A stretch of DNA of 46,955 bases from Spirochaetales bacterium. Lineage in GTDB: Bacteria > Spirochaetota > Spirochaetia > SZUA-6 > JAFGRV01. The stretch spans positions 1 through 46,955 of the forward strand of contig JAFGRV010000427.1 of assembly GCA_016934975.1 (NCBI GenBank). Reading direction: 5' to 3'. Under the pieces are notes generated by a model. The model saw only the letters and a program-made list of their open reading frames with translations, had not been told where the DNA came from and did not search any database. Positions 1 to 46,955 of the stretch are shown here, piece by piece (the first letter of the stretch is position 1; each line of letters starts with the position of its first letter). Position numbers and translations under genes: made by a program.

Positions 1-305
1 AAAATACTGAAAATTAATATACCGCCAACAGTAGAGAATAATGATAAAATCCTGATCGTGAATCCATCATCTGCAGTGATTGTACCCGGATCAATGACTC
101 TCATAAAATTCCACCACATTTGGGCCCCAAAACCGCCTTGCATATCATCCGGAATATTTTCTCCCCGCAATACAATGCTTGTGGCAATTGTTCCAATTAA
201 TAGAATTATGAATACAATAATAGTGAGTCCGAGGATTTGACTTAATGGATTTTGGGTCATGAAGTTGTCGAATTCATATACTATCTTTTCTTTTAGTTTT
301 CTCAT
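1..305 (-). CDS. CASTOR/POLLUX (DMI1)-like ion channel, N-terminal part, runs off the left window edge
   Basis: Minus-strand translation from ATG at 305: MRKLKEKIVYEFDNFMTQNPLSQILGLTIIVFIILLIGTIATSIVLRGENIPDDMQGGFGAQMWWNFMRVIDPGTITADDGF...; AGGAG upstream; one TM followed by the WxxxMRxxDPGT pore-like motif of CASTOR/POLLUX-type proteins. Confidence 0.7.
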   Translation of the reverse strand, partial: MRKLKEKIVYEFDNFMTQNPLSQILGLTIIVFIILLIGTIATSIVLRGENIPDDMQGGFGAQMWWNFMRVIDPGTITADDGFTIRILSLFSTVGGILIFSI

Positions 306-412
306 GTACTATCTCCTGTTTTACGGCCGGAATATCATCGTTGAATCTTCCCAACAAATCAAGGTTTGATAGATTGTGGCTAAAAAGGACAGGTTTTTAT
401 AGGAAGAATACC

Positions 413-1723
413 CTATTTCTCCCCGCGTTTATCCACGACACGCCGTACCTTGTCTTTATCTTCTCCCCGGATACTTCCCGGTTCGGCGAGGTGAATTTTT
501 GCCTGAACATCTATAGTTGTTTCTATTTTAGAGGCGATAGAATCGCGCAAGTTTTCAAGATAACGAAGCTCATCGATTCCCGGAAGGCTTTTTGATATCT
601 CTACCTGTACTTCCATTGAGTCTTTATCCTCTTTTCGCTCCAGAATTATCCGGAAATGGGGTGTGATCCCTTGAGTATTCAGAAGGATTTCCTCGATTTG
701 CGAGGGAAGTATTTTAATTCCTTCGAAAAAGATCATATCATCGGTTCTCCCTGCAATTCTTGAGATTCTCACCGTTGTTCTGCCGCACCCGCATGGTTCA
801 TTACTGATAATTGATGCGATGTCTCCTGTCCGGTAACGGATAAGGGGGAATCCTTCTTTTGTAATCGTGGTAAAAACAAGCTCTCCTTCTTCTCCCGGGG
901 ACAGAGGTTCCAGGGTTTTTGTATCCACAACCTCGACAATAAAATGATCTTCGTTGATATGAAGCCCATTATAAAATTCGCATTCCCCTGCCACACCGGG
1001 GCCGATAATCTCGGTAAGTCCGTACGTATCTTTTGAACTCAGGTGAAGGCCCGTCTCTATTTTACTCCGCATCAATTCACTCCAGGGTTCCGAACCGAAG
1101 ATACCGACCTTTAAAAAGAGATTCTCCGGGTGTATTTTTTGTTCTTCCAACATCCGGGAAATATGAAGGGCAAAACTTGGGGCACAGGCAAGTGCGGTGG
1201 TTTTGAAATCCTTCATAATGAGGATCTGTTTTTCGATGGGAGAGGTTGATGCGGGAATCACGGAAGCCCCGATGAGTTCCGCGCCCTGGTGGAAACCGAA
1301 TCCCCCGGTAAAAAGGTCGTAATGAAAGGCGATCTGGACCACATCATGTTCGGTAATACCGGCAGCAGCAAGGATCCGGGCTGTACAATCGGTCCAATGC
1401 CGCAGATCATTTTTTGTATAACCCACAACAACCGGTTTTCCTGTTGTCCCGGAAGTCGAATGAATCCTTACAATATCCCGCAAGGGTACCGCGAACATGT
1501 CGTAGGGGTAGCTTTTATTTAAATCGAGCCTTGTGGTAAAAGGAAGATTGCGTAAATCTTTTTTGGTTTTGATTTTTTCGATATTTACTTTTTTATCGTC
1601 GAACACTTGTTTGTAGAAAGCGACATTACGATATACACGGTTTAATGTCGATTGGAGGCGTTCGATCTGGAGCTGTTCCATATCCGTCCGGGACATCGTT
1701 TCCATATCTTTGTTAAATATCAT
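413..1723 (-). CDS. paaK: Phenylacetate-CoA ligase (AMP-forming), copy 1
   Basis: 436 aa; [39 protein letters not shown] and GRTDDMIFFEG motifs of the PaaK family. Confidence 0.93.
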   Translation of the reverse strand: MIFNKDMETMSRTDMEQLQIERLQSTLNRVYRNVAFYKQVFDDKKVNIEKIKTKKDLRNLPFTTRLDLNKSYPYDMFAVPLRDIVRIHSTSGTTGKPVVVGYTKNDLRHWTDCTARILAAAGITEHDVVQIAFHYDLFTGGFGFHQGAELIGASVIPASTSPIEKQILIMKDFKTTALACAPSFALHISRMLEEQKIHPENLFLKVGIFGSEPWSELMRSKIETGLHLSSKDTYGLTEIIGPGVAGECEFYNGLHINEDHFIVEVVDTKTLEPLSPGEEGELVFTTITKEGFPLIRYRTGDIASIISNEPCGCGRTTVRISRIAGRTDDMIFFEGIKILPSQIEEILLNTQGITPHFRIILERKEDKDSMEVQVEISKSLPGIDELRYLENLRDSIASKIETTIDVQAKIHLAEPGSIRGEDKDKVRRVVDKRGEK

Positions 1724-1746
1724 TCATATACCTCCTTATATAGAGA

Positions 1747-2493
1747 TTAGTCAGAGATTTTCTTATAATCTTTTCCCAAATACGCCCGTTGTACATCATG
1801 GTTATTAAGGAGGTCCCGGGATGTACCCTCCAGGACTATCTGGCCTGTTTCCATAACATATCCCCGGTCCGCGATACCCAGGGCGGCTTTGGCATTCTGT
1901 TCAATCAAAAGTATCGTTACCCCATGGTCCCGGAGTTTCAGGATCGTCTGAAAAATATTTTTTACAATAAGAGGGGCTATACCAAGGGAAGGCTCGTCCA
2001 TCATTAAGAGTTTGGGTTGCGCCATAAGGGATCTCCCTATGGCGAGCATCTGCTGCTCTCCCCCGGAAAGGGTCCCCGCGAGCTGGGATTCCCTGTTTTT
2101 TAATATGGGAAAAAGTGTGTAGATTTTATCCAATTCATCCATGGCCTGCTTTTTTTGTCTTTTTCTCAAATGAATATACGCCCCGAGGATAAGATTCTCT
2201 TTTACCGAGAGGGTATTAAAGACCTGGCGTCTTTCGGGGACCAAAGAACAGCCAAGGGAAACGATTTTTTCCGTAGAAAGCTGCCGGATTTCATGATTAT
2301 CAAATATAAGTTCCCCGGATGTCGGTTTAATGACACCGGCGATGGTATTAAGGAGAGTTGTTTTTCCGGCACCATTTGCACCGATAATCGTCACGATTTC
2401 ATGAGGAGATACATGAAGGGAAATTCCTTTTAAAACCCGGAGTTTTCCATATCCGGATTCACAGTTTCTTATTTTAATCATCATCCTCACCAA
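1747..2493 (-). CDS. livF: Branched-chain amino acid ABC transporter ATP-binding protein LivF
   Basis: Walker A GANGAGKTT, signature LSGGEQQMLAIGR, Walker B LLMMDEPSLG; downstream of livG. Start may be the internal ATG at 2481. Confidence 0.93.
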   Translation of the reverse strand: MVRMMIKIRNCESGYGKLRVLKGISLHVSPHEIVTIIGANGAGKTTLLNTIAGVIKPTSGELIFDNHEIRQLSTEKIVSLGCSLVPERRQVFNTLSVKENLILGAYIHLRKRQKKQAMDELDKIYTLFPILKNRESQLAGTLSGGEQQMLAIGRSLMAQPKLLMMDEPSLGIAPLIVKNIFQTILKLRDHGVTILLIEQNAKAALGIADRGYVMETGQIVLEGTSRDLLNNHDVQRAYLGKDYKKISD

Positions 2494-3235
2494 GATAAAT
2501 ATTTATTACTCGTTCATTCTTCTGAATTTCCAAAGGAATATCTTCTGCCAGTTTTTTCCCCTGGTCTAAAACAAGAACTTCATCGGAAATTCCCATAATT
2601 AAAGAAATATCATGCTCCACAATAAGGACAGTAATCCCCCAGGATTTAATTTTTACAATAAGTTCCGCAAGTTCTTCGGTTTCATAAATATTAAGTCCTG
2701 CTGCCGGCTCATCGAGGAGTAAAAGTTCCGGTTCCGTGGCAAGAGCGCGGGCAATCTCTACGATGCGCTGCTTCCCGAAGGGAAGATTAAGGGCATCTTC
2801 ATCAGCATACTCTGAAAGATTCAAGGATGCGAGAATTTCCAGTGAACGTGTACGTATCTGTTTTTCTTCTTTCCAGGTAAAAGGTAGATTGAGAATTGAT
2901 GAGATAAAACCCGCCCTGGTTTTCCTGTGACCTCCGACCAGGACATTTTCACAGACTGTCATATGGTGAAAAAGTTTTGTTGTCTGAAATGTTCTGGAAA
3001 TTCCCATAGTTGCTATACGGAAGTCGGGTAAATGTGATACAGGCTGATCCTTAAAATAGACCATCCCCGAATCAGGTGTGATTGTTCCGGAAATAAGGTT
3101 AAAAAGAGTCGTTTTTCCCGCACCATTCGGTCCGATGACTCCTTTAATGATGCCTTGAGTAACGGAAAAACTCACATCATTTACCGCATGGAGGCCGCCG
3201 AAATATTTATTAAGGTGTGTTGTTTTAAGCAACAT
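2474..3235 (-). CDS. livG: Branched-chain amino acid ABC transporter ATP-binding protein LivG
   Basis: Walker A GPNGAGKTT, LLLLDEPAAGLN, EHDISLIM; likely start MLLKTTHLNKYFGG at 3235 (the ORF track extends to 3280). Confidence 0.92.
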   Translation of the reverse strand: MLLKTTHLNKYFGGLHAVNDVSFSVTQGIIKGVIGPNGAGKTTLFNLISGTITPDSGMVYFKDQPVSHLPDFRIATMGISRTFQTTKLFHHMTVCENVLVGGHRKTRAGFISSILNLPFTWKEEKQIRTRSLEILASLNLSEYADEDALNLPFGKQRIVEIARALATEPELLLLDEPAAGLNIYETEELAELIVKIKSWGITVLIVEHDISLIMGISDEVLVLDQGKKLAEDIPLEIQKNERVINIYLGEDDD

Positions 3236-4334
3236 TATCTTTCGTATCCTTTTTATTTCCTGATAAAAATTCCCCTGCAAATCTTCTCACAAAAGCAAAG
3301 AAAGTTTTTATTTTCTTAACGGTGAGAATCCCCCGGGGAAAAAAGAGCATGAAGCTGATAAGTATACCTCCGAATACAACTTCTTCGAGGGTACCGAAGA
3401 AACCCCGGAGGGAAAGGAAATTAAGCAGCATCCCCATAAAAAGACATCCCCAGATATTATCCATCCCTCCCACGGCAACGATTGCCACATACCGGACCGA
3501 TTTCATCACTGATGATTGGGAAGGACCGATTCCGCCATTATAGTGGGTAAGAAAAATACCCCCCGCGGCTGCTAATACCGCGCTCAGTACAAAGGTGTAG
3601 AGTTTATATCGTGATGTGTTGATGCCCAAAGACCTGGATGCTTCTTCACTCCCATGGATCGCACGGAGGGCACGGCCCACCCGGGATTTTATAAGGTTGA
3701 TGGAAATAATGAGTGCAATAATAACGATGACCCATGCTATATAATAGTTTTCGATCCGGTACTCTGCTTTTCCGGTTACCTTAAGAATCGGAAGGAGATC
3801 AAAGGCCGGCACACTGGAGATCCCGTCTGCTTCTCCGAGCAGGGGGGTGCCTTTTGCAATTGTCGTAATAATCATCCCGAATCCCAAAGTGGCCATGGCA
3901 AGGTAATGACCTTTAAGCCTGAGCACAGGTATCCCGATTAAAAAGGCAACAAGGATTGTGAACATAATAGCGATAAAAAAAGCGATCCACGGGGAGACAG
4001 AGAGGATCTCTTTTCCATAGAGATCCTCTCTGAGAACAAGAAATCCTGCAGCTTTTAAAACTGAAATAAGAGGGGTGTCTCCATAGGCGATAAGGTTTGC
4101 AGTTGTAAGTACCGCGGATGTATATCCTCCGATAGCAAAAAAACCCGCATGACCGAGGGATATCTGTCCCGCGTGTCCCATGAGAAGGCATAATCCCAGG
4201 ATAACCAGGGAAAAATAGGCTGCCATGATAATCTGAGTAAGATAATATTCCGTTCCTGTGAATGTACAAATAAGTTGAATGAGAATAATAATTATGAGAA
4301 GAACACCTATGGGTGTATATCGTTTTATATCCAT
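3225..4334 (-). CDS. livM: Branched-chain amino acid ABC transporter permease LivM
   Basis: Multi-TM; GHAGQISLGHAGFFAIGGY, ALRAIHGSEEASRSLGIN, RYVAIVAVGGMDNIWG motifs. Confidence 0.92.
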   Translation of the reverse strand: MDIKRYTPIGVLLIIIILIQLICTFTGTEYYLTQIIMAAYFSLVILGLCLLMGHAGQISLGHAGFFAIGGYTSAVLTTANLIAYGDTPLISVLKAAGFLVLREDLYGKEILSVSPWIAFFIAIMFTILVAFLIGIPVLRLKGHYLAMATLGFGMIITTIAKGTPLLGEADGISSVPAFDLLPILKVTGKAEYRIENYYIAWVIVIIALIISINLIKSRVGRALRAIHGSEEASRSLGINTSRYKLYTFVLSAVLAAAGGIFLTHYNGGIGPSQSSVMKSVRYVAIVAVGGMDNIWGCLFMGMLLNFLSLRGFFGTLEEVVFGGILISFMLFFPRGILTVKKIKTFFAFVRRFAGEFLSGNKKDTKDNVA

Positions 4335-5234
4335 TTAAAACTCTTTTAATGCACTTTCTTCTTTATTTCCAAAAAGACCGCTCGGCTTGAAAAAGAGAAT
4401 AACGAGAAGAATGATGATCGCCGCAACATCCTTAAATGCATTAGGTAAAAAGATAATGCTGTACGATTCAATCAGACCAAGCATAAGCCCCGCTGCCACT
4501 GCCGCTGAACTATTTCCCATTCCCCCGACGATTGCCACAACAAAACCTTTAATGGCTAGTGGGGATCCCATATCATACTGAGTTTGAGTAATCGGGGATG
4601 TGACACATCCTGCAAGGGCCCCAATGGCGGCACTTATCATGAAACAAAGGGTGACCATCATCTTTGCATTGATCCCGCACAGTCGCGCCGCTGTCCTGTT
4701 TGCGGCACATGCACGCATTGCTTTTCCGGTAAGAGTAAACTTGAAAAAAAGATTAAGAACAAGAACGATCACGCCGCTTATTCCGAGGACCCAAAGAACC
4801 TGGGGAGTAATATGGGCGCCGAAAATGGAGAGAGACGAGGTTGATGTTCCGGTAAAATAAGGCATTTGCATGACATGTTCCCCCCACACATGGTGGGCCG
4901 TTTCTCTTGAAATAATTGAAATACCGATGGTAATAATAATAAGGCGTAATACGGAAGGATTTTTTATCCATTTGATAAAAACAATTTCAATGAGTGCCCC
5001 GATCCCCGCTGTAATAATCACTGCAAAAAGAACGACCACCGGAAGAGGAAAAATACCAAGGCGGGTGAGGGTGATTGCAAAGAGGGCGCCAAGGATTACA
5101 AATTCACCTTGGGCAAAGTTAATAATCCCCGTGGTATTATAAATAATATTATATCCGATAGCAACAACGGCATAGATACTCCCGACAGTGATACCGGATA
5201 AACTATATTGTAAAAATGTATCAAAACTCATCAA
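4335..5234 (-). CDS. livH: Branched-chain amino acid ABC transporter permease LivH
   Basis: TTGIINFAQGEFVILGA, AMRACAANRTAARLCGI, VVAIVGGMGN motifs. Confidence 0.93.
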   Translation of the reverse strand: MMSFDTFLQYSLSGITVGSIYAVVAIGYNIIYNTTGIINFAQGEFVILGALFAITLTRLGIFPLPVVVLFAVIITAGIGALIEIVFIKWIKNPSVLRLIIITIGISIISRETAHHVWGEHVMQMPYFTGTSTSSLSIFGAHITPQVLWVLGISGVIVLVLNLFFKFTLTGKAMRACAANRTAARLCGINAKMMVTLCFMISAAIGALAGCVTSPITQTQYDMGSPLAIKGFVVAIVGGMGNSSAAVAAGLMLGLIESYSIIFLPNAFKDVAAIIILLVILFFKPSGLFGNKEESALKEF

Positions 5235-5329
5235 TTTATTTTATTCCTTTAATAAAAGGGAATACTCCTTTATGAAAAGAAGTACTCCCTCTCTTTATTT
5301 CTTATACAAGGAATGTATGGGTGAAACTA

Positions 5330-6493
5330 CTATTGTGAAAATACAACAAACTTGCCGTTTTCTACCGTAAGCATCTCGAAGGAGTTAATGTCCAGGCCAT
5401 TATGGTCTGTGGCGGAAAAGTTGAAAATGCCGCCGGTTCCCACGACGCCGGTAAGGGTTTCTATTGCCGCTCTTACCTTCGCCTTGTCTGTTGATTTTGC
5501 TTTCTTGATTGCTTCTTCCAGGATAATAAGGGCGTCGTATGCGTGTCCGCCGAAGGTGCTTGCATCTTCATTGAATTTTGATTCATAACTGGTTTTATAT
5601 GAGACGAGGAGTGCTTTCTGTGGATGGCTATCCGGAAGTACGTCCGCAACTAAGAGTCTGCCGCAAGGGAATATAATACCTTCCGCTGCGTCTCCGGCTG
5701 CTTCAACGTACTTGATATTACCGAAACCATGACTCTGGAAAAGAGGCTGCTTCATACCAAGTTGTTTCATGTTTTTTGGAATAATAGATTGTGCGGGAAC
5801 AATTGACCAGTTCACCACCGCTTCAATCCCGGCATTATTTAATTTTGTAAGAACACTTGTCAAATCCGTGGCAGAACTTTCGTACACTTCTGAAATAACA
5901 ATCGTTATCCCATAGTCAGGGGCATATTTCTCCAGTTGTGCTTTGCCGCCGTTGCCAAATCCGGTATTCCCGACAACAATCCCTATTTTGGAAATGCCCA
6001 TCTTATTCATCGTCTCAAAGATCTTCATGGCCGCATAACTATCCTTCTGAGGAGTTTTAAACACATAACTTGCTACAGGATCCACGATAGCCTCGGCTGC
6101 CGCGCATGACAGGAGAATCGTCTGGTTTTCCTCACAGATATCTTTGATTTTAAGTGACTCTCCGCTTGTGGAGGGTCCGATAATCGCTATCACCTTATCC
6201 TCTTCGATGAGCTGTTTTGCGAAGGATATGGCGTTTTCCGGGTTTGCCTGCGAGTCTTTTATAATAAGCTCGATTTTTTTACCATTGACACCGCCTTTGT
6301 TGTTTATCTGTTCCACCAGCATTTCCAGTGTTTTTGATTCCGGGGCTCCGAGGAATGACGCACCCCCGGTGACTGCAAGTATTGCACCGACTTTTATTGT
6401 TTCAACTTCTTTCTGAGGTGCACTGAATATCTGAGTTGTACTGAACAGGGTGACCATGATCAAAACCAAAATAATGACATTTTTTAATTTCAT
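5330..6493 (-). CDS. livK: ABC transporter substrate-binding protein (LivK family)
   Basis: Signal-peptide-like N-terminus, then IKVGAILAVTGGASFLGAPESKTLEMLVEQINNKGGVNGKKIELIIKDSQ; adjacent to livHMGF. Confidence 0.93.
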   Translation of the reverse strand: MKLKNVIILVLIMVTLFSTTQIFSAPQKEVETIKVGAILAVTGGASFLGAPESKTLEMLVEQINNKGGVNGKKIELIIKDSQANPENAISFAKQLIEEDKVIAIIGPSTSGESLKIKDICEENQTILLSCAAAEAIVDPVASYVFKTPQKDSYAAMKIFETMNKMGISKIGIVVGNTGFGNGGKAQLEKYAPDYGITIVISEVYESSATDLTSVLTKLNNAGIEAVVNWSIVPAQSIIPKNMKQLGMKQPLFQSHGFGNIKYVEAAGDAAEGIIFPCGRLLVADVLPDSHPQKALLVSYKTSYESKFNEDASTFGGHAYDALIILEEAIKKAKSTDKAKVRAAIETLTGVVGTGGIFNFSATDHNGLDINSFEMLTVENGKFVVFSQ

Positions 6494-6586
6494 TTTTGTT
6501 TCCTCCTGAAATAAATAAATGAAAGAAAATTAGCTTAAAAACATGATTTTTAACTATAAACTAATTTTCAGAAAAACCTTTTTATA

Positions 6587-6643
6587 AATCAGGCCATCCA
6601 TGGCCTGATTTTTTGTTGAAGGGAGTCGTACATCCTGTACGAC
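6587..6643. other. Two tandem stem-loops in the intergenic region between the ACT-domain gene and livK
   Basis: AATCAGGCCA-TCCA-TGGCCTGATT (10-bp stem, then TTTTTG on +) and GTCGTAC-ATCCT-GTACGAC (7-bp stem). Confidence 0.6.
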
Positions 6644-6664
6644 AATTGTGCCGTATATACTCGT

Positions 6665-7096
6665 TTACAGGTTACTGAGCACATCTGTCGTAACAATACC
6701 TATATTATTATCTTTTAATGTTTTAATTGCCTTTTCCTGTTCGTCTATTTTAAAGATAACAATGGCATTGTCTGCTTTTTTTTCTACAAACGCATACATA
6801 TATTCAATATTGATATTATTTTCGCTCAGTACATTGAGTATTTTATTCAAGCCCCCCGGTTTATCTTCCACCTCCACCGCGATAACGTGTGTTTCCTGTG
6901 CAACAAAGTTGTTGTCTTTTAGTATGCTTAGTGTTTTCTCTGCATCATTTACTATTAACCGTAATACACCGAAATCCTGAGTATCTGCTAAAAAGAGAGC
7001 GCGTATATTAATACCTTTTCCGGCCAGGACATTTGTAACATCCGCAAGCCGGCCTTTTTTATTTTCTAAAAAAACTGATACCTGCCTAATATTCAA
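6665..7096 (-). CDS. Double ACT-domain protein, probable amino-acid-binding regulator of the locus
   Basis: QVSVFLENKKGRLADVTNVLAGKGINIRAL and HVIAVEVEDKPGGLNKILNVLSENNINIEY are two ACT units. AGGAGG precedes a TTG start at 7096 (the track ORF runs to 7159). Confidence 0.85.
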   Translation of the reverse strand: MNIRQVSVFLENKKGRLADVTNVLAGKGINIRALFLADTQDFGVLRLIVNDAEKTLSILKDNNFVAQETHVIAVEVEDKPGGLNKILNVLSENNINIEYMYAFVEKKADNAIVIFKIDEQEKAIKTLKDNNIGIVTTDVLSNL

Positions 7097-7197
7097 AATA
7101 GACCTCCTTTTATATACTCCTCTGTTTTGAATCTCTTCTTTCCGGAAATGATCTCTCATAAACTCATTTTTTAATCATGATGGAAAGAATAAATTTC

Positions 7198-8496
7198 TTA
7201 TATTTGTCTTCTGTCGATAACTCGCTGTGCTTTTCCCATAAAACGCTGCAGACTGCTTGTTTCAACCAGTTTGACAATTGTATGAATATTGAGAACCGAA
7301 TAGAGTTTCTCTTCTATCTTTTTCTCGGCGTTTTCAAGGTTTTTTATTTCATCTGAAAAAAGCTTATCGTTCATTTCTACATGAACCTCGATACTGTCGA
7401 GCTGACCTTTCCGGTCCACGACGATCTGATAATGGGGTTCCACTCCTTCGATATTCATGAGTACTTCTTCGATTTGTGATGGAAACACATTGACCCCGCG
7501 GATGATAAGCATGTCATCTGTTCTTCCCAGGGATCTGTGCATTCTTACCATCGTCCTTCCGCATCCGCATTTTTCACGTATGAGGTAGGTAATATCCCTG
7601 GTCCGAAACCGGATCACCGGGGTGCCTTCTTTTGTGAGGGTAGTTATCACAAGTTCACCCCGTTCACCGTCAGGTAAGACTTCCCCTGTGGCAGGATTAA
7701 TAATTTCGGGGTAAAACACATCTTCGAAAATATGAAGCCCGTCTTTGTGTTCACACTCTGCCGAAACACCGGGTCCGATAATTTCAGTAAGTCCGTAGAT
7801 ATCAAAGGCAGAGATAGAAAGCTTTTCTTCTATATCTTTCCGCATGGCATCGCTCCATGGTTCGGCTCCTAATAGCCCGACACGTAAGGGCAGGGAAGCA
7901 AAATCCATACCGGCTTTTCGGCCTTCTTCTGCAAGAAAAAGTGAATACGAGGGGGTACAGGTAATCGCGTTTGTTTTAAAATCCTGCATTATTTGTAATT
8001 GACGTTGTGTGTTTCCTCCTGAAATCGGGATGACATTTGCCCCGATTTTTCTGGAACCGTAATGTACTCCGAGTCCTCCGGTAAAAAGGCCATAGCCATA
8101 TGCATTCTGGACAGTATCTTTTTTTGTGACACCGGCAGCGGTGAGGGTCCGGCCCATGACTTCCATCCATAATTCTATATCATTAAGAGTATAGGCATCG
8201 ACAACCGGGCTGCCGGTTGTTCCGGAGGATGTATGAATTTCAACTAATTCTTCCTCGGGAACAGCAAGGAGACCGTAGGGATAGACTTCCCTCATATCAA
8301 CCTTGGAAGTAAAAGGGAGTTTTTTTATATCTTCGATTCCTGAAATATCCGCCGGTTTTACCCCTGCTTCATCCATTCGTTTTTTATAGAAAGGAACTTT
8401 TTCATATACACGGCCGATAAGCTCCTGAAGACGGCTGCCCTGCAATTGTGAAAGCTTGACTCTCTCCATGCTCTCAAATTCTTTATTCCATATCAT
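7198..8496 (-). CDS. paaK: Phenylacetate-CoA ligase (AMP-forming), copy 2
   Basis: 432 aa; [54 protein letters not shown]. Confidence 0.94.
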
Positions 8497-9074
8497 TGAA
8501 ACTCCTCCCTGTGAAGATTTTTTCCTGTAAGAAAAGCCTGCCAGTTCCCTTCAAAAGTTCCCCGGGGTACTTTTTCCCGGATCGCTTTTTCCCATGATTC
8601 ATCGGAAAAATGAACAAAACCTGAAATCAGACCGATGAGGGCGACATTAAGAAATTTTTTATTTTCTATTTTTTCGATTATTGGCTGGGGATCTAAAAAA
8701 AAGACTTTTTTGCTTAATCTCTTGATTTCTTCGTCAATTCCCGGTGGATAGGTCTCTACCATACCGGGATTGATACGTGTTTTCAAACAAATGATGGTGG
8801 TTTCGGTATTGGCGTATTCGATCCACCGCAAGGTTTCCATTTCCTCCAAAGAAAACAGAACATCAGCCTCACCCTTGGAAATGACAGGGGAATAAACCTT
8901 TTCCCCGAAACGGATATGGCTGAAAACAGACCCGCCCCGTTGACTCATCCCATGAATCTCGCTCTTTTTTACATCCTTTCCCGAATGCATCGCCGCGAGG
9001 GCGAAAATATCCGAGGCCATGATAATTCCCTGGCCGCCGACTCCTACCATAAGAACGTTGAATATTTTACCCAT
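8493..9074 (-). CDS. iorB: Indolepyruvate:ferredoxin oxidoreductase beta subunit
   Basis: [57 protein letters not shown]; overlaps iorA. Confidence 0.93.
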
Positions 9075-10683
9075 TTTTTTTCTCCGTTCTTGTTTTTCTT
9101 TTTTTTAGAATGATACATAATCCTTGTACCACAAGGAGTGATAATTTTTTCGTTTTAAGAAGGCTCAAAATTGTATCCTCAAGGGCCCCGGGTTTATACG
9201 CGTCTACGATCCGGATATTGTCATCTTCGAGTCCGCAGGCTTGGGCGAGTAATCTGTAATCAACTTGTAATGCTTCTTCACCATTTATCCGTTGACCTGA
9301 CAGGGGATTGGGCTGCATACCTGTCATGGCTGTGGTGCTGTTGTCCAGGACAATAATGAGTGAATGCCGTTTATTATATGCCGCATTAAGAAGTCCGGCG
9401 ACCCCTGAATGAATAAACGTAGAATCACCGATGACTGCGACTGCATTTGATTTATAATTCTCTCCCTCTGCGATCTCGATTCCCTGGATATGACCGATGC
9501 TCCCCCCCATTTCCACACAGGTATGCATCGAGCTGAAAGGAGGAAGAACCCCGAGGGTGTAGCATCCGATATCTCCTGTGACTGTTATATTATGTTTATT
9601 TAATATTTTAAATACTTGCCGGTGGGGACATCCGGGACAGAGGGACGGAGGACGCGGCGGGAGAGAAATCTCTGTTTTAAGCCCGGTCTTTGCTTCTTTT
9701 TGCGTTATTCCGGATTTATCAATAAAGGCCCGCTGCACCAGATCCGGGGAAAGTTCTCCGGTAAGAGGGTAGTATTTTTTTCCTTCTGTTTTAAATCCCA
9801 TGGCTTTAATTTGGAGTTCTAAAAAAGGATCCAATTCCTCTACAATATAAACCTCTTTTACCTGCTTGAAAAAATCAGCGATCAGTTTTTCCGGTAATGG
9901 ATGTACTATTCCGAGTTTTAGTACCGATGCTGTAGGAAACGCCTCTTTTACATAGGTGTAGGCGATTCCCGCGGAAATAAACCCGATATCCGTGTCATTG
10001 ATTTCCATCCGGTTCAAAGGAGAGGTGTTAACATCCTCTTCCAATTTTCGCATTCTCTCTTCCACGATAATATGCCGTTTCCGTGCATGGCCCGGGATCA
10101 TGACATATTTCGATACATCTCTTGTAAATCCCTCGATTTTTCGATTTCGTAAGGGATTTTCATTTGGGATTACCACACCGAGAGAGTGGGAGAGCCGGGT
10201 GACGGTCCGGAGGATGACCGGTGTGTCATATGTTTCACTTAATGTAAATCCGTATGCGGTAAAATCCTTTGCTTCCTGGCAATCCGAGGGTTCAAGCATG
10301 GGGACTTTGGCTGCATATGCATAGTGCCGGTTATCCTGTTCGTTTTGTGATGAATGCATGTTCGGATCATCGGCATTAACAATGACCAGGCCGCCTTTAA
10401 TTCCTGTGTACGAGGAAGTGAATAATGGATCTGCCGCAACATTTAATCCGACATGTTTCATGGTGATAAGGACCCGGGCGCCGGAAATTGCCGCACCATA
10501 TCCCACCTCGAAAGCGACTTTTTCGTTTACAGACCATTCGGTATAAACACCGGGATATTTTGTTAAGAATTCAAGGATTTCGGAAGAAGGTGTACCGGGA
10601 TATCCGGTTCCGACTGTGACACCAGCCTCATACGCCCCAAGGGCGATAGCATGGTTACCAAAAAGGAGTTCTCTATTTTCCAA
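9067..10683 (-). CDS. iorA: Indolepyruvate:ferredoxin oxidoreductase alpha subunit, without C-terminal ferredoxin domain
   Basis: GTGYPGTPSSEILE, MKHVGLNVAADPL, CPGCPHRQVFKIL, GDIGCYTLGVLPP (TPP region); ends [25 protein letters not shown] with no 4Fe-4S cysteine motif. Confidence 0.92.
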   Translation of the reverse strand: MENRELLFGNHAIALGAYEAGVTVGTGYPGTPSSEILEFLTKYPGVYTEWSVNEKVAFEVGYGAAISGARVLITMKHVGLNVAADPLFTSSYTGIKGGLVIVNADDPNMHSSQNEQDNRHYAYAAKVPMLEPSDCQEAKDFTAYGFTLSETYDTPVILRTVTRLSHSLGVVIPNENPLRNRKIEGFTRDVSKYVMIPGHARKRHIIVEERMRKLEEDVNTSPLNRMEINDTDIGFISAGIAYTYVKEAFPTASVLKLGIVHPLPEKLIADFFKQVKEVYIVEELDPFLELQIKAMGFKTEGKKYYPLTGELSPDLVQRAFIDKSGITQKEAKTGLKTEISLPPRPPSLCPGCPHRQVFKILNKHNITVTGDIGCYTLGVLPPFSSMHTCVEMGGSIGHIQGIEIAEGENYKSNAVAVIGDSTFIHSGVAGLLNAAYNKRHSLIIVLDNSTTAMTGMQPNPLSGQRINGEEALQVDYRLLAQACGLEDDNIRIVDAYKPGALEDTILSLLKTKKLSLLVVQGLCIILKKRKTRTEKKNG

Positions 10684-10951
10684 TAGTCTTTACCCTTTCA
10701 TTACTTTTTTTGCGATATTCGACAATAAAAAAAATCTCAGAATTTACACTTGTTTCTCTTCTGTCATTTGTAGTAGTTATAAGCAGTGAAACACAAAAAC
10801 AATGACAAATCCGGGAACAGCCGTATTTCATACCAATCTTATAAAAAAAAATTGAAATTTTCAATAGATTATTGAAAAAGAAGAAGATTTTTATTAGATT
10901 ATATGAATTTTGCAGAGAAATGGGAACGGGAAAAGGTGAAGGAAGACTTCG

Positions 10952-11776
10952 TTATCCGTCTCTATTGAGTTTGTTGTTCCAAAATAATTCCATTCGCTCT
11001 TTCACATACTCTTTTCCGGTCTCGATATTTCCTCCGCCCATATCGATCAGTCTCTGCCGGATAAGGTTTATCTTTGCGTCTATTTGCTGTGGGGTGAAAA
11101 ATGGTTGAGCATACTCTATGACTTCATAATTAATCCTGGGGCCGTGGAATGAATCTCTTACATATGCTTCTCCAAACTCCGCATATTCATAGAGATAAGC
11201 ATAGCCGTTATACAGTAAGGAATTGATGATTGCTTTCTGAGCGCGATTATACGAGGCTTGTTCTCCCCGTGAATTGCACTCCTGTTCATTACAATCTAAC
11301 GGGGGATTAAAAAAATATGATTCCATTTCATCCATCGTATAAAAATAGACTGATGAAGGGATTTCTCCCCCCGCAGGATCAAGGTCCCGGTAATAGACAT
11401 CATCATCATGAGACATACTCATAGCAAGGGAAACAAATTCGGGCTGGCTGTGAGTTCCACCCAGGTCGATGGTTTCAGCCTTTACAGGTATATTGAGAGC
11501 ACGGAGGAGGGCGCAGAAAATTCCCGTAGTTCCCCGGCACCCGGCTGTCAGATGAGGGCGGTTTTCCGTGGGATAGAGAATCCGGTCCACCGGCGGAAAA
11601 CCAGGATAATTGTAAATTGAATTAAGATCTTCCGTATTATTGGTATAATGTACAAGATGGCCCCGCATCCAGTCTGCAAGGGCATTGAGGGTCTGGAGCT
11701 GATTTTCACGGACGATATTAAAATGAGAGAGAAATTGATAGGAGATACGGGGATTCCAGTCTGTTACCCTTCCCAT
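10952..11776 (-). CDS. Transglutaminase-like domain protein (possibly the 3' part of a frameshifted gene)
   Basis: HLTAGCRGTTGIFCALLRALNIPVKAETIDLGGTHSQPEFVSLAMSMSHDDDVYYRDLDP gives the Cys/His/Asp order of transglutaminase-like folds. Confidence 0.6.
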   Translation of the reverse strand: MGRVTDWNPRISYQFLSHFNIVRENQLQTLNALADWMRGHLVHYTNNTEDLNSIYNYPGFPPVDRILYPTENRPHLTAGCRGTTGIFCALLRALNIPVKAETIDLGGTHSQPEFVSLAMSMSHDDDVYYRDLDPAGGEIPSSVYFYTMDEMESYFFNPPLDCNEQECNSRGEQASYNRAQKAIINSLLYNGYAYLYEYAEFGEAYVRDSFHGPRINYEVIEYAQPFFTPQQIDAKINLIRQRLIDMGGGNIETGKEYVKERMELFWNNKLNRDG

Positions 11777-12381
11777 GACACTTTGTGCGAATCGATGTTA
11801 TTTGCGATTTTAGGAACAGAAAGAAGGCTGTGGTATTGAAGCATTGTTGCCGGAAGCAGCTCTCCATAATCAAAAGAATTATCCGTATTATCTATTTCAT
11901 CAAGTATATTGATGGTCTCGATTGCAGCGGTAATGCGTGAGTAATTGTTAAACCCGGAGGATTGTGTCAAACGAATGGAAACAGCACTCATATTCCGGGG
12001 TAAGATAGAGGGAAGAATAATTGGCTGAGTCATTACGGGATTTCCATCAGCATACAGATGGATGCGTGCATGTATACCCGGAATAGAAACCTGGGGACCT
12101 CTGTTTTTTATGGTCATAATCATAGAATCTCCCGAAAGAGCCGCAGATGATATGATAAAATCCGGCCCGTTTAAAGCGGCGGGTGGGCATATTGTCCGGG
12201 AATAGGTGTTCTGATACTCATTCAATTCATCAATTTCATTTTCCGGATCGATCGAAATAGCGAGTTTTGTCCGTTCTCCCGCATCGGGGTTCATTCTTAT
12301 GGATGTGAGGACAGAGACGAATTCTCCGGGATACCGGAACCGCTGGTCCGGAATATCCGCGAGAGAGATACTTTGCATCAA
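11764..12381 (-). pseudogene. CARDB-like domain ORF, probably the N-terminal part of the same ancestral gene as 10952..11776
   Basis: KLAISIDPENEIDELNEYQN and GPDFIISSAALSGDSMIMTIKNRG resemble CARDB repeats; no signal peptide, starts mid-domain, overlaps the next ORF by 13 nt in another frame. Confidence 0.45.
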
Positions 12382-12483
12382 CCTGTCTTTTTTTGAAAAA
12401 AATACAATGAAATGAATGCAGCAGGAAACATTACATAGTTATTAATAGGGAGGATATGTCATCATATTAGAATTTTATTTGAG

Positions 12484-12538
12484 TAAAAGACCACCTGCAA
12501 AGTCCGTTCCGTGAACGGCGGTGGCTTCCTTTTGATAG
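12484..12538 (+). repeat. Structured 55-nt dispersed repeat, copy A
   Basis: TAAAAGACCACCTGCAAAGTCCGTTCCGTGAACGGCGGTGGCTTCCTTTTGATAG; about 45/55 identical to the minus strand of 33390..33444; nested stems CCACC/GGTGG and CCGTTC/GAACGG. Confidence 0.75.
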
Positions 12539-12566
12539 TGAATGACTTAAAAAAACGGAGGTACTA

Positions 12567-13109
12567 ATGATATTATCGAATTTTCATGATTTTCATTTTG
12601 TTATGGATAAGGGGATGAAGGATAAAATTAAAAGTCTGGATTTATTTTCTAAATCCGGGAGTTTATCCGGGAAAATAGTTGGAATATTAAATGTTCTCAC
12701 ACCTGTGATTGGAAAAGAACATAAATGGGGAAAACAAAGGTTGAGCAAGTATAAGGCTGTGTGTGATGATCCCGGGGAAATACGGGAGCATGTGCATGTT
12801 TATATACCGGATGAGATGTATCGAAAACTGAAGTTGCTGCATCAGGATTTGAATTTTTATAGTATTGCGCAGTTGGTTCGGGGGTTACTGAATTTTTTCT
12901 TTGGTTTGGTGGGTCTTTATAAAAATGAGGTTTTTCAGGAGTTAGAAAAAAATTTCACACGATGGGGTGCGGAGGATGAAGAAATTCGACTAACACCGCG
13001 TGAGTTTTTGCGACAATTGTGGAAAATAATTCGATTTCTACCAGGGAAAAACAGGCTTGTAACTGTCTATAGTGATCAATATGCACCTTTTTGGATATTC
13101 CGCGTATAA
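12567..13109 (+). CDS. Hypothetical protein, basic and helix-rich
   Basis: 180 aa ORF starting ATGATATTATCG after GGAGGTACTA (good RBS); REHVHVYIPDEMYRKLKLLHQDLNFYSIAQLVRGLLNFFF segment. Confidence 0.7.
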   Translation: MILSNFHDFHFVMDKGMKDKIKSLDLFSKSGSLSGKIVGILNVLTPVIGKEHKWGKQRLSKYKAVCDDPGEIREHVHVYIPDEMYRKLKLLHQDLNFYSIAQLVRGLLNFFFGLVGLYKNEVFQELEKNFTRWGAEDEEIRLTPREFLRQLWKIIRFLPGKNRLVTVYSDQYAPFWIFRV

Positions 13110-13270
13110 AATCCGGGAGCATGTGCATGCACCCACTCATCTCTCATCATCATTGTCATAAAAAATCAATCCGTTTCACTCCCTTCCTCGAATAAACTCA
13201 TACTATTCTTCCCGCTCTTTTAAAATACCGCTTTACTCGGTATCCTCAAATCAATATAATTGCCTTACGT

Positions 13271-16200
13271 ATGTCTGTATTCATCGATGCATTATCCGGA
13301 CTTTGTAAGGATCATGTATTAACTGAAAAGTGGCTTATCTCACCTAATCACCGTGTGGGATCGCAGATTATTGAACAGATTGCTGCATCAGGTCAAAGTC
13401 TCGTTAATTGTCATGTAAAAACCATAGAAAACATTGCAAAAGATATAGTGGATGATTCCAGGGTGAATTCCAATCTTCTGCATATGCAATCCTTTCACCG
13501 GGAACTTCTCATGGGAGAATTGTTTCACCGGTTAAGGGAAAAGGGCAAAGGATATCTTTCGGGATTAAAGCCGGGTTCGGGTCTTTTCTCTCATTTACTC
13601 TCTGCAATCGATGAATTAAGAAAAGCGGGAATTACTTCAACTCAATTGGATGTTCACCTCTTTGAAGAACCGGTGAAAGGCAGGGAGATGCTGTTTCTCC
13701 TTGAGTCATATGAGAATGAATTGAAATCACATAACCTTATCGATTATCCCGGTGCTTTAATGATAGCAGTGGAAAGCATTAATACGGGAGTCTATAAACT
13801 CGACGATGATATCCTTATTATCGCTCCAAAAGATGTGGTTACCTATGATTTTTGCCCTATGGAGAGAAATCTCTTAAAAGCATTTCCCCCCTCCCAAACA
13901 AAGATACTTCCTTATGATGATCCGGAAAATAATCCGGGAGCAGCAAAAACAGACCTGTCTTTACTCACGTTTATAATTAATCCTTTTAAGGCGCCTATGC
14001 CCAAAAAAGATAATACAATTGTTTTTTATAAGGCTCACGGACTGGTGAATGAAGTAAAGGATGTGTTCCGGAGGATCCTGTATAAAAAAATTCCTTTTGA
14101 TAAGGTAGAAATTATTCATACGGATACCGGAACGTATATCCCCCTCATTTTTGAGACTGCATATCAATTCAAACCGGAACACATAACAGATATTCCCGTT
14201 ACCTTTGCAGAAGGCATCCCCATAACATACTCCAGGCCGGGAAAGGCGCTTAAGGCATGGATGTCCTGGATATCCTCTGATTTTCCCCAGTCTCTGCTTC
14301 GGAGAATGATTCAGGACGGACTTTTAGATATAGGCGGCACAGGAGAAAATAAAGTATCCTTTTCGCGTATGGCAAAACTATTCCGGAAAGCGAAGATCGG
14401 AAAAGGGCGAAAGAGGTATAAAAGAGTGCTGCCCGGTTATCTTGCCGGATTAAAGAGACAAGTTTCTCATATGGTACAGTCCGAGGATGAAGACCCCCGG
14501 GTATTCTTAGAAAGGAAAAATGAAAAAGAAAATAATTGCATACTACTAGACGAAATGATAAAGTCTGTATTTTTATTGATAGATAATGCACCGGCATCAA
14601 CAGACCCCCCTCACGTCATTATAGATAAAATGTTATGGTTTCTCACGACAATGGTCAGGTCTTCGGGGGAATTTAATAATTACGCGGCAGATAAATTAAA
14701 ATCAGAGATCGGAAATCTTAGGAACAAAACAATCCCCGAAGAGAATTTAAAGTTTTTTGATCCATGGGAGTGGCTTTCTTCCTTCCTTTATAAGATGATG
14801 ATCATGGGTGAAGGGCCCAGACCGGGACATATCTTTATTTCCAATATGACCTCCGGCGGCTATTCGGGAAGGGACCATACCTTTTTCCTTGGCCTTGATG
14901 ATTCCAGGTTTCCTGGATCCGGATTTTATGACCCGATTTTATTGGATAAGGAACGTTCATCACTTTCGGATGACATCCCCCGGATGGCGGATATGCCGTG
15001 GAAAAAGATGGCAGATCTGCAGCGTTTTTTTTCCAGGCTTAAAGGTTCTCTCACCATGAGTTATTCATCTCTGGATATTCCGGGAAACAGGGAATTATTT
15101 CCTTCCTCGGCCATGCTTTCGGCTTTCAGGATAGCCACAGGTCTTCATGAAGCAGATTACGAAGAGCTTGAAAAAAAGTTAAGCCCTTCTGTTTCCTTCA
15201 CTCCGGAATCCGGAGATTTGGCTTCTACCATAGATGAGTGGTGGTTGAGTACTCTCTGCGGAAAACAAAAGGTGAGTGATCCTGAAAAACATATAACTGG
15301 TACCTATGAAAATTTGAAAACAGGACTGATTGCAAAGAAAAATCGTGAATCCGACAGGTTTACGGAATTCGACGGATATCTTCCGGTTCAGGCAGTAACG
15401 TTGAATCCGTATCATGAACAGGGACCTGTCCTCTCCGCCAACAGGCTCCAGCTCTGCGCAAAGTCTCCCATGGATTACTTTTTTAGATATGTTCTGGACA
15501 TAGAACCACCCGAAGACGAAGAGGTTGATGTCAATGTCTGGCTCGATCCCATGACCCGTGGAAGTGTTCTCCATGCCGTGTTCGAAGAATTTATGAGAAA
15601 TTTACGGGATGATGGCACACTCCCGCCGGTGTATAAACGGGATAAAAAACAGATCCACTCGATTCTGAAATCGAAAATCGAAGAAATAAAAGAGGAATAT
15701 CCCCCTTTCCAGGATTATGCCTGTAAAAAGGATTGTTTTCTTTTGGAAAAAGCAGTGGATATCTTCTTAATCAGGGAAGAAGAGTTTTGTAAAAAATCTA
15801 CTCCCGTTTTTTTTGAAGTTCCTGTCGGTTTACCCTTCTCGCATCAGGATGAAAATTCTAATAAGGGTATAGCTTCAAAGGACCCTGCATCTCTGAAGCT
15901 TTCAAAAGAAAAAACCATCAGAGTACGGGCGCGAATCGACAGGATCGACAAGTGCCGCAGGAACAGTGGTTCATTTTATAGTGTCTGGGATTATAAAACC
16001 GGATCGAGCACCCTGTATGATGAAAGTGATCCATTTAACAAAGGGAGGATTGTCCAGAATATTCTCTATCTCCTGATTACGGAAAACCGGCTCACAAAAA
16101 TCGAATACGCAGCCCGTGTCATGGAGGTTGGTTATTTTTTCACAAGTATGGCGGAATTGGGAAAACGTATCTCCTGGTATTCAGACAGGCTGATGCAGGG

Positions 16201-16396
16201 AGTGGAATACCTGGAAAAACTTGCCGATCTGATCGCTGCCGGTTGCTTTCCCTGTTCTGTTGATCCGAAAGATCTGGCTTATACCGACTATGCGGATGCG
16301 ATGATTGATGCAGATCAGGCACGCCGGGAGATGGTCATAAAAATGGATAATCCTGCTAACACATTACTGGATCATATGAGAGCCTTACGATTATGA
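13271..16396 (+). CDS. addB: AddB-like PD-(D/E)XK nuclease family protein
   Basis: 1041 aa, translationally coupled to the addA-like gene; C-terminal nuclease region IRVRARIDRIDKCRRNSGSFYSVWDYKTGSS...QNILYLL. Confidence 0.8.
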   Translation: MSVFIDALSGLCKDHVLTEKWLISPNHRVGSQIIEQIAASGQSLVNCHVKTIENIAKDIVDDSRVNSNLLHMQSFHRELLMGELFHRLREKGKGYLSGLKPGSGLFSHLLSAIDELRKAGITSTQLDVHLFEEPVKGREMLFLLESYENELKSHNLIDYPGALMIAVESINTGVYKLDDDILIIAPKDVVTYDFCPMERNLLKAFPPSQTKILPYDDPENNPGAAKTDLSLLTFIINPFKAPMPKKDNTIVFYKAHGLVNEVKDVFRRILYKKIPFDKVEIIHTDTGTYIPLIFETAYQFKPEHITDIPVTFAEGIPITYSRPGKALKAWMSWISSDFPQSLLRRMIQDGLLDIGGTGENKVSFSRMAKLFRKAKIGKGRKRYKRVLPGYLAGLKRQVSHMVQSEDEDPRVFLERKNEKENNCILLDEMIKSVFLLIDNAPASTDPPHVIIDKMLWFLTTMVRSSGEFNNYAADKLKSEIGNLRNKTIPEENLKFFDPWEWLSSFLYKMMIMGEGPRPGHIFISNMTSGGYSGRDHTFFLGLDDSRFPGSGFYDPILLDKERSSLSDDIPRMADMPWKKMADLQRFFSRLKGSLTMSYSSLDIPGNRELFPSSAMLSAFRIATGLHEADYEELEKKLSPSVSFTPESGDLASTIDEWWLSTLCGKQKVSDPEKHITGTYENLKTGLIAKKNRESDRFTEFDGYLPVQAVTLNPYHEQGPVLSANRLQLCAKSPMDYFFRYVLDIEPPEDEEVDVNVWLDPMTRGSVLHAVFEEFMRNLRDDGTLPPVYKRDKKQIHSILKSKIEEIKEEYPPFQDYACKKDCFLLEKAVDIFLIREEEFCKKSTPVFFEVPVGLPFSHQDENSNKGIASKDPASLKLSKEKTIRVRARIDRIDKCRRNSGSFYSVWDYKTGSSTLYDESDPFNKGRIVQNILYLLITENRLTKIEYAARVMEVGYFFTSMAELGKRISWYSDRLMQGVEYLEKLADLIAAGCFPCSVDPKDLAYTDYADAMIDADQARREMVIKMDNPANTLLDHMRALRL

Positions 16397-19300
16397 AAGA
16401 AGTTCATAAACCCCCGGATTGGAAAGAAAGAGAAATTATCCTCGGTGAGCTTGATAGAAATATAATTGTCGAAGCAGCGGCGGGGACGGGAAAAACAACA
16501 GCCCTTGTGGGGAGGATGATCAATCTTTTAGAACAGGAAAAATGCACAATCCGGAACATGGTGGCGATTACCTTTACAAAAAAAGCCTCCTGCGAATTAA
16601 GATCCCGGTTCCGCATTGAGCTTGAAAAAAGATGTTGTACCACAAGTCAAAGTATTCTTCAGGATGCTCTGGATAATCTGGAAACGTGTTTTATCGGGAC
16701 AATTCATTCTTTTTGTGCCCGGCTGCTGCGGGAACGTCCGGTTGAAGCAGAGGTGAATATACCTTTCGAAGAGATGGAACCGGAAGAAGATCTCCTTTTA
16801 AGAACGCGTGTATGGGAAGAGTATATTTCCGGATTAATCCGGGATAATCCGGATGGGATTATTGAAAAACTCGACTCTCTTGCAATACAAATCCCGGATC
16901 TTTTACATGCTTTTCTCACCTTTACCGATTTTCCGGATATTACTCATTGGCCCGGGAGTGATGAGGAACAAATCCTGCCTTCCCTGCTTCCTGTCCTCCA
17001 CCAGGTGAAAACATATGCAGACCATATGGAAAGCCTTTTTCCCCGTCTCCCTGAAACCTGGAAAAATGATCAGCTTATCCCTTTCTACAGGGAATTCCCC
17101 CGGTCACTCACTGTCTTTAACCCGGAATCGAAGCTTGAGATGTATGAACTCCTTCTTCTCTTTGATAGAAATTTAAAATTGGTGCAGAAAGAGTGGATAA
17201 AAGATAATCAATTTACAAAAGAAGAATGCAAAGAGGAAAAGCTCCGGTGGGATCATTTTCGCGAACATATCATTATCCCGGTTCTGGAGGTCTGGCGTGT
17301 GTGCAGGTATGGACCGGTTATCAATCTTCTTAAAAACGCGCGTCGTCTTTATGATGAAACACGACGAAACCTGGGAAAAATGAATTTTAGCGATCTCCTT
17401 ATTAAAGCAGCGGGGGTGCTTAAAAGAAATCCGAATGTCCGGCTTTATTTTCAAAATAAATACAAGCGGCTTCTTATTGATGAATTTCAGGATACCGATC
17501 CGATACAAGCCGAGGTAATGATGTTTCTTACTTCCAAAGATCCGGAAGAGACTGATTTTAAGAAATGTGTTCCTCTTGCAGGTTCTCTTTTTGTCGTCGG
17601 GGATCCGAAACAATCGATCTACCGTTTCCGCAGGGCAGATATTGTCACCTATAATGACGTGAAACAGATAATTTGCAATAGTGGAAGTGGAAATGAACAG
17701 GGCTTCCTTGTACAACTTTCGGCAAACTTCAGATCAACCCACCCAATCCGGGAATGGGTGAATATGACATTTATAAAGCAGTTTCCCGAAGTGGAAACCC
17801 CGCAATCACCGGTGTATGTTTCCCTCCGGGGAGGGAGAAGATCATCAGCGGCAGATGAACGGGGATGCGTGTTCACCATCACAATCAAACAGGAGGAGTG
17901 CAAAACAAACGAAGCAGCGGCCAACTATGAAGGAGAACGGATAGCCTGCTTTATACGGGAATTACTGGAAAAGGAAGGTTCTTCGTACAGACCATCGGAT
18001 TTTATGATTATTACCCGTAAAAGAAAGAATTTATCCCTCTATGCGGATAAACTTGCGATGTACAATGTCCCTTACGCCATAACCGGAGGAACGACGTTAA
18101 ATGATATACGGGAACTCAGGCTCCTCTATCTTTGCTTAAAAACCATTTTAAATCCCGATGATCCGGTCGCCCTGGTGGGAACATTACGAAGCGAGCTTTT
18201 CGGATTCAGTGATACTTTTCTCTATGAATTCCGGAAAGCCCGGGGAAAATTTTCCTATAATGACACTGTCCCCGAAATCCCGGACCCTGAAATAAAAAAT
18301 CTTTTTACAACTACTTTTACGACACTACGGAAATTCCGTTTATATTTTGATACAATGCCGGCAGTTGCAGCATGTGAACGTATCATCGCAGATCTCGGAC
18401 TCATGCCCCTTGCCTGCATGAGTTCAGGCGGACACCTGAATGCAGGGGGGCTTGCAAAGTGCATCGAACTCGTGAGAAATCTTCGTTCTGACCTTTGGAG
18501 TCCGGGTGATGTTGTTCATTATCTGAAAGACCTCATCGACCACTTTTTTGCCTACGATGGTATCTCCGTTTCCCGGGAAGATAACGATGTGGTGCGGATC
18601 ATGAATCTGCATCAGGCAAAAGGTCTGGAAGCCCGGGTAGTTTTTCTCGCGGATCCCTCGGGAAATTCCCGGACAACCGCAAACCATCAGCCTGAAACAC
18701 ACATCCGCCGGTCCGGAAATGAGTCGGAGGGATATATGGTGATCCGGAAACAAACAAGCTATCACTCGAGTTCCCTCGCGTATCCGGAAAACTGGACTCA
18801 CCTTGCAGATGAGGAAGGAGAATTTCTCGCTCAGGAAGACATACGGCTTCTCTATGTTGCGGCCACCCGGGCCAGAGAAACCCTGGTGATTGTACAAAAA
18901 GAAAAAAATAATTCCGGGAATTTCTGGAATTATTTCGGGGAATCTCTTGTGGAAGCCCCCGAACTTCCCTTTTGTGCCCCTCACAAGCCCCGGGAATTGC
19001 CGGAAATCCATCTTTCAGAGGTTGCTATTCGGAAGGCTCATTCGAAAATCCGGAAGAAGCTTGCTCTGTCTTTGGAAAAAACCTATCATATCGAAGGTGC
19101 AAAAGAGTGGGCGTTAGGTGAATATCCGGCGGATCTCCTCCCTGAAAACGGGAAAGAATACACGTTATCTGCGGAAATCCCCGCTCTCTATGATTCCAAT
19201 GAGTCCGGAATTTCCGGTAAGTCCGGAGTTTCCGGTGAGTCCGGAGTTTCCGGTGAGTCCGGAGTTTCCGGTGAGTCCGGTGCCGAATGGGGGGAAGTGA

Positions 19301-19764
19301 TCCATAAACTCCTGGAGATCAGGATGAAAGATAATCAGGCTGATATGAATTCAGTCTGCAACTCTTTATTAGTTGAAAATAACTTTGATCCCGGATTATG
19401 TCCACAGGCATTGACTCTCGTTACGAGAGTTGTTAATTCGGAAATCTGGAAGCGTGCCAGGTCAAGCAGCAGGATTTTCGCTGAAATTCCTTTTCAAACC
19501 CTCCTTGATGAGAAATACAACCTTTCTCTCCCTACAATTCTCCGGGGAATCATAGACCTTGTTTTTCTGGAAAATGGGGGTTGGGTAATTGTGGATTATA
19601 AAACCGATAGAATAAAAAACAACAACGACCTTTTGAGGCTAACAACAAAATATACCCGGCAACTATGCCTCTATGCGGACGCATGGATTCGAAGCACAGG
19701 TGAAAAGGTGACAGAAACAGGACTTTACTTTATCTCGGCAGACACATATCGCCGTGTTTTTTAA
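16393..19764 (+). CDS. addA: AddA-like UvrD-family helicase/nuclease
   Basis: VEAAAGTGKTTALVGRM, ITFTKKASCELRSRF, LLIDEFQDTDPIQ, VGDPKQSIYRFRRADI, LHQAKGLEARVVFLAD, LYVAATRARETL; C-terminal nuclease RGIIDLVFLENGGWVIVDYKTD. Confidence 0.9.
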   Translation: MKEVHKPPDWKEREIILGELDRNIIVEAAAGTGKTTALVGRMINLLEQEKCTIRNMVAITFTKKASCELRSRFRIELEKRCCTTSQSILQDALDNLETCFIGTIHSFCARLLRERPVEAEVNIPFEEMEPEEDLLLRTRVWEEYISGLIRDNPDGIIEKLDSLAIQIPDLLHAFLTFTDFPDITHWPGSDEEQILPSLLPVLHQVKTYADHMESLFPRLPETWKNDQLIPFYREFPRSLTVFNPESKLEMYELLLLFDRNLKLVQKEWIKDNQFTKEECKEEKLRWDHFREHIIIPVLEVWRVCRYGPVINLLKNARRLYDETRRNLGKMNFSDLLIKAAGVLKRNPNVRLYFQNKYKRLLIDEFQDTDPIQAEVMMFLTSKDPEETDFKKCVPLAGSLFVVGDPKQSIYRFRRADIVTYNDVKQIICNSGSGNEQGFLVQLSANFRSTHPIREWVNMTFIKQFPEVETPQSPVYVSLRGGRRSSAADERGCVFTITIKQEECKTNEAAANYEGERIACFIRELLEKEGSSYRPSDFMIITRKRKNLSLYADKLAMYNVPYAITGGTTLNDIRELRLLYLCLKTILNPDDPVALVGTLRSELFGFSDTFLYEFRKARGKFSYNDTVPEIPDPEIKNLFTTTFTTLRKFRLYFDTMPAVAACERIIADLGLMPLACMSSGGHLNAGGLAKCIELVRNLRSDLWSPGDVVHYLKDLIDHFFAYDGISVSREDNDVVRIMNLHQAKGLEARVVFLADPSGNSRTTANHQPETHIRRSGNESEGYMVIRKQTSYHSSSLAYPENWTHLADEEGEFLAQEDIRLLYVAATRARETLVIVQKEKNNSGNFWNYFGESLVEAPELPFCAPHKPRELPEIHLSEVAIRKAHSKIRKKLALSLEKTYHIEGAKEWALGEYPADLLPENGKEYTLSAEIPALYDSNESGISGKSGVSGESGVSGESGVSGESGAEWGEVIHKLLEIRMKDNQADMNSVCNSLLVENNFDPGLCPQALTLVTRVVNSEIWKRARSSSRIFAEIPFQTLLDEKYNLSLPTILRGIIDLVFLENGGWVIVDYKTDRIKNNNDLLRLTTKYTRQLCLYADAWIRSTGEKVTETGLYFISADTYRRVF
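19201..19278 (+). repeat. 18-bp tandem repeat (about 4 units) inside the addA-like gene
   Basis: gagtccggaatttccggtaag then repeated gagtccggagtttccggt; encodes ESGISGKSGVSGESGVSGESGVSGESG. Confidence 0.9.
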
Positions 19765-19920
19765 AAAATTTCCTTTTTTTAAAGTCTCATTGCTTTTTTA
19801 ATAAGAAAAATACCCGTTTCCTCCTCTATAATCCCGGATTTGTATACATTTTAGGTTTTTTATTACTTGACAAATGAAGGCATATAACTGAACATTTTTT
19901 ATAGAGGGAAATGGAGACTC

Positions 19921-22188
19921 ATGGCGAAAAGCAATATCGATCTTTTTTATGATATCGGCGAATTATTGCAGCTTTTTGAAAAAACAATGTCAATCGATAA
20001 TTTTCTTCATAATGTCGTGGATCTGATTGCCGCACATATGAAGGCTGATGTCTGTACAATTTATCTCTATAATGAGGAAGAAGGAAAGCTGGTTCTCACA
20101 ACGACTATCGGTCTGCCGAAAGATTATATCGGGAAAGTAAAACTTTCTCCGGGAGAAGGCATTACCGGTCTTTGCTTCCGTGAAGGAAGATCTATTCTGG
20201 AGGCGGATGGTGAACAGAATATTGCATTTAAACTTATCCCCGGATTATCCGAAGAAAGATATACCGCCTTCCTCGCTGTCCCGATCATCAGGAGTTGTTC
20301 AACTCTGGGAGTTCTGGTACTTCAGCATAAAAAAAAGGGATATTTTACAGTAACAGATGAGCGGACCTTAAATGTGATCGCGGCTCAGATCGCGGTAGTT
20401 ATTGAAAACGCAAAATTGATCCTTGAAATAACCCATAAAACACGAAAACCGAAACAAGTAAAAGAATTTAATAATATTCTTTTTATTAAAGGAAGTGAGG
20501 GATCGAATGGGATCGCCTTTGGCCGGGCAGTCATTATCGGGAAGCGAAATGACGCATTTCTCGGATTTCCCGGCATAAAAAAGAAGGTTCCCACATTAAA
20601 GGATTTCGAACGTGCTTTAGGGGAAACCTTGATTCAGCTTGAACAGCTTCAGCGCGATATGGAAAAAGAGTTTTCAGAGATGGTTTCTCTCATCTTTAGT
20701 GCTCATCTTCTGATGCTCGGTGACAGTGCTTTTTCCGGAAAAATGCTCGATTTAATACGTAAAGGCAAACCCGTTCAGGATGCGATCATTCAGGTGATTA
20801 ATCATTATATAGATCTTTTCTCGAAGAATTCGAATCCCAGGTTTAATGAAAAAGTTCTGGATGTTAAGGATATCGGCCACAGGCTTTTAAGAAATTTGTA
20901 TAAAAAGCAGGATGAACCCGGGGATTATACAGATCAGATTATTGTGGCCCAGGAACTTCTTCCCTCTGAACTTGTAAAATTATCTGCTCAGAAAGTAGAA
21001 GGATTTCTCTTGTTCGGGGGTGGAATTACCGCGCATATCGCCATTCTGGCCCGGTCAATCGGTATACCCATGGTATTCAGTGATGATGAGAGAATTTTCC
21101 GGATTCATAACGGAACGGAACTTATTCTTGATGGTTTTCAGGGTACCATTATCATGAATCCCTCGAAAGAAGTCTATGACCATTACCAAATTTTAAACGA
21201 AGAACAGAAAAAGATAGAGAGCAAGAAAATATCAGGCAAAATACTAACAAAAGATGGGGTGCGGGTGTTTCTCTATGCAAATATTAACTTGCTCAGTGAT
21301 CTTAAGATAGCCATAAAAATGAATGCAGAGGGGATTGGACTTTATAGAAGTGAGTTTCCTTATCTTGTCCGGAATGAACTCCCTTCGGAAGAAGATCAGT
21401 ACAGGGTATACAGAAAGCTCCTGGAAGAGATGGAGGGAAAAGATGTTTGTCTGCGTACCCTTGATATCGGTGGAGATAAGATGCTCTCCTATCTGTCTCC
21501 TTCAAATGAAGCAAATCCTTTTCTCGGACTCCGGGCAATCCGTTTTTCCCTGAAGAACAAGGGTATTTTTTCGACTCAACTCCGTGCGATGCTCAGGGCA
21601 GGGGAGGGATTTCCCCTGAAAATAATGTTCCCATTAATTGCTTCGGTGGATGATTTTCTTGAGGTAAAACAGATTGTCCAGGAAAATATAGATCTTTTGC
21701 AGAAGGCCGGTGTGGCGTGTAATAATAAACCCCACCTCGGGGCTATGATTGAGCTGCCGTCAATTGTAGAGGTCGCCCGGGAGCTTGCTCTCCATGCGGA
21801 TTTTTTCAGTATCGGGACAAATGACCTTATCCAGTATATGCTGGGAATTGACCGTACAAATGAAGCCGTATCGACCATGTATACACATTATCACCCTGCG
21901 GTATTTCGGGCTTTGAATAAGGTTGTTGCCGCCGCAAAATCGGAATCCATCGACCTTTCGGTCTGCGGAGATATTGCATCTGATTCTCTTATCATCTATT
22001 TTCTCATAGGAATCGGTGTCAGAAAATTAAGCCTGAATCCAAGGTTGTTAGGTGATATTCAGCAGCATATTACCCTATTGTCTGTGGAAGAAGCGGAAAA
22101 AGTGGCACGTAAAATACTTTCCATGGGAACGACAAAGGATATCCATCAATATGTTCAGTCTGTTTTTCCAAAAGCCCTGTTACCCTGA
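19921..22188 (+). CDS. ptsP: GAF-domain PEP:protein phosphotransferase (EI-Ntr type)
   Basis: N-terminal GAF (MKADVCTIYLYNEEEGKLVL), GGGITAHIAILARSIGIPMVF, GIGLYRSEFPYL, LRTLDIGGDKML, GTNDLIQYMLGIDR. Confidence 0.92.
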   Translation: MAKSNIDLFYDIGELLQLFEKTMSIDNFLHNVVDLIAAHMKADVCTIYLYNEEEGKLVLTTTIGLPKDYIGKVKLSPGEGITGLCFREGRSILEADGEQNIAFKLIPGLSEERYTAFLAVPIIRSCSTLGVLVLQHKKKGYFTVTDERTLNVIAAQIAVVIENAKLILEITHKTRKPKQVKEFNNILFIKGSEGSNGIAFGRAVIIGKRNDAFLGFPGIKKKVPTLKDFERALGETLIQLEQLQRDMEKEFSEMVSLIFSAHLLMLGDSAFSGKMLDLIRKGKPVQDAIIQVINHYIDLFSKNSNPRFNEKVLDVKDIGHRLLRNLYKKQDEPGDYTDQIIVAQELLPSELVKLSAQKVEGFLLFGGGITAHIAILARSIGIPMVFSDDERIFRIHNGTELILDGFQGTIIMNPSKEVYDHYQILNEEQKKIESKKISGKILTKDGVRVFLYANINLLSDLKIAIKMNAEGIGLYRSEFPYLVRNELPSEEDQYRVYRKLLEEMEGKDVCLRTLDIGGDKMLSYLSPSNEANPFLGLRAIRFSLKNKGIFSTQLRAMLRAGEGFPLKIMFPLIASVDDFLEVKQIVQENIDLLQKAGVACNNKPHLGAMIELPSIVEVARELALHADFFSIGTNDLIQYMLGIDRTNEAVSTMYTHYHPAVFRALNKVVAAAKSESIDLSVCGDIASDSLIIYFLIGIGVRKLSLNPRLLGDIQQHITLLSVEEAEKVARKILSMGTTKDIHQYVQSVFPKALLP

Positions 22189-22197
22189 ATCTCTCTC

Positions 22198-23082
22198 CTA
22201 AAGCAACATCAATTTCCTTTTGCTCAAAATAGTGATGAGGGTTGAGCATCCGATAAGTGTTCCCCCGATCAGGATAGACCAGGTAAAGGGTTCTTTGAAT
22301 AAAATAAAGGCAATACCGGCGATTACCGGGACCTGGACGAGTCCGATAAGGGAACCTTTCTGGGTAGACAGACTTTGATATGCCTCGGTCATTAAAAGCT
22401 GGGCAATTGTCGCGGAAATACCAATACCGATGAGTGAAATCCAGATAACAGAATACGGTATGTTCCGGGATAGTGAAATCCGGAATGTCTGGTCCGGAAG
22501 AAGGCTGATGGCGATAAAACTCACCGGTATGGCAACGATTGCAAAACTCAAATAAATGACTTCCGATTTATTTGTTTTACTCAATTCCCGGACGCTGGCG
22601 ATGGCGATACCGGCACATAATCCGCTTAAAATTCCTGTAACATCTCCTAAAGAAAGAGTATTTTTTAATGGATCGGTAAGGATATATATACCCACGGAGG
22701 CTATCACAAGAGGAATTATCAGCCATCTTTCAAATTTTTCTTTGAATACCAGTGCGGAGAAAAGCGGCGCGAAAATGGGATAGGTATTCAGGTAAAATAT
22801 CGAGATCGAGAGACCTTTGAGTTCCAGTGTCCAAAAGGTAAGTCCCAGAGCGATTCCACCAATAATACCTCTGAATAAAAGGAGTGGAAGATTATTGAGT
22901 GTAATTGGTTTTTTCTTAAATAACAGCCAGGAAACGAGGGCTATGAGCCCGAAAAGACTCCGGTAAAAAGCCTTTGTCCAGCTTGTTACATCAGGGCCTA
23001 TAAATTTTACAAGGGTATTTACAAGGGCAAAGAAGAAAACAGAGACGAGCATATAATATATTCCGATTTTTTTATGTTTCAT
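22198..23082 (-). CDS. DMT-superfamily (EamA) transporter
   Basis: About 10 TM segments with two EamA-like halves; FYRSLFGLIALVSWLLFKKKP, FWTLELKGLSISIFYLNTYPIFAPLFSALVFKE. Confidence 0.85.
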   Translation of the reverse strand: MKHKKIGIYYMLVSVFFFALVNTLVKFIGPDVTSWTKAFYRSLFGLIALVSWLLFKKKPITLNNLPLLLFRGIIGGIALGLTFWTLELKGLSISIFYLNTYPIFAPLFSALVFKEKFERWLIIPLVIASVGIYILTDPLKNTLSLGDVTGILSGLCAGIAIASVRELSKTNKSEVIYLSFAIVAIPVSFIAISLLPDQTFRISLSRNIPYSVIWISLIGIGISATIAQLLMTEAYQSLSTQKGSLIGLVQVPVIAGIAFILFKEPFTWSILIGGTLIGCSTLITILSKRKLMLL

Positions 23083-23124
23083 TGTCCTGTTATGAATAGT
23101 GTCCCATTATCGGTATAATTGGAT

Positions 23125-24426
23125 TCATTGGTCTTGTGTCAGGTCTTCATACCGTTGTAATACGGCTTTCCCATGAAAAAATAAGTCTTCTTCCAGCGCA
23201 AGGGTGTTTATTTTTTTTGCGTGAAGTAAAAGTGCCTCCTTTGTGTAGTAGATCAGGGAACTTTTTTTACAAAAATCATAGACACCGAGGGGTGAAAAGA
23301 ATTTTGCCGTTCCGCCTGTGGGGAGGACATGGTTTGGCCCGGCCCAGTAATCACCTACGGATTCACTTGAATACGGGCCGATAAAAATCGCCCCTGCATT
23401 CTTTATTTTATCGAGGATTGCTTTTTCATCTTTTACAATAATTTCCAGGTGCTCCGGGGCGATCAGATTCACCACTTCCGCACCTTCATTCATGGAATCA
23501 ACAATAATAATGGCACCATACCTCTGCAAAATTGTGCGAATCATCGCCTCATGTTCATTTCCCGTCAGGTGCTTATCAATATATCTATTCACTTCCTCTG
23601 CAAATCCGGAAGAATCGGTTACCAGAATAGATGACTCAAAACCGGTGCGGTGTTCCGACTGACTCAACAAGTCAAGAGCAACCCATTCGGGATTGGCGCT
23701 ATCGTCCGCAAGGACTACAATTTCGGAGGGACCTGCTATCATATCAATATCAACATAACCGAATACCTCCCGTTTCGCTAAAGAAACATAGATGTTCCCG
23801 GGGCCTACGATTTTATTTACTTTAGGAACGGATTCCGTTCCAAAAGCAAGTGCCGCGATCGCCTGGGCTCCTCCGATTAAATAGGCTTTTTCAATTCCGC
23901 AGATTTCCAGTGTCGCACCCAGAAGTGGATTCTCATAGAAATTGCCGGGGGGGGTGACAACGATAATTTCTTCCACTCCGGCGATTTGCGCCGGTATGAT
24001 ATTCATCAGCATTGTGGAGGGATAGAAGGCTTTTCCTCCCGGCACATAGACCCCGACTTTTTGTATGGGAGTAATCTTTTGACCCAGCCTGACCCCGTGT
24101 GCAAATTCTTTTTCCCAGGTTTTAAGAATTTGATTATTATGATAGCCGGTAATATTATCTTTTGCTTCTTTTAGAATAGTGATTAACGACGATGGAACTT
24201 TGGAAAGGCATTCCTTGAAATAATCTTTTGTCACCATCATATTCTCCAACGTCAGGTTAAAATGATCAAACCGTTTGGTGTATTCCATGAGTGCTTTATT
24301 TCTACCGCTTTTTATTCCTGCAATTATCTCTTTCACTTGAGCCGATATAGTTTCATCGATCTCAAAATTTCTTTGCAGTATTTTTAAAAGTCTGGTATCT
24401 GCATCTGCGTATTTTAAAATTTCCAT
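23125..24426 (-). CDS. hisD: Histidinol dehydrogenase
   Basis: YVPGGKAFYPSTMLMNIIPAQIAGV, KIVGPGNIYV, DMIAGPSEIVVLAD, SQSEHR, VGDYWAGPNHVLPTGGTAKF. Confidence 0.95.
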   Translation of the reverse strand: MEILKYADADTRLLKILQRNFEIDETISAQVKEIIAGIKSGRNKALMEYTKRFDHFNLTLENMMVTKDYFKECLSKVPSSLITILKEAKDNITGYHNNQILKTWEKEFAHGVRLGQKITPIQKVGVYVPGGKAFYPSTMLMNIIPAQIAGVEEIIVVTPPGNFYENPLLGATLEICGIEKAYLIGGAQAIAALAFGTESVPKVNKIVGPGNIYVSLAKREVFGYVDIDMIAGPSEIVVLADDSANPEWVALDLLSQSEHRTGFESSILVTDSSGFAEEVNRYIDKHLTGNEHEAMIRTILQRYGAIIIVDSMNEGAEVVNLIAPEHLEIIVKDEKAILDKIKNAGAIFIGPYSSESVGDYWAGPNHVLPTGGTAKFFSPLGVYDFCKKSSLIYYTKEALLLHAKKINTLALEEDLFFHGKAVLQRYEDLTQDQ

Positions 24427-24749
24427 AAGTAATGCTCCCTTTTTATCTGTTCCCGGTGAATTTATCTTTTTCAGTTTCCCATAACAGAATCTATCATACC
24501 AATTTATTTCTGAAAAGACAACTATAAATGACAGGAAGACCCTGTTTTCAGATTAAAGTATAAATAAAAGAAATAGTTTTGATTGACATTTCTCTTATCA
24601 TTATGGTATTTTTTTTTGATTTTCCGAGGTTATTGAATAATAGTGATTTTTCCTTTGTGAATTTTCCCGAAGGTATCAATCATCTCTGTAAGTCTTAATT
24701 TATTAATTTGAAAGAAAAAAACCTTAAGTTGACCAGACGAGGAGGCAGT

Positions 24750-26102
24750 ATGGTTATTTTAAAATTCGGCGGAACCTCAGTAAGAGATGCGGAATGGATT
24801 AATAAAGCCCTTGAAATCGTAAAATCACAACTGGATAGAGCGCCAGTCATGATTGTTTCGGCAATGGGAAAAACAACAGACAAATTACAGGAAATTGCTC
24901 ATCTTGCAGAGAAGGGTATGCGTGAAAAAGCGGATAATATTTTTCAGGATCTTAAAGAAGCCCATTTTTCCGTCATACATTCGTTTCTCACCAATGAAAA
25001 TCTTTCTTCATGTCTTGCTGCCATGGATATACTTTTTATCGAGCTTAAATCCATTATCAAGGGACTTTCTTATCTTCGTGAGTGCACACCACGGAGTAAT
25101 GACGCAATTCTTTCCTTTGGTGAACTTTTTTCTACGACAATTATCGCCCATAGGGCAAGAGAGATTAAAATAGATACTGCATTTATAGACTCCAGGGAGA
25201 TTATAAAGACCGATGATCAATTTACTCATGCCGTGGTGGATGAAAATGTGACTCATTCGTGCATCCGGGGGAAGATAAAACCTCAAAAAGGTAAACTTAC
25301 TGTTGCTCAGGGTTTTATTGCTTCGACGAAAGAAGGTATCACCACTACCCTTGGAAGGGGCGGGTCTGATTATACTGCAAGTATCATCGGTGCAGCCTGT
25401 CATGCCGAGGAAATTCAGATCTGGACTGATGTAGACGGGATCATGTCGTCTGATCCGAGAATTATTCCAAAGGCGAAAACCGTTGCGGAAATTTCTTATA
25501 AGGAAGCGGCGGAATTGGCATATTTTGGGGCCAGGGTGATACATCCTTCAACCATACAGCCTGCGATAAATTTAGGAATTCCGGTATTGGTAAAAAATAC
25601 GGGAAATCCTCAATCCATGGGAACCCGGATAATTGCGAATGGAGAGGGAAAAGACCGGAGTATTGGATTGCTTAAGGCTATCGCATTTAAAAAAGGAATA
25701 ACAATCATAAATATTACTTCGTATCGAATGCTCCTGGCGTATGGGTTTTTGAGGATGATATTTGACATTTTTGAAAAATATAAAACATCTGTGGATCTTG
25801 TATCGACATCCGAAGTTTCCGTGTCAATGACAATCGATAATACTTCACAACTGGAAAGTATTGAAAAAGATCTTAAAGCTGCCGGAAATGTGAGCGTAGA
25901 AAATAATCTGAGTATTATCTGTCTTGTCGGTCAGGGATTGTGGAGAGATCCCCAGATTTTATCAAAAGTATACGGTGCATTGGATTCCATTCCCATCCGG
26001 ATGATATCACTGGGAGCTTCTGATACGAACTTATCATTTGTCGTACCTGATAATGAAGCAGAGAATACAATAAAGTGTTTACATAAAGTATTTTTTGAAT
26101 AG
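24750..26102 (+). CDS. lysC: Aspartate kinase
   Basis: MVILKFGGTSV at 24750 after GAGGAGG; FIASTKEGITTTLGRGGSDYTA; C-terminal ACT region. The track start at 24708 is probably too early. Confidence 0.92.
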   Translation: MVILKFGGTSVRDAEWINKALEIVKSQLDRAPVMIVSAMGKTTDKLQEIAHLAEKGMREKADNIFQDLKEAHFSVIHSFLTNENLSSCLAAMDILFIELKSIIKGLSYLRECTPRSNDAILSFGELFSTTIIAHRAREIKIDTAFIDSREIIKTDDQFTHAVVDENVTHSCIRGKIKPQKGKLTVAQGFIASTKEGITTTLGRGGSDYTASIIGAACHAEEIQIWTDVDGIMSSDPRIIPKAKTVAEISYKEAAELAYFGARVIHPSTIQPAINLGIPVLVKNTGNPQSMGTRIIANGEGKDRSIGLLKAIAFKKGITIINITSYRMLLAYGFLRMIFDIFEKYKTSVDLVSTSEVSVSMTIDNTSQLESIEKDLKAAGNVSVENNLSIICLVGQGLWRDPQILSKVYGALDSIPIRMISLGASDTNLSFVVPDNEAENTIKCLHKVFFE

Positions 26103-26270
26103 AATCAGTGTTATATAAAGTGTATAAAAAATTGCATTTTATTAAGAAACCTGTAATTTTCGATTGTATTTTTTTTATGAATTGTTTATGCTACTATTAA
26201 ATTCAAAGTAACAAATAAAAAGTCCGTCGCAATACGGGATTGTGTTTGTTCAATATTAAAAGGATCTGTA

Positions 26271-26711
26271 TTGGACCAGATATTTGATAGATTAACTAAT
26301 CTTTTTCGTACATTATTCACAGAAGACCCATTTGATTCCGATGCTTATAAGGAGACTCGGAACAGATATTATGATCCTGATTTACAGGATGCCTGGGATG
26401 AACTGGATGATTTTCTTAATGAAGGAAAATCGGATAGTAGTACATCATATAAACAGAAGAAAACAGATACTCATTATATTGATCCTGCTTTGGAGGCATT
26501 AAAAAAGGATTATGCGAATCTCGAAGTAGAATTCCAGGCCCCCTTTTCGGAAGTTAAAAAATCTTATAAAAAATTACTGACAAAGTATCATCCGGACAGA
26601 TTTGCAAATAATCCCAAAAAATTGAAGATTGCAACAGAAATCTCAAAGAAGATTAATCAATCGTTTCAATTAATAAGGGATTATGAAAAGAAAAGGGGAA
26701 ATACAAAATGA
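26271..26711 (+). CDS. J-domain protein
   Basis: TTG start; C-terminal APFSEVKKSYKKLLTKYHPDRFANNP...INQSFQLI has the HPD motif. Confidence 0.85.
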   Translation: MDQIFDRLTNLFRTLFTEDPFDSDAYKETRNRYYDPDLQDAWDELDDFLNEGKSDSSTSYKQKKTDTHYIDPALEALKKDYANLEVEFQAPFSEVKKSYKKLLTKYHPDRFANNPKKLKIATEISKKINQSFQLIRDYEKKRGNTK

Positions 26712-26788
26712 ATTATAAAGCATAAACGGTTTTTTTTTTAAAAAAAGACCTGATTTTTAATGAAAGGGTGTTATATTTAGAAACAAGT

Positions 26789-27895
26789 ATGGAAACCATG
26801 TATATACCTTTAAGTTCAATTTTTATAGCATTTATTATCAGCTTTTTAGTGATACCGCTTATAATAAGAGTATCCCACAAATTCAGGTGGTATGATAAAC
26901 ATGATAATAGAAAGATACACACAGGTCTTATTCCGAGGCTCGGAGGCGTGGGAATATTCAGCTCGCTGATTATCACCTGCGTTCTTGTTTCACTCATCGC
27001 TTTTTTAAATTCCGGAAAGACTCTCGACTACCTTATAGACCCTCGTTACCTTTTTCTTTTAGTTGGTGTTGTCATTATTCATATACTCGGACTTATTGAT
27101 GATTTTAGAAGTCAGAAACCGCTTATAAAACTTTTTTTTCAGATCATCGCGGCAAGCTGTGTCGTCTTCGGTGGGTTTGTTTTTAAAGAAATACCGATAC
27201 CATATATAGGTACTCTCTCTTTGGGAGTGCTCGGCTATCCTATTTCGATACTCTGGATCATCGCGATTACGAATGCCATAAATCTCGTCGATGGAATGGA
27301 TGGTCTCGCGGGGGGTATAACTGCTTTTGCTTCGATATCCATGGGAATTATATCACTCATTCAGGGACAGGCAATCACGGCTATTATCGCTTTCTCCCTT
27401 TTCGGCTCATCCGCCGGATTTCTTATCTTTAATCTCCCGCCGGCAAAGATATTTATGGGTGATTCCGGCAGTCTGGTAATCGGTTTTATTCTGGCAGTTC
27501 TTCCTTTAATGGGGATTTCAGCTGCCGCTTCTTTTGCAACTGTGCTGGTGCCGGTAACACTTCTTCTTATACCAATTGTGGATACTATCGCAGCCATTGT
27601 CCGCAGACTCAGAGAGGGAAGGACTATTCTCTCTCCGGACAGGGAACATATACATCACAAACTCCTTGAGATGGGCTTGAGTGAAAAAAAGATAATCGCC
27701 CTTATTTATAGTGTGTGTTTTTACTTAAGTATTATTGCAGTCACCTCCGTGGTGATGCCAAAGGAATCAAATGTGTATCTTATCCTGATTGTCTGGATAG
27801 GGATAATGATGGGTTACGGTTTTATACACTACCTGAACACAAGGAAAAAAGTGGTCCGGGTTATCGAAAAAGCTCAAAAGAAGAATTCTGCGTAA
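26789..27895 (+). CDS. WecA/MraY-family undecaprenyl-phosphate sugar-1-phosphate transferase
   Basis: HTGLIPRLGGVGIF, LGLIDDF, NAINLVDGMDGLAGG, FMGDSGSLVIGF, DREHIHHKLLEMG. Confidence 0.92.
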   Translation: METMYIPLSSIFIAFIISFLVIPLIIRVSHKFRWYDKHDNRKIHTGLIPRLGGVGIFSSLIITCVLVSLIAFLNSGKTLDYLIDPRYLFLLVGVVIIHILGLIDDFRSQKPLIKLFFQIIAASCVVFGGFVFKEIPIPYIGTLSLGVLGYPISILWIIAITNAINLVDGMDGLAGGITAFASISMGIISLIQGQAITAIIAFSLFGSSAGFLIFNLPPAKIFMGDSGSLVIGFILAVLPLMGISAAASFATVLVPVTLLLIPIVDTIAAIVRRLREGRTILSPDREHIHHKLLEMGLSEKKIIALIYSVCFYLSIIAVTSVVMPKESNVYLILIVWIGIMMGYGFIHYLNTRKKVVRVIEKAQKKNSA

Positions 27896-27928
27896 TTTTG
27901 CAAGAAGAGTTGCTTCAGGAAGAGTTCT

Positions 27929-29272
27929 TTATACTAACCGGAACTCTTTCAGTTTGCGATGAAGTGTTTTTCTCCCGATCCCGAGAAGCTCGGCTGTTTT
28001 GGTTTTATTCCCTTTCTGAAAATGTAACGTATTCCGGATTATTTCTTTTTCCGCCTCCTCAAGGGTAATTCCCATTGAAAGTTTAATGTAGTTATCAGAA
28101 TCAGCTTGAATGTATGAAGGCAGATCGCCGATTGAAATGAAATTCCTTTTACACATAACCACTGAACTCTCAATACAGTTTCTTAGTTCCCGTACATTCC
28201 CAGGCCAGGAGTAATTATAGAGATTGTTTTTTGCTTTTGGATTTATCCCTTCGATGTTTTTTCCATTTTCTTTGGCAAATTCCTTAATAAACGCTGCGAT
28301 AAGAAGGGAAATATCCTCTTTTCTCTCACGAAGAGGAGGTATATTCACATTTACAACATTAAGCCGGTAGTATAAATCTTCTCTGAAATTTCCATTCCTG
28401 ATTTCTTCCATGAGATCTTTATTTGTTGCGGAAATAAGGCGGATATCAACTTTTAGTGTTTCCTCACCGCCTACGCGTTCAAAGCTTTTTTCCTGGAGTA
28501 CCCGCAGGATTTTTATCTGGATATTCTGATTTATCTCACCGATTTCGTCGAGGAAAATCGTTCCACCGTCGGCAAGTTCGAACCGGCCTTTCTTTGTTCC
28601 GATTGCTCCGGTAAAGGATCCCCGTTCATGACCAAAAAGTTCGCTTTCCAGAAGGGTTTCTGATAAGGCGGCACAATGTACTTTGATAAAAGGCTCATTC
28701 CTCCTGGGAGAATTATAATGAATTGCGTCTGCGATGAGTTCTTTCCCGACACCGCTTTCCCCGGTAATAAGAACCGATGCTTTGGTAGGTGCAACCTGAT
28801 TCACTACCTGGTATATTTTTTTCATTTGAGCGCTTTTCCCGATAATAGAGGGAAATTGTTTCTTTTTTTCAAGTTCTTCCTGAAGGGCCCTGTGTTGGAG
28901 TACGAGTTCTCTGTTAGAGAGAGCTCTTTTTACAAGGAGGGAAAATCGATCAAGATTTATCGGTTTCGTAAGAAAATCATACGCTCCATTGCGCATAGCT
29001 GTCACAGCGGATTCTATGGTTCCGTGACCGGTAAGAATGATGACGGGAATCGTTGGATATTCCGCAACAACCATTGTGAGAAGTTTCTCCCCTGAAAGCT
29101 TGGGCATTTTAAGGTCGGCAATGACCAGATCTATATCTTTTGATTTTATTTGTTGATATGCATCGTCCCCATCTGCTGCCAAAAAAACATTATAACCGTC
29201 AAGTTGCAGGGTTTTCCCAAGTCCTTCACGGATATTCTTTTCATCGTCAACTACAAGTACATTGAATTTCAT
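27929..29272 (-). CDS. NtrC-family sigma54-dependent response regulator
   Basis: Receiver VLVVDDEKNIREGL...DLVIADLKMP...LTKP; AAA+ GESGVGKELIA, GSFTGA; Fis-type HTH TAELLGIGRKTLHRKLKEF. Confidence 0.94.
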   Translation of the reverse strand: MKFNVLVVDDEKNIREGLGKTLQLDGYNVFLAADGDDAYQQIKSKDIDLVIADLKMPKLSGEKLLTMVVAEYPTIPVIILTGHGTIESAVTAMRNGAYDFLTKPINLDRFSLLVKRALSNRELVLQHRALQEELEKKKQFPSIIGKSAQMKKIYQVVNQVAPTKASVLITGESGVGKELIADAIHYNSPRRNEPFIKVHCAALSETLLESELFGHERGSFTGAIGTKKGRFELADGGTIFLDEIGEINQNIQIKILRVLQEKSFERVGGEETLKVDIRLISATNKDLMEEIRNGNFREDLYYRLNVVNVNIPPLRERKEDISLLIAAFIKEFAKENGKNIEGINPKAKNNLYNYSWPGNVRELRNCIESSVVMCKRNFISIGDLPSYIQADSDNYIKLSMGITLEEAEKEIIRNTLHFQKGNKTKTAELLGIGRKTLHRKLKEFRLV

Positions 29273-30438
29273 TCCGTACTCCTTTTCTCTGAAAATTCAA
29301 GCAGCTTTCTGATCTTTTGGGGGACCGGGAAATAAAGGATAAAGCTTGTTCCCATGCCTTCTTTTGATTTTACTGAAATTTCACCCATATGATCTTTTAT
29401 TATTTTAAAGACAAGGGTTAAACCAAGTCCTGATCCGAAATCCTTTGTTGTAAAATAAGGTTCGAAGATTTTATCCTTTATCTCTTCCGGGATTCCGGTT
29501 CCATTATCTGTTATTTCAAGGAACACTCTTTCATCTTCCATTCCTGTTTTTATGATCAGTATCCCGCCGTCGGGCATCGAAGACATGGCGTTTTGAATTA
29601 CGTTTAGAAGTGCCTGTTTGATGTATTTTTCATCCATCTCGATAAAAGGAATTTTCCCGAGTTCCACCTGAAGCTCAATATGGGCTTCATCAAGTTCGTA
29701 TTTAAGAAAATGCAATAATTCCGTTATGAGAACATTAAGATCCTTTATCTCCGGCTTTGAATCCATGGGGCGTACGGCAAAAAGAAAATCAAGAACGACT
29801 CTGTTTAACCGGGTGACTTCTTCATTTATTACGTTCAAAGCATCTTTAATCTCTACTGTTTCTATCATTTCCTTTTCTTTGATTTGTTTTTGTATAAGTT
29901 GTATGTGAATCCCTATTGAACCCAATGGATTTTTAATTTCATGGGCAACCCCCGCGGTGAGGGTGGTGAGAGCCGCAAGGCTTTCTGCTCTTCGCAGCCT
30001 GACCTCTTTCGTTCTCTTTTCCGTTACATCCTCGATATGAATCAGATTTCCCTGAACCTTTTTATCTCTCACAAGGGGCATAAGACTGCATGCAATTGTA
30101 CGTACATGTCCATTCCCTACTGTAATCTCATGATCCGATATTTTTTCCTGTTTCATGAGGGAATCGAATAAGAAAAATGAAATTTCCTGATCGGTTATAA
30201 CTTCCCATACTTCTTTATCCAGTATATTCCCATGTTTAAAAGGAAAGAGGCGTTTGGATGCTTTATTAGCGAGGAGAATCTTATGATCCTTATTTGTAAC
30301 GATAAGACCGTGTTCAAGAGAATAGAGTACTGTTTCAAGCAATTCATTTTCTCCCGATATGTTCGAGAGAATCTCTTTTATCTGATGAGTATCGAGTTTG
30401 TCTAATTTTTCAAGCGCTTTTTTAACAAAATTTTTCAT
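29269..30438 (-). CDS. Sensor histidine kinase (PAS + HisKA + HATPase)
   Basis: GVAHEIKNPLGSIGIHIQLI, ITDNGTGIPEEIKDKIFEPYFTTKDFGSGLGL; overlaps the regulator gene. Confidence 0.92.
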   Translation of the reverse strand: MKNFVKKALEKLDKLDTHQIKEILSNISGENELLETVLYSLEHGLIVTNKDHKILLANKASKRLFPFKHGNILDKEVWEVITDQEISFFLFDSLMKQEKISDHEITVGNGHVRTIACSLMPLVRDKKVQGNLIHIEDVTEKRTKEVRLRRAESLAALTTLTAGVAHEIKNPLGSIGIHIQLIQKQIKEKEMIETVEIKDALNVINEEVTRLNRVVLDFLFAVRPMDSKPEIKDLNVLITELLHFLKYELDEAHIELQVELGKIPFIEMDEKYIKQALLNVIQNAMSSMPDGGILIIKTGMEDERVFLEITDNGTGIPEEIKDKIFEPYFTTKDFGSGLGLTLVFKIIKDHMGEISVKSKEGMGTSFILYFPVPQKIRKLLEFSEKRSTE

Positions 30439-31631
30439 ACGAGTGCTTTCATTTTATAAAAAAGACTTTCAATAACATTTTTAGGATTCAGGTTTAATAA
30501 TTCATATTCACGGACAGAATCCCTCAAAATATTACCCCAGCGTTCTATCTGTTCAAAGCCAAGATGTTCAAAATATACTTTATGTAATACCTTCTGAAAA
30601 ACATGAGTGAGTTCCTCTGCAAAACTAATTAAGGCTGTTTTTTCCTGTCCCATGGCGAAAAGTTCCGACATTTCTTCGAGGATATCCGTTCCGTGAGTAT
30701 CCTCTGAAAGAACGAGTTCAATGTATTTATGTGCAAGAGATTTAAGGATCATCGGATTCATATTCTGCCAGGACATAAAGTATTCCCGCAGGGATTCAAA
30801 ATCATCGGTTTCATCTTTAAAAATCTTTTTAAGAATCTTTTTAATTTCTTCCCGTGATCGTTCTGCAAAATGATAAGGACGAAGGCGTGAAAGAATCGTT
30901 TGAATAATAGCACCTCGCCGCGTCGTGAGGAGTATGATAAATACATTTTTAGGTGGTTCCTCAAGTAATTTAAGAAGTGAATTCCGGGAAGAATCAAGCA
31001 TCTTATCCGCTTGTTCAATAATAATGATCTTGTTTTTTTGTGAGGTTGATAAATGAACCCAGTATATTGCTTTACGTATATGATCAATGGGAATATTATT
31101 TGTTTTTACATCAACCGATATTTTCTGGCATAAGAGGACAATTTCCTTCAATTTTTTATGGGGAAAATCAAGGGTAAAATCCTTCTTTTCTGCAAGAATA
31201 TCAAGGAATTCCTCTATTTCCTGGATTGATGATCGTACGCGTTTTATTTTTGTATTCTCTTCGCCCCAGAGCACCGGATCAAATCGTTTAAGCAGCTTTC
31301 TTACGGCACGAAGGAAAAGAAATCTGGTGGATATGGTTTTTGTTTGCTCAAATACATGGGCAGATGCTGATATTTCCACACTAAAATCCCTGAAACCGAG
31401 AAGAAGAAGACTCGGGTGTAAAAGAAGCCGATGCATCTTGCACGAATGACATGGACACGACCACCCTGCGTCTCTTTCACAACAAAGAACCCGTGCCGTT
31501 TCCAGGGCGGCAGAGAGTTTTCCCGTGTGAGGTTGTCCATAGAAGAGAATAGCAGGTGGGAGCCTTCCTGTTTTGATTTCAGAGACAAGAGTAGTGATTG
31601 TCTTTTTTTGACCGATAATATTATCAAACAT
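30435..31631 (-). CDS. holB: DNA polymerase III delta' subunit-like
   Basis: IGQKKTITTLVSEIKTGRLPPAILFYGQPHTGKLSAAL, cysteine-rich CCERDAGWSCPCHSC, NSLLKLLEEPPKNVFIILLTTRRGAIIQTILSRLRPYHF. Confidence 0.9.
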   Translation of the reverse strand: MFDNIIGQKKTITTLVSEIKTGRLPPAILFYGQPHTGKLSAALETARVLCCERDAGWSCPCHSCKMHRLLLHPSLLLLGFRDFSVEISASAHVFEQTKTISTRFLFLRAVRKLLKRFDPVLWGEENTKIKRVRSSIQEIEEFLDILAEKKDFTLDFPHKKLKEIVLLCQKISVDVKTNNIPIDHIRKAIYWVHLSTSQKNKIIIIEQADKMLDSSRNSLLKLLEEPPKNVFIILLTTRRGAIIQTILSRLRPYHFAERSREEIKKILKKIFKDETDDFESLREYFMSWQNMNPMILKSLAHKYIELVLSEDTHGTDILEEMSELFAMGQEKTALISFAEELTHVFQKVLHKVYFEHLGFEQIERWGNILRDSVREYELLNLNPKNVIESLFYKMKALV

Positions 31632-31654
31632 AATGTATAAACTTGTCTGTTTCC

Positions 31655-32155
31655 TTAACCTTGGGTAACCTTTATTAAGAGCGGCTTAATTAATTGGGCA
31701 ATAAAACTGTCACTCAAGAGCTGCTCGACATTAATGAAAGGAAGCCATGTAAGCCAGGATAGAAGAAAAATGAAAACGGCGATCACAAGAAAGGCTTCCA
31801 CGAGACCGAGTAAAAAACCAAGCGCTTTATCTAGTTTATCTAAGTTAAACTTTTCAAAAATGTTATGAATTACTCCCTCCAATATCTTGATTATAATATA
31901 AATAACGACAAAGCATCCCAAAAAAGCTACTATCTGACTCCACATCCCCAAACCGGTATTTTGTTCCAACAATTTCCCAATGGGGCCGGATAAAAAGATA
32001 GCCCCGGCAATACCGCCAATGAGTGCCGCCATGGAAAGAAACTCATCAACAAATCCTTTTAAAATACACCTTACGGTAATAATGATAGTAATTATGATTA
32101 TAATGATATCAAGTATAGACACAATCGTACTCCTTTGCCCGTTGCTAAAATTCAC
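31655..32155 (-). CDS. cvpA: CvpA family membrane protein
   Basis: Four TM; ILDIIIIIITIIITVRCILKGFVDEFLSMAALIGGIAGAIF, LDKALGFLLGLVEAFLV. Confidence 0.85.
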   Translation of the reverse strand: MNFSNGQRSTIVSILDIIIIIITIIITVRCILKGFVDEFLSMAALIGGIAGAIFLSGPIGKLLEQNTGLGMWSQIVAFLGCFVVIYIIIKILEGVIHNIFEKFNLDKLDKALGFLLGLVEAFLVIAVFIFLLSWLTWLPFINVEQLLSDSFIAQLIKPLLIKVTQG

Positions 32156-32199
32156 TTTTAAAAAATAATAAAACTTTTTTGTTTTAAGAAATTATCTTA

Positions 32200-33306
32200 T
32201 TAAACACAAAATTTAAGTAGTAACTCTATTATTGCGTTTAAAGCATTTACTTCCCCAATCGACCTGGCCTTTTCTTTCATCTGATCTCTTTGACCTTTAT
32301 TATCTAACAGATTCCTAATAGTTTCAAGAAGCTTTTCACTTAAGTGGGGACTCTCCTCCACCAAACATGAGATCCCCAGGGATTGAAACAGCCGGGCGTT
32401 TCGAATCTGATCGCCTCTTGAACTTGAAAGAGAGAGGGGAATAAGAATTGATGGTGTTTCTGCTGTTGCGCATTCCCATAGTGTATTTGCCCCCGCACGG
32501 CTTACAACGAGATCGGCTGCCGCGAGAATGTGGGGGAATTCCGAATCAAAAAATGGCACGGGAAAATAATTTTTTTTATCGGATTTTTGAAAATGTTTTT
32601 GCCCCATTTGGTGTACAACAAAACAAACTTTGGTGAGTTGATCCAGAATTTGTTCAATGGCTTTATTAATAGCGAGGGCCCCAAGACTTCCTCCGAGTAT
32701 AAGGAGGACTTTTTTTGAGTCCCCGCACCCGAGGATTTTCCTGCCTTCTGCGGAATCCCCTTTTACTATACTTAAACGGACCGGATTTCCCGTATAGATT
32801 ATCTTGTTTTGCATTTTACCTGAAAAAAAACAGGATGTCTCTTTATATGATATACAGATTTTTTTCACAAAAAATGCATTAATCTTTGTTGCTATTCCCG
32901 GATCGAGATCCGATTCGTGAGTAATGACAGGAATCCGCAATAGGAATCCTGCGATGACTACGGGAACACTGACATATCCCCCTTTGGAAAATATAACGTG
33001 CGGCTGCTCTCTTAATAAAATAATAAAAGCCGAAACAATACCCGCAATAACATTAAAAATATCGATGACATTACGGAGGGAGATATATCTTCTCATTTTT
33101 CCCGCGGGAATTTTATAAAACCGGATACCCCACTTCCTCATAAGGTCGTTTTCCATCCGTGAATAGGATCCGATCCAGAGTATCTTCCCCTCCCATCTTT
33201 TTTTTAATTCCTCTATAACAGCCAGACCGGGGAAAATATGTCCTCCGGTACCTCCTCCTGCGAACACAATAGATTTTTTCATGAATTTTTTCGTTCTCAT
33301 TCTCAC
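32200..33306 (-). CDS. murG: MurG-type UDP-GlcNAc transferase
   Basis: KKSIVFAGGGTGGHIFPGLAVIEELKKR, GGYVSVPVVIAG, HESDLDPG, VSRAGANTLWECATAETPSILIPL; likely start MKKSIVF at 33282. Confidence 0.95.
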   Translation of the reverse strand: MRMRTKKFMKKSIVFAGGGTGGHIFPGLAVIEELKKRWEGKILWIGSYSRMENDLMRKWGIRFYKIPAGKMRRYISLRNVIDIFNVIAGIVSAFIILLREQPHVIFSKGGYVSVPVVIAGFLLRIPVITHESDLDPGIATKINAFFVKKICISYKETSCFFSGKMQNKIIYTGNPVRLSIVKGDSAEGRKILGCGDSKKVLLILGGSLGALAINKAIEQILDQLTKVCFVVHQMGQKHFQKSDKKNYFPVPFFDSEFPHILAAADLVVSRAGANTLWECATAETPSILIPLSLSSSRGDQIRNARLFQSLGISCLVEESPHLSEKLLETIRNLLDNKGQRDQMKEKARSIGEVNALNAIIELLLKFCV

Positions 33307-33389
33307 GTCTTCATCCCGGGATTATATCTATAAATTTTTATCAGCGCATAATCTCATAAGGTAATGCCGGTTTATGCCCCTGGCTTTTC

Positions 33390-33444
33390 CTGTCAAAAGA
33401 AAGCCGCCGCTGTTCTGTGAACGGACTTTGCAGGCAGGCTTTTA
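33390..33444 (-). repeat. Structured 55-nt dispersed repeat, copy B
   Basis: Minus strand TAAAAGCCTGCCTGCAAAGTCCGTTCACAGAACAGCGGCGGCTTTCTTTTGACAG; ungapped match to 12484..12538. Confidence 0.75.
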
Positions 33445-33493
33445 CTTTTATTTTATCATATTACACTTGATAAATTGTAGTTATTGATTTATT

Positions 33494-34285
33494 TTGTACT
33501 ATACCATGAGAATAATAATTTTTTCAATGCTTATATTTTTAATTCTTGTAAATGTGCATGGCCAGGGAACTTCATTTGGCGATTTATTCGGATTAAATGA
33601 AAAAGATTATAACACCCTTTATGAGGATAGTGAAATTTCCAGGGTCATCAGAAAGGATGAACTCCCTGTACTTATGCCGAATATTAAGTCTAAAATACGT
33701 ATTTTAGAAGAGATTAAAGAGATTGATCCGACAATCGGTGTTGAAATAATTTTCCATTATACAAAGACGAATAATCTTTCCGATGATACTCATAAAAATT
33801 TTGTCACTGTATATAATATCCTGCAATCAATAAGTACTCTTAAAGGGATTGAGTATTATTCTGCAAGTCGAAAGAGAATGCGGGTATTTTATAAAGATGC
33901 CTATGTCATCGAATCTGTGGACAATAAACAGAGAAAAGATGATCCTGTTTATGAGACTATTCCGGAACAAAGTGAACTTTTTTCTTATTTTAAAGATTCA
34001 TCCTTTGGAAATTATGTGGGTCATATTGAATATTTTTATGATAAAAACACATTTTTAATGGAAATTGAAAACAGTACACAGATATGGTATACATTTATTC
34101 CAATGGTCGATCCCGGGAATTTAAAAAGTTATATCATTGTCATTCCCATTGGGAATGAGATTTTCTTTTACGGATATTCATGTCTTCGTACAATTAATAT
34201 TTTTAATATGGCAGAAACGAGAATCGACTCATTTTATAACAGGATAAAAGCGCTCTATAACTGGTTTCAGCCGCGTTATAAATAA
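33494..34285 (+). CDS. Exported protein of unknown function, resembling a spirochaete family I recall as DUF6675
   Basis: Signal peptide MRIIIFSMLIFLILVNVHGQ; YNILQSISTLKGIEYYSASRKRMRVFYKDAYVIESVDNKQRKDDP. Family name is from memory and unverified. Confidence 0.6.
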   Translation: MYYTMRIIIFSMLIFLILVNVHGQGTSFGDLFGLNEKDYNTLYEDSEISRVIRKDELPVLMPNIKSKIRILEEIKEIDPTIGVEIIFHYTKTNNLSDDTHKNFVTVYNILQSISTLKGIEYYSASRKRMRVFYKDAYVIESVDNKQRKDDPVYETIPEQSELFSYFKDSSFGNYVGHIEYFYDKNTFLMEIENSTQIWYTFIPMVDPGNLKSYIIVIPIGNEIFFYGYSCLRTINIFNMAETRIDSFYNRIKALYNWFQPRYK

Positions 34286-34390
34286 AATTTTTAAGTATAA
34301 TCTTATTACGATTATATTTGATTTTTATCTATTGATGGACATAAATGCATTGCATAAATTTAAAAAAGATTTATACTAGGAACAAGATAT

Positions 34391-35227
34391 ATGAAAAATG
34401 ATTTTATTGGGCTTGAGCTTGGATCGATAGAGACACTAGACTCGAAAAATGTTATTTACCGCCGCGGTGATTCGGGGGATAATAAACCGATTTATTATAT
34501 CATGGCAGGATTGGTAAAAATTGAATATAAACTCCCCGGTGACATTCATTTTAAATATTATCTTCAGCCTAATACCCTCTTTGGAATAGAAGAAGCCATT
34601 GGTAAAATCGGAAGACTCTCCGATGCAACTGCCATGGAAACAACAAAACTGTACAGTTGGGCGCCGGACTTTTTTTTTCAGGCGACGGAAAGTTCCCATC
34701 GCCTTGCAATAACGTCAATCAGGAGTTTATCGCGGCTCCTCCGTATACTAAATTCCGAATATGGGGATCAGCTTGCACAATTAAAACAACACATTCACAT
34801 GCTGCCCGGAGAGAGCATGGATATTCCCGAATTGAACCTGAAAGATGATGAAACAGAGGAAATCACTAATCCACGGTTTAGAAAATTATTTATGGACAAA
34901 CAAATAATTATAAAAGAGGGTGAAATTCTTGACCAATTATTCTGGATTTTAAGGGGAGAGGTCTATATCGCTAAAAAAATGGAAAAAAAATACAAGGTAC
35001 TCGCTAAAGTGGGAAAAGGAGAACTCCTCGGTGAAATGAGTTTTTTTGATAAATCTCTGACCAGTGCCACAGTGATTGCTGCCGGGGAGGTCGAAGCCCT
35101 TGTTTTTTCACGACAGAATTTTAAAGAGATATTTTTTACTAATCCCAAATGGATAAAACAACTCTTATACTCCCTTTCAAAACGGGTTGTACAGATGGTG
35201 AGTAAACTCTCTAAGTCAACTCTTTGA
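34391..35227 (+). CDS. Protein with two cyclic-nucleotide-binding-like domains
   Basis: Two cNMP-fold units; second: LFMDKQIIIKEGEILDQLFWILRGEVYIAKK...GKGELLGEMSFFDKSLTSATVIA. Confidence 0.8.
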   Translation: MKNDFIGLELGSIETLDSKNVIYRRGDSGDNKPIYYIMAGLVKIEYKLPGDIHFKYYLQPNTLFGIEEAIGKIGRLSDATAMETTKLYSWAPDFFFQATESSHRLAITSIRSLSRLLRILNSEYGDQLAQLKQHIHMLPGESMDIPELNLKDDETEEITNPRFRKLFMDKQIIIKEGEILDQLFWILRGEVYIAKKMEKKYKVLAKVGKGELLGEMSFFDKSLTSATVIAAGEVEALVFSRQNFKEIFFTNPKWIKQLLYSLSKRVVQMVSKLSKSTL

Positions 35228-35258
35228 ATTTAGATAAAAATGAAAGAAACTCCTCTTC

Positions 35259-36446
35259 TTATTTTTTAGTCTTCCTTTTTGGGGGCTGTTTTCTTTTGCT
35301 TTTTGCGATTTTTTTTTGTTCAGGTGTCTCACCCATTATACTCATCAGCCATGTTATATGTGTTGCGTCAGTAGTGAAAAATTGAACACCTATACCTTGA
35401 TGAATAATAACTCCTTTACGATCATGTTCTTTTTGAAGCCTTACAACATATGCTTTCCCGATATTGTATCGTTTGCCTTTCTTTTCTATTTCTATTTCTA
35501 TTCTGTCACCGACCCTGAAAAGACTAATATCATCCACAATAATAAAAACACCGCCTATGGAAATATTGAGACTGTTAAACACCATTTCATTGTATCCGCC
35601 GCTACGTGTGGGACATCGGACAATAATTGTGAGCTTGAGTTTCTTCCGCTCGTTTTTTCTCCGCTCCGAACCGGCATCTTCGATCATGGTTTTCCGGTTT
35701 ACGTTAAAATAAAGACCATATTTTTTTATAAATGGCCGGATAATATAAACATAAAGAAAAATTACACCTGAAAAAAGCCCGGTGATGCTGCAGAGAAGGA
35801 TGAAGAGGGTTACAATAATACTCCCGGACTGATCACCTATCATCTCATTATCTTCAAGATACACATATTTTTCTTCGGTGCTGTCAAAGTTGAGGACCTG
35901 CTTTTCGGGGGCATTTGTTACTTTTTCAAAGGCAATCTCATCAAAATAAGCGATTCCTGTCACAAGATTTCCGTAAAAACCAAGTCTGGCTATAATTGCG
36001 AGTTCCTTTTGACGCGGACCAGTCTTTCCGTAGACTTCTACATAGACCCATTTATCGTTTGATTCTTTTATTGATTCGGAGGAACCTTTTATTCCTAAAA
36101 TCGTGATATTCGCGCCGATGGGGGCTCCCTCCACTTTTTTTGCTTTGATCCATCCGGAGAGTCTGTAAAGTGAATCGGGCTTAACATTGACCCACTGGAT
36201 AATTTTAGAATCATTCGGCTGAATATTTGCGATGCCAAAGGATTTTTTACCTTTATAAAATTCTTTGTCAGTTACATAAAAACGAACTGCCTGATTATTA
36301 TTTAAGAATGCTTCCGTATTCCATTGAGTAATATATCCGCTGCTCTCGAATTCGAAACTCCCGTTTTGTACAATATTATCCGCTTCCGCATAACATAAAA
36401 AAGAAATAAACAGAATGAGGTGCACAATTCCGGTTTTTTTTATCAT
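35259..36446 (-). CDS. Signal peptide + CBM-like jelly-roll ectodomain + TM + PilZ domain protein
   Basis: NGSFEFESSGYITQWN...YRLSGWIKAKK...AYFDEIAFEKV; TM SIIVTLFILLCSITGLFSGVIFLYVYII; PilZ RRKNERKKLKL...NSLNISIGGVFI. Confidence 0.8.
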   Translation of the reverse strand: MIKKTGIVHLILFISFLCYAEADNIVQNGSFEFESSGYITQWNTEAFLNNNQAVRFYVTDKEFYKGKKSFGIANIQPNDSKIIQWVNVKPDSLYRLSGWIKAKKVEGAPIGANITILGIKGSSESIKESNDKWVYVEVYGKTGPRQKELAIIARLGFYGNLVTGIAYFDEIAFEKVTNAPEKQVLNFDSTEEKYVYLEDNEMIGDQSGSIIVTLFILLCSITGLFSGVIFLYVYIIRPFIKKYGLYFNVNRKTMIEDAGSERRKNERKKLKLTIIVRCPTRSGGYNEMVFNSLNISIGGVFIIVDDISLFRVGDRIEIEIEKKGKRYNIGKAYVVRLQKEHDRKGVIIHQGIGVQFFTTDATHITWLMSIMGETPEQKKIAKSKRKQPPKRKTKK

Positions 36447-36469
36447 ATTAATAAATCCTTATGCTATGA

Positions 36470-36612
36470 GCCAATTGCAAAAATCCGATAGTCGTTGTGG
36501 AGTTTTTACAATTGGTTTCGGAGTATTTTTATTTTCTTATATTAAAAGGAAATAAAAATACTCCACATTTGTAAAGATTGGTTTTTGCACGAAATTGGCG
36601 AGAGTACTCTCG
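36470..36612. repeat. MITE-like imperfect palindromic element
   Basis: Outer arms GCCAATTGCAAAAATCC / GGTTTTTGCACGAAATTGGC; inner 15-bp stem GGAGTATTTTTATTT / AAATAAAAATACTCC; flanked by palindrome CGAGAGTACTCTCG. Confidence 0.65.
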
Positions 36613-36752
36613 TCAGGTATTCTTTACATGATCCTCCTCTTATAAGTATATATATATTTATATAGTCGTCAAGATCATGAAGTGAACAGAGGAATAAAGT
36701 TATGCCCCGATGATATTTTACTATACATTTTTCCCTGTTTTTGATATAATCT

Positions 36753-37427
36753 ATGATCATGAATCTTAAAAAATTCTATATAATCCCTTTGATTCCGGTT
36801 TTTATCATGTTTTTTTGTATTTTCGCTCTTTTCATATATATAAGAATAGAGGTAAATTCAAAATATAAAGACCGTATTTTTACACCGGATTCGGTGCCTG
36901 AAAGAAAAGTCTGTTTGATCCTTGGTGCAAGTATCTGGGGCAATAAGCCGTCTCACGTACTTGAGGACCGTCTTCTCGTTGGAATTGAATTATACAAACT
37001 CCGGAAAGTCCGAAAATTTATCGTTTCAGGAGACCATGGGACCTCTTATCACGATGAAGTCAATACAATGAAACAGTATCTCCTGGCATCAGGGATAGAT
37101 GAGGATGATATTTTTATGGACCATGCCGGTTTCCGGACATATGATTCATGCTTCAGGGCTCAGGCGATTTTCGGATTGGATGAGTGTATCATTGTCACAA
37201 ATGAATTCCATTTGCCACGGGCCCTTTATATTGCCTGTGACCTGGGACTTGATGCAGTGGGTGTTCCTTCCGATTTACGACCCTATAGTACGGCTTTTAA
37301 AAATAAATTCCGCGAGTTTTTTGCACAATACAAAGCGTTTTTAGATATAAGAATAGTAAAGCCTCAGCCGCGGTTTTTGGGACCGATGATCGATATTGAT
37401 GGAAAAGGGGTCGTGACCCAGGACTAA
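36753..37427 (+). CDS. SanA/YdcF-like DUF218 family membrane protein
   Basis: N-terminal TM; VCLILGASIWGNKPSHVLEDRLLVGIELYK, FIVSGDHG, MDHAGFRTYDSCFRA, IIVTNEFHLPRALYI. Confidence 0.88.
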   Translation: MIMNLKKFYIIPLIPVFIMFFCIFALFIYIRIEVNSKYKDRIFTPDSVPERKVCLILGASIWGNKPSHVLEDRLLVGIELYKLRKVRKFIVSGDHGTSYHDEVNTMKQYLLASGIDEDDIFMDHAGFRTYDSCFRAQAIFGLDECIIVTNEFHLPRALYIACDLGLDAVGVPSDLRPYSTAFKNKFREFFAQYKAFLDIRIVKPQPRFLGPMIDIDGKGVVTQD

Positions 37428-37439
37428 TTCCGAAAAAAA

Positions 37440-37472
37440 GGATAGACAGAATCCTTGAATCCTGTCTACCCC
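37440..37472. terminator. Possible stem-loop terminator between convergent genes
   Basis: ggATAGACAG...CTGTCTAcc inverted repeat between the sanA-like stop and the GH12 gene stop; no strong adjacent T-run. Confidence 0.35.
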
Positions 37473-37494
37473 TCCTGTCTAAAACATATTTTTT

Positions 37495-38496
37495 CTAACA
37501 GAACCGATTTATGAGCCCCACATAATACTGACTGATTAAGAGTGCATCAACAATATCAACACTGTTATTACAATTTGTATCGGCTTTTGAAATATCAAAA
37601 TTGGCCGGATTTAATCCGACATAGTGTTGGGCGATGAGCAGGGCATCTACAATGTCGATTGACCCGTTATTATTAACATCACCCAGGTTCTGGGGTGGAT
37701 TTGTCGGTGCCTGTGTTGATAAAATTGTCGGTGCTGTTGTCGGTTCGGGAGTTGTTGTTCCGCTCCCATTGACACTACAGGTAAATGAGTTGGTAGCGAG
37801 TCCTGCTCCCCCCTGCCAAATCTCGAAACCTGCTTCGATATCCATCATATACCATCCATTCTGAATATAACCTCGTGATATGGCATCTTCGATAAAAGGC
37901 TTATAATCAATATTTATCGATGACCTGGAGCCATTTATTCTATAGGTGATAAAATTCCAGCCGATCCGTGAATACCAGACAGACCAGCTATACCCGCCGA
38001 TATTTGCGGTTCCGATCTGAGATCCCCCCGGTTGGACGCTTCCATTGTGATTAATCCAGATCATCAGTTCTGCACCATCAGGATCACCTGGTGTGGAATT
38101 TGTTCTGAACCAGGCTTCGGTGGTGACATTATAAGCACCGGTCCCCGGTGCAGAGGTGCTCCAGTCTATTGTCGCACTCTGGATTTGAGATATTGCGATA
38201 GGCATATTACTGTTATCCGTACAATCCTCCCAATGACAGCCTTTAAAAAGGGAAGGGTATGCTGCGGGAGAACCACTGGTACTCAGATTGTGATTAGAGG
38301 TTGTAACAGTAAAACTGGTGCCATTGACATCAATGCACTGGGCAGTATCTGCTCCCCAAATATTATTCTGAGCCATGTATTCATTACCATTGACACTCAG
38401 ATAGTCCCACTTCCCGCATATCACTTCGGAAAAAGCAAAACTATTTACCAATAATAAAACACAGATCACAAGCCGGGAAAATGCACTTTTTTTCAT
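37495..38496 (-). CDS. Secreted GH12-family endoglucanase with C-terminal type I dockerin
   Basis: Signal peptide; NEYMAQNNIWGADTAQCIDVNG, AELMIWINHNGSVQPGGSQIGTANIGGYSWSVWY, IEAGFEIWQGG; Pro/Thr linker; duplicated GDVNNNGSIDIVDALLIAQHYVGL / TNCNNSVDIVDALLISQYYVGL. Confidence 0.88.
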   Translation of the reverse strand: MKKSAFSRLVICVLLLVNSFAFSEVICGKWDYLSVNGNEYMAQNNIWGADTAQCIDVNGTSFTVTTSNHNLSTSGSPAAYPSLFKGCHWEDCTDNSNMPIAISQIQSATIDWSTSAPGTGAYNVTTEAWFRTNSTPGDPDGAELMIWINHNGSVQPGGSQIGTANIGGYSWSVWYSRIGWNFITYRINGSRSSINIDYKPFIEDAISRGYIQNGWYMMDIEAGFEIWQGGAGLATNSFTCSVNGSGTTTPEPTTAPTILSTQAPTNPPQNLGDVNNNGSIDIVDALLIAQHYVGLNPANFDISKADTNCNNSVDIVDALLISQYYVGLINRFC

Positions 38497-38986
38497 CTTT
38501 TTTACTCCTTTACTTTTAAGTTTATTTTTTTTGTCCTTTTTTTAAGAGGACAATGTTTATAAAAAAATCTGCTTTTAAACACTCAGCGTTCACCATACAA
38601 TTGTCGGGAATTAACTCTCCTGATTATAAAATCAGGGATTCAAATAATTTCCAGTACAATAATCAGGTTATTATTAAAGATTATTTAAGGTGTATAGTTT
38701 ATCATACGGGGGGTGGGTTGTCAATTCTTTTTTGAAACAGTACTTTTTCCTTGTATTTTGCTCATTATTTGTTTTATAAAGAATTAAAAAAAGGTTTTTT
38801 AGCCTTCAAAATCTCAAATAGATAATTAAAGTTATTGCAATCATTAAAATTCTTAATTATACTAATTTCAATAGCAAAAATCACCCGTGTTTCCAGTCAA
38901 GAGCTATTCGTTGCAAAATGGAAATTTACTTAAAATCAAGGTGATAATATGAAAACCATTTAACGGAAAGATAATATATAACTCCA

Positions 38987-40027
38987 ATGAAATCTTTTAC
39001 AATTTTGCTTTATGTGTCCGGGAAAGATAACCCGGAGATTTTGAAGAAATCATTAGAAGATTTGTATACTATTCGAATACAAAATTCTCTTACTCAGATT
39101 GATTTTATTTATGATCTCATAATAATTGATTTATCAGGGATTTTAAAGGAATTTGACACGCTCCGGTTTTTTAAAGAGAAGAACAACCCTGTCACAATCC
39201 CTGTGCTTGCTGTCATTTCGCCCCACGAGACGGAAGCAGCGAAGAGATATTTTGATTATATCGATGAAGTCATAATCCATCCCGTCGAAAAGGATCTTCT
39301 TCTTTTCCGTGTTAAAAATCTTCTGAATCGGCAAAGTCTCGTGACTCTGCTGAAACAGAAAACCCTTGATCAGGACACTTTTATGCAGGCGCTGGTCCAT
39401 GATATCAGGAATCCGGTGAACCATATCTCTAATTTTATTCATCTGATGAAGAAAGAACTCGCACCGGCAGAGGGAAGTACTCCCGGCAAGTATTTTGAAA
39501 GAATTACTTCGGGTCTCAATAAAATAACCGAATTAGTCGACTCATTATCTGCTTTTTTTAAAATGGATTATAAAAAAATCGAATTATCCCGGATTAACCT
39601 TAAAAGTGTCTTCGAACTTATTCAAAATGAATTAGAGGAAGATATTAAAAAATACCACGGAACAATTACATTGGATGTAAAGATAAATGAGTTCTATACT
39701 GATATCTCATTATTTAAAATCATTTTCACGAACCTGATTTTAAACAGTTTACAATTCAGAAGAGAAGAGAGTATCCCGGTTATCAATATTTGCGCTTATC
39801 CGGCCGGGGATTCTACAATCATCAAACTCAAAGATAATGGTATCGGCTTTTTTCATCAACAGATTGATAAAATCGGCAGACCTTTTGAACGATTGCATAT
39901 ACGGAAAGGTGATAAAGGAATCGGACTCGGATTGTATACGGTGAAACGGATTGTAGCCATATTAAAAGGAACAATGGAAGTCGAATCAATCTATGGCCAG
40001 GGGACAACCTTTACCATAACATTCTGA
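38987..40027 (+). CDS. Histidine kinase with N-terminal receiver-like (pseudo-receiver) domain
   Basis: ALVHDIRNPVNHISNFIHLM, KDNGIGFFHQQIDKIGRPFERLHIRKGDKGIGLGLYTVKRIV; N-terminal YDLIIIDLSG. Confidence 0.85.
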   Translation: MKSFTILLYVSGKDNPEILKKSLEDLYTIRIQNSLTQIDFIYDLIIIDLSGILKEFDTLRFFKEKNNPVTIPVLAVISPHETEAAKRYFDYIDEVIIHPVEKDLLLFRVKNLLNRQSLVTLLKQKTLDQDTFMQALVHDIRNPVNHISNFIHLMKKELAPAEGSTPGKYFERITSGLNKITELVDSLSAFFKMDYKKIELSRINLKSVFELIQNELEEDIKKYHGTITLDVKINEFYTDISLFKIIFTNLILNSLQFRREESIPVINICAYPAGDSTIIKLKDNGIGFFHQQIDKIGRPFERLHIRKGDKGIGLGLYTVKRIVAILKGTMEVESIYGQGTTFTITF

Positions 40028-40030
40028 ATT

Positions 40031-41359
40031 TCATTTATTAATATGTTTTAATTTATCCCAGAGTGTTTTTCTATCAATCCCTAAAATTTTTGCGGCTTGT
40101 GTTTTGTTTCCTTTTACACTGATCAACACTCGCTGCATATATTCTTTTTCCACTTCTTCCAGGGTTTTATTTATTGCTATTCCTTTGAGGGCGGAGTAGC
40201 GCATATATTCAGGCAGATCATTGATATCAATCGTATCATCATTCATTGTCACCAGCATCTGAATAACATTTTCCAATTCTCTTACATTCCCGGGCCATTT
40301 ATATTTTTGTAATGCGTAAAATGCGTTATTTGATATTTGAGGGACCGGTTTCTCGAATTCTTTTGAATATTTATTTAAAAAATAATTTATCAATAACAAG
40401 ATATCATCCTGACGCTCTCTTAAGGGGGGTAATTCTATGGAAATGACATGAAGGCGGTAATAGAGATCTTCCCTGAATAAATTATTTTCTATTAATGTTC
40501 TTAAATTTTTATTAGTAACGGCGATAATCCGGAGATTTATCTGAATCGGAGTTCTGGAACCGATCATATAGAATTGTTTTTCCTGAAGCACTCGTAATAA
40601 TTTAACCTGCATATTAAGACTCATCTCGCCGACTTCATCTAAAAGAATCGTCCCATTATTGGCTGTCTGAAAAAATCCCTGGCGGTTTTCATTTGCCCCG
40701 GTAAAAGCCCCTTTTGCATACCCGAATAATTCACTTTCTATGAGTGATTCCGGAATACCACCGCAGTTAACAGGAATAAAGGAAGAACTTTTATTTTTTG
40801 ATGAATAATGAATGGCTCTGGCAACCAATTCCTTCCCGGTACCGCTTTCGCCTGATATTAAAATCGTTGCCATTGTCTGGGATGCTTTTTCAATAAGATT
40901 AAATATGCCTTGCATCTTCGGAGACTCGCCGATAATCCCGAAACGGGAAGAACCTTTGTTTTCGATGGTAATATTTTTTTTATTAATGATTTTTTTTGCG
41001 ACCCTGTTTACAATTTCTATGATTTTTTCCTGGGTAAAGGGTTTTGTAATATAATCCGAGGCACCCAATTTCATCGCTTCCACGGCAGTCGAGACCGTCG
41101 TGTCTGCTGTTAAGACAATTACTTCGGTTTGATGCGTATTCTCTTTAATGTGCTTAATTATATCAAGGCCTGAGATAATGGGCATATGGATATCGACGAT
41201 GGCAATATCAAAGGAATCATTATTGATGAAATCCAGGGCTTTTTCCGTATCTGTTGTGGCGATAACTGTATATCCCTCGGGAAGTAAATAGGCATTAATT
41301 ATTTCGTTATTTTCAAACTCATCATCGATGACTAATATTTTTATTCCCTGTCGTTCCAT
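40031..41359 (-). CDS. NtrC-family sigma54-dependent response regulator
   Basis: ILVIDDEFENNEII...IAIVDIHMP...ITKPF; GESGTGKELVARAIHY, GAFTGA; HTH TQAAKILGIDRKTLWDKL. Confidence 0.94.
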   Translation of the reverse strand: MERQGIKILVIDDEFENNEIINAYLLPEGYTVIATTDTEKALDFINNDSFDIAIVDIHMPIISGLDIIKHIKENTHQTEVIVLTADTTVSTAVEAMKLGASDYITKPFTQEKIIEIVNRVAKKIINKKNITIENKGSSRFGIIGESPKMQGIFNLIEKASQTMATILISGESGTGKELVARAIHYSSKNKSSSFIPVNCGGIPESLIESELFGYAKGAFTGANENRQGFFQTANNGTILLDEVGEMSLNMQVKLLRVLQEKQFYMIGSRTPIQINLRIIAVTNKNLRTLIENNLFREDLYYRLHVISIELPPLRERQDDILLLINYFLNKYSKEFEKPVPQISNNAFYALQKYKWPGNVRELENVIQMLVTMNDDTIDINDLPEYMRYSALKGIAINKTLEEVEKEYMQRVLISVKGNKTQAAKILGIDRKTLWDKLKHINK

Positions 41360-41492
41360 TCAAGATACTCTCATTAGAAGCTATGGATTGAAATCTCCCG
41401 AAGTGTTACAAAATTCCCCGGTTTTGTAAAGTCATTTTTCCATAATTCAGGAATAAATACATAGGATAACTATAAGAAAATCGGAAATACCA

Positions 41493-42527
41493 TTAAATCC
41501 CGGTATCCTCATGAAGGGGGAGAAAAATATCAAAGGTAGTTCCCATCCCTTTTTTTGATTTAACAGTAAGTGTCCCCCCTTCCTGTACTATAAGATAACG
41601 GACAAGAGCAAGTCCCATCCCGGTGCCATCAGGTTTTGTCGTAAAAAAGGGTTGAAATATTTTTGAAATATTGTCTTCATCGATACCGGAGCCTGTGTCT
41701 GAAAATGAAATCCATATACATTTTTGTTCTTTCTCATTTTTTCCCTGTTTCCAGCTATAATCTGCAGAAATTGCGATACTCCCGCCATCCGGCATAGCCT
41801 GGATTGAATTTAAGATCAAATTCCCGAGAATTTGATTGAAACGGGAGGGTTCTGTCCATATGATTATGTCGTGGGGGGGAAAATGAACAGAGATTTCATA
41901 AATGGATTTCTTTACAAAAAAATGTATTGCTTCATTAATTAAATCCTTCAAATTGTGATTTGTTCTGCAGAGTGTCCCTGTTTTCATATAGTTCATATAT
42001 TGATCGGTCATTTCTCTTATCCGGGTCATTCCGTCTTTAAATGATGTCAGGATGGTCTCTTTATCAGCATATTCTATGAGTCCGAATAGAAACGTGAGGA
42101 TATTATTAAAATCGTGAATTATTCCTGCCGAAATCAGTAAATTCAACTCCGGTTCATTTGCCAGAGGTGATTTTTTCATCGCTTTTTCAAGGTATAAAAA
42201 TCGGATAATATCTTTATACGTAATGATTCCATAAAAATGATGATCTTTAAATACCGGAAGTACCAAATGATCATTTCTCTCCATTATCGAGAGAAGTTCA
42301 TTCAGGTCTGTGTTATAATCAATTTCAGGTTTCGTGGAAACACAATCTATCACGAGTTTATGAGCATAGGTAACAACATCCGAGAGAGTTAATATCCCGA
42401 TAAACTTATCATTTTTATCCTGTACAACTAGATATTTATGAGATGAAAGTTTTTTTTCTATAGCCGCAGTGCTTGTGTTGGGCAGGACAGTGACGTATTT
42501 GACCTGTGCTATAGTACCGGTGATCAA
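41493..42527 (-). CDS. CBS-domain sensor histidine kinase
   Basis: Two CBS motifs (KFIGILTLSDVVTYA, HFYGIITYKDIIRFL); GIIHDFNNILTFLFGLIEYA; HATPase FSDTGSGIDEDNISKIFQPFFTTKPDGTGMGLALV. Confidence 0.88.
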   Translation of the reverse strand: MITGTIAQVKYVTVLPNTSTAAIEKKLSSHKYLVVQDKNDKFIGILTLSDVVTYAHKLVIDCVSTKPEIDYNTDLNELLSIMERNDHLVLPVFKDHHFYGIITYKDIIRFLYLEKAMKKSPLANEPELNLLISAGIIHDFNNILTFLFGLIEYADKETILTSFKDGMTRIREMTDQYMNYMKTGTLCRTNHNLKDLINEAIHFFVKKSIYEISVHFPPHDIIIWTEPSRFNQILGNLILNSIQAMPDGGSIAISADYSWKQGKNEKEQKCIWISFSDTGSGIDEDNISKIFQPFFTTKPDGTGMGLALVRYLIVQEGGTLTVKSKKGMGTTFDIFLPLHEDTGI

Positions 42528-42886
42528 CCGTTTAATTCTCCTTTTATATTGCTCACACTGATATTGAGTTTAAAATTAACATTTATCGCTTCTCCCTTTG
42601 TAATATTAGGAAAAACATGTTCTTCCAGAATAGAAAGGATTTTATGAGCAGGTAATTTACATAAAATTTTTTTGTTTATGAGGATTGCTTCGATGACATC
42701 ATACTGATCCTCTTTAAATTCGATAAATTCAAATTCATCCGGGGCGATGAGTTTAAACGCCTGGGATACACCCTGAATTCCCTGGGGGTATTTTTTCGCA
42801 AGAATCAGGATATCTGTTACCGGCGGCAGTTTTACCGCTTCGAAATCCAGGGTTACATTATAATTACTCTGATATTCTTTATTCAT
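42524..42886 (-). CDS. Hypothetical protein translationally coupled to the CBS histidine kinase
   Basis: RBS GAGGAAGTG before ATGAATAAAGAA; 4-nt ATGA overlap with the kinase gene. Confidence 0.65.
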   Translation of the reverse strand: MNKEYQSNYNVTLDFEAVKLPPVTDILILAKKYPQGIQGVSQAFKLIAPDEFEFIEFKEDQYDVIEAILINKKILCKLPAHKILSILEEHVFPNITKGEAINVNFKLNISVSNIKGELNG

Positions 42887-43087
42887 CACTTCCTCTTTGG
42901 TCATAAAGTATAGTTGGAGTATGGTGTAAAAAATCAAGAATTTCAAGAGATTAATTTAAAAATGGTAGTAAGAGTTGTGAATACTTTTTTTAATATGAGG
43001 TGGTTGGTTCCATTTTTATTGATAGAGTGCTGGAAGTATAAGAGTAAGCTGTAGTAAACTGTGAGTGTAATCAGGGAGGAGTAATGT

Positions 43088-43150
43088 ATGAAAATAAAGT
43101 TTTGGGGATGCCATGGAAGGCGCGGAACTTATCGTTTAATCTTCCACTAA
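43088..43150 (+). pseudogene. 5' remnant of an MBL-fold hydrolase gene
   Basis: RBS GGGAGGAGTAATGT then ATG: MKIKFWGCHGRRGTYRLIFH*; MKIKFWGCxG matches the N-terminus typical of MKIKFWGxRGSIP MBL-fold proteins, then sequence is lost. Confidence 0.55.
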
Positions 43151-45412
43151 GGAAATCTTTTTCGCGCTTTTTACGAATAAAATCGGGGGATGATTATCGT
43201 AGCGCTCAAGCTCCCTGTCAAAAAAATATTCGTCAAAATTAAAAACTTTGCTTTTTTCTTCCTTAATGAATGTTCCTGGTAATCCGAGAAGAATGAGACT
43301 TGTATTCTCCGAGACTCGCTCGATTGTTTTATGTATCGGCTCTTTTGAATATGGTTCCAGGAGGATATCCCCTTTTAACCGTGATTTTAAGAGGAGGGCT
43401 TTAAATTCGGATAACACATCACTTTCTTTTTCCTCCGGTTCCAGTACATAAATGATTCTGATAGTTATGTCCTGTCTGGAGATATAACTCACGGAATTGT
43501 AGATGATGTAGGCGAGAAAAAGCATGAGATTCCCATTCATCTCACTTTTCCACCAGATATCGAGATGTGTAAACGAAGAGAGGTGCTCTCCGTTTTTTAA
43601 AATGAGTATATTTTTTTCAAGCCGGAGGAGAGTCTTTACAATTTTTGTCGTATTGAGCTCCTTTTCATATTCGATAAGCAGGGTGTTTGGAATAATTCCC
43701 CCGGGGTGTGATATTTGGATACTGCTTAAGATTCCGGAGGTCGGATTACTATTGACAATGAACCCTAAAGGAATGGAATACCGGGTCGCGTTAAATTCCT
43801 CGACTTCACTCTGGTCCGAAAAAATAATATTCATATTGACAAGTCCCTTGAAGGAGGCGATTTTATCCGCGAGATTTGCTATCTGTTGAGGACAGTTTTT
43901 CTTTCCGTTAAAAGCGATCGCCGTGACGATAGGTCTCCAGTTTTTAGCACCCTGGACAATTTTTTTCAGGGATTTAAGTCCCCGTGTCATAAACTCAAAT
44001 ACGACCCCCCACCAGACACCCTCAAGTTTTTTCTTCGATTTGTATCGCAAAATGAGTTTGAAAATAATAAATTGTGAAGTGAAAATAATTAAGCCGATGA
44101 GCCAGTTAAAAAGAATAATCGCGATGAGGGAAGAAACAAATCCATATAAAGAAATCATCCAGTTTCCCCTGGATGTGGGCCGGAAGGTCGGATTTCCGCT
44201 TATTCTTTCCAGAAAAGCGGCGAAATTTACCCACCCATACACGATGAGGTAGCAGATACCGACGATCATGGCTGCGATGTTTATATTTCCGATCCAGATA
44301 ACACTCATACCGATGACAAATGTCAGCAAAGATGCGAACCGTGGTTCATTTCCCCTTTTTATAAAATCATATTTCAGAAAATTAATCGCACGGGGAAGCA
44401 AATTATCCCTGGCCAGGGATTGGGCTGTCCGTGGTGCGGTCATAAAACAACTTAGAGCAGAAGAACTGGTTGCGAACAAAATACCGATGAGGACGATGAT
44501 ACCCAGGATATTTGACGGGAATTGTTCTTTGAGACCGAGTAAATCCGTAAGGAGAATTCCAAGGGGGCCTGAACCATTATATCCTGTTATTAATACGTTT
44601 TTATTAATAAGTGAATAAACAAAAGCGGAAAATAGATAAACAAAAAAAGTAATGATTATTGCGGTAAATGTTCCCCTGACAAGACTTTTTCTCGGGTCTT
44701 TTAAATCTCCGCTCATTCCCACACCGGCATCGATTCCCGTTACTGCGGGAAAGAATTGGGTAAATGAAAAAAAGAACAACCCAAGGGTAAGGGGTCTGTT
44801 TCCGAGAAGATTAATCTGTGGTATGGTTTCAAACACGGCTTTATTATTATGGTATAAATTGGTTAATGGGGAAATAAAAATAGTAATAATGCTGGATGCC
44901 AGAATAAAGAGTATCATCATCTGAATTTTCAGAGTAAAGTCCGCCCCGATCATGACAATAATAAAGAATATGATGAAAATGATGCTCGAAAGGACTTGTT
45001 TTTGCACTAATGCCGATGCCCCGGCTACTTCTGATAAAAAGGGGATATGCTGCAAGAGTGGTGCGATTATGGGCTGCAAAGGTTCGATAAAACCGATACA
45101 GTAAAAACCGATGGACGCGGCCTGGGCGATAAATAACTGGATACCGATAGAACCCCCGAACGCCTTCCCGAGAGACTTCTTGCTTAAGGCGTACATACCG
45201 CCGCCGCTGATGGTGTTCAGATTTGTGGCGCAATCTGAAAGTGAAAAGGCTGTTGAGAACGTGACAGTATGGGCCAGAATAATAATGAAAATAACCGGGA
45301 TTAATCCTACATCCGCCGTTAACAGGGGAAGCAATAGAAAAAGAACTGTACCTAAAATAGCTTCGGTAGAAGGGATAAATACTCCCTTAAAAGTGCCGAA
45401 TTTTTTTGTCAT
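43136..45412 (-). CDS. APC-superfamily permease resembling the SLC12 cation-chloride cotransporter family, with long C-terminal domain
   Basis: FGTFKGVFIPSTEAILGTVLFLLLPLLTADVGL, NTISGGGMYALSKKSLGKAFGG, C-terminal GAKNWRPIVTAIAFNGKK. Confidence 0.8.
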   Translation of the reverse strand: MTKKFGTFKGVFIPSTEAILGTVLFLLLPLLTADVGLIPVIFIIILAHTVTFSTAFSLSDCATNLNTISGGGMYALSKKSLGKAFGGSIGIQLFIAQAASIGFYCIGFIEPLQPIIAPLLQHIPFLSEVAGASALVQKQVLSSIIFIIFFIIVMIGADFTLKIQMMILFILASSIITIFISPLTNLYHNNKAVFETIPQINLLGNRPLTLGLFFFSFTQFFPAVTGIDAGVGMSGDLKDPRKSLVRGTFTAIIITFFVYLFSAFVYSLINKNVLITGYNGSGPLGILLTDLLGLKEQFPSNILGIIVLIGILFATSSSALSCFMTAPRTAQSLARDNLLPRAINFLKYDFIKRGNEPRFASLLTFVIGMSVIWIGNINIAAMIVGICYLIVYGWVNFAAFLERISGNPTFRPTSRGNWMISLYGFVSSLIAIILFNWLIGLIIFTSQFIIFKLILRYKSKKKLEGVWWGVVFEFMTRGLKSLKKIVQGAKNWRPIVTAIAFNGKKNCPQQIANLADKIASFKGLVNMNIIFSDQSEVEEFNATRYSIPLGFIVNSNPTSGILSSIQISHPGGIIPNTLLIEYEKELNTTKIVKTLLRLEKNILILKNGEHLSSFTHLDIWWKSEMNGNLMLFLAYIIYNSVSYISRQDITIRIIYVLEPEEKESDVLSEFKALLLKSRLKGDILLEPYSKEPIHKTIERVSENTSLILLGLPGTFIKEEKSKVFNFDEYFFDRELERYDNHPPILFVKSAKKISLVED

Positions 45413-45436
45413 CTGATATCCTTTGAAACATTAATT

Positions 45437-45545
45437 TCGCTGCGAGAGTTTCCTGCAAATAATACCTTGCGAGTACTCTCGCCACATATTATTGGATTTT
45501 TGCAGGAGATTTATTATACTGACAATGGTTATAGTTGTCAGTATA
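45437..45545. repeat. Palindromic repeats at the TrkH truncation junction
   Basis: TTTCCTGCAAATAATA ... TATTATTGGATTTTTGCAGGAG around GCGAGTACTCTCGC; then TATACTGACAA-N9-TTGTCAGTATA. Confidence 0.7.
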
Positions 45546-45805
45546 TATTTATCATTTTTATTATATTGCTTTGTATTGAATCTTTCTCTTCAACATCGGT
45601 TCTTTTCGAGACGATTTCGGCATTCGGTACTGTGGGACTTTCCACGGGAATTACATCAGCCTTAAAAGATCTGAGCAAGATGCTTTAAATTATGACTATG
45701 TTTGTCGGCAGGATAGGACCCATCACCCTTACCCTCTCATTAATTTCTTTTAAAAAAGTTTCGGGTATAATAAATCAACGGGAAAATAATATTTTAGCCG
45801 GATAA
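45546..45805 (+). pseudogene. TrkH/KtrB K+ transporter remnant (C-terminal end only, in-frame stop)
   Basis: [85 protein letters not shown]; TAA at 45686 interrupts TrkH-like sequence. Confidence 0.85.
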
Positions 45806-45814
45806 GGAGCAGTT

Positions 45815-46060
45815 ATGGCGAATGAAAAAATCATGATTATCGGACTTGGACAATTCGGAATGAGTCTTCCGGAATCATTGTTAAGGGAAGGGCTGTCCGG
45901 AGATCTCCTGGTCATCGACAGGAATGAAGAGAGAATCCGGTTAATCCGGGACAGGGTGCAGAATGCAATTATTCTTGATGTCACAAATGGGAAACAGTAT
46001 TTATTAATATTCTATAACCCTCAGGATAATGACCGTTATATATATAAGATATATCGCTAA
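45815..46060 (+). pseudogene. TrkA/KtrA RCK N-terminal remnant
   Basis: GGAG RBS; MANEKIMIIGLGQFGMSLPESLLREGLSGDLLVIDRNEERIRLIRDRVQNAIILDVTNGK, then unrelated residues; overlaps the 3' end of the antiporter gene. Confidence 0.82.
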
Positions 46061-46955
46061 AAATATACCCCCTTCCCATCTTTCTATTTTCCGGCCTTTC
46101 CCGGTAAAAACAAAAAGGAAAAGAAGTAAACTTGCCCCGATATTTACGAGTAAATCGAGAGGAGATCCTTTTTGAAGTGGTACCGGATAAATCGCCGCGG
46201 AAAGCCCAAGAATTAAAAATATATTAAAAATATTCGAACCCACAATATTCCCCACGGCAATATCCGTGTTCTTTTTTAAAGCGGCTGTTACCGAGGTTGC
46301 AAGCTCAGGCAGGGAAGTCCCGATGGAGATGATGGTGAGTCCGATTATTCTCTCGGGTATTTTAAGGTCCCTGGCGATCTCTGTGGCTGAGATCACAATG
46401 AGTCTCCCCCCTATAATAAGCCCTGCTATCCCGATGATTATATATAAAATTGATAAAGGAACCGGATAATGTTTGATAGACAATTCTTCGGTGATTTCTT
46501 CGGTTTTCAGGAGATAAAAAGTATATACAAGAAAAATGATGAAAAAAAAGAGGAACATTACTCCATCAATAAAGCCGAGTTCGGAATAGTCTTTTTTTTC
46601 GAAGAACATGTCGTTGATACTCAAGGTGACAACGAGAGCGGAAAGAAGACAAAGGGGAATTTCGATCCAGGTGGTATTCTTTTTTATAATCAATGGATAG
46701 ATTATCGCGGAGATTCCAAGTATCACCAGGATGTTAAAAATGTTACTCCCCAGAATATTTCCCAGGGTAATTTCCGGACTTTTATTAAGGGAAGCGAATA
46801 CATTCACCACAAGTTCAGGCGCGGATGTTCCGAATGCGACAATTGTCATACCGATCACTATGGGCGGAATACGGAGGCGATTGGCCAATGAGGATGCACT
46901 GTTTACCAGAAGATTTGCTCCGAAGATAAGAGGGAAAAAGCCTATACATAAAAGA
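46004..46955 (-). CDS. Calcium/sodium antiporter (CaCA family), N-terminus beyond the right window edge
   Basis: Frame open to the window end: ...GFFPLIFGANLLVNSASSLANRLRIPPIVIGMTIVAFGTSAPELVVNVFASL; second repeat GLTIISIGTSLPELATSVTAALKK. Confidence 0.93.
   Translation of the reverse strand, partial: LLCIGFFPLIFGANLLVNSASSLANRLRIPPIVIGMTIVAFGTSAPELVVNVFASLNKSPEITLGNILGSNIFNILVILGISAIIYPLIIKKNTTWIEIPLCLLSALVVTLSINDMFFEKKDYSELGFIDGVMFLFFFIIFLVYTFYLLKTEEITEELSIKHYPVPLSILYIIIGIAGLIIGGRLIVISATEIARDLKIPERIIGLTIISIGTSLPELATSVTAALKKNTDIAVGNIVGSNIFNIFLILGLSAAIYPVPLQKGSPLDLLVNIGASLLLFLFVFTGKGRKIERWEGGIFLAIYLIYITVIILRVIEY

Follow-up and report, generated by a model that had tools for sequence, protein, structure and literature searches.

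Two copies of a 55-nt repeat are present in the window, by which we mean the whole 46,955-nt stretch of DNA analysed here. The initial annotation had described them as a structured repeat, and re-alignment confirmed that both are real, with 10 differences over 55 ungapped positions. Both loci exist, but the ends first assigned to them were one base off, the true unit occupying positions 12483-12537 (copy A) and, on the minus strand, 33391-33445 (copy B). In copy A the CCACC/GGTGG stem (12491-12495 with 12520-12524) was found where it had been placed, and encloses an inner hairpin, CCGTTC-CGT-GAACGG. As had also been claimed, an A-T pair of copy A is replaced in copy B by G-C, a C-G pair by T-G and the loop CGT by ACA, and one inner pair is lost in copy B, the hairpin of which is otherwise kept. 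Below, the reader strand is the strand on which the repeat was first read (plus for copy A, minus for copy B), and the transposon strand, equivalent to the IS200/IS605 top strand, is the opposite one.

A start codon lies 29 nt downstream of copy A. The gene located there (12567-13109, plus strand) encodes a 180-amino-acid protein for which searches of Pfam and NCBIfam gave no hit, one paralogue showing a very weak ribbon-helix-helix match. Each of G000, G001 and G002 has 40 to 57 matches to the family of this protein, G003, G004 and G018 have none, and the regions upstream of its paralogues are partly conserved. A tie between the repeat and this 40-copy gene family was considered and rejected, as the presence of three of the listed copies near a repeat is unremarkable.

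The source genome is a draft assembly of 6.8 Mb in 665 contigs, 87% complete. The initial annotation had proposed a covariance model as a check for many copies with the pairing kept, and such a model, to which copy A scored 94 bits and copy B 76.9 bits, found 144 matches in this genome (best E=2e-20; about 100 at E<=1e-4), many copies having conserved pairing. Exact matches to the 16-mer CCTGCAAAGTCCGTTC number 36, rising to 144 when up to 3 mismatches are allowed, compared to 41 for the reversed control. The repeat is thus abundant far beyond chance. Copy A is identical over 60 nt, its target included, to three other loci with equal model scores, and these four loci carry the same 60 nt at unrelated sites. 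The simplest architecture is a 40-nt unit, GTAAAAGACCACCTGCAAAGCAGGTGGCTTCCTTTTGATA; the 55-nt form is this unit with an added CCGTTC/GAACGG inner hairpin. Other architectures include tandem inner hairpins and forms of 130-190 nt with two outer hairpins, so that separate left and right hairpins are found in these long forms and a single hairpin in the short form of the window. At four loci (L005, L120, L129 and L163) the left half of the repeat is joined to its own reverse complement as a perfect palindrome, probably through template switching or as an artefact of assembly.

The family extends beyond the source genome. Relatives were found in other Spirochaetota, in the same genus (42 matches) and also at the level of the family, order and class, and CSMAG_1232, another spirochaete metagenome-assembled genome, carries the repeat in many contigs. 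An exact 21-base pattern had no match in genome_contigs or viral_contigs, and the 45-nt core used as query retrieved relatives from genome_contigs. The copies are mainly intergenic: 6 of 63 fall inside an ORF of the joined-flank sequence, compared to 76% of random positions. In 57 of 68 copies an A immediately precedes the element on the reader strand.

The initial annotation had left two readings, an RNA element and a transposable hairpin, both resting on selection for structure. Among 54 distinct copies 90.9% of cells pair, compared to 45-60% when the partner is slid, and 7 pairs are changed on both sides, compared to 3.5 in shuffles. Conservation of the hairpin is therefore moderate, and the part of the claim that concerns pairing stands; the strongest covariation, however, was found outside the hairpin, between the guide bases and the adjoining host target described below. 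A structured RNA under selection for its fold, be it a 5' UTR regulator, a terminator or a small RNA, would agree with the retained hairpin, with the position of copy A upstream of a start codon and with the orientation of the right-hand genes, 39 of 54 of which are co-oriented with the reader strand. The left-hand genes, on the other hand, split 27 to 27 by orientation around these mainly intergenic copies, copy A shows no unusual folding stability as RNA (z -0.99), and no curated Rfam family matched the repeat. As DNA, the transposon strand folds somewhat more stably than usual (z -2.35), and its subterminal hairpin on one strand is as in an IS200/IS605 element. An integron attC site was dropped on motif grounds, there being no GTTRRRY boxes.

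On the opposite strand the repeat has the layout TTYAC followed by the element, TATCAAAAG-GRAAG-CCACC...GGTGG-TCTTTTAC. A target T-T-Y-A-Y' lies at the left, a guide R-A-A-R' at the 5' foot of the hairpin and a right cleavage site TTTAC at the other end; on the reader strand GTAAA stands at 105 of 132 element starts, and the opposite end varies with the host. Copy A, whose boundaries were set by means of empty sites, reads 5'-TATCAAAAGGAAGCCACC...GGTGGTCTTTTAC-3' on its transposon (minus) strand. Its putative guide GAAG (12525-12528, minus) is placed directly 5' of the hairpin (12491-12524, minus, from sequence and folding), as in IS608 (PMC5934647), and was assigned from this position and from covariation with the target. 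The element-borne TTTAC (12483-12487, minus) would be its right-end cleavage site, judging by the GTAAA starts and by the right ends of IS200 elements, which carry this site too. The host target TTCAC (tetranucleotide TCAC; 12538-12542, minus) abuts its left end, as deduced from the empty-site comparison elsewhere in the genome and from the covariation table. In copy B, which has plus as transposon strand, the corresponding features are the target TTTCC (tetranucleotide TTCC; 33386-33390), the guide AAAG (33400-33403), the hairpin (33404-33437) and the right-end TTTAC (33441-33445), all on the plus strand. In both copies, then, the five bases that follow the 55-nt unit on the reader strand are the insertion target.

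These boundaries can be read at an empty site. Cross-species comparison was unusable, the murG orthologue in G001 being only 64% identical in protein, and the empty sites were drawn from repeated sequence inside the source genome. Locus L346 has an uninterrupted junction between GGAATAATA (the same junction can be written with ATATGCGGAATAATA) and GTGAAACGCAGG; L004 carries the element at precisely this junction, with a nearly identical left flank and with GTGAA occurring once. Insertion was thus precise beside the target, with no base duplicated or lost. L265 carries the element at the same position in another unit of the host repeat. Among about 70 exact copies of the host motif GCGAA is nearly universal; GTGAA stands in the two occupied copies and in two unoccupied ones (p=0.002, on small numbers). 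At three further loci (L170, L065 and L287) a copy sits in the target of another copy and the target is shared. A second high-copy repeat, with the core GCGAAACGCAGGTTCGCGTGAAA and, upstream of it, a palindrome around TTCTTGTTTT, was seen at 128 places of the source genome, often at contig ends (for example in L346, L309 and L262). The short, non-coding, dispersed and palindromic character of our repeat would also suit a MITE moved by a DDE transposase through terminal inverted repeats, but the two ends of the repeat are not symmetric and at the empty site the target is not duplicated, making such an origin scarcely credible.

Over 132 insertions we compared guide and target. Guide base 1 (G or A) is strongly associated with target position -3 (C or T), with counts of 69/10/5/37 (Fisher p=1e-16; p=9e-9 with genome and architecture as strata), and guide base 4 with target position -1, with counts of 101/8/6/11 (p=3e-7; stratified p=4e-6). 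Since the copies are related, these p-values overstate independence; collapsing identical elements changed the covariation little, and the crossed pairings, used as a control on the same 132 insertions, showed no association (p=0.17 and 1.0). The commonest guide/target pairs are GAAG/TCAC (55), AAAG/TTAC (25) and GAAA/TCAT (9). Both window copies obey the rule, copy A with GAAG and TTCAC, and copy B with AAAG and TTTCC, of which -3 and -1 match the guide and -2 deviates from A. Less easily reconciled with guide pairing, GAAG copies retain TTTAC at the right end, which leaves a G-T mismatch with the guide. In earlier IS608 work the fourth guide base reportedly pairs with target -1. In IS608 the guide is AAAG, the target TTAC and insertion occurs 3' of the target, and the first guide base, A+16, pairs with T-3 in the crystal structure (PMC5934647). 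The covariation between guide base 1 and target -3 independently recovers that base pair.

The association could in principle reflect shared descent of the element and its neighbouring bases rather than targeting, and the relatedness of the copies, by which the counts are not fully independent, speaks for this. Yet it persists within strata of genome and architecture, otherwise-alike elements switch both bases (L003 and L026 differ from L016 only at the guide, and the targets match the respective guides), and at the empty site the target belongs to the host. We regard shared descent as improbable. The reading as a structured RNA predicts neither the empty-site boundaries nor the guide-target covariation, and an RNA element is very improbable; of the two readings given by the initial annotation, the transposable hairpin is supported and the RNA element is not.

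The decisive clue to the kind of element came from a planctomycete contig, L151, in which the hairpin directly follows the stop codon of an IS200-type transposase (Pfam Y1_Tnp 5e-41; NCBIfam IS200 3e-43). A search of 297 genomes of the class recovered further IS200 elements in G008 and G034, and the tnpA elements of all three end in (A)AAG-CCAC(C)(hairpin)-...TTTAC. By comparison of sequences, the right end of the repeat is closely similar to these IS200 right ends in related bacteria; their left ends differ from that of the repeat.

The enzyme that might move the repeat is less plain. No IS200-type TnpA matching that of L151 was found in the draft source genome. It has two Y1 genes (L031 and L032), whose best scores, about 40 bits against a cut-off of 80, are to REP-associated transposases, with IS200 less near; the 1.5 kb or so around each gene is free of the repeat. 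CSMAG_1232, also a draft, gave no Y1 hit despite its many repeat copies. Because the genomes are drafts, the absence of enzyme genes is weak evidence. The repeat would be moved in trans by a domesticated Y1 protein, or else its autonomous partner has been lost or left unassembled. A RAYT-like Y1 clade of 156-174 amino acids (MRK.RKL...YHVIARANR.E; L031, L032, L175, L176, L178, L179, L181, L183, L186 and L188) is common to the family of the window and some further genomes, being present in the source genome, G001, G002, G003, G012 and G034; beside its genes no repeat copies were detected, except for one marginal hit at L176.

It is conceivable, therefore, that the repeat is a REP-like element moved by a domesticated RAYT and not by an IS200 TnpA, a sub-variant of our preferred explanation with the same chemistry and another enzyme. 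The sole Y1 proteins found in G000 look REP-associated, the five other genomes that carry this clade (G001, G002, G003, G012 and G034) all carry the repeat, and a single hairpin in high copy number at mainly intergenic sites would be expected of a REP. Nevertheless, the repeat lacks the GTAG tag of classical REPs (PMC3733652, PMC8266576) and does not flank the RAYT genes, G004 and G007 have Y1 genes of like length and no repeat match, G029 and CSMAG_1232 have repeats without this Y1 clade, and the right end of the repeat matches IS200 right ends. We consider this variant unlikely, although much less so than the alternatives above.

We conclude, with a probability of roughly 0.93, that the repeat is a non-autonomous single-hairpin IS200/IS605-type element. 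We propose that the single-stranded DNA opposite to the reader strand folds into the hairpin, to which a Y1/HUH TnpA-like transposase supplied in trans would bind, so that transposition would proceed through a single strand. The guide R-A-A-R' would pair with the target T-Y-A-Y', base 1 to -3 and base 4 to -1, and the element, cut after its right TTTAC, would enter immediately 3' of a target that matches, leaving that target unduplicated. The 40-60 nt one-hairpin form, flanked by both cleavage sites, probably arose by fusion of the left and right hairpins. In IS608 a TnpA dimer binds two hairpins, and by that standard an element with only one is mechanistically incomplete, which counts against the proposal and raises the question of how an enzyme that is of the two-hairpin type in the model system cuts and inserts it. 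Somewhat short of even odds, we suggest that the 40-60 nt hairpin, having the two cleavage sites and a single shared guide, forms a complete unit that may be mobile in its own right, amplifying in trans and retargeted naturally by single-base guide changes. Laboratory editing of the guide has already retargeted IS608 (PMC5934647); many rounds of such retargeting seem to have taken place in nature and to have left their trace in this single repeat family.

The repeat is, in our judgement, a new, very small variant of the IS200/IS605-derived non-autonomous elements, with a guide-directed targeting that is readable from natural copies. Like IS608 and other IS200/IS605 (Y1/HUH) elements, it has a subterminal hairpin, an AAAG-type guide at the 5' foot, a TTAC-type target at the left, insertion 3' of the target without duplication, and the pair between guide base 1 and target -3 seen in the crystal structure (PMC5934647); unlike them, it has no transposase gene, uses one hairpin for both ends in its short form and shows several natural guide/target combinations within one family. 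PATEs, the ends-only IS200/IS605 derivatives, likewise consist of palindromic ends and are thought to be moved in trans, but in Halanaerobium the PATE-like sequence is single-copy and about 271 nt long, whereas the repeat described here exceeds 100 copies and in its short form is 40-60 nt long with one hairpin (PMC7290912, PMC3119063). REPs and REPINs with their RAYTs are also short high-copy hairpins with a proposed guide-like tag (PMC3116915, PMC3733652, PMC8266576); in place of GTAG or CGTC, the repeat mostly has GAAG, AAAG or GAAA at the hairpin foot, and in it guide and target covary and the insertion rule is visible at an empty site. The free-standing IS605 stem loops of Borrelia plasmids are, similarly, IS605-type hairpins dispersed without transposase in a spirochaete, but those near lipoprotein genes have been read at the RNA level (PMC2775950), whereas the repeat shows insertion boundaries and a targeting rule. 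What appears to be new, compared with these systems, is the natural co-switching of guide and target, together with a single-hairpin form that seems to have been amplified.
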